From positions 1 through 64,000 of the forward strand of contig NZ_SCOH01000019.1 of NCBI RefSeq assembly GCF_005503445.1: a stretch of DNA of 64,000 bases. Direction: 5' to 3'. The notes beneath the pieces are model-generated. The model made no database searches. It had not been told where the DNA came from and saw nothing but the letters and a program-made list of their open reading frames with translations. Source of the stretch: Chitinivorax sp. B (GTDB lineage: Bacteria > Pseudomonadota > Gammaproteobacteria > Burkholderiales > SCOH01). Numbering within the stretch: the first letter of the stretch is position 1; the number at the start of each line of letters is the position of its first letter. Below, piece after piece: positions 1 through 64,000 of this stretch. The position numbers and the translations under genes were made by a program.

Positions 1-414
1 AAACGCCTGACCTGGCGTTGGGAAAGCGAAGCCTTTGGCAATACCCTGCCGGATCAAGATGCGGACAAGAACGGCAGCCAGTTCGTGTATAACCTGCGCT
101 TCCCGGGGCAGTATTGGGATCATGGCATCAAGCTGAGTCATAACTGGTATAGGACCTATAATCCGGAGACGGGGCGATATGTTCAGAGTGATCCGATTGG
201 GTTGCAGGGTGGGTTGAATACATATGGGTATGTGGGTGGTGATCCAATTACTAAGGCTGATCCCACTGGACTAGTTCCATATGATCCGCCTGCTTGGACT
301 GATAATCAGGCGGGATACCCAAATGCCCAAACCAATTGTTTTGGCTATGCAATTGATACGATGAGCAGCAGTAATCCTGGGGGATTCCAGCTTATTTCCG
401 AGAGCGACGTGTGA
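1..414 (+). CDS. Rhs-family polymorphic toxin, C-terminal part (5' end outside window)
   Basis: The frame is open from base 1, so the gene begins upstream of the window. It encodes the end of an Rhs/YD-repeat shell. The hallmark core terminus is visible: YNLRFPGQYWD, then RTYNPETGRYVQSDPIGL and GGLNTYGYVGGDP, closing with DPTGL at about residue 95. In Rhs proteins the sequence after this point is the variable toxin tip. Here the tip starts VPYDPPAWTD and contains NCFGYAID, a likely catalytic cysteine of a papain/NlpC-like fold. The frame stops at 412-414, but matching toxin sequence continues in another frame from about 404, so the gene looks frameshifted. Rhs proteins are usually delivered by type VI secretion; no secretion gene is visible here. 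Confidence 0.75.
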   Translation, partial: KRLTWRWESEAFGNTLPDQDADKNGSQFVYNLRFPGQYWDHGIKLSHNWYRTYNPETGRYVQSDPIGLQGGLNTYGYVGGDPITKADPTGLVPYDPPAWTDNQAGYPNAQTNCFGYAIDTMSSSNPGGFQLISESDV

Positions 415-445
415 AAACTTAATTGCCGGGGCGAAATCTCAGGGA

Positions 446-763
446 TTGATTGAACCTTCCGAAGGAGGGCAATGTGGAGGTGGATGCCCCTCGGGATCCC
501 ATAAAGTCCAAATATTCCTCGATGATCAAAACATATTTGATCGTGACTATCACGTGTATCGTCAGGATGACGATGGTGGCTGGTCCCACAAACTAGGAAG
601 ATCAGGTTCACCTAATAGAATAGATGCTTCAGGAAGGGCGTTGTCTTGCCCCATAAACGCTAGCCGAGATTATGGGAATAGAAACTACAAAAAATTCTGC
701 GGGACACTATGTGTACGAGAAACTGGAGTGACCAAGAGGCTTAGGGAGTGGTTAAATAAATGA
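446..763 (+). pseudogene. Frameshifted remainder of Rhs toxin tip (papain-like fold)
   Basis: This frame continues the toxin domain of the preceding Rhs gene in a +1 frame; sense codons run back to about 404 (ATCENLIAGAKSQGL). It carries a CPSGSHKV segment, then DYHVYRQDDDGGWSHKLG, whose histidines would complete a Cys-His centre with the NCFGYA cysteine upstream, and a cysteine-rich end (FCGTLCV). I recall this architecture from uncharacterised Rhs tips and lone papain-like proteins, so the fold assignment is by motif memory only. One extra base between about 360 and 404 would explain the break. It could be a true inactivating mutation or a sequencing error. The stop overlaps the next start as ATGA. 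Confidence 0.55.
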
Positions 764-1140
764 TACGTAGACTTTTTTTCTTTTGTGCAGGACATGGCGT
801 GTTTGCACTAGCCATCTTTGTACTATTGCTTTTTGAGCGGTCAGAAAACTCCTGGTCGGGTAACGACCCAATAAACAAAGCACTCTTGATACCATGCATT
901 TTCATCGCAAATGTTGCGATATTCTTTGTGCTGCTGGCTCTATTTCGAATGAGAGTGAACGCCAACAGAACTGTAAGTACTTTTTTGGGCGGTCTGATTA
1001 GTGGCGCTTCGTTGCTTATCCTGCCTCACTTGACAGCGAGATTCCTCTCGGGGATGGAGATTTTTTTGCTTCTTGGATGTGGATTGAGTGGTATTGCCAT
1101 CGCATGGCTAAGTGCAGTTCGAGGTTTTGGCAAAAAATAG
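760..1140 (+). CDS. Small four-helix membrane protein, candidate immunity protein
   Basis: This 126-residue protein has four hydrophobic stretches, at about residues 4-23, 43-62, 75-92 and 99-118, separated by short polar loops with a basic C-terminus (RGFGKK). No family was recognised. The start codon overlaps the toxin-frame stop as ATGA, which implies translational coupling. The gene lies directly behind an Rhs toxin tip, the standard place for a cognate immunity gene. Immunity function is therefore an inference from position. A membrane immunity protein would fit a toxin acting in the periplasm or at the membrane. The conserved overlap suggests the two were a unit before the upstream frameshift. 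Confidence 0.6.
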   Translation: MIRRLFFFCAGHGVFALAIFVLLLFERSENSWSGNDPINKALLIPCIFIANVAIFFVLLALFRMRVNANRTVSTFLGGLISGASLLILPHLTARFLSGMEIFLLLGCGLSGIAIAWLSAVRGFGKK

Positions 1141-1350
1141 GGGATTTACCACGAATTCGCTGATCCAACCCGGTGCTGGTTAATTCCGCACTGGCTTTTC
1201 CCACGGCATATCGTGAGATCAGAGATCATTGATCTGTCGCCGGCTTCCTTATGCGGCTGGTCGCGGTCGGCTAAGGCCCGGTTCTTCAGGGTGAGCCGAT
1301 CAGACTGGATCAGCGCCCGTTAGCAAACTTGAGATAAGGTCATCCCCCTT
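1141..1350. other. Intergenic, no gene recognised
   Basis: About 210 bases between the membrane protein and a terminator. I see no coding frame with family resemblance. The stretch probably holds debris of the Rhs locus. Confidence 0.4.
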
Positions 1351-1376
1351 GCCCGGCTTAGCCGGGCTTGTTTTTT
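1351..1376 (+). terminator. Rho-independent terminator
   Basis: A perfect 7-bp stem, GCCCGGC/GCCGGGC (1351-1357 and 1361-1367), with a TTA loop is followed by TTGTTTTTT. It would end transcription of the Rhs toxin/membrane-protein unit. Confidence 0.8.
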
Positions 1377-1479
1377 GGGGCCGCCAGCCTGCCGACTGAA
1401 ACGGTCGGCAGCGTACTTTAACACAAAGCTCTCCAGCACCGCCTTGGTGGTTTGTAACGCCAGTCGCCCCCGCGTCGCC

Positions 1480-2022
1480 TTGAAGAACGGCCAGAGTTTC
1501 AGCAGCTTCTTCTACAACGCCCAAGGGCAACTGGCACTCAAGACCGCCAACAGCAAACCGATCCAGTTCGTGTACAACCTGCGCTTCCCGGGGCAGTATT
1601 GGGATAATGGCATCAAGCTGAGTCATAACTGGTATCGGACTTACGATCCGGAGCGAGGAGGGTACATCCAGAGTGATCCGATTGGGCTGGATGGTGGGTT
1701 GAATACTTTTGCCTATGCGTTGGACAACCCAATCGGATTTGTTGATCCATATGGTTTGTGGGTATGGGGAGATCCGTTCCCGCAAGGTGCGGTTGATTTC
1801 GCAGCGGGGTTTGGAGACACATTGTCTTTTGGGGCAACCAATTGGCTTCGCGATCAAATGGATGTAAATGGATCCGTTAATAAATGTTCAAGTGCTTACA
1901 AAAATGGAGAATGGGGGGCAATTGGCCTTAGTATGGCATTTGGGGGCGCTCATCTCGGTAGGAACACCCTGTATCAGATGGGAATGCTTGACCAGTACAT
2001 TCATCTTCATCTCAAAACAGCC
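1480..2022 (+). pseudogene. Orphan Rhs core C-terminal fragment
   Basis: This displaced Rhs module has no N-terminal shell. It starts with a YD-like segment (SFFYNAQGQLALK), repeats the core terminus (YNLRFPGQYWDNGIKLSHNW, then SDPIGLDGGLNTFAYALDNP and DPYGLW), then has an alternative C-terminal region (GAVDFAAGFGDTLSFGATNW, AFGGAHLGRN). The DNA at about 1563-1705 is nearly identical to 80-220, as expected for homologous Rhs core ends. The frame is open from 1375 and runs without a stop into the next gene, so automatic annotation may report one 666-residue protein (1375-3375). I treat the Rhs part as an orphan remnant because it lacks a shell and begins just after a terminator. Confidence 0.6.
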
Positions 2023-3375
2023 ATGGGTGAAAAAAAACGTCGTCAGCATGCACCAACATCGCCAACCCAGCAGCGGCCGGTGACATCACCTTGGCTGGCT
2101 GCTGGTGATCAGGCATTCAATGAACGGCGTTGGCAGGATGCGTTACAGAGTTACCAAACCGCCTTACGGCAACAACCCGACCTGGCCCAGGCTTTATACG
2201 GCCAAGGCCTGACGTTGCTGGAAATGCAGCAAGGCATCGCAGCATTGGTCAGCCTTAAACAAGCCGCCCAAATGGCCCCCACCGATCCTCAGATTGCCCT
2301 GATCTTGGCACGTACACTGATGGCTGCCGGCAATTTGGATGCCGCATTGACAGAAGCCAATCGCTTGTTGGCCATTGATCCACAACAAGTAGCATTAAGG
2401 CACCTGCGTGGCGGTCTGTTTGAACACCAGGGCAAAATTACCGACGCGATCCAGGAGCTGACATTGGTGCACCAGCTAGCACCCACACAAGTGGAGATCA
2501 CCATGGATTTGGCAGAAACCTGCTACCGGCACAACTACCTGTCGCAGGCTATCACGGCCTGGCAAGCAGCACATGACCAAGCCCCCGCACAAGCTGCACG
2601 ATTGCATATCGGTTATGCGTTACCTTCAGGAAAACGCCCCCATACCACCCGTTTAGCGCCAACGCCCGGCACATCTATTTCCGCCCAGAAAGCATTGGAT
2701 GCGCTATTGGCCGCCTGCGATCTACATGTAATCGATGACCTGCTAGCCGACTCGCTTGCCTATCGTCAGCAAGCATTGGCCTTGCAATTTGTTGCCGCAC
2801 CTTATGCCGGTCAAAACTACCCTGGCATCCAAACAACCGGACAACCCTGCCAACCCATCATGCAGATCATTGCTGACACCTTGGGGAAGCCGATCAAATT
2901 CAGTTCGCCAGACACCGGCGCCTTCCGGATCAGCATGGTGGATTCCGAAGCGAGAACCGACATTCATGTCGACAACGAAATGGCCGAGGCCACCAACCAG
3001 TATGCAGCAGTGTTGTATCTCAACCTGCCAAGCCAGTGCCAAGGCGGCACCACCTTCTGGCGGCACATTGAAACAGGCTGGGAAGCACGACCAGATACAG
3101 CGACTTTGGGGAAAGCGGGCTACGCATCGTTTCGAACGTTTCAGAAACGCTGGCTACCACGTGACAAGGCCATACGTTTCAATGACCTGAAAGCGCGCCG
3201 CGACGGCTGGCAAGCTCTGTTCGAAATCCCGATGCAGCATAACCGGCTCGTGTTTTACCGCAGTCATTTCTTCCATTCCATCAGCGACGTGTTCGGCAGT
3301 GACATGGAAGATGGCCGTCTGGTGCAGTTGTTTAATTTCGAGACATTCGAGCCAGCACCTGGTATGCCTGGTTGA
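2023..3375 (+). CDS. TPR protein with 2OG-Fe(II) oxygenase-like (DUF6445-type) domain
   Basis: Read from ATG 2023, this is a 450-residue protein. Residues about 20-190 form tetratricopeptide repeats (WLAAGDQAFNERRWQDALQSY, then AQALYGQGLTLLEMQQG and similar units). Residues about 245-450 resemble DUF6445, a double-stranded beta-helix related to Fe(II)/2-oxoglutarate oxygenases. Visible candidate metal ligands are the HVD of DIHVDN and a late histidine in FYRSHFFHSI, with the GGTTFWRH segment between. The substrate is unknown; TPR-oxygenase fusions often act on proteins or glycans. The start is uncertain: no strong Shine-Dalgarno precedes 2023, and the frame is continuous with the Rhs fragment upstream. 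It converges on the MocR gene, with 12 bp between the stops. Confidence 0.6.
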   Translation: MGEKKRRQHAPTSPTQQRPVTSPWLAAGDQAFNERRWQDALQSYQTALRQQPDLAQALYGQGLTLLEMQQGIAALVSLKQAAQMAPTDPQIALILARTLMAAGNLDAALTEANRLLAIDPQQVALRHLRGGLFEHQGKITDAIQELTLVHQLAPTQVEITMDLAETCYRHNYLSQAITAWQAAHDQAPAQAARLHIGYALPSGKRPHTTRLAPTPGTSISAQKALDALLAACDLHVIDDLLADSLAYRQQALALQFVAAPYAGQNYPGIQTTGQPCQPIMQIIADTLGKPIKFSSPDTGAFRISMVDSEARTDIHVDNEMAEATNQYAAVLYLNLPSQCQGGTTFWRHIETGWEARPDTATLGKAGYASFRTFQKRWLPRDKAIRFNDLKARRDGWQALFEIPMQHNRLVFYRSHFFHSISDVFGSDMEDGRLVQLFNFETFEPAPGMPG

Positions 3376-3387
3376 TCCACCTCGCAA

Positions 3388-4812
3388 TCAAGTTGAAGAT
3401 ACCATCATGCCCTTGATCAATTCACCCAAAGTAGCCAAGCCCATCTCCTGCTGCTCAGTGAAAGGATGACCATAATTCAGCCGGATAAAATGTCGAAACT
3501 CGCGTTTCGCAGAAAAGATGGGCCCTGGTGCAATGCTGATCCCCTTGCTCAGCGCCAGACGATGCAATGCAACAGCATCGACCATGACAGGCAGCTCGAT
3601 CCACAAAAAATACCCGCCCTGCGGCTTAGTCAGCCGGGTACCTTCCGGAAAATAACGTGCAATGGCATCACTGGTCATTGCCAACTGGGTCGCCAATGCG
3701 CGGCGTAAACGGCGCAAATGGGGTTCATAACCACCATATTTCAGGAAATCGGCCAACGCCACTTGAGGCGGAATACTGGATGCCAACGTTGTCATGAACT
3801 GTAACCGCTGTACTGCTTGGCTGTAACGCCCCGCCGCCACCCAACCGACACGATAGCCGGGCGCCACAGACTTGGAAAACGACGCGCAATGCATCACCAA
3901 ACCTTTCTCATCATAGGATTTGGTCTGGCGAGGTGGCTGGCGGTCAAAATACAATTCACCATAAACATCATCCTCAATCAGTGGCACTTCATGACGGGCC
4001 AACAAGTCCACCAACGCTTGCTTTTTGCAGTCTGGCATCAAGCTGCCCAGCGGGTTCTGAAAATTGGTCATGAACCAGCATACTTTGATCGGATGAGTCA
4101 GCAAGGCCTGCGACAATGCCACCAAATCCACCCCTTCATCAGGATGGGTTGGAATTTCAATAGCCTTCAACCGTAAACGCTCAATCGCCTGCAAACAGGC
4201 ATAAAATGTCGGGGACTCAATCGCAACCAAGTCACCTGGCTGGGTCACGGCCTGCAAGCAAAGCGTCAATGCCTCCAATGCCCCCGCTGTCACTACGATT
4301 TCACTGACCGGTACATTGGCACCTGCCGCCAGATAACGCAAAGCAATCTGCCGGCGTAATTCATCGTTCCCGGGTGGCAAGTTGGTGACCGCACTCCAAG
4401 GGTCGATCCGTCGCATGGCGGTAGTTAGCGACCGGGACAGGCGCTCATGTGGAAATAGCCACGGGCTTGGAAAAGCCGAACCAAGCGGTACTGCCGAGCG
4501 GCTTCGGGTTGCTTCCAGAATATCGAATACGAAATCGCTGACATCCAGCTCAACCGATTGCTGAGTTGGACGCGTCATTTCAGGTACCGCCATCCGCTTG
4601 ACCAACCGAGCACGCACGTAATAGCCAGACTGAGGCCGAGCAGCCACCCAGCCCTGGCTTTCCAGCAGTTGATAGGCTTGCATCACAGTCAAAGGATTGA
4701 CCTGATGCGAACGGCTGGCACTGCGAATCGATGGAATACGATCACCTGGCCGTAACACGCCCTGATTGATCAACGTGATCACGCCCTCGGCAATTTCCTC
4801 ATATCGTGTCAT
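3388..4812 (-). CDS. MocR/PdxR-type GntR regulator with aminotransferase domain
   Basis: This 474-residue protein is a fusion. Residues 1-70 are a GntR winged helix (YEEIAEGVITLINQGVLRPG, then IPSIRSASRSHQVNPLTVMQAYQLLESQGW). Residues about 100-470 are a fold-type I aminotransferase, with the PLP lysine in ASFSKSVAPGYRVGW near residue 313 and the YPEG and FIRLNYG end motifs. MocR proteins are PLP-sensing transcription factors rather than catabolic aminotransferases, and usually control PLP, GABA or amino-acid genes beside them. No obvious divergent target is present, since the upstream 450 bp lead to a dead transposase. The regulon cannot be inferred. Confidence 0.85.
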   Translation of the reverse strand: MTRYEEIAEGVITLINQGVLRPGDRIPSIRSASRSHQVNPLTVMQAYQLLESQGWVAARPQSGYYVRARLVKRMAVPEMTRPTQQSVELDVSDFVFDILEATRSRSAVPLGSAFPSPWLFPHERLSRSLTTAMRRIDPWSAVTNLPPGNDELRRQIALRYLAAGANVPVSEIVVTAGALEALTLCLQAVTQPGDLVAIESPTFYACLQAIERLRLKAIEIPTHPDEGVDLVALSQALLTHPIKVCWFMTNFQNPLGSLMPDCKKQALVDLLARHEVPLIEDDVYGELYFDRQPPRQTKSYDEKGLVMHCASFSKSVAPGYRVGWVAAGRYSQAVQRLQFMTTLASSIPPQVALADFLKYGGYEPHLRRLRRALATQLAMTSDAIARYFPEGTRLTKPQGGYFLWIELPVMVDAVALHRLALSKGISIAPGPIFSAKREFRHFIRLNYGHPFTEQQEMGLATLGELIKGMMVSST

Positions 4813-5247
4813 GGGAACTTCTTATTTGCTTCAGAGTACAAGCATGTGTGATGGGCCATTCATCATGGCAGGCAAGGCCTCGAAGGCATTCAATCCTTGA
4901 TGGCCAAGTAATGTTCATTGACGGATGCGGAATCAAAAAAATACAATTAAAACAATGCACATACACTAATTATCGTCAGCCAACATCCGGCTAGATTCTT
5001 TTAAAGCCGGTCGATAGTTGGGGTAGAAAAAGGGGTATACACTGCCCCCTTATACTTGATTCCCGACTTACAGACATGTCCTTGACACATCTAGCTATCG
5101 AAAAAGCGCTTCCTCACGACAAATCCTACAAACTCTCGCATTGCCACGGTATCCCGTCCACATGACCGGTGTGCATTTTTAACTCGCCAGTCGCGACTTT
5201 TTTGCGAAACAGCGGCAGGATTTGCTGCTGACATGGCTACTTGCCCG
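4813..5247. other. Intergenic, no gene recognised
   Basis: About 435 bases upstream of the MocR regulator. The region is AT-rich at 4920-5060 and probably holds the regulator's promoter, but I see no confident -35/-10 pair or coding frame. Confidence 0.4.
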
Positions 5248-5935
5248 TCAGTAGCGGCATTCAATCCCCTGCAACAAGCCATCCCAGGCTACAAACCAAC
5301 GTATCCGTTTCGGTGGCAGGGCATAAGGGTCAATCTCATGCCACACCTCCGCTGGGGCTCTGCCATGCAAATGCCGATGTGGCCGTACTTAGTTGTACCA
5401 GTCTGCAAATATCGTCAGACCGTCATTCAACCCCATCAACGACAGTACCGCCCAGCGATCCAGCTTGGCTTTCAAGGTGCCAAAGAACCGTTCCACCCGC
5501 CCATTGCACCATGGCTGACCAGAGGGATACGCTGGTGACCAATATGTGCCATTTGCAGAAATTGGCGCATGACTTTGCCAGTGAACGTCGCTTCGTTGTC
5601 CGAGCGAACAAACCGTGGCTTACCGAAGCGCCCGATAGTCAGGCACAAATAGCCGACCAGCGTCCACGCCGCTTTGTTCAGTAACGCCGCCAGGCACAAG
5701 GCCACCCGGCTACCATGCTCGACCACCGCCAAAATCGGATGTAATTGCCTTGTGTCATTGGTCTTGCCGGTTAAATCCACTCCCCAGACTTGATTCAACG
5801 GGATATCCGGTGGTCGCCGATGCTTGAGGTGACGCCGTAACCGTAACAGGTCCAGCCAATGCCGTTTCAAGATCTCCGTCACATAGGTTCGCCCGACCGT
5901 CACCTTTTGCGCCGCATAGTGACGAGTAAGTATCC
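5248..5935 (-). pseudogene. Degenerate DDE integrase-core transposase
   Basis: Read on the minus strand, this is an rve-type transposase with three lesions. The 5' part (TRHYAAQKVTVGRTYVTEIL) lacks its N-terminus. The core follows with WGVDLTGKTND (first Asp) and RSDNEATF (second Asp). Near 5520 the frame shifts; the continuation CNGRVERFFGTLKAKLDRW (catalytic Glu) is in a second frame. An in-frame TAA at 5389-5391 interrupts it after FADWYN, and the tail (VRPHRHLHGRAPAEVWHEID) runs to TGA at 5248-5250. The longest intact piece is 5472-5903. No terminal inverted repeats were identified. The remnant lies at the leader-distal end of CRISPR array 1. Confidence 0.75.
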
Positions 5936-6007
5936 CCCGGCAAAGCCGGAGGCTTTAAAAATGTGAGCCACTCAAAGCGACTAATCGGTGGCACTAAATT
6001 GATATCG

Positions 6008-7316
6008 GAAACACCCCCACGGGCGTGGGGAAGACCATTCCTCCACTGCGTATCAAGTTGATACATTCGAAACACCCCCACGGGCGTGGGGAAGACCACT
6101 CAGCGCGCTCCACGTAGCGCTCTGTGGTTGAAACACCCCCACGGGCGTGGGGAAGACTGCCATCGCAAACGGCGCAAGAGCTATCGGCGAGAAACACCCC
6201 CACGGGCGTGGGGAAGACGTGGCCGGGAAGTGGCACGGAAACGGGCCTGAGGAAACACCCCCACGGGCGTGGGGAAGACAACAGTCAGGCGTCATACGTA
6301 TCAGGCGGGTTAGAAACACCCCCACGGGCGTGGGGAAGACGCCTATAAAGCGCTTTTTGCGATTTCCAAAGGGGAAACACCCCCACGGGCGTGGGGAAGA
6401 CATAAACGACCAGGCACAGACGGGACCGTAGAAAGAAACACCCCCACGGGCGTGGGGAAGACGATGGTGCGAATTCCATCGCCACCTTGATATGGGAAAC
6501 ACCCCCACGGGCGTGGGGAAGACCAGTAGTCGCTTGTGTCTGGATTTTAACTAGAGGAAACACCCCCACGGGCGTGGGGAAGACCTTACCCACCCCCGAG
6601 CCATTTGGGATCTGCGGGAAACACCCCCACGGGCGTGGGGAAGACCCCACAAACTCGACGAGCGTAATCCACTTCCTGGAAACACCCCCACGGGCGTGGG
6701 GAAGACGACGGAGTGTACCGAGGGATGCTGCAAGATACGGAAACACCCCCACGGGCGTGGGGAAGACTTTTAGATAATGCCCGTGTCTTAGACCGGCTGG
6801 GAAACACCCCCACGGGCGTGGGGAAGACCAAGGTGCCGCACTAGTAGGGCAGATCACTGGGGAAACACCCCCACGGGCGTGGGGAAGACGCTCAATATAT
6901 GCACTTCGGTTCGTATAATCAGGAAACACCCCCACGGGCGTGGGGAAGACCCCATCCACCTTTGGCGTTGATCGGGAAACTAAGAAACACCCCCACGGGC
7001 GTGGGGAAGACGTGTACATATAGCACATGAACTTAGCAACCCCGGAAACACCCCCACGGGCGTGGGGAAGACAAAGGCTTAGCAGCACTTCGCATAAGAT
7101 ATAAAGAAACACCCCCACGGGCGTGGGGAAGACTTTTTGTAAAGGAGTCAAAAATGACTAACGTAAGAAACACCCCCACGGGCGTGGGGAAGACGTGGTC
7201 ACGGTGCCACCGGCAGCAGACCAGCGCGAAACACCCCCACGGGCGTGGGGAAGACGCGGCGGGTATCGAGCTGAAGGAAACCGCCGTGGAAACACCCCCA
7301 CGGGCGTGGGGAAGAC
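6008..7316 (-). CRISPR. CRISPR array 1, type I-E, 22 repeats and 21 spacers
   Basis: There are 22 copies of a 28-base repeat at an exact 61-base period (6008, 6069, 6130 ... 7289), so all 21 spacers are 33 bases. In crRNA orientation (minus strand) the repeat starts GTCTTCCCC, ends GGGGGTGTTTC, and folds into the CCCCAC/GTGGGG hairpin cut by Cas6e. The array reads leftward, downstream of cas2. The leader-side repeat is therefore at 7289-7316 and the oldest at 6008. In crRNA sense the first spacer base is C in 12, T in 6, G in 2 and A in 1. All repeats inspected are identical. Confidence 0.97.
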
Positions 7317-7363
7317 ACCAAGATATAGTGAACGAAAAACATCCGACATACCAGACGTTGTGC
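7317..7363 (-). promoter_or_regulatory. Short CRISPR leader between cas2 and array 1
   Basis: Only 47 bases separate the cas2 stop from the first repeat. Read on the minus strand, the last 26 bases are ATGTTTT, 14 variable bases, then TTGGT directly against the repeat. Array 2 has the same two blocks at the same spacing, which marks this end as the integration side. Confidence 0.65.
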
Positions 7364-7651
7364 TTATGATGAAATCAGGGTTTCCACAATTAACTGTAGG
7401 CCACTGATGTTGATTTGGGGTTTTCGGGGGGTACCAATGGTAAAAATTTGATAGCCTGGGGCCTTCGGTAGTGACATGAAGATCATTACCCCGGATTCTA
7501 ACGGGCAGTGCTTCAGCAAGTAATCGACCACAGTCTGCGCTACGGCGTCTTTAATACCAGAAACAAAGACATTGGCGCGTGGCTCGACGAACCACAGCTT
7601 CATGCGCCCGCGAACAGCCGGTGGCAGGTCATTAGCGAGCACGACGACCAC
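7364..7651 (-). CDS. cas2: CRISPR adaptation protein Cas2e
   Basis: This 95-residue protein is of the I-E Cas2 (CasF) type: N-terminal beta strand MVVVLANDLPPAVRGRMKLW, the VEPRANVFVSGI segment, and the IGTPRKPQINISGL C-terminal strand. Cas2e dimers bridge two Cas1 dimers in the integrase that captures prespacers and inserts them at the leader end. It overlaps the end of cas1 by 20 bp and is the last gene of the cas operon, directly followed by array 1. Confidence 0.93.
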   Translation of the reverse strand: MVVVLANDLPPAVRGRMKLWFVEPRANVFVSGIKDAVAQTVVDYLLKHCPLESGVMIFMSLPKAPGYQIFTIGTPRKPQINISGLQLIVETLISS

Positions 7652-8504
7652 GTTTGCCTCCCATCAAGTTCTGGACATCGTCCACTGCACAGGCCAGCAG
7701 ATCCATAGCCAGCGCCCGTTCACGAAAACGAGCCGAAACGAGCTGTTTATTGTAACGCCCGGCTAGTTCGTAAGTCAGCGCAAATGCCAAGTCGATGCAC
7801 AGGTGCTCCTTATACAAATCCGCCAAGTCATAGACAAAGGGCAGCGGGCTACCGGAGTGTACAAAACCAATATGGGGTGAGTAGCCAAGACTGTGCACGA
7901 CAGAACACAGAATTCCGTAAAGTGCCGCATTGCAAGCAGTCAGAACCTGATTCGTAATGTCGCTCAGCGCCATTTTACCTGGTACATACTGCCGCCCCTG
8001 CCAACCTACTTGATAGTGTTCTGCCTTTTGCTGATACAGGGCGCGAACACGTTGCCCCTCCATACCCATCATCTCGGCTAGGGTCTTATCCACTAGATCC
8101 GCATCTGGAAAGCGGCGGGTAAACATTTGCCGAGCCACAGCCAGTGCTTGCTGCTCATCTGTTGCCAGTTCAATTTGGCGTTTGAGATTGCGAGTATCAG
8201 CCGTGGGTAGAAAACCAGCAGCGTAAAACAACAAGCTATCTTCACCCACCCAGCTGACCGAACAATTGGCTGCCACTAAGGTTTTGACAGCCTCATGCGT
8301 AATGCTGGTACCTGGCCCCAACAGCAATGTATTGATGGTCGCGATAGGCAGTGGAATGACTTGGCCATCGGCATCCAGCCATTTGACGCTACTGTCGTCC
8401 ACTTCCAGCCGGCCACGCTCCAGATACAGGAACGGGTATTTATCCCGTATCTGGGGCAGCGACTCTCTTGTTACCTTGATCAGGAGGCGGGATGATTCAG
8501 CCAT
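7632..8504 (-). CDS. cas1: CRISPR integrase Cas1e
   Basis: This 290-residue protein starts at ATG 8504 (MAESSRLLIK); the open frame runs further upstream inside cas5e, but that part is not Cas1-like. The metal-binding catalytic residues align with E. coli Cas1: Glu in GMEGQRVR, His in GFVHSGSPLPFVYD and Asp in the following LADLYK. It is the integrase subunit that nicks the leader-repeat junction and joins new spacers. Its start overlaps the cas5e stop by 8 bp, and the end overlaps cas2 by 20 bp. Confidence 0.94.
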   Translation of the reverse strand: MAESSRLLIKVTRESLPQIRDKYPFLYLERGRLEVDDSSVKWLDADGQVIPLPIATINTLLLGPGTSITHEAVKTLVAANCSVSWVGEDSLLFYAAGFLPTADTRNLKRQIELATDEQQALAVARQMFTRRFPDADLVDKTLAEMMGMEGQRVRALYQQKAEHYQVGWQGRQYVPGKMALSDITNQVLTACNAALYGILCSVVHSLGYSPHIGFVHSGSPLPFVYDLADLYKEHLCIDLAFALTYELAGRYNKQLVSARFRERALAMDLLACAVDDVQNLMGGKRGRRAR

Positions 8505-9216
8505 GAGCAGAGACGGGCACGATAGTGACGCGACGATCCCGATAGCGCTTTTGCGGGCCAAATTGCAACGGCACATCGTTGACCGTGAGCACTTCACCTT
8601 CGTGCTCACCTTGGCGCACCATAAAGCTGGCTACCCTACCTTTGTTGGTGGCAAGGTCAGCAGCAATGCCCAGGGCGGTATCTGCATCCGGGTATTGCCC
8701 TTGAAAAACCAGTTCGGTCGGTACGCAGGACTTTCGACCCAAATAGAGATCCCACACCGGTTGCTGCAAAGCACGGGTGATGGCGTCTGCATCCACGGCT
8801 GGCACTTGCAGTGCAACGGCAAAGGCAACATCTTGCAGATAGTAGCGATAGGTCATTTTGGTACCGCCACCCACAGCCTTTTTGCCATCATTGGTTTTGG
8901 GGATGAGCAACGTTTGCCACGGATCGCTGTCGTCATAACCACTACCCACCATATGAAAGTCCCGCAATAGGGGCTGACGGGTGCTGGTATGGCCGTCGGC
9001 ATCTTGCGGTGCATAGGCGACAAGCTGCATATCCAGGTCCGCCAAACGCGAGAGCAGTTCGTGCTGTTCCCCCCCCGCGCCGAGTGCACAACACACTAAC
9101 CCCAATACACCCGACTTGGTGGGAAATGCCAGTGTGTCGCGTCGACCAAAACGTGAATCGTGTCCCCAAGCCTGTAGTGGGCCTTCCAGCCACAACAACA
9201 GATACGGATTATTCAT
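8497..9216 (-). CDS. cas5e: Cascade subunit Cas5e (CasD)
   Basis: This 239-residue RAMP protein has the family N-terminus (LLLWLEGPLQAWGHDSRFG, then RRDTLAFPTKSGVLGLV) and the later YYLQDVAFAVAL and LYLGRKSCVPTE segments. Cas5e caps the 5' handle of the crRNA in Cascade and contacts the Cse1 subunit. It begins 7 bases after the cas7e stop and ends inside the cas1 start, so it is translationally tied to both. Confidence 0.93.
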   Translation of the reverse strand: MNNPYLLLWLEGPLQAWGHDSRFGRRDTLAFPTKSGVLGLVCCALGAGGEQHELLSRLADLDMQLVAYAPQDADGHTSTRQPLLRDFHMVGSGYDDSDPWQTLLIPKTNDGKKAVGGGTKMTYRYYLQDVAFAVALQVPAVDADAITRALQQPVWDLYLGRKSCVPTELVFQGQYPDADTALGIAADLATNKGRVASFMVRQGEHEGEVLTVNDVPLQFGPQKRYRDRRVTIVPVSAHG

Positions 9217-9223
9217 GCTGGCC

Positions 9224-10246
9224 TCACTCTATGTGACTTTGCAGGCGGGTAATCAGGTCATCAATGCTAAAGTCCGCATTCTCGCCCCACTCATAATCCC
9301 CTTGCTTGCCAAACAAGCTGCCGACGAGCTTTTCTTTTTTGCCCAGATAGGTTTTCAGCTCGTTAATACTGGGCTGTAGGTAGCCACCACCCTCAGCCCT
9401 GACCGCAGTTTCAAACGGTACTTGTAACCGTTGGCCACGGCGCACCAGCACTTTGGCAAACTCCCATGGCGAAGCACCAGACTGTGTCGTCTGACGTGCC
9501 GATGGAACAGCAACGAACAAGGCTTGGGTAAAGGCGGCGACTGCTGCTTTGAGATCGTCTGTGCCCAAGACTTGGGCCAATTGCCCCAAATCCAGACTGA
9601 TGTAACGATAATAAGTAGCCGAATTGAATTCCAAGCTACCCATGTGGGTAGATCCGGGCTCGTCCTGTAGATCGTCCAATGCAGTGAAGAATTCGACCTC
9701 ATTGCTGACTTTGTGGGTGGAAACTGCATGAGCAAAGCTGGCAGCGGCTTCGACGTTCATGTCCGATGCCTTGGCAACCATGCGGCCGAACAGGGCGATA
9801 TCCAGTGCATCCAACCCCGGATTCACCGCTTTTTTGGCGACCTTACCCAGTTCTTTCTCTTTAATAGCCGCTACATCAAAACCCTGCTCGCGGGCATAGG
9901 TTGCAAGCACATCCGATTCACTGTCACTGATGAACAACAGGGTGTCATCACTGAGTACCGAGGCGATTTTCTCAGCGCAGGCCTGGGCAGCGCTCTCGTT
10001 TGCGCCGGCACGTAAAAGCGCGCTATGCAGCAGCTCGGAGACCTTCTTGGTACGTACCCCCAGCTTGATTCCAAAATCCTGCAGTGCCAAGCGCACTTGC
10101 CGCTTCCAGCACTGCGAACTGACCCGTGCGCGAACAGTTCCGCCAACGACTGCAGTTTTGGGCGCACCAACATCATCGCGGTTGAGGCAGGTAACGGGGA
10201 ATGATTGCAGGATGTGGTATTCAATACGAATTGGGGCTTGGATCAT
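9224..10246 (-). CDS. cas7e: Cascade backbone subunit Cas7e (CasC)
   Basis: This 340-residue protein opens with IRIEYHILQSFPVTCLNRDD, then VGAPKTAVVGGTVRARVSSQ and WKRQVRLAL, the CasC/Cse4 signature. Six copies normally form the helical backbone that holds the crRNA spacer. A good Shine-Dalgarno (AGAAGGAAG) precedes ATG 10246. It lies 12 bases after cas6e, whereas in E. coli it directly follows cse2. Confidence 0.93.
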   Translation of the reverse strand: MIQAPIRIEYHILQSFPVTCLNRDDVGAPKTAVVGGTVRARVSSQCWKRQVRLALQDFGIKLGVRTKKVSELLHSALLRAGANESAAQACAEKIASVLSDDTLLFISDSESDVLATYAREQGFDVAAIKEKELGKVAKKAVNPGLDALDIALFGRMVAKASDMNVEAAASFAHAVSTHKVSNEVEFFTALDDLQDEPGSTHMGSLEFNSATYYRYISLDLGQLAQVLGTDDLKAAVAAFTQALFVAVPSARQTTQSGASPWEFAKVLVRRGQRLQVPFETAVRAEGGGYLQPSINELKTYLGKKEKLVGSLFGKQGDYEWGENADFSIDDLITRLQSHIE

Positions 10247-10258
10247 TGTGACTTCCTT

Positions 10259-10912
10259 CTAATGAGATGAAATGAATTGGGTCAAAGGTACAATCTGCAT
10301 GAGGCCACAACCGAAAGCACGCCCCCGACCAATGCCACTGGCAAAGCTATCGCGAAAAAGTACCGGGTCAGCAACACTTAGCACACCGGTAAGGTGGGCT
10401 TGGGCCAAGGTGATGTCACGTTGTGCCTTATCCTGGAAACGCAGTACATTCACCTGTTCTACTTGCAGTTGCTGTGGATCTACTGAAAACCCCCAGCTTG
10501 CTTCGGCACGTGCCATAAACCAATCAGCAATTGCATCGCGACCGCGTACAGCCAACAATTTCTTGCTCGTGTTGTCTCGTCGGGTGGGATTGATGATGAG
10601 TTTGAAGCGGTAAAGTCGGTGATCCAGAAACCCTTCAGGAATGGTTCGGGTTTGCACCTGACCGTACTGCCCAGCTACGCACATGGCGGGGGGGCGGTCT
10701 GATAACAGCAATACCTTACGCCCGGTTGCATCACCCCCTAGGTCGGCAAACTGAATGCCGCTCGCCTCGCTGACCTGTTTTTCCTCTGTGCTACGCACAT
10801 CGGGAAACAAGCTATACACGACACGGTGCACTGAATAGGGATCTGTCAGGCGCAATGCTTGACAATCTCGCCGGGAAAGCTGCAATACACTGGCAAACAA
10901 AGAGTTATTCAT
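10259..10912 (-). CDS. cas6e: crRNA-processing endoribonuclease Cas6e (CasE)
   Basis: The 217-residue protein starts at ATG 10912, preceded by GAGGAGAAGGT; the extra 14 codons upstream overlap cse2 and lack a ribosome site. It has the CasE N-terminus with DPYSVHRVVYSLFPDV, where the histidine is a likely catalytic residue, and the glycine-rich RNA-binding end GIGRGRAFGCGLMQIVPL. Cas6e cuts the repeat hairpin and stays bound as a Cascade subunit. It overlaps cse2 by ATGA. Its position between cse2 and cas7e differs from the E. coli order, where it is last. Confidence 0.92.
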   Translation of the reverse strand: MNNSLFASVLQLSRRDCQALRLTDPYSVHRVVYSLFPDVRSTEEKQVSEASGIQFADLGGDATGRKVLLLSDRPPAMCVAGQYGQVQTRTIPEGFLDHRLYRFKLIINPTRRDNTSKKLLAVRGRDAIADWFMARAEASWGFSVDPQQLQVEQVNVLRFQDKAQRDITLAQAHLTGVLSVADPVLFRDSFASGIGRGRAFGCGLMQIVPLTQFISSH

Positions 10913-11427
10913 ACCTTCTCCTCGTTTGGTTGTCCATAGAACTCCTGAGCCCATTGCGCCTTGACGCGCTGACTATCCCGACCAAACCGCAGTAATTGCC
11001 CCAGTAGTCGAACATAATCAAGCGGCTGCCCTGCTTTACTGTCGATCAACGATAATTGGCTACGCAAGATACGGCAAAGCTCTGCGCTGTCATCACAAGC
11101 CAGTAAGCGACGTAGGCGAGCTTTGGCTTGGTCACTTTCCCGTCCATCGTCGTAGCAAGCCGCAATCGCGCGACCGAGTGACAAACTGCCATTGAGTGGA
11201 ATTTTGGCGCGAGCCATGCTGGCAGCTACCAATTGATAAGCCTGACGTGGGTGGTCAAATTCCAGCGGGATGCCAAACGATGCCAACAACTCCCAGCTTT
11301 GGTACTCAGTCGCCGGATTGTCGGCACGGCGCAGACGGGCTGCAAAACCCTTGTCGATCTGACAACGTGACAATACATAATCAATAAAACGACTTGTCTT
11401 ATCAGACTGGCCAGTTGTCTCGCTCAT
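10909..11427 (-). CDS. cse2: Cascade small subunit Cse2 (CasB)
   Basis: This 172-residue protein starts at ATG 11427 (MSETTGQSDK) behind an AGGAGG site. It is helical and arginine-rich, with the family segments LGRAIAACYDDGRESDQAKARLRRLLACDD and LLRFGRDSQRVKAQWAQEFY, the latter close to the family C-terminus. Two copies stabilise the R-loop in Cascade. Its start overlaps the cse1 stop as ATGA and its stop overlaps the cas6e start as ATGA, so the three are coupled. Confidence 0.9.
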   Translation of the reverse strand: MSETTGQSDKTSRFIDYVLSRCQIDKGFAARLRRADNPATEYQSWELLASFGIPLEFDHPRQAYQLVAASMARAKIPLNGSLSLGRAIAACYDDGRESDQAKARLRRLLACDDSAELCRILRSQLSLIDSKAGQPLDYVRLLGQLLRFGRDSQRVKAQWAQEFYGQPNEEKV

Positions 11428-12920
11428 GAAGCCTCCTGTTGCAAATATTTGTTGAGATTGGGACGGCTTTGAGCCCAAGCATCTAGTTGCCGGGCAGTTT
11501 GATTAGGGCATTGACGATCAAAGGCCTGGTGGACATTGGTCGCGAAGCGTCGGCGCAGCACTTGGCGTGACGCAAAGTTTTCTTCACCACTCGCGCAGGC
11601 ATTGAACAACCCCTGCGCATCGCGCTCACACAGCTGCCAAAAGCTAGCCGTGGCCTGTTCAGCCAACTGTTTGCCATCCATCAGCTGAGCTTTGTAATAG
11701 CCCATCACACAGCCATAAAGCTGCTTGGCCAAATGATTCAGGCTCTCCATTTCACGACTGACTTGGCTAAACCAAATGTCACCTAACGTTGCTGAATATA
11801 GCCAGACCGTGGAATCGACGTAATCGTCGTCACCCGAAGGATACTGTTCTCCAGCATTACTGCTCACGCGTAAACCGCCTGACCATACCGCAAAGCAATC
11901 CGTACTACGCGTTGCCCGACGGGTGGCAATTTGTAATTGCAAACAGTCGAATCCATTCTGTTGTGTATCCAGGAAGCCCAGCAAACTGGTGAGTTCACGC
12001 CAGGGGCGTCGCGCTGGATTAACCCACAGTACTTTGGGCTCCTTGCCTCGTCGGTCAATCGCAATGCTTGGGTCAAGGCCACCTGCCTTGTAGTCAGGGT
12101 GGGCAATTCCCTCGCTGTAATGCAACCCTTCGTCAGCCAGCAAGCAGAAACGCGAGAGCGGTATTAAACGCCCGACAAGTGTCGTTTTATGGGCTCGGGC
12201 TGTAGCGCAATCCTCCCCTAGTGGCATGCCTTCCCATGGTGGTCGCCCCACGCCACCTGGAAACAGTGCGCTACCGCGGATATCCTCTTGAGTCAGCAGA
12301 TTGAGACGTAGCGTTTGTCGCAGAGAGATACCCAATACAAAATTGTGCAATAAACCCATAAAACCAACAGACGGCCCAGGCTTACCGGTGGCGGGCTTAC
12401 CCTTATCATTCGTTTTGCCTGGATAACCGGGGGTCAGGACCACACTGTTGTCGGTTTTTTTACCCCCCAAGGCAAACCCCATTTGCACCAGCAACAGTAA
12501 TGCCTTGTCGCCATCATCAAGCTGCCCTTCGCGCTGGCTTTGTGTCAGTACGGTGGTATTACCTGTAGACACCTCTGGCAGCACAGTACCAAAGCTTTTG
12601 CGCTCAGCATGAGCGATGGCCGGCATCTGCAGGAATGGCATATCCCCATAGAGATAGAATCGGTCATGCCACTGGCGCAGATAAGCTAAACAACTGCCCG
12701 CCAAGTCATTTTCACTCATCACTTGCCAGCCGATATCGTCATCCGGCGTGGTCGCCGCTTGAGCAATGGCCAGTAATAACTTCATCACTGCGATTTTTTG
12801 CACCGGGTTACCACCGAGTGCCCGGTAACTAGCGCTGCCAAACAATTGCGCCAAGCTGACTCGCCCAATATCGGCCACGGGCAGCCATGGCTCGTCAATC
12901 AAATTGAAACGGTTTTCCAT
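11424..12920 (-). CDS. cse1: Cascade large subunit Cse1 (CasA/Cas8e)
   Basis: This 498-residue protein begins NRFNLIDEPWLPVADIGRVS, the typical CasA N-terminus, followed by GGNPVQKIAVMKLLLAIAQ and a central LLHNFVLGISLRQTLRLNLL region. Cse1 recognises the PAM, seeds R-loop formation and recruits Cas3. Its length is close to E. coli CasA (502). It starts 13 bases after the cas3 stop and ends in an ATGA overlap with cse2. Confidence 0.93.
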   Translation of the reverse strand: MENRFNLIDEPWLPVADIGRVSLAQLFGSASYRALGGNPVQKIAVMKLLLAIAQAATTPDDDIGWQVMSENDLAGSCLAYLRQWHDRFYLYGDMPFLQMPAIAHAERKSFGTVLPEVSTGNTTVLTQSQREGQLDDGDKALLLLVQMGFALGGKKTDNSVVLTPGYPGKTNDKGKPATGKPGPSVGFMGLLHNFVLGISLRQTLRLNLLTQEDIRGSALFPGGVGRPPWEGMPLGEDCATARAHKTTLVGRLIPLSRFCLLADEGLHYSEGIAHPDYKAGGLDPSIAIDRRGKEPKVLWVNPARRPWRELTSLLGFLDTQQNGFDCLQLQIATRRATRSTDCFAVWSGGLRVSSNAGEQYPSGDDDYVDSTVWLYSATLGDIWFSQVSREMESLNHLAKQLYGCVMGYYKAQLMDGKQLAEQATASFWQLCERDAQGLFNACASGEENFASRQVLRRRFATNVHQAFDRQCPNQTARQLDAWAQSRPNLNKYLQQEAS

Positions 12921-12933
12921 GATTTAATCCTTA

Positions 12934-15636
12934 TTACGTAATACGCTGATAACCCAAATCATCTCGATAACGATACTGGCGTACGCCAGGGAAGGCTTGT
13001 CCATCCAAGGTACAAATACCATCCAGGTCATCGACCAATGCCACTCGCAACAAGGCATCTTCAAACTCAGGGTCACCTAGATAAAAAACATGGTGCAGAC
13101 CCAGTGCTTCCAGTTTCTGCCGATCACAAGCCGGTGGAGCGGCATTTGGCCGTAAACTGAGTAACTCGTGCTGCAAGCAGATGCTCAATTGGCGCCAGTC
13201 TGCCAGTGCAAGTTGATGGCGGCGTTGAGGTAGCTCAACAACACTGCCATCAAGCAGCGTCAACCTGGTCATGGGCTGTCCAGGTATCATTCTGATACCG
13301 CGCAATAACAGCGTATCCAGAGCATCCTGCTCGCTGTAACGGGTTTGTACTGCTACATCGGATTCGACATTCCCTGTTGTCGCGAGTGTGGCCTGGGCAA
13401 GTCGCTGCAAATCCTGCCGCCCAAGTCGACGTTGTGTACCCCGCCGGGTACTGTGCTCCAGCTCATACAGCCATCGTGCCATATCGCCGGTTTCTTCCTT
13501 TAATGCGTAAGTTGCTTCAATCAGACTTCGAATGTCATCTGGCAAGGTAATCGCCGTCAGCGATTGCCAGCATTGCAAGCTACGGCACAGCACATAAGGG
13601 CTATACACTGCAGCGCTATCGCCAAAGGCCATCTGTGGGTTGGCGATGGCATCAGGTAGAACTGGGGTAAGCAACCAAGCTTCCGGACGCGTATCAAAAG
13701 GACGCGGTGTGTCATCGTGTCGCCATAGGCGACCCAACCGTTGCAACAGCATGTCGGTGGGGGCAAAACGGGTAATCAGGAAATCAGCGTCGATATCTAG
13801 GGATTGCTCCAGCACTTGGGTGCCAACCAAGATTCGCCCGTGTAAGCGACGTTGCGGCCAGCCTGCTTTACCGAAAAGGCCTACCCACTTATCCTCATTT
13901 TGCTGCCGGTGCGTATGAGTAAAGCGAGCATGCAACAGACCGCATTCCAGTCCAAGTGCTGCCGCGTGCACCGCCAACGTTTGATAAATAGTCTGGGCAT
14001 CGGCTACAGTGTTTTCCACCCACAGTACCTGTTGGCCCAGTTCAGCTCGTGAAAGGGCTTCATCCAGTGCAACCTTATCTTGTTGTTGCAGGCAGAGACT
14101 GATTCGACGTGGTAACGGCGGTACCGTTGGAATTTCGGTGAGTATCTTGGCACTACGGGGTATTGCAGAGATCAGCGGGTAGTCCTGCCGATCAACTTTA
14201 GTGCCGATCAACTGCTCACGACGTGCTTGCGCCAATGTGGCACTGAGAATAATGACGGTGCAACCCAGCTCACGTAGCAGCGTGACTAGGGCATCAAGGA
14301 TGGTTCCCGTGTAGATATCATAACTGTGTACCTCATCCAGAATCACGACCTTACCGGCGAGGCCAAATGCCCGTACAAACCCATGCTTGACGTTCATCGC
14401 CGCCATTAATGCCTGATCAACTGTCCCTACCGCAAAAGGTGCTAAGAGTCCGCGTTTGGCATGATGGAACCAGGCACCACCGGGCCGACCCTCTTCACCC
14501 ATGGCCGCTTGCATCAACCAAGCCCGACCATGTACCAGCAGCCCTTGGCGATGTCGGCAGTCTGGCTGAAGAATTGCCTCCAGAAACGGAATGAAACGCT
14601 CATACAATTTGTTGGAAGTCAGCTGGGTAGGCAGTGCAAAGTAAATACCGCAGGCCTTTCCCGATATCAGCATTTGGTACGCGGCATACAAAGCAGCCTC
14701 TGTTTTGCCTTGACCCATCGGCGCTTCCAGCACGTAAACACCGGGCTCGGTAATGCTGTCAATAAATGCCTGTTGCAGCGGTCGTGCATTAAAGCCAAAG
14801 ATGTCAACAAAACGTAATTCATTCCGAAGCTTGGGGGGGACAAATCCTGCTTCATCCAATGCCCGTGCAATCAAGGGTTGCCAATCTTGATCCGGATCTT
14901 CGAACAGGCTGCCAGAACCAATCCAGTCCGCTACGCTGGTCAACCCCGCAAGCAGCCGCGCCTGTGAGGGGTGATCCAGTTGAGGCCAATCCAATCCCAA
15001 TGCCGATTTGAGCTCGGCCACTAAATGTGCGCGCTCGGCTTGCCAGTTTTGTCCGCCGAACATTTCACAATCGGCTCGGTAAGTATCCGCCTTGGGACGA
15101 AAACCATGGTGTTGGCCCAATGCCTCTGCCAGCAAACGACTTGCCCCAATCGCCTCAGCCGCAACCTGACTGACACCGGCATGTCCTCCCCATTGCTTTT
15201 CCAATTCTGGAGAGACACCCGGTAACGGGAGCAACTTACTGCTCTTACTCGCTCGCCGTAGCTTTTCGTAAAAGGTTGGGCTCACCTTTCCAATATCGTG
15301 ACAAGCCGCGACCAACGGTGCCCCGCTGGGGTACAGCTGTTGTAAGGTGTGGGGGAATCGAACTAGCAGTGCTTTGGCAACCTCGCCAACAATCCGGCAA
15401 TGGGTGAAAACATCACGTCCAAGCATGACGCTACCATCTTGAGCAGAGTAAGTTTTAGCCGGGCAGAGCCGAAAAGAAACTGCTGTGGGCAGTTGGGAAG
15501 AGGTTGTCAATGGTGGGCGCGGCACGAAATTCTTTCGATGAGAGTAGGTCGGTTCAGCTCGCCTTCTTAAATCGCTTGACGAGCGAGCATGCCCTGCATG
15601 CTCTTTGTAGCCCTGGTCAGCAAGCGTCGTCAACAC
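12934..15636 (-). CDS. cas3: CRISPR helicase-nuclease Cas3 (I-E)
   Basis: The open frame gives 900 residues. An HD nuclease comes first (FTHCRIVGEVAK, CHDIGKVSP, GGHAGVSQVAAEA, ALGQHHG), then a superfamily 2 helicase with Walker A GQGKTEAALY near residue 300, DEVH box ILDEVHSYD, SATLAQ, and motif VI RLGRLWRHD. Cas3 is recruited by Cascade to unwind and degrade the target DNA. The start is uncertain: family-like sequence begins at about residue 58 (CPAKTYSAQDGS), the next ATG is 15426 (residue 71), and GTG or TTG codons at 15525 and 15510 are alternatives. It is transcribed away from array 2, first gene of the operon. Confidence 0.9.
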   Translation of the reverse strand: MLTTLADQGYKEHAGHARSSSDLRRRAEPTYSHRKNFVPRPPLTTSSQLPTAVSFRLCPAKTYSAQDGSVMLGRDVFTHCRIVGEVAKALLVRFPHTLQQLYPSGAPLVAACHDIGKVSPTFYEKLRRASKSSKLLPLPGVSPELEKQWGGHAGVSQVAAEAIGASRLLAEALGQHHGFRPKADTYRADCEMFGGQNWQAERAHLVAELKSALGLDWPQLDHPSQARLLAGLTSVADWIGSGSLFEDPDQDWQPLIARALDEAGFVPPKLRNELRFVDIFGFNARPLQQAFIDSITEPGVYVLEAPMGQGKTEAALYAAYQMLISGKACGIYFALPTQLTSNKLYERFIPFLEAILQPDCRHRQGLLVHGRAWLMQAAMGEEGRPGGAWFHHAKRGLLAPFAVGTVDQALMAAMNVKHGFVRAFGLAGKVVILDEVHSYDIYTGTILDALVTLLRELGCTVIILSATLAQARREQLIGTKVDRQDYPLISAIPRSAKILTEIPTVPPLPRRISLCLQQQDKVALDEALSRAELGQQVLWVENTVADAQTIYQTLAVHAAALGLECGLLHARFTHTHRQQNEDKWVGLFGKAGWPQRRLHGRILVGTQVLEQSLDIDADFLITRFAPTDMLLQRLGRLWRHDDTPRPFDTRPEAWLLTPVLPDAIANPQMAFGDSAAVYSPYVLCRSLQCWQSLTAITLPDDIRSLIEATYALKEETGDMARWLYELEHSTRRGTQRRLGRQDLQRLAQATLATTGNVESDVAVQTRYSEQDALDTLLLRGIRMIPGQPMTRLTLLDGSVVELPQRRHQLALADWRQLSICLQHELLSLRPNAAPPACDRQKLEALGLHHVFYLGDPEFEDALLRVALVDDLDGICTLDGQAFPGVRQYRYRDDLGYQRIT

Positions 15637-15706
15637 GACTTGCTATCCGTCACATTTCCCTTACTTGCAACCTACACATATTCCAATTTTTACCCCGAAA
15701 CCTTGT

Positions 15707-15804
15707 AACCGTGGAAGTCAAGTTACTGCCATTTCATTACCTTTGTTTTTAAAGGAATAAAAGTAAAATAGAAGGGAGGTGGCAAGGCAAAGGCTTCCAC
15801 GGTT
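15707..15804. repeat. Inverted repeat in CRISPR-cas regulatory region
   Basis: AACCGTGGAAG at 15707-15717 is exactly complementary to CTTCCACGGTT at 15794-15804, 76 bases apart. A further partial copy, CTTCCACG, is at 15900-15907. It is a candidate binding site for a cas operon regulator, or it may loop the promoter. Confidence 0.5.
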
Positions 15805-15880
15805 AAAAATGGCAAGTCATGAAGAAGTGGGGACAAACCGTAGAATTTCACACCCAAGCCGTGAAATTGTTATGATAAAA

Positions 15881-15893
15881 AATCAATAAGTTA
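15881..15893 (+). promoter_or_regulatory. IHF consensus match
   Basis: AATCAATAAGTTA matches WATCAANNNNTTR at every defined position. IHF bends I-E leaders in E. coli during spacer integration, but there the site is close to the first repeat. Here it is about 245 bases away, so a role in the cas3 promoter is equally possible. Confidence 0.4.
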
Positions 15894-16137
15894 GATTGGC
15901 TTCCACGCTTTCCCACGGTTTTTTCTACTTGCTCAATCACGGTACTTTTGCCGGGCTTGGCTGACCTGACGCAAAATTGGCTTTACGTTGTCATAATTTG
16001 GGGGTTTTGGCTTCGATTGATTCGGTCGCTTATACGTGGCTGACCAACAAAGGGCTTTAGTAGATTGCAGATACCCTGATATCCTCAAAACCTACTACAT
16101 ATAGGTAATTCATGTTTTGAGATTGCCAAATGTTGGT

Positions 16138-18299
16138 GTCTTCCCCACGCCCGTGGGGGTGTTTCCGCCAAGCTGGCGTTGCTCGGGCTGCTCGTGCTGT
16201 CTTCCCCACGCCCGTGGGGGTGTTTCTACGTACGCAGTATTTGCAGACCGTCTGGTACAGTCTTCCCCACGCCCGTGGGGGTGTTTCCTCCTTGCATCAA
16301 ATAGCGGCCATTCCGTTTCTGTCTTCCCCACGCCCGTGGGGGTGTTTCCTCACACTCAGCACCCACCACTGAGTAAGCCGGGTCTTCCCCACGCCCGTGG
16401 GGGTGTTTCGTGCGCAAAACAGACTTCCAATACTGGCATGGAGTCTTCCCCACGCCCGTGGGGGTGTTTCCTAAATCGTCGAAAACACCGTCCGCGTGTC
16501 TTGGTCTTCCCCACGCCCGTGGGGGTGTTTCTGTCACGACGGCGCCACCAGACGGCAGTGCCGTGTCTTCCCCACGCCCGTGGGGGTGTTTCTATGTAGG
16601 CGACAGGGTAGCGTCGTTCAAGGCAGTCTTCCCCACGCCCGTGGGGGTGTTTCCTGTGCTTTCTGCTCTAGCAAAGCCAGCCGCTCGTCTTCCCCACGCC
16701 CGTGGGGGTGTTTCTGTGATGCTGACATTACCGCCAGCGCCGATTGTGTCTTCCCCACGCCCGTGGGGGTGTTTCTTCACTTCATCGCAGCACAACACTG
16801 ATAAGGAAGTCTTCCCCACGCCCGTGGGGGTGTTTCCACGTGGGCTACCGAGACCGGGAAGCCAACAATGTCTTCCCCACGCCCGTGGGGGTGTTTCCAA
16901 ATAATGGCCGAGCCTATCGAGTGGGCCCCGGTCTTCCCCACGCCCGTGGGGGTGTTTCTGCAGCATGATGGCTACGGGCTTTATGCGGTCTGTCTTCCCC
17001 ACGCCCGTGGGGGTGTTTCTACCTAAGGTACGCCGCTGGGAAGCTTGGGGTTGTCTTCCCCACGCCCGTGGGGGTGTTTCCAAACTCGGGTGGTACTGAC
17101 GCCGCGTTACGTGGTCTTCCCCACGCCCGTGGGGGTGTTTCCCCTTTCTTGTCGTACTTCCTAACCTGAGTACCGTCTTCCCCACGCCCGTGGGGGTGTT
17201 TCTGTTCGGATGTTTCTCACATAAATCTGATCCATGTCTTCCCCACGCCCGTGGGGGTGTTTCCGTCTCTATCGCTTACGATATCGCCACTTGGACGTCT
17301 TCCCCACGCCCGTGGGGGTGTTTCCGTAACCGTTCGTGGGTCAGCGAGACAGGCTGCGTCTTCCCCACGCCCGTGGGGGTGTTTCCACTACGCCCGACGG
17401 GCGGCACTAAAGCGCGCAGTCTTCCCCACGCCCGTGGGGGTGTTTCTCACCACATCATCAGAGTTAAGCCGATTACGAAGTCTTCCCCACGCCCGTGGGG
17501 GTGTTTCCATCGTACTGGGTGGGGCTCAAGCTCAAGTCGGGTCTTCCCCACGCCCGTGGGGGTGTTTCCGCGCCGTCCATACCGAGCTCGTTACGAGATA
17601 CGTCTTCCCCACGCCCGTGGGGGTGTTTCTGGCGGCTCATACCAGACGATTACAGCCAGCCCGTCTTCCCCACGCCCGTGGGGGTGTTTCCGAAATTGGT
17701 AGCCATCGTGCCATGTTGTACTGGTCTTCCCCACGCCCGTGGGGGTGTTTCTACGGATGCTCATAGCGCACGTCGGTGCCTACTGTCTTCCCCACGCCCG
17801 TGGGGGTGTTTCCGCAGTCGTAGTCGACTCGCCAACGGACGGGTCGTCTTCCCCACGCCCGTGGGGGTGTTTCCCCTATGCGGCGTAACGTCTCTATCGC
17901 TTACGAGTCTTCCCCACGCCCGTGGGGGTGTTTCGTTGTTGCGTGCCAAGGGCTGGCTAACATAGTGTCTTCCCCACGCCCGTGGGGGTGTTTCTGACGC
18001 GAAGCCCCTGATCGATAAGATAGTCGCGTCTTCCCCACGCCCGTGGGGGTGTTTCTCACAGCGAATGGCTGCAAGAAATGCCACATCAGTCTTCCCCACG
18101 CCCGTGGGGGTGTTTCCAGAGGCGAGTACACCCGGCAACTTACCGTGAGGTCTTCCCCACGTCCGTGGGGGTGTTTCCCTCGTGACGGCTATCAGTAACG
18201 CGAGTACGGCGTCTTCCCCACGCCCGTGGGGGTGTTTCCTTAGCGTAGGCTGTCGAAGCTGTAGCGAAGTCGTCTTCCCCACGCCCGTGGGGGTGTTTC
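16138..18299 (+). CRISPR. CRISPR array 2, type I-E, 36 repeats and 35 spacers
   Basis: There are thirty-six 28-base repeats of the same sequence as array 1, here on the plus strand, starting at 16138 and repeating every 61 bases. One spacer (17935-17966) is 32 bases; the other 34 are 33. The repeat at 18150 has a single C-to-T change in the hairpin loop region, near the leader-distal end, as expected for the oldest part. The first spacer base is C in 20, T in 13 and G in 2. Spacers at 17264-17296 and 17874-17906 share 18 bases (overlapping protospacers). The leader is on the left, towards cas3. Confidence 0.97.
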
Positions 18300-18503
18300 G
18301 TAGCCGGAGGTGAGTGCGAAGTTGCATCCAACTACACACTAAGTTTGTATGATGCTTGGACACCGATTTAATCGAGGCACAGATTTCTACTGATTTCGCC
18401 ATGTAAAATTAATTGTTTATTTGGGGGTATATAAATGGGTATCCAACCCAGAAGCCACAAACAAAAATAAATTAAAACAAAAACATAAAATCAATTAAAC
18501 CCA

Positions 18504-19004
18504 TCAATCCTTGATAGCCAGCTCCAGTCCTTCCTTCACTTCCTCCATCACCACATAGCTGCGTGACTCGGTCGCGCCGGGCAAGCGCAACAAGATATCG
18601 CCCAGCAATTTGCGATACAGCGACATATCGGCAATACGGGCCTTGATGAGGTAGTCAAAGTCACCAGAAACCAGATGACACTCCATGATCTCAGGTAGTT
18701 TGAGCACCTCACGCCGGAAAGCCTCGAAGATTTCGTCCGACTTGCTGGATAGGCGCAGCTCGACAAACACCAACAAGGAGGCCCCCATTGATATCGGGTT
18801 AAGCCGTGCGTAGTACCCCATGATCACGCCATCACGTTCCAGACGCTTGACGCGTTCGCTGCATGGGGTTGTTGACAATCCAACACGTTCAGCCAGATCA
18901 GTCATCGGAATGCGCCCTTCCTTTTGCAGGATTCGCAGAATTTTTCGATCGGTTCGATCCAATGCTTTGGGATTCACAGCAGTATTTTTCATTTTTTCTT
19001 GCAC
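18504..19004 (-). CDS. lrp: Leucine-responsive regulator Lrp (DadR-like)
   Basis: This 166-residue Lrp/AsnC protein has an N-terminal helix-turn-helix (DRKILRILQKEGRIPMTDLA, STTPCSERVKRLERDGVI) and a C-terminal RAM domain containing ECHLVSGDFDYLIKARIADM and LLRLPGATESRSYVVMEEVK, close to E. coli Lrp. The start may be GTG 19004 (GAAGG five bases upstream) or ATG 18992. It is divergent from dadA, and in Pseudomonas and related bacteria an Lrp-type DadR activates dadAX in response to alanine. Local control of dadAX is therefore likely. The 120-base divergent region is AT-rich, as Lrp sites usually are. Confidence 0.88.
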   Translation of the reverse strand: MQEKMKNTAVNPKALDRTDRKILRILQKEGRIPMTDLAERVGLSTTPCSERVKRLERDGVIMGYYARLNPISMGASLLVFVELRLSSKSDEIFEAFRREVLKLPEIMECHLVSGDFDYLIKARIADMSLYRKLLGDILLRLPGATESRSYVVMEEVKEGLELAIKD

Positions 19005-19136
19005 AATGCCTTCGCCACAGGAAATAGTCTGGCATAAGCATTCAATTATGGTGAATATTTCTATGCATTCATCAATATACTACGCCACATAACTGAATAC
19101 ACGGCCAGACGGTCGTTACGTTGGATGGAGCGAATA

Positions 19137-20450
19137 ATGAAGGTACTGATTCTGGGCGGTGGCGTGATTGGGGTCACCAGTGCATATTACTTGGCCCAAG
19201 CGGGTTGCGACGTCACCTTGGTCGATCGCCAGGGCGGCCCTGCACTGGAAACCAGCTTTGCCAATGCCGGCCAGATTTCCCCTGGCTACGCGGCCCCATG
19301 GGCAGCGCCAGGCATCCCAGCCAAAGCCGTGAAATGGCTATTTCAAAAGCATGCCCCACTGGCCATTCGGCCGGACGGCACACTGAATCAACTGAAGTGG
19401 ATGGGCAAGATGTTTGCCAATTGCAACGAAGCCCGCTACCACGTCAACAAAGGCCGCATGATGCGGCTGGCAGAATACAGCCGTGATGTGATCCGTGCAT
19501 TACGTGCAGAAACCGGCCTGGAATATGAAGGTCGCAGTCTGGGTACCCTGCAGATTTTCCGCAGCCAGGAGCAAGTGGATGGTGCTGCAAAAGATATCGC
19601 AGTACTGAAAGAATGTGGTGTTCCGTTCGAGGTGCTGGATCGCAATGGTTGCGCCACAGCGGAGCCTGCACTGCAAGCAGTACGCGAAAAAATCGCCGGC
19701 GGGCTGCGGTTGCCCAATGATGAGACTGGCGACTGCCAGCTGTTTACTACCCGCCTCGCTGCCATGGCCGAAAAGCTTGGTGTCAAATTCCACTGGAACG
19801 TATCGATTGATGACGTCATCACAGATGGGCGCCGTGTCACTGGCGTACGTATCGGCCAGGAAACCCTGACTGCAGACCACTATGTAGTGGCCTTGGGCAG
19901 TTATACACCACTACTGATGCGCAAACTCGGGATGGATCTGCCTGTCTATCCAGTAAAAGGGTATTCACTGACCATTCCCGTACTGGATGGCAGCAAAACA
20001 CCCGTCTCGACCATTCTGGACGAAACCTACAAGATCGCCCTGACCCGCTTCGACAACCGCATCCGCGTTGGCGGCATGGCCGAATTGGCCGGTTACGATC
20101 TCAGCCTGAACCCGCAGCGCCGGGCTACACTGGAAATGGTCGTTACCGACCTGTTCCCCGGTGGTGGCGATGTAGCGGCTGCCAGCTTCTGGACTGGTCT
20201 GCGACCAATGACACCGGATGGTACCCCGATCATTGGTGCCACCCCATTTGCCAATCTGTCGTTGAACACTGGCCACGGCACACTGGGATGGACCATGGCT
20301 TGCGGCTCTGGTCGATTGCTTGCCGACCTGATCACTGGTAAAACGCCAGAAATCAGCCCGGATGGACTTTCCATGGATCGTTATTCCCACGGCCAATCGG
20401 CCACCCAGCAAAGCTTGCGACCCGCGACCGCGTTCGAGGGCAAGGCATGA
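19137..20450 (+). CDS. dadA: D-amino acid dehydrogenase, small subunit
   Basis: The 437-residue flavoprotein begins at ATG 19137 ([20 protein letters not shown]), with GGAGCG just upstream; an in-frame start four codons earlier is less likely. The Rossmann GGGVIG motif binds [21 protein letters not shown] and the end block [17 protein letters not shown], then [16 protein letters not shown], are typical of DadA. It oxidises D-alanine to pyruvate and ammonia, passing electrons to the respiratory chain at the inner membrane. It overlaps dadX by ATGA, forming an alanine catabolic operon. Confidence 0.95.
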
Positions 20451-21541
20451 GGCCGGCTCGCGTCATCGTCGATTTGGCCGCATTGCGCCATAACTATCGT
20501 GTAGCCAAACAGTGTCATGGTGGCAAAGTGTTTGCCGTCATTAAAGCCAATGCCTATGGCCATGGTGCCGTGGCCTGTGCCAAAGCATTGGGGGCTGAGG
20601 CAGATGCCTTTGCCGTAGCCTGTATTGAAGAAGCGTTGGAATTACGCGCTGCCGGTATTCAACAGCCCATTCTGCTGCTGGAAGGGGTTTTCGAAGCCAA
20701 TGAACTGGTATTGGTCAATCGGCATCAGTTATGGATTGCAGTAGCAACCCCAGAACAAGTTGCCATGATTGAGTGCACCCCGGTTGCTGCACCACTACAC
20801 GTCTGGTTGAAAGTGGATAGTGGCATGCACCGCTTGGGCATCACACCCTCCGAAGCTGCAGACGTTGCCAAGCGTCTACAAGCCACCGGCAAACTCGCAT
20901 CGCTGGTCTGGATGACCCATTTCGCCCGCGCTGACGAACCGGACGAAATAGCCACCCAGCATCAGACTGAGTGCTTCGATCAAGCCATGCTTGGCCAATC
21001 TGCAGCAGCCTCCTTGAGCAACTCAGCCGGCATTCTGGCCCACCCTCGCGCGCACCGTGAATGGGGCCGGGCGGGCATCATGCTGTACGGTTCATCGCCA
21101 TTTGCAGAACGTTCGGCTGCAGAACTGGGTTTACGCCCGGTGATGCGATTTCTCAGTAAATTGATCAGTGTCCGCGATTTACCAGCAGGCGAAGCCATTG
21201 GTTATGGGGGCACTTTCGTGACGGACAAGCCAATGCGTGTCGGTGTGGTTGCCTGTGGTTATGCAGATGGTTACCCGCGCCATGCCAGCACAGGTACACC
21301 CGTTTCCATCAATGGCCGGTTGAGCCGCGTCATCGGTCGGGTATCGATGGATATGCTGGCAGTCGATCTAACGGATTTACCTGATGCCACTGTCGGCAGC
21401 ACGGTTGAATTATGGGGCGAACATATCCCGGTTGATGCAGTTGCCAAACGCGCCGGCACCATCTCGTATGAACTGCTGTGCAATGTGAAACGCGCGGCAT
21501 TCGAGTGGCAAGATGGCGATACACCTCAACAAGCCAGTTGA
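20447..21541 (+). CDS. dadX: Alanine racemase, catabolic
   Basis: This 364-residue fold-type III PLP enzyme has the PLP lysine in [12 protein letters not shown] near residue 34 and the second catalytic base region with [16 protein letters not shown]. It converts L-alanine to D-alanine for DadA. The name dadX rather than alr rests on its ATGA coupling to dadA. A strong terminator follows at once. Confidence 0.93.
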
Positions 21542-21552
21542 CTATGTGTAAC

Positions 21553-21596
21553 CCTTAATACAACAGGCCCGTTACGACGGGCCTGTTGTATTAAGG
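21553..21596. terminator. Bidirectional terminator, 20-bp perfect stem
   Basis: Arms at 21553-21572 and 21577-21596 are exact inverse complements around a TACG loop. The GC core is CAGGCCCGT/ACGGGCCTG with AT-rich outer arms. It lies between convergent dadX and the hydrolase gene. Confidence 0.85.
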
Positions 21597-21610
21597 TGCA
21601 GTCCATCCTG

Positions 21611-22459
21611 TCAAAGCACCTGCAATCCTGTCTCTTCGATTGTTTCCGGTAGCATTTCTTTGATCAGCTGACGAATCATTGTTGCGGTCTGCGCTGGGTA
21701 CTCCAATGGAAACAAATGACCACCAGTTACCTGTCTACACCGAATACCATGATGCCGGCGCATATTGTCGATATCGATGCGATGTACCAGATCTGATTCC
21801 CGGCCACTGACAAAAGCAGCGGGTACAGTCAAACGACCACGGGTTTCCGGGTATCGGTGTGGCAAGCTGCAATAAATCTGGTACTCGATGCGGGGATCAA
21901 ATTTCAACCGTACCCCCTGCCCTGCGTCAATGGTGCCGTGATAGACATAATCCGCCAGGCACTGCGGATCAACCCTGGCAAAGAGCGACTTGGCCTGAAA
22001 ATAACGAATGGCCTCCTGCTTGGACGGCCAATAGGCACGGCGTCGTTTGCAGACACCTGCCGGGGTAATGTACTCCATCATGCCCAATCGCTTTGACAAC
22101 CCAACTGCAACTGACTTCAAACGCCCCATGATGGGCGAATCCAGCAAGATGATGGCCTTGAACAGATCAGGCCGTTGAATGGCTGTCAAGTAAGTGAGAA
22201 ATCCCCCCAACGAATGCCCGACACCGATGACCGGATAAGATGCATTGCGCTCGATGTGATTGATCAATTCGGTAATCAGATGTGGCCAACCATCGGTTAC
22301 CGGGTAATCGGGATTGTGGCCAATGGTATCGATATAGCCAATGCCGAACGAGCCCCGCAGGTGGTCGAACAATTTACAATAGCTGCCAGCCGGAAAACCG
22401 TTGGCGTGGGAAAACTGAATCCAGTCTTGATGGCTAGGCGCAGGGTCTTGCGGGGTCAT
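21611..22459 (-). CDS. Alpha/beta-fold hydrolase
   Basis: This 282-residue hydrolase has the oxyanion region FSHANGFPAGSY, the nucleophile elbow GVGHSLGGFLTYL (Ser near residue 103) and the late GGHLFPLEYP histidine. An acid residue is likely in FVSGRESDLVHRID. There is no signal peptide, so it should be cytoplasmic. The substrate is unknown; small esters or acyl-CoA thioesters are possible. It stands alone, transcribed towards the dadX terminator. Confidence 0.8.
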   Translation of the reverse strand: MTPQDPAPSHQDWIQFSHANGFPAGSYCKLFDHLRGSFGIGYIDTIGHNPDYPVTDGWPHLITELINHIERNASYPVIGVGHSLGGFLTYLTAIQRPDLFKAIILLDSPIMGRLKSVAVGLSKRLGMMEYITPAGVCKRRRAYWPSKQEAIRYFQAKSLFARVDPQCLADYVYHGTIDAGQGVRLKFDPRIEYQIYCSLPHRYPETRGRLTVPAAFVSGRESDLVHRIDIDNMRRHHGIRCRQVTGGHLFPLEYPAQTATMIRQLIKEMLPETIEETGLQVL

Positions 22460-22564
22460 TGCGGGTAACTGATAACAAACCGATAAAGGCCAGCATAGCC
22501 CGTACCACCGGCCGCGTCACTGACTTCAACTGCAAAGTGAATTGACATTTGTCAAACCTGCCTG

Positions 22565-22592
22565 CTTGAAACCTTGTTGATACGCCCCATCT
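22565..22592 (+). promoter_or_regulatory. Sigma-32 heat-shock promoter of clpB
   Basis: CTTGAAA (22565-22571), a 13-base spacer, then CCCCATCT (22585-22592) match the RpoH consensus CTTGAAA-N11-16-CCCCATNT at every defined base. It is 48 bases upstream of the clpB start. Confidence 0.9.
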
Positions 22593-22639
22593 TTCTAGCA
22601 TGAAATCAGGCGGCCAAACGCCGCACCAAGGAGATTCAC

Positions 22640-25225
22640 ATGCGTTTTGACAAGCTCACCACCAAATTCCAGCAAGCCCTGGCTGATGCCCAAAGCATGG
22701 CCTTGGCTAACGACAATAGCTTTATCGAGGCCCCGCACCTGCTGCTGGCCATGATCAATGATGCCGAGGGTGGCATCAGCTCGCTCCTGTCCCGCGCTGG
22801 CGTCAATGTACCGCCGTTGAAAACCGCGCTGGATGCCGCAATCAAGCGACTGCCGCAAGTGGAGGGCACCGGCGGCGAGATCACCGTATCGCGCGAGCTG
22901 GGCAATCTGCTGAATATCACGGACAAACTGGCGATGAAACGTGGCGACCAGTTCATTGCCAGTGAGCTGTTTCTGCTGGCACTGTTGGAGGACAAAACCG
23001 ATACCAGCCGAACCCTCAAAGAAAACGGTGGCAACAAGCAAGCATTGGAAGCCGCCATTGATGCCGTACGCGGTGGCCAGCATGTCGGCAGCCAAGATGC
23101 CGAAGGCCAACGCGAAGCATTGAAGAAATATTGTCTAGACCTTACTGAGCGTGCCCGCCAAGGCAAGTTGGACCCGGTGATCGGCCGCGACGACGAAATC
23201 CGTCGTGCCATCCAGGTGCTGCAACGCCGTACCAAGAATAACCCAGTCCTGATCGGCGAACCGGGCGTGGGCAAAACGGCCATTGTCGAAGGCTTGGCAC
23301 AACGGATCGTCAATGGTGAGGTGCCGGAATCGCTGAAACATAAACGCGTGCTGGTGCTGGATCTGGCGGCACTGCTGGCCGGTGCGAAGTACCGTGGCGA
23401 ATTTGAAGAGCGCCTGAAGGCCGTATTGACCGATCTGGCCAAAGATGAAGGCAATACCATCGTCTTCATCGACGAAATCCATACCATGGTCGGCGCCGGT
23501 AAAGCCGAGGGTGCGATGGACGCCGGCAATATGCTGAAACCGGCCTTGGCTCGTGGTGAGCTGCACTGCGTCGGCGCAACCACGCTGGACGAATACCGCA
23601 AATACATCGAGAAAGATGCAGCGCTGGAACGCCGCTTTCAAAAAGTGCTGGTGGACGAGCCGTCAGTAGAGGACACCATCGCCATCCTGCGCGGCCTGCA
23701 GGAAAAATATGAGATCCACCACGGTGTGGAAATCACCGACCCAGCCATCGTCGCCGCGGCCGAACTGAGCCATCGCTACATTACCGACCGTTTTTTGCCG
23801 GACAAGGCCATTGATCTGATCGATGAAGCGGCCGCACGCATCAAGATGGAGATCGATTCCAAGCCAGAGGTGATGGACAAGCTCGATAGACGCATGATTC
23901 AGCTCAAAATCGAGCGTGAAGCGGTGAAAAAGGAAAAAGACGAAGCCTCACAAAAGCGCTTGGGTCTGCTGGAAGAGGAAATTGGCCGACTGGAAAAGGA
24001 ATATGCCGACCTGGAAGAAATCTGGAAGGCTGAAAAATCGCAAGTACTGGGTAGCCAAGCCATCCGCGAGCAGATCGACAAACTGAAAAACGCCATGGAT
24101 GACGCCAAGCGTAAGGGCGACTGGCAAAAGGTGTCCGAAATCCAATACGGTGAGTTGCCAAAACTGGAAGCCCAGTTGAAGCAGGCAGAAGCCCATGAAG
24201 GTAGCGTGCAAAGCAAGCCACGATTGTTGCGCACCCAGGTTGGCGCAGAGGAAATCGCCGAGGTGGTCAGCCGTGCTACCGGCATCCCCGTCAGCAAGAT
24301 GATGCAGGGGGAACGCGACAAACTACTGCAGATGGAAGGTGTGCTGCATCAGCGTGTCGTGGGGCAGGATGAGGCCGTCCGGCTGGTATCAGATGCCATT
24401 CGCCGCTCGCGTTCCGGATTATCTGACCCGAACAAACCTTATGGCTCGTTCCTGTTCCTGGGGCCGACTGGCGTGGGCAAAACCGAACTATGCAAAACGC
24501 TGGCCAGTTTCCTGTTTGATTCGGAAGAACACCTGATCCGTATCGACATGAGCGAATTCATGGAGAAACATTCAGTATCACGCTTGATCGGCGCCCCACC
24601 AGGCTATGTTGGTTACGATGAAGGTGGCTACCTGACCGAAGCGGTACGTCGCAAGCCATACAGTGTGATTTTGCTGGATGAGGTCGAGAAAGCTCATCCT
24701 GATGTGTTCAACGTATTACTGCAGGTACTGGATGATGGTCGCCTGACCGATGGCCAGGGCCGTACCGTGGACTTCAAGAATACGGTGATCGTGATGACCT
24801 CGAATCTGGGCAGTCAACACATCCAGGCAATGGCAGGTGATGACTATCAGGTGATCAAGCTGGCTGTCATGGCGGAGGTTAAAGGCTATTTCCGGCCTGA
24901 ATTCATCAACCGAATCGACGAAGTGGTGGTGTTCCACGCGCTGGACAATGCACATATCCGCTCTATCGCCAAGATTCAGCTAGCTGGTCTGACCAAGCGA
25001 CTGAATGCGATGGAGATGGATCTGACCATCACCGATGCCGCACTGGATCTGATCGGCGAGGCCGGTTTCGATCCGGTCTATGGCGCACGACCGTTGAAAC
25101 GGGCAATTCAGGCAGAGATCGAAAACAAATTGGCCAAAGAAATTCTATCTGGTCATTTTCTGCCGAAAGATATCATCACGATAGATGTGCAAGATGGCAA
25201 TGTGGTGTTCAGCAAACCTCATTGA
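22640..25225 (+). CDS. clpB: ClpB disaggregase
   Basis: This 861-residue AAA+ chaperone has the usual family length. The N-domain ([20 protein letters not shown]) binds clients. NBD1 has Walker [14 protein letters not shown] near residue 207. A long coiled-coil middle domain spans about 405-525. NBD2 has Walker [11 protein letters not shown] near 608. The C-terminus [14 protein letters not shown] drives hexamer formation. With DnaK it rescues aggregated proteins in the cytoplasm after heat stress. AAGGAG precedes ATG 22640, and a perfect sigma-32 promoter drives it. Confidence 0.97.
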
Positions 25226-25250
25226 CGCCGTTTAGAGGAACGTAGTTGGA

Positions 25251-25285
25251 AACCGGCTCAAGCCTCGCCGCTTAGCCGGTTTTTT
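25251..25285 (+). terminator. Rho-independent terminator after clpB
   Basis: AACCGGCT (25251-25258) pairs with AGCCGGTT (25274-25281), followed by a run of T to 25285. Confidence 0.8.
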
Positions 25286-25286
25286 C

Positions 25287-26111
25287 TTACTCTTTCGCCA
25301 GCACCTGCTGCATTTCCGGCGTCAGCTCCATCCGATATTTATCAAACAGCGCCCGATAGTTAACTGAACGACGCAGCGCACGCATGTGACGATTGAAACG
25401 CTCACGCACCGCCGACATGTCTCGTGCCTTGGTAAAGGCCAGTTGGCTGGGAACAAGGTCCAGTGGTGGGTTCAACCGAACCACTTGTTGTGCCACCTGG
25501 TCGGGCATATGCGCTAGCGTATAATTGGCGGCAAACAATCGGCTGGGGACCAGATCAACCCGGTTCGAAGTCAAGCTGGTAAAAGCTTGATCCAACGAGC
25601 TGACCTCGAACATGATCAACTGTGGACGAAGTAATTCGAACTGTTTACCAAATACATAATTGCGGATGGCACCGACCCGCATACCGGTCAACGCCGCCCA
25701 ATCGCCGCTGAATTGCGGAAATGCCCCCTTTCGGGCATAAAAATAGATTGCGTTCGGTACAATCATTTCTTGTGCATAATCCAGCCATTGCGCTCGCTCC
25801 GGGGTATAAGCCACGGTAAAGATGCAGTCACGTGCGCCTTGCTTGACCAACTCCAGTGCACGTGACCAGGACACCACGCTCACCTCCATCTTATCCCCGC
25901 CCTGTGCCATGGCCTCGCGAATCACATCCACGGCAAAACCCACTACTTCACCCTTGGTATTCTGATAAACCATGGGTGGAAAATGTTGACTGACACAGCG
26001 TACAGTATCGGCCATCGCCAGCTGGCTGGCACAGCATGCAATCAGCATCCAACCGACTTTACCACTCAGCTGTTGGTGAACAAACGCTTTACGCTCATGC
26101 CGGCCAAGCAT
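25287..26111 (-). CDS. Periplasmic solute-binding protein, family 3
   Basis: This 274-residue protein has a basic start, a hydrophobic segment (WMLIACCASQLAMA) and a likely signal cleavage before DTVRC. The mature part has the family 3 layout: FPPMVYQNTKGEVVGFAVDVIREAM, then DCIFTVAYTPERAQWLDYAQ and VDLVPSRLFAANYTL. These proteins bind amino acids or similar polar solutes. There is no ABC permease or ATPase beside it, so it may work with a distant transporter or act as a sensory orphan. TAGGGA precedes the start. Confidence 0.82.
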   Translation of the reverse strand: MLGRHERKAFVHQQLSGKVGWMLIACCASQLAMADTVRCVSQHFPPMVYQNTKGEVVGFAVDVIREAMAQGGDKMEVSVVSWSRALELVKQGARDCIFTVAYTPERAQWLDYAQEMIVPNAIYFYARKGAFPQFSGDWAALTGMRVGAIRNYVFGKQFELLRPQLIMFEVSSLDQAFTSLTSNRVDLVPSRLFAANYTLAHMPDQVAQQVVRLNPPLDLVPSQLAFTKARDMSAVRERFNRHMRALRRSVNYRALFDKYRMELTPEMQQVLAKE

Positions 26112-26346
26112 AGGTAATCCCTATCAAATCATCACATCTGGATTTGGTGGATGAACATCGTAAGCAACCCGGCCTGTCTGACTACCACCTTGAGTTACCA
26201 CAATCATCGCCCTACCCGATTTGATTGTAGTACCCATCAGTCAACCGGATCACCCCTTCTACAGCATGCCCACCCTACGCTTTACACCATGAAAGTTGGC
26301 AATGTAGCGCCTAAGATGGGTAGAAGCCATCAGAATGGATTGAGAC

Positions 26347-28416
26347 ATGCCAACCCCGTCACGCGGGCCATCGCTTCGAGCATTACTTGCCTGGTTCATC
26401 TGCCTCGTTGCTGTTGCCTGTGGTGGTGGCTCAGGCCCCAGCCCATTTCCGGACCCGACCACACCTGGCACCACTGGCCAGAATCAACTGAAACTGTCGC
26501 TCAGCAAAAATAGCTTCACCGCAGGCGAAACCGTAACCGCCACTGCCACGCTGCTGAATACCAGCGGCAAACCTGTAGCCAACGAAATCGTACAATTCAC
26601 TGTAGATGGCAGCTTGATCCGGCTGACCCCTGTCACCGGCGCAACCATGACCAATGCCAGTGGCGAAGCAACGGTGTTGATGACCTCGACAAACGGTACG
26701 GCAATAGGGGCTTCACGGCTGGTTGCAACCAGCAACATTGGCAGTACTGAAATCAGTGCATCACTGGCGTACCAAATTGGCGCAGCAGATTTACGTCTGG
26801 GTACCCTGACTGTCGGAAACAGCCATCTGTCTGCCTATGCAACCACCAGTCTCGCTATTAATGTTACGCAGAATGGCGAACTGGTCAGTTCGCCGGTCAC
26901 AGTCAGTTTTCGTTCGATCTGCGCGGCCAACAACAAAGCCACACTGGATAGCCAAGCCAATACCGTCAATGGTGTTGCCACGGCCAGCTATACGGATCAA
27001 GGCTGTGCAGGGCAAGATACCATCACCGCCAGCCTGGCCGGATCAGATCAGACGGCCAGTACCAATTTGACTGTTGCTGCGCCCGGTGCCACGTCACTGC
27101 AGTTCGTCAACGTTGTTCCGGAAGATGGCATCCTTGCACTCAAAGGTTATGGCTCCGGTAACCGTGGTGAATCGGCCAAGATCACCTTCAAGTTGGTGGA
27201 TGCACAAGGCACTGGTGTAGCCAACCAGTCATTACACTTTTCACTGAGTACGGCCACGGGTGGGATTCGTTTTGACAACGGTGGCACCACAGTCAATGGG
27301 CTCACCGACAACAGTGGTCAAGTTTCAGTCACCGTATTGTCAGGAAACCAACCCACTCCCATTCGCGTCATCGCCAGCACAGCCGACAACAGTCTGGCCA
27401 CCCAATCCAGCGGGTTATCCGTCAGTACTGGCTTTCCGGACCAGGATAGCTTTTCGTTGTCGGCCTCGTCTTTCAACATTGATGGCATGCGCCTGGATGG
27501 CAATACCACTGAGTTACAGGTTCGGCTGGCGGATCACTTCAATAATCCAGTACCGGATGGCACATCAGTCAGCTTTGTCAGCAACGGTGGCCGAATTGGT
27601 AATTTGACCAGTGGCGAATGCAAGACCGAATCCAGCACCTGCAAGGTCATGCTGACTTCACAAGCACCACGCCCCAATAATGGACGGGTGCAGATCACTG
27701 CTTATGCAGTAGGAGAGGAAAGCTTCGTCGACCTGAACGGCAATATTGTGGCCGACAACGATGCCGAATTACGTGACATCAATGGCTTGTCGTCCGATAT
27801 GGGTGAAGCCTTTGTCGACAATGATGAGAATGGGCAACACACACCCAATACAGACACCCCAATCGATTTCAACAGTAATGGGGTTTATGACGCCCCAGAC
27901 GGCAAATTCAATGGCGCCTTATGTCAGCCTGGCTTTGCACGCTGCAGCAGTCAGAAATTTGTCCATGTTTTTGCCCAGGCTACCGTTATCTTTTCCGATC
28001 CTGACAGCATGCAAGCTACCTGGACCAGCACCAGCGCGGGTTATCCAGATGTTGCACTGACGACCATCAATGTCAGTTGCACAGGTAACGTTCAAAGCTA
28101 TGCGGTGTACCTGCGGGATGGCAGAGGTAACATTTTACCCAAGGATACCGCCCTGACCCTGTCACTGGATGGAGAAAGCGCCGCCTATTTCGGGTTGAGC
28201 GGCACCAGCGCCACGATACCCTCGGGTGCACCTACAGCCAATACCCGTGTACCGGGCATGACGATTTTCCCGTTCAGCCTCTCGGCAGTCACCAACGATG
28301 CTGGGCAATGCGTGATTGGCGCACGGGTCCAGCTCACGGCCAGAGTCACCTTCTCGCGTGCCGATGGGACGGAATTAGGGACGACGCTTCAGGTACCGGT
28401 GGCAATTGGCCCCTGA
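26347..28416 (+). CDS. Lipoprotein with Ig-like (Big-1/invasin-type) repeats
   Basis: This 689-residue protein has a signal peptide ending in a lipobox (VAVAC, then GGGS), so it should be lipidated. Successive Ig-like domains follow, each with a buried strand pattern such as FTAGETVTATATLLNTSGKPV, at about 45-145, 145-245, 255-360 and 370-460. Residues about 465-530 are an Asp/Asn-rich stretch (DLNGNIVADNDAELRDI, VDNDENGQHTPNTDTP, DFNSNGVYDAPDGK) that looks like calcium-binding loops. A final Ig-like unit ends the protein. It is probably a surface adhesin or structural lipoprotein. It has no operon partner. Confidence 0.75.
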   Translation: MPTPSRGPSLRALLAWFICLVAVACGGGSGPSPFPDPTTPGTTGQNQLKLSLSKNSFTAGETVTATATLLNTSGKPVANEIVQFTVDGSLIRLTPVTGATMTNASGEATVLMTSTNGTAIGASRLVATSNIGSTEISASLAYQIGAADLRLGTLTVGNSHLSAYATTSLAINVTQNGELVSSPVTVSFRSICAANNKATLDSQANTVNGVATASYTDQGCAGQDTITASLAGSDQTASTNLTVAAPGATSLQFVNVVPEDGILALKGYGSGNRGESAKITFKLVDAQGTGVANQSLHFSLSTATGGIRFDNGGTTVNGLTDNSGQVSVTVLSGNQPTPIRVIASTADNSLATQSSGLSVSTGFPDQDSFSLSASSFNIDGMRLDGNTTELQVRLADHFNNPVPDGTSVSFVSNGGRIGNLTSGECKTESSTCKVMLTSQAPRPNNGRVQITAYAVGEESFVDLNGNIVADNDAELRDINGLSSDMGEAFVDNDENGQHTPNTDTPIDFNSNGVYDAPDGKFNGALCQPGFARCSSQKFVHVFAQATVIFSDPDSMQATWTSTSAGYPDVALTTINVSCTGNVQSYAVYLRDGRGNILPKDTALTLSLDGESAAYFGLSGTSATIPSGAPTANTRVPGMTIFPFSLSAVTNDAGQCVIGARVQLTARVTFSRADGTELGTTLQVPVAIGP

Positions 28417-28454
28417 ACATGGATTGCTGACGATCTATCAACCATTCAGCTTAT

Positions 28455-30935
28455 TCAACGTCCAGTGGTTTGGATGCCCGTATGTAACAGGGTTGTCATC
28501 AGCGCTGCGGGGCAGGGACGGGAATAGAGGAAGCCCTGCATGATATGGCAGCCCAACCCGATCAGCGCGGTAACCTGGTCCGCCTGTTCCACACCCTCTG
28601 CGACCAATTCCAAGCCCAGACTATGCCCAAGGTTGATAATCGCGGCAATGATGGCCGCGTCACTGCTATCGGTCTGCATGTCGCGTACAAACGACTGATC
28701 GATTTTCAGTACATCCACCGGAAAGCGTTTCAGATATGCCAGGCTTGAATAACCAGTACCAAAATCATCGACTGCAATACTGACACCCAATGCTTTCAAC
28801 GCACTCAATGTATTTCGGGTCCGCTCCACATCATGCATCAACACGCCTTCTGTGATTTCCAGCTCCAGCGCTTCTGGCACAATACCTGTCTGGTTCAGTA
28901 CTTCGGCGACAACCCCAGGAAACCCTTCCTCTACAAACTGCACTGCAGAAATATTCACACAGACACGAACCTTGTGACCTTCCTCATGCCATGCACAGGC
29001 CTGTTGGCATGCCTTCATCAGCACAAATTTACCAATCGGAATGATCAGACCACACTCTTCAGCCAGCGGAATGAAACGGGCCGGTGAAATCAGCTCACCC
29101 TCATCATTACGCCAACGCAACAACGCCTCCACCCCCACAATGGCATCAGTATCAGCATCCACCTTGGCCTGGTAGAACACCTCCAGTTGCTTGCGATCAA
29201 TGGCTTCTCGCAGGTGCCGTTCCAATAAATGGCGGCTGAGCAGAATCTCTTCGATATCACTGGAAAAGAACCGGCATCGACCCCGCCCTTCTTGCTTGGC
29301 CCGATACATGGCTGAATCGGCATGGCGCATCAGGGCTTCCTGATCTTCGGCATCATCGGGGTAGATACTTATCCCGACACTGGCAGTCAAATTGAACGTA
29401 CTGTCCTCCACCGCCATGGGTGTCATCACATTGTCCAGCAAGCGCTGCGCCACCTGTCCCACCCGTTCGATCGATTCCAGCTCCGGTAGTAACACGATGA
29501 ATTCATCCCCACCCTGCCGACTGAGCGTATCCGTTGGCAATAACGTTTGACGTAGCCGGATGGACAGTTGCCGCAACAACGCATCACCCGTGCTATGCCC
29601 GACGGCATCGTTGATGAATTTGAAATGATCAATATCCAGAATCAGCATCGCTACGCGCATATTGTTGCGATGGGCAAGCTGCAATGCCTGGTCAACACGG
29701 TCGTTCAGCAGAATACGATTGGGCAGATCAGTGAGCGCATCATGCTGGGCAAGGTGTGTCATTCGAATCGCCGTAGCCTGTACTTCGCTGACATCTCGAA
29801 ACACGACAATCACCCCAGAAAGATTGCCACTCGGGTCACGGATTGGTGCAGCAGCATGCTCGATACCGAACTCTCGCCCACCTCTGCCACACAGCCAGCA
29901 ATCACTTGATGTCGATACAACGTGGGTTTCCCGCAGAGCAAGGCGCACCGGGTTTTCCAGTACCGTATCGGTAGTCTTTTCATGCAACGGCATGACCACT
30001 TCGATCGGTGCACCGATCGCATCCTTGCTCATCCAACCGGTCATCTCTTCCGCGATCGGATTGAGGAATACCACATGGCCATCGCTGTCAGTCGCGATGA
30101 CAGCATCGGCAATCGAATCAAGCATGACACGCATCCGCTCCTTTTCCTGATAGAGTGCCGTTTCCGAATGCTTGCGTTCTGTAATGTCCGTCACCAGCAT
30201 CAGAAAACCATCGCCAGCCTGCTGTCTGGACGCCACCAATGCAACCATGGCGTATCGTACCGCCCCCCTTTCATCGGGCAACACACACTCAAATGTGACG
30301 TCATCCCCAGCCAGCACGGTAGATAGATAAGGTTGGATAGAGGCGTAGGCCGATTGCCCAATCACATCACGAACATGCATACCACACATAGCATTGGCGG
30401 TGACACCAAACCAACGGCCAGCGCTGTCATTACTGAACCGGTTGCGTAAATCTTCATCCCAATAAGCCACCAAGGCCGGGAGATGTCGCATCAGATCAGC
30501 CAGATCTCGCCGCGCCTGCACAATGTCCCGAGTCTGCCGTTTCAGTGTCAGTTGCGTCTGAACACGTGCACGGGCTACCGGGATATTCAGTGGTTTTTGT
30601 AAAAAATCAACCCCCCCACGTGTCAACGACTGCACTTCATGCTGGTCGCTATCGTGCGCCGTCACAAAGATAATGGAACATTCGGCCGTGGTTGGATCTG
30701 CCTTCAGCGACTCGCATACTGCGTAACCATCCATGCCTGGCATCTCGATATCCAGCAGGATCACATCCGGCTTGCGTTGGCGAGCGATATTCACGGCACC
30801 GGCGCCGTCGGTGGCAAACAGTACCTCACCCATACCAATGACCGCTTCGCTCAACAACTTGATGTTTGTAACCGAGTCGTCAACGATAAGAATAATTGGT
30901 GCCTGACTTCGTTTCTCATTGAACACCAGCATCAC
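28455..30935 (-). CDS. Response regulator with PAS, GGDEF and EAL domains
   Basis: The 826-residue protein begins with a receiver domain (ILIVDDSVTNIKLL, phospho-Asp in VILLDIEMPGMDG), then two PAS domains at about 145-260 and 270-390, a GGDEF domain (SRQGGDEFIVLLPEL near 475) and an EAL domain (VEALLRWRND near 605, DDFGTGYSSLAYLKRFPVD). Both catalytic motifs look intact, so it could make or degrade cyclic di-GMP. Phosphorylation of the receiver presumably sets the balance. It is divergent from the hybrid kinase at 31302, a likely partner. Confidence 0.92.
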   Translation of the reverse strand: MMLVFNEKRSQAPIILIVDDSVTNIKLLSEAVIGMGEVLFATDGAGAVNIARQRKPDVILLDIEMPGMDGYAVCESLKADPTTAECSIIFVTAHDSDQHEVQSLTRGGVDFLQKPLNIPVARARVQTQLTLKRQTRDIVQARRDLADLMRHLPALVAYWDEDLRNRFSNDSAGRWFGVTANAMCGMHVRDVIGQSAYASIQPYLSTVLAGDDVTFECVLPDERGAVRYAMVALVASRQQAGDGFLMLVTDITERKHSETALYQEKERMRVMLDSIADAVIATDSDGHVVFLNPIAEEMTGWMSKDAIGAPIEVVMPLHEKTTDTVLENPVRLALRETHVVSTSSDCWLCGRGGREFGIEHAAAPIRDPSGNLSGVIVVFRDVSEVQATAIRMTHLAQHDALTDLPNRILLNDRVDQALQLAHRNNMRVAMLILDIDHFKFINDAVGHSTGDALLRQLSIRLRQTLLPTDTLSRQGGDEFIVLLPELESIERVGQVAQRLLDNVMTPMAVEDSTFNLTASVGISIYPDDAEDQEALMRHADSAMYRAKQEGRGRCRFFSSDIEEILLSRHLLERHLREAIDRKQLEVFYQAKVDADTDAIVGVEALLRWRNDEGELISPARFIPLAEECGLIIPIGKFVLMKACQQACAWHEEGHKVRVCVNISAVQFVEEGFPGVVAEVLNQTGIVPEALELEITEGVLMHDVERTRNTLSALKALGVSIAVDDFGTGYSSLAYLKRFPVDVLKIDQSFVRDMQTDSSDAAIIAAIINLGHSLGLELVAEGVEQADQVTALIGLGCHIMQGFLYSRPCPAALMTTLLHTGIQTTGR

Positions 30936-31301
30936 CTTTTGAGCTTTGTTGACAAGCGATCAAGCCCACGCTAACGGTGGTCTTCATCACATGGTCGCCG
31001 TGTCGGTGTCAGTCTGAAAATGAGAATCTGGCAATGGCACGTGTCCCCGCCTTTCTGTCAAGCGGGTTGGATATCGCGACAAATCGTGCTCATAATCAAG
31101 ACCAGCCTGGTCACCTGCCGGCAACACGCGGGACAGGCTTAGTTGTTTGCAATCCCTTGATCAGTTTCTTTATAGACGATTCGCCCTGTGGCAGGGTATG
31201 ACGAGTGCTTTTCCTTTCGAACAGTCTGGCACCCATCTTCCACCCAACGTGCCCACACATTGCACCTGCCGTGCTACGGTAAAATCTGAACGAGGTTTGC
31301 G
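30936..31301. other. Divergent intergenic region, no gene
   Basis: 366 bases between the cyclic di-GMP regulator and the hybrid kinase. It presumably contains both promoters. I see no convincing consensus pair or small gene. Confidence 0.4.
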
Positions 31302-35864
<4,563 letters not shown>

Positions 35865-35895
35865 TAAGGTTGTAGCAAAGCAGGAAAATCCGTGG

Positions 35896-37266
35896 TCACG
35901 CACCGGCTACAATGTTCAGGTTGACGGTAAAACAGGCCCCACCCAAACGCTTACTTCGTCCAACATCCAGCGTACCGCCATAGGCCGTTACAATATCTTT
36001 GACCAAGGCCAGCCCCAGGCCATGACCTGGGGCGCGTTCGTCGATACGTCCTCCACGGGCAAAGATGGCTTCGGCATCAGCTACTCCTGGGCCATTGTCT
36101 TCGATGACTATTGTCAGACGCTTGGGACTGCTGGCCATCGCCAGGTTCACCTGGCCTTTTGAAAACTTACAGGCATTGTCAAGCAGGTTTCCCACCAGTT
36201 CATACAAATCCCCCTGATCAATACGTGCCTGTAGATCTGTAGCAACATCCAGCGCAATGTTCACTGCCTTGTCAGCGTAGACCTTGCTGAGAGAACCGAC
36301 GATCTTATCAATGTCCGGGCGCAGTAGAATCGGTGGTTGCAGGCTCGATGAACCTGCCGTAGATGCTCGTTGCAACTGGTATTGCACAATCTGATCCATC
36401 CGGCCCAGCTGCTCGGTCACCGTGTGGGCCATGGCAGGGTCGTTTTCCACTACTGCGTTACGCAGCACTGCCAATGGTGTCTTCAGACTGTGTGCCAGAT
36501 CTCCTAATGCGTCACGATAACGCTGCTGCTGTGCTCGCTCGCGTCCCAGCATGTCGTTCAAGTTACGGGTCAGGCCAACCAGCTCGTCTGGATAGTCTTC
36601 GGCCAGATGATCACGCTGCCCACCTTCCACCTCGCGCAATTCGCGTACCACTCGGCGCAAGGGCTGCAGGCCCCAGCGCAATACCAGAAACTGCGTCACA
36701 ATCAGCAGACAGGCCATGCCGCCCAACCAACCCCACAAGGCCCGACGATATCGTTGAATCTGGTTGAGGAAGGCTTGTTCATCCTCCGCCACACTGAATG
36801 TGAGTACAATGTGCTTTCGGCCGATCTGCCACTTCACACCGAAACCCAGTACAAAATAAGGCCGGCCGTGGCGATCACGCATCTCGGAAAACCGTTGTTC
36901 GCCGGGTGTCAGGACGCGTTCGAATGGAATATCAAGGCCAATAGTAGAGTTGGATTGCCATTCGGAATGAGCATTCAGGTCAGCAATGTTGGCATACAGA
37001 CCCGAGCCCGGCAGGCCAAAACGCGGTTCGTTGAGCGCGGAAGGCATCACTACCTTGCCTGATGGGTCCAGTTCTGCCGCTGCCATCAGGACATAAAGTT
37101 GCCCAAGCAGGCGCTCCTGTCGAGCTTCCAGCGCACTTTCACGGAAAGCACGATCCAACGCCGCGGCAGTCAATGCAACAAAGACCAACAGTACCAACGC
37201 TGCCGACACCGCCACGCGCGCACGGATCGACATCAGTACGCGCATCAAGGGGGTGCGACGGGTCAT
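35896..37266 (-). CDS. PhoQ-like sensor histidine kinase
   Basis: This 456-residue kinase has TM1 at about 14-36, a periplasmic sensor to about 165, and TM2 at about 176-196, then HAMP. The dimerisation motif LGDLAHSLKTPLAVLRNAV carries the phospho-His, and the ATPase domain has DNACKFSKG, IEDNGPGV and GHGLGLALVKDI. It resembles the PhoQ branch of kinases, which sense divalent cations, antimicrobial peptides or envelope stress. It overlaps the response regulator by 4 bases in one operon with a PepSY protein. Confidence 0.88.
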   Translation of the reverse strand: MTRRTPLMRVLMSIRARVAVSAALVLLVFVALTAAALDRAFRESALEARQERLLGQLYVLMAAAELDPSGKVVMPSALNEPRFGLPGSGLYANIADLNAHSEWQSNSTIGLDIPFERVLTPGEQRFSEMRDRHGRPYFVLGFGVKWQIGRKHIVLTFSVAEDEQAFLNQIQRYRRALWGWLGGMACLLIVTQFLVLRWGLQPLRRVVRELREVEGGQRDHLAEDYPDELVGLTRNLNDMLGRERAQQQRYRDALGDLAHSLKTPLAVLRNAVVENDPAMAHTVTEQLGRMDQIVQYQLQRASTAGSSSLQPPILLRPDIDKIVGSLSKVYADKAVNIALDVATDLQARIDQGDLYELVGNLLDNACKFSKGQVNLAMASSPKRLTIVIEDNGPGVADAEAIFARGGRIDERAPGHGLGLALVKDIVTAYGGTLDVGRSKRLGGACFTVNLNIVAGA

Positions 37267-37937
37267 GTCAAGGCAAAGCGATAACCGCGGCCACGCAGGG
37301 TTTCAATCGGCAAGAGCTTGCCTTCTGGGTCCAGCTTTTTGCGCAAACGTCCAATGATCACCTCAATCACATTGCTGTCACGCTCTTCATCGTGCGGATA
37401 AAGGTAATCACCCAATTCATCCTTGGCTACCACTTTATCGCGATGTTTCACCAAGTATTCCAGCATACGGTATTCAAACGTAGTCAGATCCAGCTCGACT
37501 CCTTCACGCCATACCTTTTGCGCGGACCAATCCAATGCCAACGGCCCAAACTCGATACGTGAGGATTGCACAGTACCCGCCGAACGACGCAACAGAGCTC
37601 GTACCCGAGCCAATAATTCCGGGAAGTCGAAAGGCTTGGTCAGATAGTCATCCGCCCCGGCATCCAGCCCTTCCACTTTTTCCTGCCAGCGGTTACGGGC
37701 CGTCAAAATCAGAATTGGCAAGGTTTTACCTGCGGCCCGTACGCGTTTGATCACTTCAATGCCAGACAATTTAGGTAGACCAAGATCGACAATCGCCACG
37801 TCAAACGGAAATTCACCTGCCAGATACAGACCATCTTCGCCATCGGCTGCGGATTCAACGGCGAACCCTTCCTGAGCCAACTGGCGGGTCAGAAATTCGC
37901 GCAATAGCGGCTCATCTTCAACAATCAATACTTTCAT
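37263..37937 (-). CDS. OmpR/PhoP-family response regulator
   Basis: This 224-residue regulator has a receiver domain with acidic residues in LIVEDEPLLREF, the phospho-Asp in VAIVDLGLPKLSG and the conserved Lys in DYLTKPFDFPELLAR. A winged-helix output domain follows (LTTFEYRMLEYLVKHRDKVV, SNVIEVIIGRLRKKLD, ETLRGRGYRF). It is the partner of the overlapping PhoQ-like kinase. Its start overlaps the PepSY stop as TAATG. Confidence 0.92.
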   Translation of the reverse strand: MKVLIVEDEPLLREFLTRQLAQEGFAVESAADGEDGLYLAGEFPFDVAIVDLGLPKLSGIEVIKRVRAAGKTLPILILTARNRWQEKVEGLDAGADDYLTKPFDFPELLARVRALLRRSAGTVQSSRIEFGPLALDWSAQKVWREGVELDLTTFEYRMLEYLVKHRDKVVAKDELGDYLYPHDEERDSNVIEVIIGRLRKKLDPEGKLLPIETLRGRGYRFALT

Positions 37938-38179
37938 TACTGAACCGCTCCAGATTCGGCATCCACCAATATGATCCGTACTTCGCCCTTGGGGGTCAGA
38001 ATCTTGACGCGATACACCTCGCGCCCACTCTGATCGGCCTTGTCGACCGACAGCACTCGCCCACCCGTAGAACGTTGGGCCGATGCCGCAGCCTCGTCAC
38101 GGCTGACTTTGGCCGACCAGGCCGGAGCGGGCCCGAAAAGCATCGCCAACACAGCGACTAAGAACAGCGAACGGCGCAT
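37937..38179 (-). CDS. Small periplasmic PepSY-domain protein
   Basis: The 80-residue protein is read from ATG 38179 (MRRSLFLVAVLAMLFG), giving a clear signal peptide cleaved near AWSA. The mature part is one PepSY unit (SRDEAAASAQRSTGGRVLSV, YRVKILTPKGEVRIILVDAE). The 21 upstream codons in frame are not needed. It is the first gene of the two-component operon. Similar PepSY proteins accompany PhoPQ-like pairs and may modulate the sensor. Confidence 0.82.
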   Translation of the reverse strand: MRRSLFLVAVLAMLFGPAPAWSAKVSRDEAAASAQRSTGGRVLSVDKADQSGREVYRVKILTPKGEVRIILVDAESGAVQ

Positions 38180-38273
38180 GGTGGATTTCCTTAATTTGTT
38201 CCTCACTGCCCCGCATTCTAGCTTGCGTCGGGGCTGGTGCAAATGTTACCTGTCAGGATAACGCATCACCGGC

Positions 38274-38804
38274 TCACTCTGCCGGGTCAACCGATACTCT
38301 TACGCGCATACGATTACCCGGATCATGCGGCATGATCGTTGTATAGCGCTGGCCCGCATATTCATATGTCACACGATATCCGGTTACGCGCGATTCCCAA
38401 TTATCGATATTACGACAACGGCGCACTTCCCGCGGTTCATCATTGTAGACCTGCTCGATGCGCTCTCCGCCATTGTCCATGCGATCGCCGATCAATGCCC
38501 CAATCACTGCACCTGCAGCAGTCGCAGCCTCACGCCCATGACCTTTGCCCACTTGATTCCCCAGCACACCACCAGCAATACCACCAATCACAGCACCACC
38601 ATAACTACGGTCCTGGCTGGGCAAGGCGGCACGACGGCCACCATCATAAATGTACTCGGTTGAGCAATCCTGGCGTGGCCGATTGACGCGCTCATACTCC
38701 GGAACGGCGCTTTTCACCCGTGCATAGTCGGTAAAAGACTCCGCGAAGCTTGGTACTGTCGCCAGACCAGTCATCAGCAATACAGTCAATTTGAGCTTGT
38801 TCAT
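38274..38804 (-). CDS. Glycine-zipper (17-kDa antigen type) envelope protein
   Basis: This 176-residue protein has a signal peptide (MNKLKLTVLLMTGLATVPSF, cut after AFA-like FAE). A glycine-zipper membrane hairpin spans about 70-107 (GGAVIGGIAGGVLGNQVGKG, AGAVIGALIGDRM), and the C-terminal part contains RRCRNIDNWESRVTGYRVTY. It belongs to the Rickettsia 17-kDa/glycine-zipper 2TM group, found in the outer membrane or periplasm. There is no lipobox cysteine. Function is unknown. It is monocistronic. Confidence 0.8.
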   Translation of the reverse strand: MNKLKLTVLLMTGLATVPSFAESFTDYARVKSAVPEYERVNRPRQDCSTEYIYDGGRRAALPSQDRSYGGAVIGGIAGGVLGNQVGKGHGREAATAAGAVIGALIGDRMDNGGERIEQVYNDEPREVRRCRNIDNWESRVTGYRVTYEYAGQRYTTIMPHDPGNRMRVRVSVDPAE

Positions 38805-39042
38805 CTTGTTCTCCTGAGCAACGAACCATGTCGTCTTTTGATGAAGCCATGCTACGCTCCAGCGACTGAACCCAAACTGAATGTTTCCAACCCATTCAAT
38901 TACTTGCGGATATAGCTTGTAGCGGTCTGTTGCGACTGCTATTCATGACTCCTGTCCACGCAACATACTGATTTGGTTATACCGATGCCAATGCCTATAC
39001 TAGTGCAATAGCTCTAAAACAAATCAGACAGGACAATGGATC

Positions 39043-39651
39043 ATGCTCAAGCTTTTATTGGTCGGCACGTTATGTTGCGGTGTCTGCCTTCCTGCTCAAG
39101 CCGATCTTTACCCGATGGATGACACTCGATTAAGTGAAACGACCGGACAGGAGGGGATCAGTTTTACCCTGAAACTCAAAACGCATATCGATTCGATCTC
39201 GTGGATCGATGACGGAAATCAGTTGGCCTTGGGGGATTTCGCCCTGGGCACTGGCAATTTGGTGGTCATCGATAACCAATCGAACCCGCTGACCCGCCTG
39301 TTGGGCTCAGTCATTAGAACTGGTTATCAGAATCCCATCCTGTTTCTGGCACCACTTCGTGTTGATGTCAAACCCTTGGGTGATGCCACGTTGACATTGA
39401 CGCCGCTTGGCGGTGGTACACCACAAACCATAAGCTACGCAGACCTATATGGCACCATGGCAGTTGGAATTGGTATCGTCAATGATGACACCTCTCCTGC
39501 CGTCAACGCGATTGTGGTGGATTTCCCGCAAACCATTACTAACATGCGGGTAGGCTATATTTCGGTGGGGAAAGGCCCATCAATGGGAACGGTGGAAATG
39601 CGAGGCCTGGAACTATCCAGCATGCCGATTGCAATTTGGGGCACGCCCTAA
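39043..39651 (+). CDS. DUF6160-like secreted protein
   Basis: This 202-residue protein has a signal peptide (MLKLLLVGTLCCGVCLPAQA) and the mature start DLYPMDDTRLSETTGQEGIS, which resembles the DUF6160 opening found in gammaproteobacterial surface or pilus-associated proteins. The rest is beta-rich with repeated short strands. Function is unknown. A GGACAATGG sequence precedes ATG 39043. It converges on dgkA. Confidence 0.6.
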   Translation: MLKLLLVGTLCCGVCLPAQADLYPMDDTRLSETTGQEGISFTLKLKTHIDSISWIDDGNQLALGDFALGTGNLVVIDNQSNPLTRLLGSVIRTGYQNPILFLAPLRVDVKPLGDATLTLTPLGGGTPQTISYADLYGTMAVGIGIVNDDTSPAVNAIVVDFPQTITNMRVGYISVGKGPSMGTVEMRGLELSSMPIAIWGTP

Positions 39652-39670
39652 CAAGCTATACCATGAGTAT

Positions 39671-40039
39671 TCAAGGGGTCAGAATCAACCCCCAGGTCAG
39701 GGCAATAATGCACAGCCCGATCATTTGAGCAGCACTACCCATATCCTTGGCACGTTTGGACAACTCGTGCCGCTCCAAAGAGATACGATCAATCGCCGCT
39801 TCGACTGCGGAATTGAACAGCTCAATCACCAGTGAAAACAGCACTACGGCAATCAGCAGTGCTTTCTCCAACCGCGTAACCTCTAACCAAAATGCCAGCG
39901 GAACCAGTACCAGCGCCATCCAGGTCAATTGCCGAAATGCAGCCTCACCGGTATAAGCCGCCTTCAAACCGTCGAGCGAATACGACGCGGCATTCAAAAT
40001 ACGTCGGATACCGGTTTTCCCTTTGAACGGACTCGTCAT
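39671..40039 (-). CDS. dgkA: Diacylglycerol kinase
   Basis: This 122-residue integral membrane enzyme has three transmembrane helices and the DgkA motif ELFNSAVEAAIDRIS, with RILNAASYSLDGLKAAYTGE before it. It phosphorylates diacylglycerol released by osmoregulated glycan or LPS modification, returning it to phospholipid synthesis. It follows rng by 64 bases. Confidence 0.95.
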   Translation of the reverse strand: MTSPFKGKTGIRRILNAASYSLDGLKAAYTGEAAFRQLTWMALVLVPLAFWLEVTRLEKALLIAVVLFSLVIELFNSAVEAAIDRISLERHELSKRAKDMGSAAQMIGLCIIALTWGLILTP

Positions 40040-40103
40040 CTTGGCTACTCGACTGTTTCTTGGCTTTGTTTGCCAGGCTCACCATGAACCTGGCAATGGA
40101 CTG

Positions 40104-41558
40104 TTACATCAGCACCACGTCGAACTGCTCTTGAAAATAGGCTGTTTCGACTTGCAGACTGATCGGCTTACCGATGAAGTCTGCCAGTTGCGCCAGACTT
40201 TGCGACTCTTCGTCAAGAAACATGTCGATCACGCTTTGCGAAGCAAGAATGCGGTACTCCTTCGCATTGTATTGCCGTGCCTCTCGCAAGATTTCCCGCA
40301 GGATTTCATAGCAGACGGTCTGAGCGGTCTTGATCTCACCCCTCCCCTGGCAGGTTGGGCAAGACTCACACAGCTGATGAGCCAGGCTTTCGCGGGTACG
40401 CTTTCGGGTTAACTCCACCAACCCCAAACTGGTGAAACCATTGACGGTCACCTTGGTACGATCTTTCGCCAGCGCCTTTTCCAACTCTGCCAGCACTGAA
40501 TGGCGATGATCATCTGATTCCATATCGATGAAATCGATGATGATGATGCCACCCAAGTTACGCAACCGCAGTTGACGTGCAATCACCTGGGTTGCTTCCA
40601 GGTTGGTCTTGAAGATGGTTTCATCAAAGCTGCGATTACCGACAAAACCGCCAGTATTCACATCGATCGTTGTCAGGGCTTCCGTCTGGTCGATGATCAG
40701 ATATCCGCCAAACTTAAGGTTGACCCGACGTGACAATGCGCGTTCGATTTCCGCCTCGACTCCATATAGCTCAAACAGGGGCCGGTCACCCGTATAGTGC
40801 TGAACTCTCTCAGTTGCATTTTGCACATAGGAGGTAGCAAATTCGGTCATCTTCTGGAAGGTTTCACGCGAATCGACAATAACGCGATCAGTTTCCAGAT
40901 CGACAAAGTCGCGCAGCACGCGAATCGGCAAACTCAAATCCTGATACAGCACAGTTTGCGGTGGAACGCTACGAGATTTCTGGCGGATGTCCTCCCAAAT
41001 ACGGGACAGGTAGTCGATATCAGCCTTCAGCTCTTCGTCACTGGCCGTTTCAGCACTGGTACGAATGATGTAGCCATGACTGGATTCAGGGGGAAGGAGC
41101 GCTTCCAACCGTTCGCGCAGGTGTTCGCGTTCTTCCTCATCGACGATCCGTTGTGAAATACCGATGTGATTCTCTTGTGGCAAATGCACCAGGAAACGAC
41201 CGGCAATGCTGATCTGCGTCGAAAGACGTGCCCCTTTGGTGCCAATGGGATCTTTGATCACCTGCACCAGCACTGCTTGTCCTTCATGCATCAGATGCTC
41301 GATACGTTGCGGCTCCCCCGGTGCCTGTCGCTGCTCAATCACATCGGCAATATGCAAAAATGCCGCGCGTTCCAAGCCAATTTCAATGAAGGCGGACTGC
41401 ATGCCAGGTAATACACGGCGCACTTGGCCAAGATAGATGTTGCCAACCAAGCCGCGCTGCGCGGAACGTTCCAGGTGAATTTCCTGCACCACGCCTTCGG
41501 CCATGGTGGCCACGCGCGTTTCCTGCGGCGTGACATTGATAAGGATGTGTTCTTTCAT
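40104..41558 (-). CDS. rng: Ribonuclease G
   Basis: This 484-residue protein matches RNase G in length (E. coli 489) and lacks the long C-terminal scaffold of RNase E. It opens with ILINVTPQETRVATMAEG, then an S1 RNA-binding part (RGLVGNIYLGQVRRVLPGMQ), the catalytic DNase-I-like part with TIDVNTGGFVG, and the zinc-link CESCPTCQGRG. It processes the 5' end of 16S rRNA and some mRNAs. It is the last gene of the nadD-rsfS-rlmH-maf-rng run, 56 bases after maf. Confidence 0.95.
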   Translation of the reverse strand: MKEHILINVTPQETRVATMAEGVVQEIHLERSAQRGLVGNIYLGQVRRVLPGMQSAFIEIGLERAAFLHIADVIEQRQAPGEPQRIEHLMHEGQAVLVQVIKDPIGTKGARLSTQISIAGRFLVHLPQENHIGISQRIVDEEEREHLRERLEALLPPESSHGYIIRTSAETASDEELKADIDYLSRIWEDIRQKSRSVPPQTVLYQDLSLPIRVLRDFVDLETDRVIVDSRETFQKMTEFATSYVQNATERVQHYTGDRPLFELYGVEAEIERALSRRVNLKFGGYLIIDQTEALTTIDVNTGGFVGNRSFDETIFKTNLEATQVIARQLRLRNLGGIIIIDFIDMESDDHRHSVLAELEKALAKDRTKVTVNGFTSLGLVELTRKRTRESLAHQLCESCPTCQGRGEIKTAQTVCYEILREILREARQYNAKEYRILASQSVIDMFLDEESQSLAQLADFIGKPISLQVETAYFQEQFDVVLM

Positions 41559-41614
41559 GTCGCAAAAACGGCGGGTATGGCCCGCCGCTTTGTTGTGGAT
41601 ACCAGTCCAGACGG

Positions 41615-42208
41615 TTATAGCACGGGGCGCCCAAAATCGGCTAGTAAAGCCGCTGTCTCACACAATGGCAGCCCGACGATACCGGTAAAGCTGCCACGGA
41701 TTTCTTCAACAAAGATACCGGCCAACCCCTGAATACCATAGGCCCCCGCTTTGTCCATCGGTTCCCCGGTATGGACGTAACCGTCAATTTCGTCGTCACT
41801 CAACGAACGAAAACGGACCGTACTCACGGATGTACGGACGATCATTCGCTCTGCATCGCACATTGCGACCGATGTGATCACTTGATGCTCGTTGCCCGAC
41901 AAACGTCGCAAAATTGCTGCCGCATCGGCTGCATCATATGGCTTGCCAATGATCTCGTTCCCCAGTACGACCGTGGTATCAGCCGCTAGCAACGGACGTA
42001 GTGGTAGACCAAACTGGAGTACATGCGACCAGCCGTTCTTCGCTTTTTCACGTGCCAATCGCTCGGTATAGGCGATCGGGGCTTCGTCAGGTAACGGATC
42101 TTCGTTGATATCAGCGCGGATAACCTCAATCGGAATACCCAACTGGGTCAGCAATTCTTTACGGCGCGGGCTGCCGGACGCAAGATAGATTCGACGGTCA
42201 GAGATCAT
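41615..42208 (-). CDS. maf: Maf-family nucleoside triphosphate pyrophosphatase
   Basis: This 197-residue protein starts [20 protein letters not shown], the Maf P-loop-like motif, and has [18 protein letters not shown] and the late [18 protein letters not shown] segment. Maf proteins hydrolyse dTTP/UTP or modified nucleotides for house-cleaning and affect septation. Its start overlaps the rlmH stop by 4 bases. Confidence 0.93.
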
Positions 42209-42675
42209 TCTCGATGATAGGGATGGTTGTTGATAATCGACCAGGCACGATAGAGCTGCTCGGCCAGCAACACCCGCACCATGCCATGGGGCATGGTCAT
42301 GGCGGAGAGTTGCAACAGCTTACCAGCCTGTTGTTTGATAGCTGGATCCAGGCCATCAGCACCACCAATCACAAAGGCCACGTCACGCCCTTCGCTCAGC
42401 CATTGTTTCAGGCGCTCGGCCAGTTTGACAGTGGTCCAGTTCTCACCGCGCTCGTCCAGCGCAACCACTAGGCAGCCTGCCGGCAAAGCAGCGCCAATGC
42501 GGGCTTTTTCAGCCGCCATTACTTGGTGAGCAGTTTTGCCCCCCACGCGCTTTTCTGGTTTGATTTCCTTGAGTTCAATACTGCATTCGCGTGGCATGCG
42601 CTTAACATACTCGTTGAAACCCGTGTCGATCCAGTCCGGCTGCTTATGACCAACGGCCAGAATATGCAACTTCAT
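42205..42675 (-). CDS. rlmH: 23S rRNA pseudouridine-1915 N3-methyltransferase RlmH
   Basis: This 156-residue SPOUT methyltransferase has [20 protein letters not shown], the SAM-knot [11 protein letters not shown], and the conserved C-terminus [19 protein letters not shown], then NNHPYHRE. It methylates helix 69 of 23S rRNA on the assembled ribosome. It follows rsfS by 33 bases and overlaps maf. Confidence 0.96.
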
Positions 42676-42708
42676 TGCATCACCAGATCGATCAACAGTA
42701 AACCGGTT

Positions 42709-43077
42709 TTACTCAGCATGTTGCCAAGCTGCGGTCTTGGGGACATAGGTCGGTTTTTGCCCACCCCACAGTGCTTCCAGGTTGTAGTAATCACGAACAG
42801 CTGGCTGCATGACATGTACCACAATACTGCCCAGATCGACCAACACCCATTCACCGGATTGCTCGCCTTCCACACTCAGCACTTCGCCGCCAGCTTCTTT
42901 GACGTCTTCACGTACATTATTGGCCAGTGCTTTGACTTGGCGATTGGAGTCACCACTTGCCACGATCAGCCATTCAAACATTGATGTCAGCTTGCCAACA
43001 TCCAGTACTACAATATCCTTGGCTTTGACATCTTCCAGGGCTTCGATCGCAATTTTCTTCAATTCTTCAGTATTCAT
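42709..43077 (-). CDS. rsfS: Ribosomal silencing factor RsfS
   Basis: This 122-residue protein is of the Iojap/RsfS family: ALEDVKAKDIVVLDVG, WLIVASGDSNRQVKALANNV, GEQSGEWVLVDLGSIVVHVM and DYYNLEALW. It binds uL14 on the large subunit and blocks subunit joining in starvation. It begins 3 bases after nadD. Confidence 0.95.
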   Translation of the reverse strand: MNTEELKKIAIEALEDVKAKDIVVLDVGKLTSMFEWLIVASGDSNRQVKALANNVREDVKEAGGEVLSVEGEQSGEWVLVDLGSIVVHVMQPAVRDYYNLEALWGGQKPTYVPKTAAWQHAE

Positions 43078-43080
43078 GCA

Positions 43081-43746
43081 TTACTCAACATACAGGGAAT
43101 GTTCTTCAATGTAGCGCAATACGACATCCGGCAACAGATAACGTGGGCTGCGCCCGTTTTGTACCATGCGTCGGATGGCAGTGGACGAGATATCCAACTG
43201 CGTCACCGTCAGCGCCATCACCCGACCAGCTGGCGATTCGGTCAATGCCAATACATCATGGCAGACGCGATTTTCGTACTCCTGCAGCAACACTGCAGGC
43301 ATCGCATCCTGCCAGGCATCAGACAGCAAACCAGGGCGATGGGCGACCACGATATGCGCCAGCTCAAACAGCTCACGCCAGCGATGCCAACCCGTCAAAC
43401 CCACAAAAGCATCCGCCCCAGTCAACAGTACCAAAGGTTGCACCGGGCCATATGCACCGCGTAACTCCGCCAGTGTATCGACTGTGTAGCAATAGCCATT
43501 TCGAACGATCTCTCGCTCATCCAGCACAATCGATGCATGTCCTTGCACCGCGAGTCGCGCCATTTGTGCACGCTGCTCAGGCGATACCACCGGAGCTGCA
43601 CGGTGTGGTGGCGTGCCGGTAGGAATCAAGTGCAAGCGCTTCAAACCCAAGGCATCAATCAGCTCTTGAGCAATACGCAGGTGGCCGAAATGAATAGGAT
43701 TGAAGGTGCCGCCGAAAATACCAACAGGGTGTAAAGGCGTAGGCAT
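43081..43746 (-). CDS. nadD: Nicotinate-nucleotide adenylyltransferase
   Basis: This 221-residue nucleotidyltransferase has GIFGGTFNPIHFGHLRIAQE, including the HxGH catalytic motif, and the C-terminal ISSTAIRRMVQNGRSPRYLL. It makes deamido-NAD in NAD synthesis. It is the first gene of the housekeeping operon. Upstream are 332 non-coding bases. Confidence 0.96.
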   Translation of the reverse strand: MPTPLHPVGIFGGTFNPIHFGHLRIAQELIDALGLKRLHLIPTGTPPHRAAPVVSPEQRAQMARLAVQGHASIVLDEREIVRNGYCYTVDTLAELRGAYGPVQPLVLLTGADAFVGLTGWHRWRELFELAHIVVAHRPGLLSDAWQDAMPAVLLQEYENRVCHDVLALTESPAGRVMALTVTQLDISSTAIRRMVQNGRSPRYLLPDVVLRYIEEHSLYVE

Positions 43747-44078
43747 GACGCGATTATAACCGAGTCAAGGACTTCCGACGGTACGTTCGTCGATCAGGAT
43801 CAACTTGAAAACTTGCAGATGTATGCATAATTCCACCAAATGGCTGAAATACCTCAGCGATAAGTCGAACCTATTTCAGATCATTTCCGACCTTTGGTGG
43901 GGTTATTTTCCGACCTTTGGCTGATAGCCGTTATCAGTCGGCCCTGCCTACAATCGGCGCCCACATTGAAATCGTTCACATGAAATCGAATATGCGGCTA
44001 ATGAAAAATTTATTTAGAAACCAGGTCGGATTCCGGCCCGATTTGACAGTACGCGCCACCAGCCTTTGAACGACCGCC
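43747..44078. other. Divergent intergenic region, nadD / Lrp-family regulator
   Basis: 332 bases without a gene. It holds the promoters for nadD (minus) and the regulator (plus). The only structure I see is the direct repeat listed next. Confidence 0.5.
43884..43920 (+). repeat. 14-base direct repeat, 23-base spacing
   Basis: TTTCCGACCTTTGG occurs at 43884-43897 and again at 43907-43920, start to start 23 bases, roughly two helix turns. It lies upstream of the Lrp-family gene and could be a tandem operator. Confidence 0.5.
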
Positions 44079-44558
44079 ATGATGAGTAAGACCACTCTCG
44101 ATAACTATGATCTACAACTCCTTACCCTACTTCAGGAAAATGGGCGGCTAACCCAGTATGAACTTGCTCAGCACGTGGCTTTATCGCCATCTGCCTGCTA
44201 TCGCCGTGTTCAGCGCTTACGCGAACTTGAGGTGATTCAACGAGATGTTGTCTTGATCAATCCGGATGAGGTTGGTCAGAAAATGCGCATGGTGCTCCAA
44301 GTTAGTCTTGCACATGAGCAAACTCACTTGCAGCAGCACTTTCACCGCGTCGTTCGCGAATCCCCGGAGGTACTGGAATGCTATAACGTTACTGGCAGCG
44401 CCGACTACGTATTGATTGTCAGCGTGCCAGACATGGCTGCCTTCAACATTTTTTCGCAGCGTGTATTGCTCTCCAACGCCAACATCCGTGAATTTGAGAC
44501 AATGGTGGTGATCAGCACCATCAAATACTCCACGACCATTCCCATTGCGCAAACCTGA
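44079..44558 (+). CDS. Lrp/AsnC-family transcriptional regulator
   Basis: This 159-residue protein has an N-terminal helix-turn-helix (LQLLTLLQENGRLTQYELA, LSPSACYRRVQRLRELEVI) and a RAM domain with LECYNVTGSADYVLIVSVPD. It is more divergent from E. coli Lrp than the copy at 18504. Two in-frame ATG codons (44079, 44082) are adjacent. It runs tail-to-tail with the four-gene operon ending at 44565, with 6 bases between. Lrp-family proteins sense amino acids, so control of that operon is plausible but not shown. Confidence 0.88.
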   Translation: MMSKTTLDNYDLQLLTLLQENGRLTQYELAQHVALSPSACYRRVQRLRELEVIQRDVVLINPDEVGQKMRMVLQVSLAHEQTHLQQHFHRVVRESPEVLECYNVTGSADYVLIVSVPDMAAFNIFSQRVLLSNANIREFETMVVISTIKYSTTIPIAQT

Positions 44559-44564
44559 CGTGAG

Positions 44565-45221
44565 CTAGGCAACGTCAAATTTAGCATGCAGCCGGTTCGC
44601 CAAATCCAGCTCGACGACATCCCCTGACTGCAATCGGCCAACGCCTTCAGGTGTCCCAGTAAAAATCAGATCACCTGGGCTTAGTGAAAATACCGTACTG
44701 AGATAGGCAATCAGATAAGAAATGTTGAACAGCATCAGCCGCGTATCACCTTGCTGTTTGATTTCGCCGTTCTGACGCATCCGGAATTGACAATGACCCG
44801 GATCGGGCAGCTCAGCTGCTGGCAAAAAATGAGAAACACAGGCTGCCCCGTCAAAACCTTTAGCCAGGGTCCATGGAAGCCCTTTCGCTTTGGCTTGTGA
44901 TTGGATATCCCGCGCCGTGAGATCCAGGCCAATGCCATATCCCGCAATGTGCGCCAAAGCATCATCAGGTGCAATATGCTTACCACCCTTGCCAATCAAC
45001 AGCACCAGTTCCGTTTCATAGTGTACATCTGCCGAAAAGGTTGGCAACACGATAGATTCGCCATCTGAATTGATTGCCGAAGTCGGCTTCAAAAATACCA
45101 GTGGCTTTTCTTCGATCTGGTTTCCCAGCTCTGCGGCATGTGCCGCATAGTTACGACCGATACAGAAGATGTTGGCTACCACAACCGCCTGACCATCATG
45201 TTGCATATAGACTTGTTTCAT
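44565..45221 (-). CDS. Fumarylacetoacetase-family hydrolase (acylpyruvase type)
   Basis: This 218-residue protein has the FAH fold: IFCIGRNYAAHAAELGNQ, KPTSAIN, the metal-binding YETELVLLIGK, GIGLDLTARDIQSQAKAKG, the AKGFDGAACVSHFLP lysine region and IFTGTPEGVGRLQSGD. Small single-domain members hydrolyse acylpyruvates (2,4-diketo acids) or related compounds with Mg2+. It is the last gene of an operon with an amino-acid-dioxygenase-like protein. Cleavage of a 2,4-dioxo acid derived from an oxidised amino acid would fit, by inference. Confidence 0.87.
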   Translation of the reverse strand: MKQVYMQHDGQAVVVANIFCIGRNYAAHAAELGNQIEEKPLVFLKPTSAINSDGESIVLPTFSADVHYETELVLLIGKGGKHIAPDDALAHIAGYGIGLDLTARDIQSQAKAKGLPWTLAKGFDGAACVSHFLPAAELPDPGHCQFRMRQNGEIKQQGDTRLMLFNISYLIAYLSTVFSLSPGDLIFTGTPEGVGRLQSGDVVELDLANRLHAKFDVA

Positions 45222-45236
45222 TACGCCCCCTTTTTA

Positions 45237-45272
45237 CATCCAGAACTGGCCAATACAGGCCCGTTCTGGATG
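45237..45272 (-). other. Intercistronic hairpin
   Basis: CATCCAGAAC (45237-45246) and GTTCTGGATG (45263-45272) are exact inverse complements. On the minus-strand transcript the hairpin is followed by TAAAAAGGGGG and the ATG of the hydrolase, not by a T-run, so an mRNA-stability or translation element fits better than a terminator. Confidence 0.45.
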
Positions 45273-45285
45273 ATCATTGACACAA

Positions 45286-46281
45286 TCAACCAGCTTTCAC
45301 ACCGTTGACAATGTTCTGCAGTCGCTGATGTTGCAACGCCAACCACACGGTTCCCAACGCATCACGACGCATGTCCACGTATGCAGCATCCGAGTGGTAG
45401 GCATTGTGCGGGTTGATGACCAATCGCTCATGCAACCAGGGAGCACGTTCACGCCATGCGGCGATCAACGGATGGTCACTCGGCGGCTCTTGTGGCAATA
45501 CGTCCAATGATGCACGGAAATATGGATTGGCCTGCATGTGCTCATACAGATCATCCAGGGAACGCAGAATCTTGCCGCGTGCAGTATTCACCAGAATGCC
45601 ATCTGACCGCATGGCAGCCAGGAAACGTTGATCAATCAATCCTGTCGTTTCCGGGGTCAATGGGCAATGTAGCGAAACCACGTCGCAAGCTGATAACAGC
45701 TCGTCCAATTGTGACACACGTTGTACACCCAGCACTTTTTCCGTACCAGCCGGTACCACCGGATCATATGCCATTACCTGGAAACCCAGGGCTCGAAGAC
45801 GCAACGCAGTAGCTGCACCAATCCGGCCGATACCAACCAGGCCAACTTTGCAGGCACGGGAACGCAGGGACCGTAACGAATTCTCCTGCCAGGTTTTGCC
45901 ATAACTACGCGCCAATGCATCATGCCTGCCAATATTGCGGGTCATCGACAGAATCATGGCAACGGCACTATCTGCCACCTCTTCCGTACAATAGGAAGGA
46001 TTGTTTGCAAAAGGGATACCACGACGCGCCAGAGCATCCCCATCCACCTGGTCATATCCAACACCATAACGCACGACGATTCGGCATTTCCTCAAGCGGC
46101 TGGCAGTGCAGTCGGTGAGCTTGGCGTGCCATACCAATAAGGCATCCACTTCGGCCAGATCCTGCTCGTTGAAGTCATATTCGTTCAGCGAATTGAAGAA
46201 GCGGAAGGTCATGCCATTTTCTTCAAATTCCTGCTCGATCGGGCCCAGGCTGGTAATTCTGTCTGTAATTCCAATAATCAT
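45286..46281 (-). CDS. D-isomer-specific 2-hydroxyacid dehydrogenase (CtBP-like)
   Basis: This 331-residue enzyme has an NAD Rossmann motif GLVGIGRIGAATALRLRALG. Catalytic residues are visible: Arg in NTARGKIL, Glu in LDVLPQEPP and His in INPHNAYHS. YGVGYDQVDGDALARRGI and FANNPSYCTEEVADSAVAMI place it near the C-terminal-binding-protein branch. It would interconvert a 2-oxo acid and a D-2-hydroxy acid. It follows the permease by 18 bases. Its substrate is presumably the carbon skeleton handled by the operon. Confidence 0.88.
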   Translation of the reverse strand: MIIGITDRITSLGPIEQEFEENGMTFRFFNSLNEYDFNEQDLAEVDALLVWHAKLTDCTASRLRKCRIVVRYGVGYDQVDGDALARRGIPFANNPSYCTEEVADSAVAMILSMTRNIGRHDALARSYGKTWQENSLRSLRSRACKVGLVGIGRIGAATALRLRALGFQVMAYDPVVPAGTEKVLGVQRVSQLDELLSACDVVSLHCPLTPETTGLIDQRFLAAMRSDGILVNTARGKILRSLDDLYEHMQANPYFRASLDVLPQEPPSDHPLIAAWRERAPWLHERLVINPHNAYHSDAAYVDMRRDALGTVWLALQHQRLQNIVNGVKAG

Positions 46282-46299
46282 TTCTGTCTTTCAACACAC

Positions 46300-47301
46300 T
46301 TAATTCGATATGACCCGTAGCCGGCTATTGGCCAGCAACCGACTATTGACCAACACCGGGAGCAACATCAATGCACCGCCGAGTAGAAAAGCCGCGGCCA
46401 CAGCCAATAACAGGCGCCCCAGCAATACACCGCTCCAATGCGCACCCAAGGCCATCATCAGTAGCGTCTCTTCGATCAAACCATGTGCCAACCCCATGAA
46501 TGTCATGGTGACAAGAATGTCACGACGGGTGAATGCACGCTGTTTCAGCTCGTTCATCATCAATGCCCCACCGTATGAAATCCCGGCAATCATTCCAATT
46601 ACATTGAAACTGGTGGTTTTCTGATCAGTCTTTAACAATGCATTCAATGGCCACATAACGTACTCCAGCAGCACATCAACCCGCAGCAGACGCAGTATTT
46701 TCATCAGCAGAATCAATGCCAGCACGATGAAATAGATCATGAACAGATTACGTACCTCACCCAATGCCCAGTCAGCCCATCCTGTTGCCGGCCCTTGCGC
46801 TGACAATGCAGGCAACGGTGCAATTGTCTGAAACAAGCCAAGCGACGCGTAGACCTTGGTCAACACCCAACCGGTCACGATTGCTCCGAAGAAGCGCAAG
46901 CAGCCCATATACATCACACGAATGCCAACCAGCTGGGTTACTCGCAACTCCATTGGAAAGGAGTGAGCGACCAGCACCATGGTCATCAGTACTGTTACCT
47001 GCGATACAGTTAATTGCAGATCGCCGGCATGTGACAAAAACACCAGAAAGGCAGAATACAGGTTGCCAACCAGTGCCGATGCCCACACGATGCCAGCTTC
47101 GGGCGGCAGCCCAACCCAAGTCATAAAGGGACTGAGCCCCTGATTGATCCAGACATTCAGACCCATCAAGTGAAATATCCGCACCAAAATCACAACAGGG
47201 ACCGTGATTTTGATCAGTGGCAAGCTAGCCGACCAAGCCTCTTTCAGCAATGCATACGTGGCAGCACGCCAATCCAATCCGCTTCTGTTCATCTCATTCA
47301 T
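46300..47301 (-). CDS. Nucleoside-recognition (Gate) domain membrane protein
   Basis: This 333-residue protein has about eight to ten hydrophobic helices. Two Gate-like halves are seen (ITVPVVILVRIFHLMGLNVW, SALVGNLYSAFLVFLSHAGD; GMIAGISYGGALMMNELKQ, TFMGLAHGLIEETLLMMAL). Gate proteins are thought to transport nucleosides or other small molecules; many are uncharacterised. It overlaps the dioxygenase gene by 8 bases, so import or export of that enzyme's substrate or product is a reasonable guess. Confidence 0.8.
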   Translation of the reverse strand: MNEMNRSGLDWRAATYALLKEAWSASLPLIKITVPVVILVRIFHLMGLNVWINQGLSPFMTWVGLPPEAGIVWASALVGNLYSAFLVFLSHAGDLQLTVSQVTVLMTMVLVAHSFPMELRVTQLVGIRVMYMGCLRFFGAIVTGWVLTKVYASLGLFQTIAPLPALSAQGPATGWADWALGEVRNLFMIYFIVLALILLMKILRLLRVDVLLEYVMWPLNALLKTDQKTTSFNVIGMIAGISYGGALMMNELKQRAFTRRDILVTMTFMGLAHGLIEETLLMMALGAHWSGVLLGRLLLAVAAAFLLGGALMLLPVLVNSRLLANSRLRVISN

Positions 47302-48040
47302 CCAACAGGTTGTAATCGATCACCATAACGTCACGGTAACCCGCCTTTTCAGGTGATACTGGTAAAACCGGAGTCACTGCATGCATCACAACTTCGTCCG
47401 CCATCAAGATGCTGTCCATCGGTTTCTCCAAGGTCACTTCCGCGATTTCCCGTTTATCGTTGCTATAAATCTTCGATACCCCACCCATTACCGCTTCCCT
47501 GGCTATTAAGTGCATGCTGATAAACTTGTGCCCATCACGATGAATACCTTCTGGTGTTGGCAGCCCACTTTGTTGTGATGACGCCAAAATACGGAATTGA
47601 TGAACAGTGATATCCCATCTCCTGGAAGTCACACTAAATGTTTGCCTTAAATGATCAAGGCTAGTATCGATTACATATTGCAGAAATCTATTTCTATAGG
47701 TCAAATCATGCATCGGTTCAAATACTCGATTAATACCACCAGCATAGGTATTAATATTTTTACCTTGGAAAAAGGTATTATTCTCAGACCGCTGCAGACT
47801 ACCTGTCGCTTCATCCAGTACAAACCGTCCAAATCTACGCTGCCGAAAGGTCGCACCACCTTGCATGTATGGGTCAACAGGCAGATCATCCCAAGTTCTT
47901 GCCAAGGCTTGCCAGTGTCGAATTACTGATGACGGGATCAGCCATTCATTGTGTTTGATGATTTGAAATCCATTGGCTTGAAGTGATTCCTGCCCGTCAT
48001 CAAAATTAATTACATTGACATCCAGATTTGTTGTTCTCAT
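47294..48040 (-). CDS. 2OG-Fe(II) dioxygenase, amino-acid hydroxylase (IDO-like) family
   Basis: This 248-residue protein matches the PF10014 family, which includes bacterial L-isoleucine 4-hydroxylase and related free amino-acid hydroxylases. Candidate ligands are HRD in TPEGIHRDGHKFISMHL, the late His in EVVMHAVTPV and the 2-oxoglutarate Arg in GYRDVMVIDYN. GGATFRQRRFGRFVLDE near the N-terminus is also typical. It is the first gene of the operon with a permease, dehydrogenase and FAH-type hydrolase. The exact amino acid and position hydroxylated are not readable from sequence. Confidence 0.85.
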   Translation of the reverse strand: MRTTNLDVNVINFDDGQESLQANGFQIIKHNEWLIPSSVIRHWQALARTWDDLPVDPYMQGGATFRQRRFGRFVLDEATGSLQRSENNTFFQGKNINTYAGGINRVFEPMHDLTYRNRFLQYVIDTSLDHLRQTFSVTSRRWDITVHQFRILASSQQSGLPTPEGIHRDGHKFISMHLIAREAVMGGVSKIYSNDKREIAEVTLEKPMDSILMADEVVMHAVTPVLPVSPEKAGYRDVMVIDYNLLDE

Positions 48041-48460
48041 TCGCTTCTCCCATATTCTTCATAGCCTCCAGCCTTTCTTCCTGATTGAAGCGCCATTTCC
48101 ATATTGATCAATATGAATTAGCTTTTATTTAACAGGGAATTTTCTAATTATTTATAACGATTTTCGCCTATTCGAATTCAATTTTTATCATAAAAAGCGG
48201 CATATTTTCTTATTTCAGGATTCTTGAGGATGGGAAACGCATGAATTTTTATCGACATGCCAACAGCAAGCGAAATGCATAATGCGCTAGTGCAAAAGTA
48301 GTTATTAATAAGCAGTCAGTAGGCGGATGTAGCTGAAGGGAAGGCAGGAGACTGCAGGTGAGACGAAAACGTTACTCAAACCGTGGAGAGCAAGTGTGCT
48401 GATTGTCAGCGAAATCAGACAACTGGAATGATTCTGATCGGGAGTGGTTAACCTGTGCTA
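48041..48460. other. Intergenic, AT-rich, no gene
   Basis: 420 bases upstream of the dioxygenase operon. The first 170 bases are strongly AT-rich and probably hold its promoter. I see no coding frame. Confidence 0.5.
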
Positions 48461-48573
48461 AGAGCCGCTAACAAAACCCTTCTGGTGTTGTTGTGCAAAC
48501 TCGTCGTACGCTCGTACTGCCTTTGTTTGCGCGCCTAACCAGAACCACTTCGCTGGGTTTTGTTAGCGGCTCT
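48461..48573. mobile_element. 113-bp palindromic MITE-like element
   Basis: The ends AGAGCCGCTAACAAAACCC (48461-48479) and its exact complement (48555-48573) form 19-bp terminal inverted repeats. The inner sequence is also partly palindromic (TTCTGGT ... ACCAGAA, GCAAAC ... GTTTGC), so the whole could fold into one long hairpin. There is no coding capacity. Flanks read CTA on the left and AAG on the right, so a target duplication is not clear. It lies 82 bases downstream of the leuA stop. Confidence 0.6.
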
Positions 48574-48655
48574 AAGTCAGGTAATTGGAAGAAACGTTAG
48601 CGGAAATTAACATAGCAAGAATGGGCGAACCAGGTCCGCCCCCCTCGTTCATTCT

Positions 48656-50458
48656 TTAGACCAGTGGCTGGGCGCGCACTTTTTCGGCCTTGTTGACCAG
48701 TTTGTTCAATGCCGACAAATACGCTTTGGCAGAAGCGGCAATGATGTCTGTGTCTGCCCCTTGGCCGTTGACGATGCGGCCGTCTCGAGCCAACCGCACT
48801 GTCACCTCGCCTTGGCTGTCAGTACCACTGGTGATCGCGTTGACCGAATACAATTGTAATTCGGCATGGCTTTCCACCAGCGCTTCGATTGCCTTGAAAG
48901 TGGCATCCACCGGGCCGGAACCCGTGGCCTTGCTACGTTTCTCATGTCCGTGATCAACGAACACGATTTCGGCGACGGGCTGTTCTCCTGTCTCCGTATG
49001 AGTCGCGAGCGAGACGAACTTGTAGTCCTCCTGCTCATGGGTAATCAGCTCGTCGCTGACCAGCGCGTGCAAGTCTTCGTCAAAGATCTCGCTCTTCTTG
49101 TCGGCGAGTTCCTTGAAGCGGGCGAAGGCGGCATTCAATGCCTCTTCGCTTTCCAATTCAATACCAAGCTCTTTCAGGCGTGTACGGAACGCATTCCGGC
49201 CGGAGAGCTTGCCTAATGTCAGTTTGTTGGCGTGCCAGCCCACATCTTCGGCACGCATGATTTCGTAGGTTTCGCGGTGCTTGAGCACACCGTCCTGATG
49301 GATGCCGGATTCATGGGCAAATGCGTTAGCCCCGACAATCGCCTTGTTCGGTTGAACCGGATAACCCGTAATGGTGGACACCAATTTGGATGTCGGGACA
49401 ATCTGCGTCGTGTCGATCCGGGTATCCAGATTGAATAGGTCACGGCGGGTCCTCACCGCCATCACGATCTCTTCCAGGCTGGCATTACCAGCGCGTTCAC
49501 CCAAACCATTGATGGTACATTCCACCTGTCGACAGCCTGCCTGCACGCCGGCCAGCGAATTCGCAACCGCCATCCCCAAATCGTTATGGCAATGTGTCGA
49601 CCAGATCACCTTGTCAGCGCCTTTAACTCGCTCAATCAACGTCTTCAAGCGGTCGTACCAAACCGCAGGGATACTGTATCCCACGGTATCTGGGACGTTG
49701 ATGGTCTTGGCGCCAGCCTCAATCACCGCTTCGAACACACGTACCAGAAAATCCGGCTCAGAGCGAACTGCATCCTCGGCAGAGAATTCGACGTCCTCGG
49801 TGTATTCCAAGGCAATCTTCACTGCTTTGACTGCGGCATCGACCACTTGATCTTCACTCATCCGCAGCTTGTTCTTCATGTGGATGGGGCTAGTGGCGAT
49901 AAAAGTATGGATACGGCCCGACTTGGCTGGGCGAATCGCTTCACCAGCACGGCGGACATCATTCTCGTTGGCACGGGCCAATGAACAGACTGTCGAATCC
50001 TTGACGATTTCGGCAATCGCCCTGACCGCTTCAAAGTCACCCGGGCTGGCGGCAGCAAAACCCGCCTCAATCACGTCTACTCCTAGCCGTTCCAGCTGGC
50101 GCGCAATGCGGATTTTCTCTTCCTTGGTCATCGATGCGCCGGGGCTTTGTTCCCCATCACGCAAGGTGGTGTCGAAAATAAACAAGCGATCAGTCATGGT
50201 CGGCGTACTCCAGCTGAAGGTGGGATGAGCCATCGCACCAGATTGGACAGAATAATCATGAATATTGAAAGGTCGGCCGATTGCCTGGGCAAGGGCAGCC
50301 AGCTTGGTGATCTGGGCCGACGGAATACTGCCTCGCTCCCGCCATTTATAGATGGCGGCTCGCGATAAAGGGTCATCAGGGAAAATGCGATTGAAGTCTT
50401 CGGCCAGCTTGGAGGGACCGCCAAAGTCGGCGATTAGACGTTCAATGTCGAATGACAT
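48656..50458 (-). CDS. leuA: 2-isopropylmalate synthase with N-terminal helix-turn-helix extension
   Basis: The frame encodes 600 residues, about 87 more than usual. Residues 1-70 look like a Cro/CI-type helix-turn-helix ([38 protein letters not shown]). Canonical LeuA begins at Met88 ([20 protein letters not shown]), with the metal-binding [24 protein letters not shown] and a C-terminal LeuA regulatory dimer domain from about 450. It condenses acetyl-CoA with 2-oxoisovalerate, the first step of leucine synthesis. ATG 50458 has a consensus promoter upstream. An internal start at 50197 with GGAG ten bases ahead could also give a 513-residue form. Confidence 0.9.
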
Positions 50459-50461
50459 GGC

Positions 50462-50516
50462 ACTATCCTGTGAGTACGATGCCTCACAGGATAGTTACAA
50501 ATAGACTATGTGTCAA
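50462..50516 (-). promoter_or_regulatory. leuA promoter overlapped by a perfect inverted repeat
   Basis: On the minus strand, TTGACA (50511-50516), 17 bases, then TATCCT (50488-50493) form a strong sigma-70 promoter. ACTATCCTGTGAG and CTCACAGGATAGT (50462-50474 and 50483-50495) are exact inverse complements around 8 bases. They cover the -10, the expected start of transcription and the AGGA ribosome site, an ideal repressor operator. Confidence 0.8.
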
Positions 50517-50540
50517 ACAACAGAATTAAAGCTCGAGAAG

Positions 50541-50583
50541 AACCGAATCATAATTAGACTTTTTGTCTAACTATGATTCGGTT
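50541..50583 (-). terminator. Long hairpin at the pssA end
   Basis: Arms at 50541-50559 and 50565-50583 pair at 18 of 19 positions around a five-base T/A loop, with TTAGAC/GTCTAA innermost. It spans the pssA stop codon and lies 25 bases upstream of the leuA -35. No good T-run follows, so it may be a weak terminator or a second regulatory palindrome. Confidence 0.5.
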
Positions 50584-51349
50584 CATTGCTTACCTTGCTA
50601 ACAGGCTTACGCTTGATCAACCGCCATAAAGCCAAGCCATAACCGACCAAGGTATATATTACGAACAGACCGAACATAACTTCAGCCGGACCACTGGACA
50701 CTGCCACGATAAACAGCACCACCATCAGCAAAGTCACAAATGGCACAGCCTTACGAGCATTGATTTCCTTGAAGCTGTAAAACGGTATGTTGCTGACCAT
50801 GGTCAAGCCTGCAGCAAGCGTAAAAATCAGCGCAATCGGACGAACCGCCTCACCTTCGATACCATATTCAGTACATACCCACACCAAGCCAGCCACCAAT
50901 GCTGCAGCTGCCGGGCTGGGTAGCCCTTGAAACCATCGTTTGTCCTGCACTGACAGCATAGTATTGAAGCGGGCTAGTCGCAATGCCGCACCAACTGCAT
51001 AAATGAAAGCAACGATCCAGCCGATCTTGCCAAGGTCCTTCAACGCCCAGACGTATACGACCAATGCGGGTGCAATCCCAAAACTGACCATATCCGACAA
51101 GCTATCATACTCCGCCCCAAAAGCGCTCTGCGTATGTGTTAGCCGTGCCACCCGGCCATCCAGTCCATCTAGTACCATGGCCACAAAAATGGCAACTGAA
51201 GCATGCAGAAAGCGGCCATTCATGGCCTGTACAATGGCATAGAAACCACCGAACAAGGCGGCGGTGGTAAATAGATTAGGTAGCAGATAGATACTTTGCT
51301 GGCGCAAAGTCATATCGCGCACATCGCGACGACGATTGGACGGGTGCAT
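50567..51349 (-). CDS. pssA: CDP-diacylglycerol-serine O-phosphatidyltransferase
   Basis: This 260-residue membrane enzyme has the CDP-alcohol phosphotransferase signature: DGLDGRVARLTHTQSAFGAE, then YDSLSD. IYLLPNLFTTAALFGGFYAI precedes it, and several transmembrane helices follow. It makes phosphatidylserine, precursor of phosphatidylethanolamine. The position between ilvC and leuA is characteristic of betaproteobacteria. Confidence 0.94.
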   Translation of the reverse strand: MHPSNRRRDVRDMTLRQQSIYLLPNLFTTAALFGGFYAIVQAMNGRFLHASVAIFVAMVLDGLDGRVARLTHTQSAFGAEYDSLSDMVSFGIAPALVVYVWALKDLGKIGWIVAFIYAVGAALRLARFNTMLSVQDKRWFQGLPSPAAAALVAGLVWVCTEYGIEGEAVRPIALIFTLAAGLTMVSNIPFYSFKEINARKAVPFVTLLMVVLFIVAVSSGPAEVMFGLFVIYTLVGYGLALWRLIKRKPVSKVSNEPNHS

Positions 51350-51632
51350 AAATTCTGCTTAAAAAGTTAGGGGAATTTTATTCGTCAAATAAACAACACA
51401 TCGGGTAACTTGTACCAAGCCCCCAGACCCAATTGCATTGTCTTGGACATCAACCCAGGGCAGGCTCTCGAATCAGGTATGCCTGCACCTGAATAGCAGT
51501 TGGATCGGCTGTCAATTTTACTATGAAAGCATAGCGGATTTATGTTGCTAAACGGCATTCTTACCGACAGGCTCGCCGCAAACCATATCACCAGATGGCG
51601 ATACTGCCAATTTCCCACCTGAAAAGTAAAAA
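51350..51632. other. Intergenic, pssA promoter region
   Basis: About 280 bases between pssA and the ilvC terminator. No credible gene; the minus-strand open frame here lacks a ribosome site and family features. Confidence 0.5.
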
Positions 51633-51655
51633 CGGCCCCGAACCTGTCGGAGCCG
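51633..51655 (-). terminator. Rho-independent terminator of the ilv operon
   Basis: On the minus strand, CGGCTCCGA pairs with TCGGGGCCG (one G-T wobble) around five bases and is followed by TTTTTA. It lies 27 bases after the ilvC stop, separating ilvIHC from pssA-leuA. Confidence 0.75.
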
Positions 51656-51681
51656 CGTCGGATCAAATCGCTTGAGGCGAT

Positions 51682-52743
<1,062 letters not shown>

Positions 52744-52761
52744 CTATATTAGTTTGGTGGA

Positions 52762-53253
52762 TCAGATCTTCAGGATACGTTCGCCACGGCCAATGCCGGA
52801 TGCGCCAGTACGGACAGTTTCGAGAATCACCGCCCGATCCAGCGCTTCGATAAACGCATTGAGTTTGTCACCCGTACCGGTCAGCTCGATCGTGTAAGTC
52901 TTTTCAGTGACGTCGATGATGCGGCCACGGAAAATGTCGGCCATCCGCTTCATTTCCTCACGGTCTTTTCCGGTGGCACGCACCTTGATCAGCATCAATT
53001 CGCGCTCGATATGATCCGACTCGTTGAGGTCGATTACCTTGACGACTTCGATCAACTTGTTGAGCTGTTTGGTGATCTGTTCGATCACGTCGTCAGAGCC
53101 GGTGGTCACCACTGTCATACGCGATAGAGTTGGGTCTTCAGTTGGCGCCACACTCAACGATTCAATGTTGTAGGCACGCGCCGAGAACAAGCCAGCCACA
53201 CGTGACAGCGCACCAGCTTCGTTTTCGATCAAAATGGATAGTATGTGTCGCAT
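52762..53253 (-). CDS. ilvH: Acetolactate synthase, regulatory small subunit
   Basis: This 163-residue protein has an N-terminal ACT domain (MRHILSILIENEAGALSRVA, GLFSARAYNIESLSVAPTED) and the IlvH C-terminal domain. It binds valine and confers feedback inhibition on the large subunit. It begins 10 bases after ilvI. Confidence 0.96.
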   Translation of the reverse strand: MRHILSILIENEAGALSRVAGLFSARAYNIESLSVAPTEDPTLSRMTVVTTGSDDVIEQITKQLNKLIEVVKVIDLNESDHIERELMLIKVRATGKDREEMKRMADIFRGRIIDVTEKTYTIELTGTGDKLNAFIEALDRAVILETVRTGASGIGRGERILKI

Positions 53254-53263
53254 GGGCGTCCTC

Positions 53264-55024
53264 TTAACTCAGATTGCCGTAATCGCGTTCTTTGCTTGAT
53301 GCCACTTGCTGCAGATTGCGCATGTGGGGCGGCAAATCCATCTGATTCAGGCCTTTGCCGTTTTGAACCATCGGGAACACGTTTTCTGTCTGGTCGGTGA
53401 GGAAATCCATGAACACCAGACGATCTTTCATCGCCAGTGCTTCTTTCAGCGCCCCTTCCACATCAGCGGGGCGCTCAATACGCATGCCAACATGGCCATA
53501 AGCTTCAGCCAGCTTGACGAAATCCGGCAAGGCATCCATATAGGACTCAGAATAGCGGTTGCCATAGAAGAATTCCTGCCACTGCCGAACCATGCCCAAA
53601 TAGCGATTGTTCAGGCTGATGATCTTGACTGGTGTATGGTATTGCTTCGCGGTTGAGAGCTCTTGGATGTTCATCTGGATTGAAGCTTCACCAGTGATAC
53701 AGCAGACATCCATGTCCGGATTGGCCAGTTTGGCCCCCATTGCATATGGCAAGCCGACACCCATAGTGCCCAACCCACCAGAGTTGATCCACTGACGAGG
53801 GCGGTCAAATTTATAGTATTGCGCAGCCCACATTTGATGCTGACCCACATCCGACGTAACAATCGCATTACCGCCGGTCAGCTCGTATAAGGTCTGCACC
53901 ACATATTGTGGCTTGATGATTTCATCAGAATTCTGGAAGAACATGGAGTTCGGCGCACGCCACTCACTGATCTGTTGCCACCAGGCATCCAACGCCTTCG
54001 GGTCTGGGCGCTCATTGGTCTGTTTCAACAGGTTCAACATTTCGTCCAGTACATCGCGTACATTCCCGACGATTGGAATATCCACTTTAACCCGCTTGGC
54101 AATTGAGCTGGGGTCGATATCAATGTGAACAATCTTCTTCGGGCTGGACAGGAAATGACTGGGAACGGAGATTACCCGGTCATCAAAACGCGCACCGATT
54201 GCAATCAGTACATCGCAATACTGCATCGCCAAATTGGCTTCATATGTACCATGCATGCCCAGCATGCCGAGGTTTTGCTTATCCGAACCTGGATAAGCCC
54301 CCAAGCCCATCAGGGTATTGGTACATGGCAATCCAAGGCTGCGAACCAGCTCAGTTACCTGGGCTGATGCATTGGACAATACCGCGCCACCGCCAATGTA
54401 AACCAGCGGCCGCTTCGCATCCATCAACAGATTGACGGCTTTTTTAATTTGGCCGGGATGCCCTTTGGTGATCGGCGTATAAGAACGCATGGTCACACTA
54501 CTTGGGTAATTGAATTCGGCCTTCTTCAGCGTGACATCCTTCGGGATGTCGATCACTACTGGGCCAGGCCGGCCTGTTGTGGCAATGTAGAATGCCTTCT
54601 TGATGGCTGCCGCCAGATCATTGATGTCTTTGACGAGAATATTGTGCTTCACGCAAGGCCGGGTACATCCGACCATGTCTACTTCCTGAAAAGCATCCAG
54701 GCCGATTGCCGCGGTGGGCACTTGACCAGAGATTACAATCAATGGAACAGAATCCATATAAGCAGTCGCAATACCAGTGATGGCATTGGTTGCACCGGGA
54801 CCACTCGTGACCAGCGCCACACCGACTTTGTTACTGGAACGCGAGTAGGCATCGGCCGCATGGACGGCCGCTTGCTCATGTCGAACCAGCACATGCTTGA
54901 AGGCTTCTTGCCTGAAGATGGCATCGTAAATTTCGAGAACCGCGCCGCCCGGGTAACCGAAGACGTATTCAACGCCTTCTTCCTGCAGACAGCGCACAAC
55001 GATCTCTGCGCCTGAAAGTTCCAT
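53264..55024 (-). CDS. ilvI: Acetolactate synthase, catalytic large subunit
   Basis: The 586-residue ThDP enzyme is read from ATG 55024 (MELSGAEIVVRCLQEEGVEY) with AGAGGA upstream; 32 in-frame codons further upstream look non-native. It has the catalytic Glu in RHEQAAVHAADAYSR, FAD-binding middle domain and the ThDP motif GEASIQMNIQELSTA. It makes acetolactate and acetohydroxybutyrate. It is the first gene of ilvIHC; the family name could equally be ilvB. Confidence 0.95.
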   Translation of the reverse strand: MELSGAEIVVRCLQEEGVEYVFGYPGGAVLEIYDAIFRQEAFKHVLVRHEQAAVHAADAYSRSSNKVGVALVTSGPGATNAITGIATAYMDSVPLIVISGQVPTAAIGLDAFQEVDMVGCTRPCVKHNILVKDINDLAAAIKKAFYIATTGRPGPVVIDIPKDVTLKKAEFNYPSSVTMRSYTPITKGHPGQIKKAVNLLMDAKRPLVYIGGGAVLSNASAQVTELVRSLGLPCTNTLMGLGAYPGSDKQNLGMLGMHGTYEANLAMQYCDVLIAIGARFDDRVISVPSHFLSSPKKIVHIDIDPSSIAKRVKVDIPIVGNVRDVLDEMLNLLKQTNERPDPKALDAWWQQISEWRAPNSMFFQNSDEIIKPQYVVQTLYELTGGNAIVTSDVGQHQMWAAQYYKFDRPRQWINSGGLGTMGVGLPYAMGAKLANPDMDVCCITGEASIQMNIQELSTAKQYHTPVKIISLNNRYLGMVRQWQEFFYGNRYSESYMDALPDFVKLAEAYGHVGMRIERPADVEGALKEALAMKDRLVFMDFLTDQTENVFPMVQNGKGLNQMDLPPHMRNLQQVASSKERDYGNLS

Positions 55025-55447
55025 AACAGTCCTCTGCTCACTCGAAGGAGCTTTTTTCAATTGAAGGATTTTTCGTTCCCGAAGGGTGCTTGCCTTGGGA
55101 TCAGGAACAGGCTCAGTCACTGGTGGTCAACTTTGCTGTCTGTGGTTACACGGAGCTCAAAGAGCATCACGCATGAGTCGAAACACGGTTCCGACTTTTG
55201 GCCGCTCGCAACCAGCTTTGTGTGCCAATCGTGCAAGCGACGCGGGGAACCCGGTAAGGGAACCTCAAAATTACCCGAACACCCGAAAGCGGTCAAGCCC
55301 CTTTGATGCGGCGCAACAGTCAATATGGCACAGTACGCACATGGGAAGAGTCGTTTGATTTTGCTAAGATTGCCGGCTTGCTCGGGCAAACACAGGCGAA
55401 ATGGTTCGGCGTCTGACGAATCGGAACTTAATTAACGGAGGCAATGT
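55025..55447. other. Divergent region between ilvI and the sigma factor
   Basis: About 420 bases without a credible gene. It should hold the ilv promoter and leader. I looked for an attenuator leader peptide rich in Ile/Val/Leu on the minus strand and did not find one. GGAGG at 55437-55441 serves the sigma factor. Confidence 0.5.
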
Positions 55448-56017
55448 CTGGCAAGCTTCGAGGAATTGTCGGCTTTTTTGGGCAGCGTCGATCGACGTGC
55501 ATTCAAGTACGCCTTGTTCGCAGTGCGCGACGAGGATACAGCCTTGGATATTGTGCAGGACACCATGCTCAAGCTGACGGAAAAATACGCCGGACGGCCC
55601 GCCGACGAGCTGCCTGCCTTGTTTCAGCGCATTTTGCAGAACCAGATCCGCGACTATTATCGTCGGACCAAGGTACGATCCCTGTGGCTAACCTTGGTGT
55701 CGGCTTTCAATACCAAGAAAGACACTGTCGATGGCGATACCGCTGACATCATCGATATCGATTCGGAACAGGAGTGTCACGAATCTGCAGAAACATTGTT
55801 GGATCGCGATCGGATACTGGCAGTAGTTGAGGAAGGATTGTATCGACTACCTCCTCGTCAACGAGAGGCCTTCCTGCTGCGTTATTGGGAAGAGATGGAT
55901 GTGGCAACAACTTCAGCCATCATGGGGTGCTCGGAAGGTAGCGTAAAAACGCATTGCTCCCGGGCAACTCACACATTGGCTGAATGGCTGCGGAATCGAG
56001 GAATAGGCAATGATTGA
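55448..56017 (+). CDS. ECF-type RNA polymerase sigma factor
   Basis: The protein has sigma region 2 (ALDIVQDTMLKLTEKY, RILQNQIRDYYRRTK) and region 4 (LYRLPPRQREAFLLRYWEEM, then MGCSEGSVKTHCSRATHTLA). The start is unusual: no ATG lies in frame. CTG 55448 is six bases behind GGAGG and gives the family-like N-terminus LASFEELSAFLGSVDRRAF (189 residues). TTG 55466 is the next option. ATG 55444 is two bases from GGAGG and in the wrong frame. The gene heads a conserved sigma-DUF3619-DUF3106-RDD cluster and overlaps DUF3619 by 8 bases. Confidence 0.88.
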   Translation: MASFEELSAFLGSVDRRAFKYALFAVRDEDTALDIVQDTMLKLTEKYAGRPADELPALFQRILQNQIRDYYRRTKVRSLWLTLVSAFNTKKDTVDGDTADIIDIDSEQECHESAETLLDRDRILAVVEEGLYRLPPRQREAFLLRYWEEMDVATTSAIMGCSEGSVKTHCSRATHTLAEWLRNRGIGND

Positions 56018-56381
56018 AGACAGGATAGTCCGACAGGTCAAACAGTATCTGGATGCCAACATGGCACAGCTGGATGACAATGCTGCCCAACGTCTGACAT
56101 TGGCCCGTCAACGCGCGCTGCAAGCCTATGTGCAGAAAACACCTTTTTGGACACGGGTTATGGCAGGGCTACAAAGTTGGCTGATACGTCATGGCTGGCA
56201 GCCACGTGTGTTGTCAGCTTGGGTTTCCGCGGCCTTGTTGCTAGCCATGGTGACCGGCACCCATCACGTCTTGAACGACGATTGTTATGACGAAGAAGTC
56301 GATGCAGTACTACTGGCAGATGAATTGCCATTGGGTGCTTATGTCGATAATGGGTTTGATCAATGGTTAGAACAGCTCTGA
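56010..56381 (+). CDS. DUF3619 membrane protein (putative anti-sigma partner)
   Basis: The 123-residue protein has an N-terminal helical cytoplasmic part (RIVRQVKQYLDANMAQLDDN, LARQRALQAY), one transmembrane helix at about 70-87 (VSAALLLAMVTG) and a short acidic periplasmic tail. DUF3619 genes regularly follow this sigma factor in betaproteobacteria, and the layout resembles an anti-sigma factor, though I know no direct proof. It overlaps both neighbours. Confidence 0.8.
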   Translation: MIEDRIVRQVKQYLDANMAQLDDNAAQRLTLARQRALQAYVQKTPFWTRVMAGLQSWLIRHGWQPRVLSAWVSAALLLAMVTGTHHVLNDDCYDEEVDAVLLADELPLGAYVDNGFDQWLEQL

Positions 56382-56812
56382 TATTGGCAGTCTGGTGGGC
56401 TCAAGCCAGTTTGGTTTGGGCTGGTGCTCCTGATGGATGGGAAACACTGACAACAGCACAACAACAAGTATTACAACCGGTGCAAAGTGAATGGCATCAA
56501 TTTCCGGCCTTACAGCGCCAGCGATTGATTGTTCTGGCCAACAAATTCCCAGCCATGAAACCCACTGAACAACACCGCATTCAGTCGAAGCTGCGAGAAT
56601 GGGCCAAATTGACACCGGAACAACGTACACTGGCGCGAAAAAACTACAGACAATTACATCAACTCCCGTCAGACAAGCGTCGCCATGTCAAGCAACGCAT
56701 CAAGCAGTCTGGAAATCGAACCATCATGCCCAAGACAACGACAACGGTGACACCATTGCCGCCTCAGGAAGCTGACAAGCCTGCTCCCTCCTCCCAACCA
56801 CCACAAAACTGA
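56363..56812 (+). CDS. DUF3106 periplasmic protein
   Basis: This 149-residue protein has a signal peptide (MVRTALILAVWWAQASLVWA) and the DUF3106 repeat of short helices: WETLTTAQQQVLQPVQSEWH, LREWAKLTPEQRTLARKNY. The tail is proline-rich. The pattern recalls Spy/CpxP-like helical proteins, but function is unknown. It overlaps DUF3619 by 19 bases and precedes the RDD gene by 6. Confidence 0.8.
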   Translation: MVRTALILAVWWAQASLVWAGAPDGWETLTTAQQQVLQPVQSEWHQFPALQRQRLIVLANKFPAMKPTEQHRIQSKLREWAKLTPEQRTLARKNYRQLHQLPSDKRRHVKQRIKQSGNRTIMPKTTTTVTPLPPQEADKPAPSSQPPQN

Positions 56813-56818
56813 ACCATC

Positions 56819-57352
56819 ATGCCACTTGAAGAAATGACGCGCGCCGGCCTTGGCCGGCGTTTGCTTTGCCTGGTTTATGAATTTCTGATTCTGTTTGCAC
56901 TGTCGTTTGTGATTTTGTTGATCCCGATGGCAATCCTACCTCTGCTTGGCAAGACAGAGGCGAATAGCCAGGCTGACCACTTTTGGATTTGGCGAATCGT
57001 CTGGTTGTTATTGTTAGGTGCCAACGCTTGGTATCTACTACGTAGCTGGACACACGGTGGCCAGACATTGGCAATGCGAGCTTGGCGAATGCGACTTGTG
57101 ACACAAACTGGCCAGCCATTGATATTGGGACAGGCAGCAATTCGGTTGCTATTGGCTTCTTTAGGCTATGCAACCCCACTTGCCATGGCGGTCTGGGCCT
57201 ACGCTCACCCTGAAAGTCGCCCATTGCTTTGGGGTAGCCTGGGGTTTCTTGCAACAATGCTGGCCTGGGCCTTGATTGATAAGGACAAACAGTTTCTGCA
57301 TGATCGGCTGGCTGGTACTTGCATTATTCGGGTACCTGCTGCAAAAAAATAA
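56819..57352 (+). CDS. RDD-family membrane protein
   Basis: This 177-residue protein has the RDD hallmark GLGRRLLCLVYEFLILFALS near the start, three to four transmembrane helices, TLAMRAWRMRLVTQTGQPL and the end motif DKQFLHDRLAGTCIIRV. RDD proteins are suspected transporters or exchangers of ions or small molecules. It is the last gene of the sigma cluster and ends at a bidirectional terminator. Confidence 0.88.
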   Translation: MPLEEMTRAGLGRRLLCLVYEFLILFALSFVILLIPMAILPLLGKTEANSQADHFWIWRIVWLLLLGANAWYLLRSWTHGGQTLAMRAWRMRLVTQTGQPLILGQAAIRLLLASLGYATPLAMAVWAYAHPESRPLLWGSLGFLATMLAWALIDKDKQFLHDRLAGTCIIRVPAAKK

Positions 57353-57375
57353 GCGCTGTTTTGACAGCGCTTATT
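57348..57375. terminator. Bidirectional terminator, 12-bp perfect stem
   Basis: AATAAGCGCTGT (57348-57359) and ACAGCGCTTATT (57364-57375) flank a TTTG loop. The A-run at 57343-57349 gives a T-run for lptG on the minus strand. Confidence 0.88.
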
Positions 57376-57397
57376 CCGGGATAGCAGAATCAACAGG

Positions 57398-58474
57398 CTA
57401 ACGCCGTTCCTGATACCACAACATACCTGCTCCCAGCAGAATCACGATCAATGAAGGGAATCCGGCGGACAACAATGGATTCCAGTCATACAACAATCCC
57501 AAATGCTTGAACAAGCTGTTCACAAAATGGAAAACCAGTCCAAGCATGATACCAACAAACAGCTTCAAGCCAACGTTGCTGTGACGCCGCTGAGTTTGCG
57601 AAAACGGTAACGCCAACAGCATCATACAGATCGATACCATCGGGTACAGCAACTTGCTCCACAAAGCGATTTCATAGCGCGAAGCCTTCTGCTTGTTTTC
57701 CTTCAGATGCTTGATGTAGTTCCATAGGTCCGCGACTGGCATATGCTCGGGCACGACCAACAAGATTGACAGCACATTCGGCGTCAGGACGGAGCTCCAG
57801 GCGGATTCACTACGCCTGACCACACTGACCTGCTGACTGCCGAACATTCGCGTTTCCGTTACACCCGTCAGTTGCCAATGACCATCACTTTGATGACGCC
57901 CTTCTTTTGCGTTCAAGATGGACTTCAGGTTGTAACGGTCATCAAATGAATACACCCTCAGGTCACGTAACGTATTGTCTGGCAAGACTTGGCGAACATT
58001 GATGAAATGCCGATCATCCTTGACCCACAATCCAGAACGGAATTCCTGTGCAACCACCGAATTGGTAGCCTGTAAACGCAACTGATTTGCAGCCCGTTCT
58101 GCCGGTGGCGCAACATACTCGCCAAAGACAAACGTCAACAATGCAAACAACAAGCCTGCGGGCAACAAGTAACGCACAACCCCACCGGTCGACACGCCTG
58201 AGGCACGAATAATGGTGTATTCGGAGTTCGACGACAATGTGGATAATGTAAACAACGAGCCAATCAGTACCGCAACTGGAAACAGTTCATAGACATGGGC
58301 CGGCAAACTTAGCCCGACAAACATGAAAACATAATGCAGCTTGTAGTTGCCCTTGCCCATGTCATCGAGTTGATTGATAACATCAAAGAAAGCAAACAGC
58401 CCCAACAACACGGTAAAAATCAGCAATGTCCCTTTGAGGATCTCTGACGAGAGATAGCGCGACAACATATTCAT
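57398..58474 (-). CDS. lptG: LPS export permease LptG
   Basis: The 358-residue protein is read from ATG 58474, whose ATGA overlaps the lptF stop. N-terminal helices (MLSRYLSSEILKGTLLIFTV, GLFAFFDVINQLDDMGKGN), a periplasmic beta-jellyroll (about 110-265) and three C-terminal helices match the LptF/LptG fold. With LptF and the LptB ATPase it extracts LPS from the inner membrane. The C-terminal GAGMLWYQERR is typical of LptG. Confidence 0.95.
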   Translation of the reverse strand: MNMLSRYLSSEILKGTLLIFTVLLGLFAFFDVINQLDDMGKGNYKLHYVFMFVGLSLPAHVYELFPVAVLIGSLFTLSTLSSNSEYTIIRASGVSTGGVVRYLLPAGLLFALLTFVFGEYVAPPAERAANQLRLQATNSVVAQEFRSGLWVKDDRHFINVRQVLPDNTLRDLRVYSFDDRYNLKSILNAKEGRHQSDGHWQLTGVTETRMFGSQQVSVVRRSESAWSSVLTPNVLSILLVVPEHMPVADLWNYIKHLKENKQKASRYEIALWSKLLYPMVSICMMLLALPFSQTQRRHSNVGLKLFVGIMLGLVFHFVNSLFKHLGLLYDWNPLLSAGFPSLIVILLGAGMLWYQERR

Positions 58475-59550
58475 GCGCCCATCCTCCATTGATGCAATTT
58501 ACCAGAGCGCAATGCCAGCAGGACAAAGATCAACCCCATCAACGTCAGATGAACCGGCCACAGACCGATAATCGGGTGAACCTTGCCTTGGGCGATCCAG
58601 GCCTGCATCACCGACAGCATATTGCTGTAAACCATATAAATCAGAATTGCCAATACCAGGTTGAGCGAGCGACCTGCCCGCGGCTTGACGAAGGACAATG
58701 GCACCGCCAACATCACCAACAACACAGCACCAATCGGTGAACCTAGGCGCCAGGCTAGTTCGGCATGCTTTTCATTGTTCAGATCACGAAGCAACTCCTG
58801 CGTGCGTACCCCTTGTATGGGTGATGCAGATAAGGCGCCATCCCTAGGTGGAACCAACACGGTATAACGTTGGAATTCAATAATCCGGTATACCGATGAG
58901 CCCGGTTCACCTTCATACTGGCGGCCATTGGTCAGTACCAGAATTCGGTTTCCGGCATCATCTGCACTCAGATAACCCTGATTGGAGCTGACCAGACGAA
59001 TTTTCCCGTTTTTTTCACTTTGCACAAAAATATTCGTCGCAGAACCATTATCACCGCTGAAATTCTCGATAAAAAACACGCGATCAGCCTGTTTTGATTC
59101 TTTAAAAATACCAGGCGCAATCGCTGCTGTTTCATCTTGCGACATCAATTTTTGTCGATAAGTATCGCTTTTCCGGACAGCCCAAGGTGACAGGCTGAAG
59201 CTCAAAATAGCGATCAGCAACAAGATTGGCGTGGCAAAGCTTAATGTCGGCTTGATCCAGTCCGACACGCTGAGACCGGAGCTTTGCCAGACCTCCATTT
59301 CATGATCCCGGTGGGAACGCGTCAAGGCCAACAGAATGGCAATGAACATTGATAGAGACAATAAAATCGGCAAATAACGCAAGGCAGCAAAGCCAAGGGT
59401 GATCATCACAGCTTCGGTTGCCAGTCTTCCACTGGCGGCCATACCAAGAAAACGTACGATCAGGGTCGTACAGATGATGGCCAGCAGCACCAGGAACACT
59501 GCCAACGTCAGCACCGTCAGCTCACGCTTATAGGTACGGGCGAATATCAT
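58471..59550 (-). CDS. lptF: LPS export permease LptF
   Basis: This 359-residue partner of LptG opens MIFARTYKRELTVLTLAVFL, with FAALRYLPILLSLSMFIAIL, and MEVWQSSGLSVSDWIKPTL as the coupling-helix region. The periplasmic domain spans about 130-260, and the final helices include AVPLSFVKPRAGRSLNLVLA. It is first in the lptFG operon and divergent from pepA across 176 bases. Confidence 0.95.
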   Translation of the reverse strand: MIFARTYKRELTVLTLAVFLVLLAIICTTLIVRFLGMAASGRLATEAVMITLGFAALRYLPILLSLSMFIAILLALTRSHRDHEMEVWQSSGLSVSDWIKPTLSFATPILLLIAILSFSLSPWAVRKSDTYRQKLMSQDETAAIAPGIFKESKQADRVFFIENFSGDNGSATNIFVQSEKNGKIRLVSSNQGYLSADDAGNRILVLTNGRQYEGEPGSSVYRIIEFQRYTVLVPPRDGALSASPIQGVRTQELLRDLNNEKHAELAWRLGSPIGAVLLVMLAVPLSFVKPRAGRSLNLVLAILIYMVYSNMLSVMQAWIAQGKVHPIIGLWPVHLTLMGLIFVLLALRSGKLHQWRMGA

Positions 59551-59726
59551 GTTTGGGAACTATCTTTGACATTTCCAGTGAAAATTCTGGATAATTTGAT
59601 TTTCGTTTCGTTTATCACTAATTCTAAAATATCGACACGTGACGCCGCCTGATAATTATGTCGGCATTCGTTTTCAGATATACAGCAGCGTGATAGGGAA
59701 ATAATGCCAATATCAAGGAGCAGACA

Positions 59727-61307
59727 GTGGAATTTAGCATAAAAAGCGGCAGCCCGGAGAAGCAGCGTTCTGCTTGTGTTGTGGTTGGGGTTTTTGATTC
59801 GCGTAAACTGACGCTGGCTGCAGACTTGCTGGACCGCATCTCGGACGGGTACATCAGCGATATTCTGCGTCGTGGCGATCTGGATGGCAAACTCGGTGCA
59901 ACCCTTTTGCTTCACAACGTTCCTCATACACTCTGCGACCGTGTGTTATTGGTCGGTCTGGGCAAGGAACGTGAATTCCGTGATAACGAATATCATGTTG
60001 CCGTACGTTCGGCGCTCAAAACACTGATTGAAACAGGTTCTCCTGAGGCCGTACTGTATTTGACTGAAGTACCAGTACGCAAACGTGAGATCGCTTGGCG
60101 CATCGAACACGCGGTACAGGTGGTATACGAAGCGTTGTACCGTTTCGACCGCATGAAGAGCAAGCAGGAAGAGCCACGTCGCCTACGTAAATTGACGTTA
60201 TCCGTTTCTCGTCGCAGCGAATTGTCTTTGGGCGAAGAGGCCCTGCACAAAGGTCAGTCGATTGCCGAAGGGATGAATCTGGCCAAAGACCTGGGCAACC
60301 TGCCAGGCAATGTTTGTACGCCAACTTATCTGGCCGACACAGCCAAAGAAATGGCCGAAAAGTTTGGTTTGCAATGCAAGATCATGGAACGGGCCGATAT
60401 GGAAAAGCTCGGCATGGGTTCATTCCTGTCAGTTGGCAAGGCCAGTACCGAGCCACCGAAACTGATTGAGTTGCAATATCACGGTGCCAAAAAAGATGTG
60501 AAACCGATCGTACTGGTCGGCAAAGGCATCACCTTTGACTCAGGTGGTATTTCATTGAAGCCAGGTGAAGGCATGGATGAAATGAAGTACGACATGTGTG
60601 GCGCTGCTACTGTGCTGGGTACAATCCAGGCCGCAGCACAAATGAAATTGCCGTTGAATATCTTCGCACTGATCCCGACCTGCGAAAACATGCCGGCAGG
60701 CAATGCCAGCAAGCCAGGTGACGTAGTGACTTCCATGTCCGGGCAAACTATCGAAATTCTCAATACCGACGCCGAAGGCCGCCTGATCCTGTGTGATGCC
60801 TTGACCTACGCCGAGCGCTTTGAGCCAGATACCGTAGTTGACGTGGCAACCTTGACTGGTGCATGTGTGATCGCATTAGGCCATGTTGCAACAGGCCTGT
60901 ATGCCAATCAGGACAGTTTGGCGCGTGAATTGGCTGCTGCAGGAGAAGACGCAGCAGACCGCGCTTGGCATATGCCGCTGTGGGACGAATACCAAGACCA
61001 GTTGAAGAGCAATTTCGCCGATATGGCCAATATCGGTGGCCGCCCTGGCGGCTCTATCACGGCTGCGTGCTTCCTGTCACGCTTCACCAAGAACTACGAC
61101 TGGGCACATCTGGATATCGCAGGTACCGCTTGGAAATCAGGCAAGGATAAAGGCGCAACGGGCCGTCCGGTGCCCATGCTGAGCCGCTTCCTGATCGGCC
61201 GTGCCGATCAGCTGGAAGGCCGTGTACCAATGCGCGGTCGTCCAAAGCGTGTTCATGAGATCGAGATGGATGAGGGCGAGAGTGACGCCCACCATGACGA
61301 GAATTGA
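59727..61307 (+). CDS. pepA: Leucyl aminopeptidase PepA
   Basis: The start is GTG 59727 with AAGGAG six bases before. This 526-residue M17 peptidase has the metal and catalytic motifs VGKGITFDSGGISLKPGEGM and NTDAEGRLILCDALTYAE. The last 25 residues are a charged extension (EMDEGESDAHHDEN) beyond the usual length. PepA is a hexameric cytosolic aminopeptidase and, in enterics, also a DNA-binding protein in carAB control and Xer recombination. It overlaps holC by 14 bases. Confidence 0.95.
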   Translation: MEFSIKSGSPEKQRSACVVVGVFDSRKLTLAADLLDRISDGYISDILRRGDLDGKLGATLLLHNVPHTLCDRVLLVGLGKEREFRDNEYHVAVRSALKTLIETGSPEAVLYLTEVPVRKREIAWRIEHAVQVVYEALYRFDRMKSKQEEPRRLRKLTLSVSRRSELSLGEEALHKGQSIAEGMNLAKDLGNLPGNVCTPTYLADTAKEMAEKFGLQCKIMERADMEKLGMGSFLSVGKASTEPPKLIELQYHGAKKDVKPIVLVGKGITFDSGGISLKPGEGMDEMKYDMCGAATVLGTIQAAAQMKLPLNIFALIPTCENMPAGNASKPGDVVTSMSGQTIEILNTDAEGRLILCDALTYAERFEPDTVVDVATLTGACVIALGHVATGLYANQDSLARELAAAGEDAADRAWHMPLWDEYQDQLKSNFADMANIGGRPGGSITAACFLSRFTKNYDWAHLDIAGTAWKSGKDKGATGRPVPMLSRFLIGRADQLEGRVPMRGRPKRVHEIEMDEGESDAHHDEN

Positions 61308-61722
61308 TTTTTATACCCATGTGGAGGACCGGGCTGGTGTAGTCTGCCAGCTCGCCGCCAAAGCGGTTTCGCAGGGCAAGCGAGTCATGATTTTTACCGC
61401 AGGCCCTGCGGAAACCGATCTGATTGATCAGCGGCTGTGGACATTCAACCAGCTGAGCTTTATCCCGCATTGTCGTGCCAACCACGAACTAGCCGCAGAG
61501 ACGCCCGTCATTGTCGATCATGTGGCAGAAACACTACCACATCATGAGATCCTGATTAATCTCCATCCGGATTGGCCCCGCTTTTTCAGCCGCTTTGAAC
61601 GACTGATCGAAATAGTCAGCCAGCAACCCGATATTACCGATGCCGCACGACAACGATTTCGCTATTATCGTGACTGCGGTTACGATATTCAGTCACACAA
61701 CTTGAGCCATCTCGGAAGTTAA
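61294..61722 (+). CDS. holC: DNA polymerase III chi subunit
   Basis: The 142-residue protein is read from ATG 61294 (MTRIDFYTHVEDRAGVVCQL), with RVMIFTAGPAETDLIDQRLW, FIPHCRA and ILINLHPDWPRFFSRFERLI. Chi links the clamp loader to single-stranded DNA-binding protein. The pepA-holC order is conserved in proteobacteria. Its stop overlaps the next start as TAATG. Confidence 0.93.
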   Translation: MTRIDFYTHVEDRAGVVCQLAAKAVSQGKRVMIFTAGPAETDLIDQRLWTFNQLSFIPHCRANHELAAETPVIVDHVAETLPHHEILINLHPDWPRFFSRFERLIEIVSQQPDITDAARQRFRYYRDCGYDIQSHNLSHLGS

Positions 61723-63266
61723 TGAGCGAACAATCACCCAAGCCCGCATCGCCGAACGTTCTTGATCGCATGGATGCATTGCTGAATAAACACTTAAGCC
61801 ATCCCAATGCAACGGATGCTTCCGCTGACATTCCCATGTTGACCGAAGTTGTACCGGAACTGGAGCATCTGGACGACATTCCCGTGCTGGAAGAGCTGGC
61901 CGTGGATGTCACGCCCCCGGTTCTGACCGTTGAAGAACTCCATCTGGATATTCCGGTGCTGGAAGAAGCCCTTCCCGACTCGCTGGCGGATGTGACTGCG
62001 TTTGGGTCGCCAATACGCCGGCAATCGGTACCAGAGATTCGAATTGATGTGCCACCCACGCCGATGCGCGAGCCAGAGGTCATACTGGCTGCCCCTGTCA
62101 AAGATGAAATCGAAATCATCGTTGACGAGCCGCCTTCCGACATCCCATTGTTGACGGAGGCTGAGCCGCTGGAATTCGAGTTGGCCTTGCCCGTGTTGAA
62201 TGAGGCAATAGAAGTCGAGACCGTACCGATCGAGGACTGGCATTTGTTGTCGTCGCTGCTGACAGAGCCCGTCGCCGAACCGGTTATCGTGCCACCTGCA
62301 CCTGCACCTGCACCTGCACCTGCACCTGCACCTGCACCTGCACCTGCACCTGCACCTGCACCTGCACCTGCACCTGCACCTGCACCTGCACCTGCACCTG
62401 CACCTGAGATTGTACCTCCAGTCACCTTCGTAGCTGCAACCCCTGCGGTGCCTGATGTAGCGGCAGCCAGCATCAGCGAAACACCGCTGCCCGAACCTGT
62501 TTTGGAAGACAAAGCAGTACCTACTCCTACGCTGACTTTCCGTAGCAGCGAATGGGAGGCAGTCGATTCATTGGTAGCCATGCCAGTTTTGGATGCCACC
62601 ATGCCACCGATCGAATTCGATCTCCCTGCCCCAACCATTGTTGAGGCAAAGATCGAATCGGTAGAAGCATTACCCGTTATAGAAGACGAGGTTGCCTCAG
62701 TATCAGCCGAAGCCATTCCGGAATTGATGGAAATTGCTGAAGTGGCCGAACTCAACCCGATAGGGCCAAGTGTCGAGCCTTCCTCACCGGAAACTACCCT
62801 ACAGCTGGATACACTACCCGTCATTGAAGAATATGTCGTTGCTGAGCCTGTTATTGCAGAACCCGTCGTTGCCATACCTGCCGAAGTCGTAGCACATGTA
62901 CAGGAAACGATTGAGCTCGAACCGCCGTTATCGATACCGGAGCGAGTTCCCGAATCAACACCAACAACCGCAGCTCCTTCTCCGTCGGTGTTGCCAGTTC
63001 AGGGTGAATTATCGGTAGCTGTGTCACCTGCAATTCACGACAGCTTCGCCGAAGACCTGACGGCAGATATCTTCCAAAATGTGTCGACCCAACTGGAAGA
63101 CCAGATAGAAGCACTGGTTCGTCGGCAATTTGCACTCAAATTGGCGGCACTTTATCGTGACGGGTTGAATGAAGCATTACAGGCTGTGATGATAGAAATC
63201 CGGCAAGACTTGAAAGAAAGCATTACCAGAATTGTGCGTGAGGAATTACGCAAACGCGACCTGTAA
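61722..63266 (+). CDS. DUF2486-like Pro/Ala-repeat acidic protein
   Basis: This 514-residue, very acidic, low-complexity protein has repeated short motifs such as ADIPMLTEVVPEL, DIPVLEELAVD, DIPVLEEALPD and DIPLLTEAEPLEF, which recall DUF2486 proteins found after holC in Burkholderia. Residues about 191-228 are a (PA)19 run encoded by 19 perfect hexanucleotides. The last 80 residues are a structured helical domain (STQLEDQIEALVRRQFALKL, then DLKESITRIVREELRKRDL). There is no signal peptide. Function is unknown; the helical tail may oligomerise. Confidence 0.7.
   Translation: MSEQSPKPASPNVLDRMDALLNKHLSHPNATDASADIPMLTEVVPELEHLDDIPVLEELAVDVTPPVLTVEELHLDIPVLEEALPDSLADVTAFGSPIRRQSVPEIRIDVPPTPMREPEVILAAPVKDEIEIIVDEPPSDIPLLTEAEPLEFELALPVLNEAIEVETVPIEDWHLLSSLLTEPVAEPVIVPPAPAPAPAPAPAPAPAPAPAPAPAPAPAPAPAPAPAPEIVPPVTFVAATPAVPDVAAASISETPLPEPVLEDKAVPTPTLTFRSSEWEAVDSLVAMPVLDATMPPIEFDLPAPTIVEAKIESVEALPVIEDEVASVSAEAIPELMEIAEVAELNPIGPSVEPSSPETTLQLDTLPVIEEYVVAEPVIAEPVVAIPAEVVAHVQETIELEPPLSIPERVPESTPTTAAPSPSVLPVQGELSVAVSPAIHDSFAEDLTADIFQNVSTQLEDQIEALVRRQFALKLAALYRDGLNEALQAVMIEIRQDLKESITRIVREELRKRDL
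62293..62406 (+). repeat. Hexanucleotide tandem repeat (CACCTG)19
   Basis: 114 bases consist of 19 uninterrupted CACCTG units in frame, coding alternating proline and alanine. Because the unit is a multiple of three, slippage would change length without a frameshift. Confidence 0.95.
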
Positions 63267-63284
63267 TCCCATCAAGTTGTCATG

Positions 63285-63308
63285 AAACGGGGGTATATAC
63301 CCCCGTTT
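63285..63308 (+). terminator. Palindromic terminator
   Basis: AAACGGGGG and CCCCCGTTT flank a TATATA loop, a fully self-complementary 24-mer, 18 bases after the preceding stop. The following T content is modest. Confidence 0.65.
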
Positions 63309-63517
63309 GCTCTTCTGCATCCATCAAACGCACCTGATTGCATATACTACTTTCATCACCCTCTTTTTATTTTGGGGTTGCTGACTGCCTGATCCCAGCT
63401 TCAAACCGGAAACAACACGTTACCCTGAGGGCAATCCAGACATTTGCCCAACCATGTGCTTGTTTCCCGTTTTGTTTTTGACAAAAGCTGGACCGACTGC
63501 CATAAGGAAGCCGCGCC

Positions 63518-64000
63518 ATGGATATCCGCACGGAAAACCTGACCATTCTGTTCGTTGACATTGCGGACTTCACCACCACCACCAGCCGCCAGTCGCGAGA
63601 ACAGAACGCGCTGTTGCTACAAACCTTCGGCAGCACGTTGTATCCGTTGATCAAGCGTTTCCAGGGTAAGGTCATCAAAAGCATTGGGGATGCGCTGCTC
63701 ATCACTTTTCGTTCACCAACAGATGCCATGTTGTGTTCCATGGCCTTGCAAGATGCAATGCACGAACACAACCTCGGGGCCACCGAAGCCGAACGAATTC
63801 GCATTCGAGTTGCAGCCAATCTGGGGGAGGTAAGGGTGACCCGAAATGATATTTTCGGTGAGCCTGTAAATGTAGCTTCTCGTGTCGAGAGCATCACGCC
63901 CGCGAATGAAATCTACCTTAGCGAGGCGGTTTACATGGCCATGAACAAGGCCGAAGTACCTGCAGAAGAAGTCGGTTTCAAAACCTTGTCTGGCGTACAG
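63518..64000 (+). CDS. Class III adenylate/guanylate cyclase, 5' part
   Basis: The reading frame opens at ATG 63518 behind AAGGAAG and is still open at the window end, so only the first 161 residues are seen. The catalytic domain is at the very N-terminus: LTILFVDIADFTTTTSRQ (first metal Asp), GKVIKSIGDALLITF (second Asp), then GEVRVTRNDIFGEPVNVASR, then VESI. It would make cAMP or cGMP. No N-terminal sensor is present, so any regulatory domain lies downstream of the window. Confidence 0.88.
   Translation, partial: MDIRTENLTILFVDIADFTTTTSRQSREQNALLLQTFGSTLYPLIKRFQGKVIKSIGDALLITFRSPTDAMLCSMALQDAMHEHNLGATEAERIRIRVAANLGEVRVTRNDIFGEPVNVASRVESITPANEIYLSEAVYMAMNKAEVPAEEVGFKTLSGVQ

Follow-up and report, generated by a model that had tools for sequence, protein, structure and literature searches.

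The closest described counterparts of the locus reported here are operons built around hydroxylases of the family PF10014. In the IDO operon of Bacillus thuringiensis and the Hil operon of Pantoea, the available text of PMC3684760 describes a PF10014 hydroxylase together with a dehydrogenase and an exporter. The cassette of Chitinivorax sp. B resembles these operons in coupling a PF10014 enzyme to dehydrogenase and transporter genes. The dioxygenase and transporter of an IDO/Hil-type operon are both present, but the dehydrogenase belongs to the D-2-hydroxyacid type, whereas the IDO/Hil reductase oxidises the 4-hydroxyl of 4-hydroxyisoleucine. The cassette also holds an FAH gene, of which the available part of the same paper makes no mention.

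HrmJ of the hormaomycin cluster (PDB 9dqp, 9dqq and 9dqr) and BelL of the belactosin cluster (8jms) share both family and fold with the cassette dioxygenase. In the accessible portions of the papers on them, both are described as acting on the free amino acid 6-nitronorleucine, and their clusters as carrying a heme-oxygenase-like partner (BelK/HrmI) and peptide assembly genes. Such partner genes were not found among the genes tested between 41.6 and 51.3 kb of the window (the 64,000-nucleotide stretch of Chitinivorax sp. B DNA analysed here) or at the related locus of Acinetobacter halotolerans. Both annotated Streptomyces PF10014 loci that were read lack an FAH match.

For the FAH protein, the nearest described systems are FAHD1, its best PDB match, whose checked residues are conserved, and E. 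coli YcgM. In the available text of PMC10825186, YcgM works in central metabolism as an oxaloacetate tautomerase, whereas the cassette FAH gene is an extra copy in an accessory operon. Non-phosphorylative diketo-hydrolase pathways for sugar acids, as outlined in the accessible part of PMC6336799, run like the chemistry considered here through a 2,4-dioxo acid and its FAH-type cleavage; there a dehydrogenase makes the 4-oxo group, in place of which the cassette has a dioxygenase. Further sources, available in part, are PMC13336071, PMC10764440, PMC12176266 and PMC10180240. Our literature search for the cassette's gene combination returned single-enzyme papers only.

A compact operon beside leuA

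The ORF list and Pfam profiles place a compact four-gene operon on the minus strand of the window (44565-48040). It begins with the PF10014 Fe(II)/2-oxoglutarate dioxygenase gene (47294..48040, 248 aa), which overlaps by 8 bp the gene for a Gate-like multi-spanning membrane protein (46300..47301, 333 aa). After 18 bp follows a D-2-hydroxyacid dehydrogenase gene of the CtBP/PGDH type (45286..46281, 331 aa) and, after a further 64 bp, a gene for an FAHD1-type FAH hydrolase (44565..45221, 218 aa). These coordinates agree with the overlapping or closely spaced four-gene operon first proposed in a sequence-only reading of this DNA.

That reading had the operon facing an Lrp-family gene. The Lrp/AsnC regulator gene (44079..44558, plus strand) does adjoin the cassette, but it is convergent: the genes lie tail to tail, and 6 bp separate the stop codons of Lrp (44558) and FAH (44565). 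A sister species has lrp between leuA and nadD, its product 78% identical to the Lrp protein here, and no cassette. On this ground we do not count Lrp among the module's genes, and its proposed place in the system is not supported; it is a host gene that may regulate the neighbouring cassette. leuA was likewise rejected as an operon member. It is a conserved neighbour (93.5% in the sister species) with a terminator-like hairpin of its own directly on its 3′ side (48623..48641, minus strand), which by eye is similar to the one after leuA in the sister species. Because of this hairpin, the cassette is probably a transcription unit separate from leuA. The N-terminal extension of leuA matches the carph-isopro domain model. 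A MITE-like repeat with 22-nt inverted ends (48458..48576, no strand assigned) occupies the gap between leuA and the dioxygenase gene; its membership in the cassette is at most possible.

In the sister species, the flanking leuA, lrp and nadD are present and the cassette is absent between leuA and nadD; a search of the whole sister genome found no dioxygenase gene. By this comparison, ∼4.06 kb was either gained in the Chitinivorax sp. B lineage or lost in the sister. The cassette was probably acquired horizontally, apparently as one unit, and no second PF10014 gene was found in this genome.

The enzymes and the membrane protein

The dioxygenase scores 206.3 bits against PF10014 (cut-off 23.1) and carries the metal motif H167-R-D169...H220 together with R236, all four residues being invariant in 42 of 42 alignment rows (window sequence included). 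The family and HRD...H motif recognised from sequence are thereby upheld with ligands intact, and R236 would be the residue that binds 2-oxoglutarate. In the PDB, its sequence is matched best by 9dqp, a Streptomyces protein deposited under the name HrmJ (162.6 bits). The fold model (pLDDT 92) matches IDO, HrmJ, BelL and TqaL at Z 23-27, with HrmJ among the top matches at Z 26.4, and the described substrates of these four enzymes, in sources available in part, are free amino acids. By sequence and predicted fold, the dioxygenase thus groups with enzymes whose substrates are free amino acids. Against the NCBIfam HilB equivalog it reaches 51.8 bits, far below the cut-off of 350. Of the 4-hydroxylation of a free amino acid that had been proposed, the enzyme class is supported but the C4 position is not: none of the results points to a position, and the best PDB match is named as a ring-forming enzyme.

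Three residues of the dioxygenase, T145, H171 and K172, are present in only two of the 42 rows, those of Chitinivorax sp. B and A. halotolerans; the other rows mostly have Glu (35 of 42), Val (37) and Asp (38) at these positions. H171 also appears, by sequence alignment, in HrmJ of PDB 9dq0. T145 and K172 are not claimed as proof of an altered substrate.

The dehydrogenase matches 2-Hacid_dh_C at 147.6 bits and has an NAD-binding fold. R235, E265 and H292, which we take to be the Arg-Glu-His catalytic triad of D-2-hydroxyacid dehydrogenases, are invariant in five of five rows, as is the GxGxxG glycine motif, and the original assignment holds on all three counts.

The FAH protein matches FAA_hydrolase at 198.8 bits and carries H28, E31, E69, E71, D100, Q107 and K121. 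These make up the FAHD1-type set of a His-x-x-Glu lid pair, ExE plus Asp (presumably the metal site), Gln and Lys. It is 64% identical to a paralogue, the host's own copy on contig C34, and falls short of the NCBIfam equivalog PRK10691, which we take to be E. coli YcgM (189.9 bits against a cut-off of 201). According to the available text of PMC6336799, the lid pair marks enzymes that cleave C-C bonds of 2,4-dioxo acids. Judged by its sequence, the protein is consistent with the small FAH-family enzyme suited to 2,4-diketo acid cleavage that had been suggested.

The membrane protein had been called a Gate permease. Its own score against Gate (PF07670) is 22.8 bits, under the cut-off of 29.6, but four relatives (27-38% identity) pass, among them a Halomonas protein 38% identical to it that reaches 47.3 bits. 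From these relatives, it is probably a permease or exporter. Gate relatives adjoin an Lrp gene in three of the four plasmid loci read, out of 10 plasmid records with a match. On a Ponticoccus plasmid, the Gate relative lies beside FAH, SDR, UxaA and Lrp genes, an arrangement that resembles a diketo-hydrolase cluster. A literature search for Gate, Lrp and export together found nothing.

A second cassette and the rarity of the linkage

In A. halotolerans, genes for a dioxygenase, a dehydrogenase, an FAH protein and LysE follow one another directly, overlapping or separated by short gaps. The dioxygenase is 48% identical to that of Chitinivorax sp. B over residues 16-245 (45% overall), the CtBP-type dehydrogenase 56% (plasmid-borne relatives reach ∼50%) and the FAHD1-type hydrolase 46%; a LysE exporter gene, at the operon end, takes the place of the Gate-like permease. 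Other relatives of the dioxygenase are at most 38% identical among the matches listed for 399 genomes of the order and among those listed for 398 genomes of the phylum (E up to 1e-34), and in 369 genomes of the class nothing else matched at E up to 1e-45. On these identities, the dioxygenases and the dehydrogenases of the two cassettes are each other's closest relatives found. The FAH genes do not clearly appear to form one lineage: they were united in 0 of 200 bootstrap trees, and a single FAH clade was not rejected by the AU test (p = 0.07, 38 of 57 rows). Two further genes lie near the A. halotolerans cassette: at 0.8 kb from the dioxygenase gene a divergent one for a dicarboxylate/glutamate-type symporter, and at 3.4 kb one for aspartate ammonia-lyase.

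A general PF10014-FAH linkage was rejected, since an FAH match (E 1e-4) lay near none of 44 other PF10014 loci, searched with 8-kb flanks (10 kb for one). These loci were drawn from order-level genomes with a match (28 of 80), from further genomes of the phylum list (7 of 7) and of Acinetobacter (5 of 9), and from plasmid records (4 of 51). In four of the 44, a dehydrogenase matched weakly (22-29% identity) 2-6 kb away, and a LysE gene directly adjoins the dioxygenase gene in three of the five other Acinetobacter loci. In 29 order-level PF10014 loci whose flanks did not exceed 1.5 kb, from genomes partly shared with the 44, none of the other cassette genes was found. The enzyme trio is therefore a rare association, present in two loci among those read, and it rests on one independent comparison; its contiguous recurrence in A. 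halotolerans nevertheless exceeds chance. Conserved linkage of the four genes, which the sequence-only reading required, is thus partial: the three enzymes are linked in one distant genome, but the permease is exchanged for LysE.

What the cassette may do

In our leading, still tentative, reading, the operon is a rare and accessory one, probably acquired by horizontal transfer, which serves to modify a free amino acid and export the product. The PF10014 enzyme, with Fe(II), O2 and 2-oxoglutarate, would oxidise a mid-chain carbon of the amino acid; the enzyme class is established, and we infer the substrate and position. The permease, Gate-like here and LysE in A. halotolerans, would export the oxidised amino acid, its family being observed and the outward direction presumed. 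Ordinary cellular transaminases may deaminate part of the product to 2-oxo or 2,4-dioxo acids; an aminotransferase profile matched none of the genes at 41.6-51.3 kb of the window or of the 11 listed ORFs of the A. halotolerans locus. The CtBP-type dehydrogenase might then convert the 2-oxo form to the 2-hydroxy form and back; the FAHD1-type hydrolase might cleave an acylpyruvate-like acid or ketonise its enol, the class and residues of both enzymes being as observed above. On this reading, the module would make and export an amino-acid derivative and clear its deaminated by-products.

A membrane transporter gene in both operons supports export, as do the LysE genes that adjoin the dioxygenase gene in three of the five other Acinetobacter loci and the exporter coupled to a PF10014 enzyme in the IDO operon. 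Against it, the symporter and aspartate ammonia-lyase genes near the A. halotolerans cassette could point to uptake and breakdown, for which reason we weigh export lower and its catabolic rival higher. That close but less favoured rival, which we consider rather unlikely, is the route of the sequence-only reading: hydroxylation or oxidation at C4, deamination to a 2,4-dioxo acid and FAH cleavage to a carboxylic and a pyruvate-type acid. The permease is here taken to import the substrate. The enzyme set fits this chemistry. Bacterial sugar-acid routes rely on FAH enzymes with the His-Glu pair to cleave 2,4-dioxo acids (PMC6336799, available in part), the FAH protein of the window has the pair, and the Ponticoccus cluster sets a Gate relative among similar genes. 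However, no aminotransferase was found among the genes profile-tested at either locus, neither operon has a gene for oxidising a C4 alcohol, and an exporter-type gene, LysE, closes the A. halotolerans operon. An oxygenase-initiated acylpyruvate route, so far undescribed, seems similarly unlikely, if marginally more so. There the PF10014 enzyme would oxidise an amino or 2-hydroxy acid at C4 to the ketone level, the dehydrogenase would act at C2, and cleavage of the 2,4-dioxo acid by the FAHD1-type enzyme would yield a carboxylic acid together with a pyruvate-type acid, all within a transferable cassette bringing its own transporter.

The FAHD-type enzymes tested in PMC10825186 are, in its available text, oxaloacetate tautomerases, and so the FAH gene need not be specific to any pathway. 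The genes might even serve no common pathway, as a cluster of separately useful hydroxylase, exporter, keto-acid reductase and oxaloacetate tautomerase genes. The general tautomerase activity of FAHD enzymes, the resemblance of the FAH gene to the host's other copy and the lack of these partners at the other PF10014 loci read all speak for this, but the trio is linked, by overlaps or short gaps, in genomes as distantly related as these two, which makes this reading improbable.

Less probable again is a 2-hydroxy-acid substrate, oxidised twice at C4 to a ketone by the dioxygenase and at its 2-hydroxyl by the dehydrogenase before the FAH enzyme cleaves the acylpyruvate. Three enzymes would suffice and no aminotransferase would be needed, and at positions 145 and 172 the cassette dioxygenases carry Thr and Lys, against Glu and Asp in most rows. 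Yet the characterised relatives, as partly available sources describe them, act on free amino acids, and the IDO residues reported there to bind the substrate amino and carboxyl groups (S153, P155, Y143 and R227) fall at positions other than 145 and 172, counting from the metal His; the T145/K172 change therefore need not concern the amine. Finally, the match to 9dqp could suggest a ring-forming enzyme like HrmJ, BelL or TqaL and a cyclopropane or aziridine amino acid as product, but we think this the most doubtful reading of all, since 9dqp is tied to HrmJ by its deposit name, family members such as IDO are described in partly available sources as hydroxylating only, and no BelK/HrmI-type oxygenase, ligase or NRPS was among the genes profile-tested in either region.

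Significance

The cassette, to be compared with the known IDO and Hil operons, joins a PF10014 enzyme with a D-2-hydroxyacid dehydrogenase, an FAH protein and a transporter. It points to a so far undescribed route by which an amino acid may be modified and exported, or else broken down. If this is true, it would give a pathway context to PF10014 enzymes, met in this analysis as in vitro hydroxylases or in antibiotic clusters, and would offer a testable substrate for two enzymes, a bacterial CtBP-type dehydrogenase and a FAHD1-type enzyme from an accessory operon. Small and self-contained, the cassette may also prove a source of a new amino-acid derivative.

Gene organization of the cassette

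Four genes lie head to tail on the minus strand, running from 48040 to 44565, and encode proteins of the enzyme classes proposed with intact catalytic residues, which bears out the compact operon that a sequence-only reading had proposed. The first encodes a PF10014 dioxygenase (248 aa), the one PF10014 match in the whole Chitinivorax sp. B genome. Next comes the gene for a Gate-like membrane protein (333 aa), which overlaps the dioxygenase gene by 8 bp; the last two genes encode a D-2-hydroxyacid dehydrogenase of 331 aa and a small FAH-family protein of 218 aa. The membrane protein had been called a Gate permease; its own Pfam score gives a weak assignment (22.8 bits, under the cut-off of 29.6), and four relatives that pass the cut-off support it. 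The Lrp/AsnC gene (44079–44558, plus strand) does adjoin the operon. It had been described as facing it; since only 6 bp separate its end from the stop codon of the FAH gene on the opposite strand, the two genes are convergent. A terminator-like hairpin lies 3′ of leuA, so that the operon probably forms a transcription unit by itself. Ahead of the operon, on its strand, the analysis picked up no sigma-70-type promoter. Elsewhere in the window, a second Lrp-like ORF (18504–18992, minus strand) is 29% identical to the Lrp protein encoded at 44079, and an N-terminal extension of LeuA (48656–50458) scores 69.2 bits against NF046037, the model of the carph-isopro domain, above its cut-off of 38.

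Enzymes and transporter

With 162.6 bits, a Streptomyces protein deposited under the name HrmJ is the top PDB sequence match of the dioxygenase. The structural model of the dioxygenase (pLDDT 92) matches a BsmA homologue, IDO, HrmJ, 8w8h, BelL and TqaL at Z 23–27, and the match ranked after this group scores Z 14.6. IDO hydroxylates aliphatic amino acids, HrmJ and BelL cyclise 6-nitronorleucine, and TqaL makes an aziridine from valine. H167, D169, H220 and R236 are invariant in a 42-row alignment. Within this alignment, T145, H171 and K172 are limited to the two cassette dioxygenases, at positions that carry E in 35, V in 37 and D in 38 of the 42 rows; PDB 9dq0, deposited as HrmJ and lying outside this alignment, also has His at 171.

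CtBP and phosphoglycerate dehydrogenase are the closest solved relatives of the dehydrogenase. Plasmids of Azospirillum and Rhizobium carry relatives that are 47–50% identical, several of them bearing the annotation ‘C-terminal binding protein’; in the four loci read, the gene settings differ from the cassette. The closest match of the FAH protein is FAHD1 (192.8 bits), and both cassette versions retain H28, E31, E69, E71, D100, Q107 and K121, as do two further aligned copies. The His-Glu pair is described in PMC6336799 as a feature of FAH enzymes that cleave C–C bonds of 2,4-dioxo acids; PMC10825186 reports oxaloacetate tautomerase activity in all unmutated FAHD enzymes purified there.

Gate-like permeases also occur on Ponticoccus, Vibrio and Halomonas plasmids (L174, L176 and L177), where each is divergent from an adjoining Lrp/AsnC gene (three of four loci); the Nitratireductor permease (L175) has no such neighbour. 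The Halomonas permease is also adjoined by a LysE gene, and the Ponticoccus plasmid carries an FAH gene nearby.

A rare and probably acquired cassette

A scan of 84,980 species, one genome each, with exact peptide-derived patterns, which detect close relatives only, returned a single relative, in Acinetobacter halotolerans. There the dioxygenase (48% identity over residues 16–245), dehydrogenase (56%) and FAH (46%) genes are contiguous and are followed by a gene for a different transporter, a LysE-type exporter (PF01810, 114 bits). Whole-genome searches of the order (399 genomes), class (369), phylum (398) and Acinetobacter (149) found no further dioxygenase of the cassette subfamily. Within the order, 81 genomes had a match at E ≤0.001, the window's own included, the others reaching 38% identity at most among the matches listed. 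The window's own genome was alone in reaching E 1e-45 in the class and was one of 10 at E 1e-34 in the phylum, the remaining matches there being 31–38% identical. Ten Acinetobacter genomes matched the A. halotolerans dioxygenase, itself included, the others at 28–37%. Plasmid matches (51 of 72,556 records) were all <60% identical, with a maximum of 38% among 40 matches listed, and phages gave 0 of 50,697.

The linkage expected of the earlier proposal recurs in A. halotolerans for three of the four genes; among 44 other PF10014 loci read with wider flanks, none held an FAH match (0/44). Dehydrogenase matches, weak and distant, lay in the flanks of four of the 44, and a LysE gene directly adjoined the dioxygenase gene in three, all among the five Acinetobacter loci. 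The enzyme trio is therefore seen only in the rare cassette subfamily, and the LysE-type pairing recurs in other Acinetobacter: L066, L067 and L068 each carry this hydroxylase–exporter pair. On a Streptomyces lavendulae plasmid (L092, 9977–13647), a PF10014 gene directly precedes both subunits of a 2-oxoacid:ferredoxin oxidoreductase.

In the sister species genome G003, the gene order is leuA, lrp, nadD, without the cassette; the leuA proteins are 93.5% and the Lrp proteins 78% identical, and the window's additional DNA lies between ∼44560 and ∼48620. None of the four genomes of the family besides the window's own gave a dioxygenase match. Two genomes alone do not distinguish acquisition by the host from loss by the sister. 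Gain is favoured because the dioxygenase gene has a GC of 0.435 and a GC3 of 0.41, against GC3 values of 0.49–0.63 in eight neighbouring genes, and because the one close relative found belongs to Acinetobacter, not to the 399 order genomes. GC3 of the remaining three cassette genes is not unusual (0.48–0.61). On this sequence evidence, the cassette is rare and probably acquired. The leuA–dioxygenase gap holds one copy of a 119-bp MITE-like repeat (48458–48576) with 22-nt inverted ends; the genome has at least 47 matches, of which 40, this copy included, are at E ≤1.5e-15. Scoring covered 40 of 61 candidates, and the counts are lower bounds.

A putative amino acid oxidation and export pathway

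In the favoured reading, the substrate would be a free amino acid, attacked by the dioxygenase at a mid-chain position, perhaps C4, and the oxidised product may be exported. The dehydrogenase and FAH protein would act on deaminated 2-oxo and 2,4-dioxo acids; by chemical reasoning, transamination of a 4-oxo amino acid such as AMKP, the 4-oxo amino acid of the IDO operon (PMC3684760), would give an acylpyruvate-like acid. Export is favoured over import because a LysE-type gene ends the A. halotolerans operon, its Acinetobacter relatives have LysE, and the IDO and Hil operons, as described in PMC3684760, include exporters. A serious rival is the catabolic version first proposed, with C4 hydroxylation, deamination and FAH cleavage. 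The A. halotolerans cassette is flanked by a greB-like gene on one side and, on the other, by a divergent dicarboxylate/glutamate-type symporter gene (L002, 3765–5195; below model cut-offs), with LysR-type and aspartate ammonia-lyase genes, the latter 3.4 kb away, beyond it (1162–5195 in all). The symporter and ammonia-lyase genes would suit uptake and breakdown. None of the 11 listed ORFs of this locus matched an aminotransferase profile.

Known PF10014 operons already pair the enzyme with a dehydrogenase and an exporter (PMC3684760). The apparently novel element is the joining of a CtBP-type dehydrogenase and a FAHD1-type hydrolase to a PF10014 enzyme, a combination not found in our searches of open-licence papers. 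Its main limit is that the three-enzyme link is backed by only two loci. The host has a second FAH copy (contig C34), which shares 64% identity with the window FAH protein, and rows from the order share up to 68%. In the FAH tree the window protein does not group with its A. halotolerans cassette counterpart, a long branch; a single clade of the two is not rejected (AU p 0.07). If the two cassettes did recruit the same FAH enzyme type independently, the functional link would be the stronger for it.
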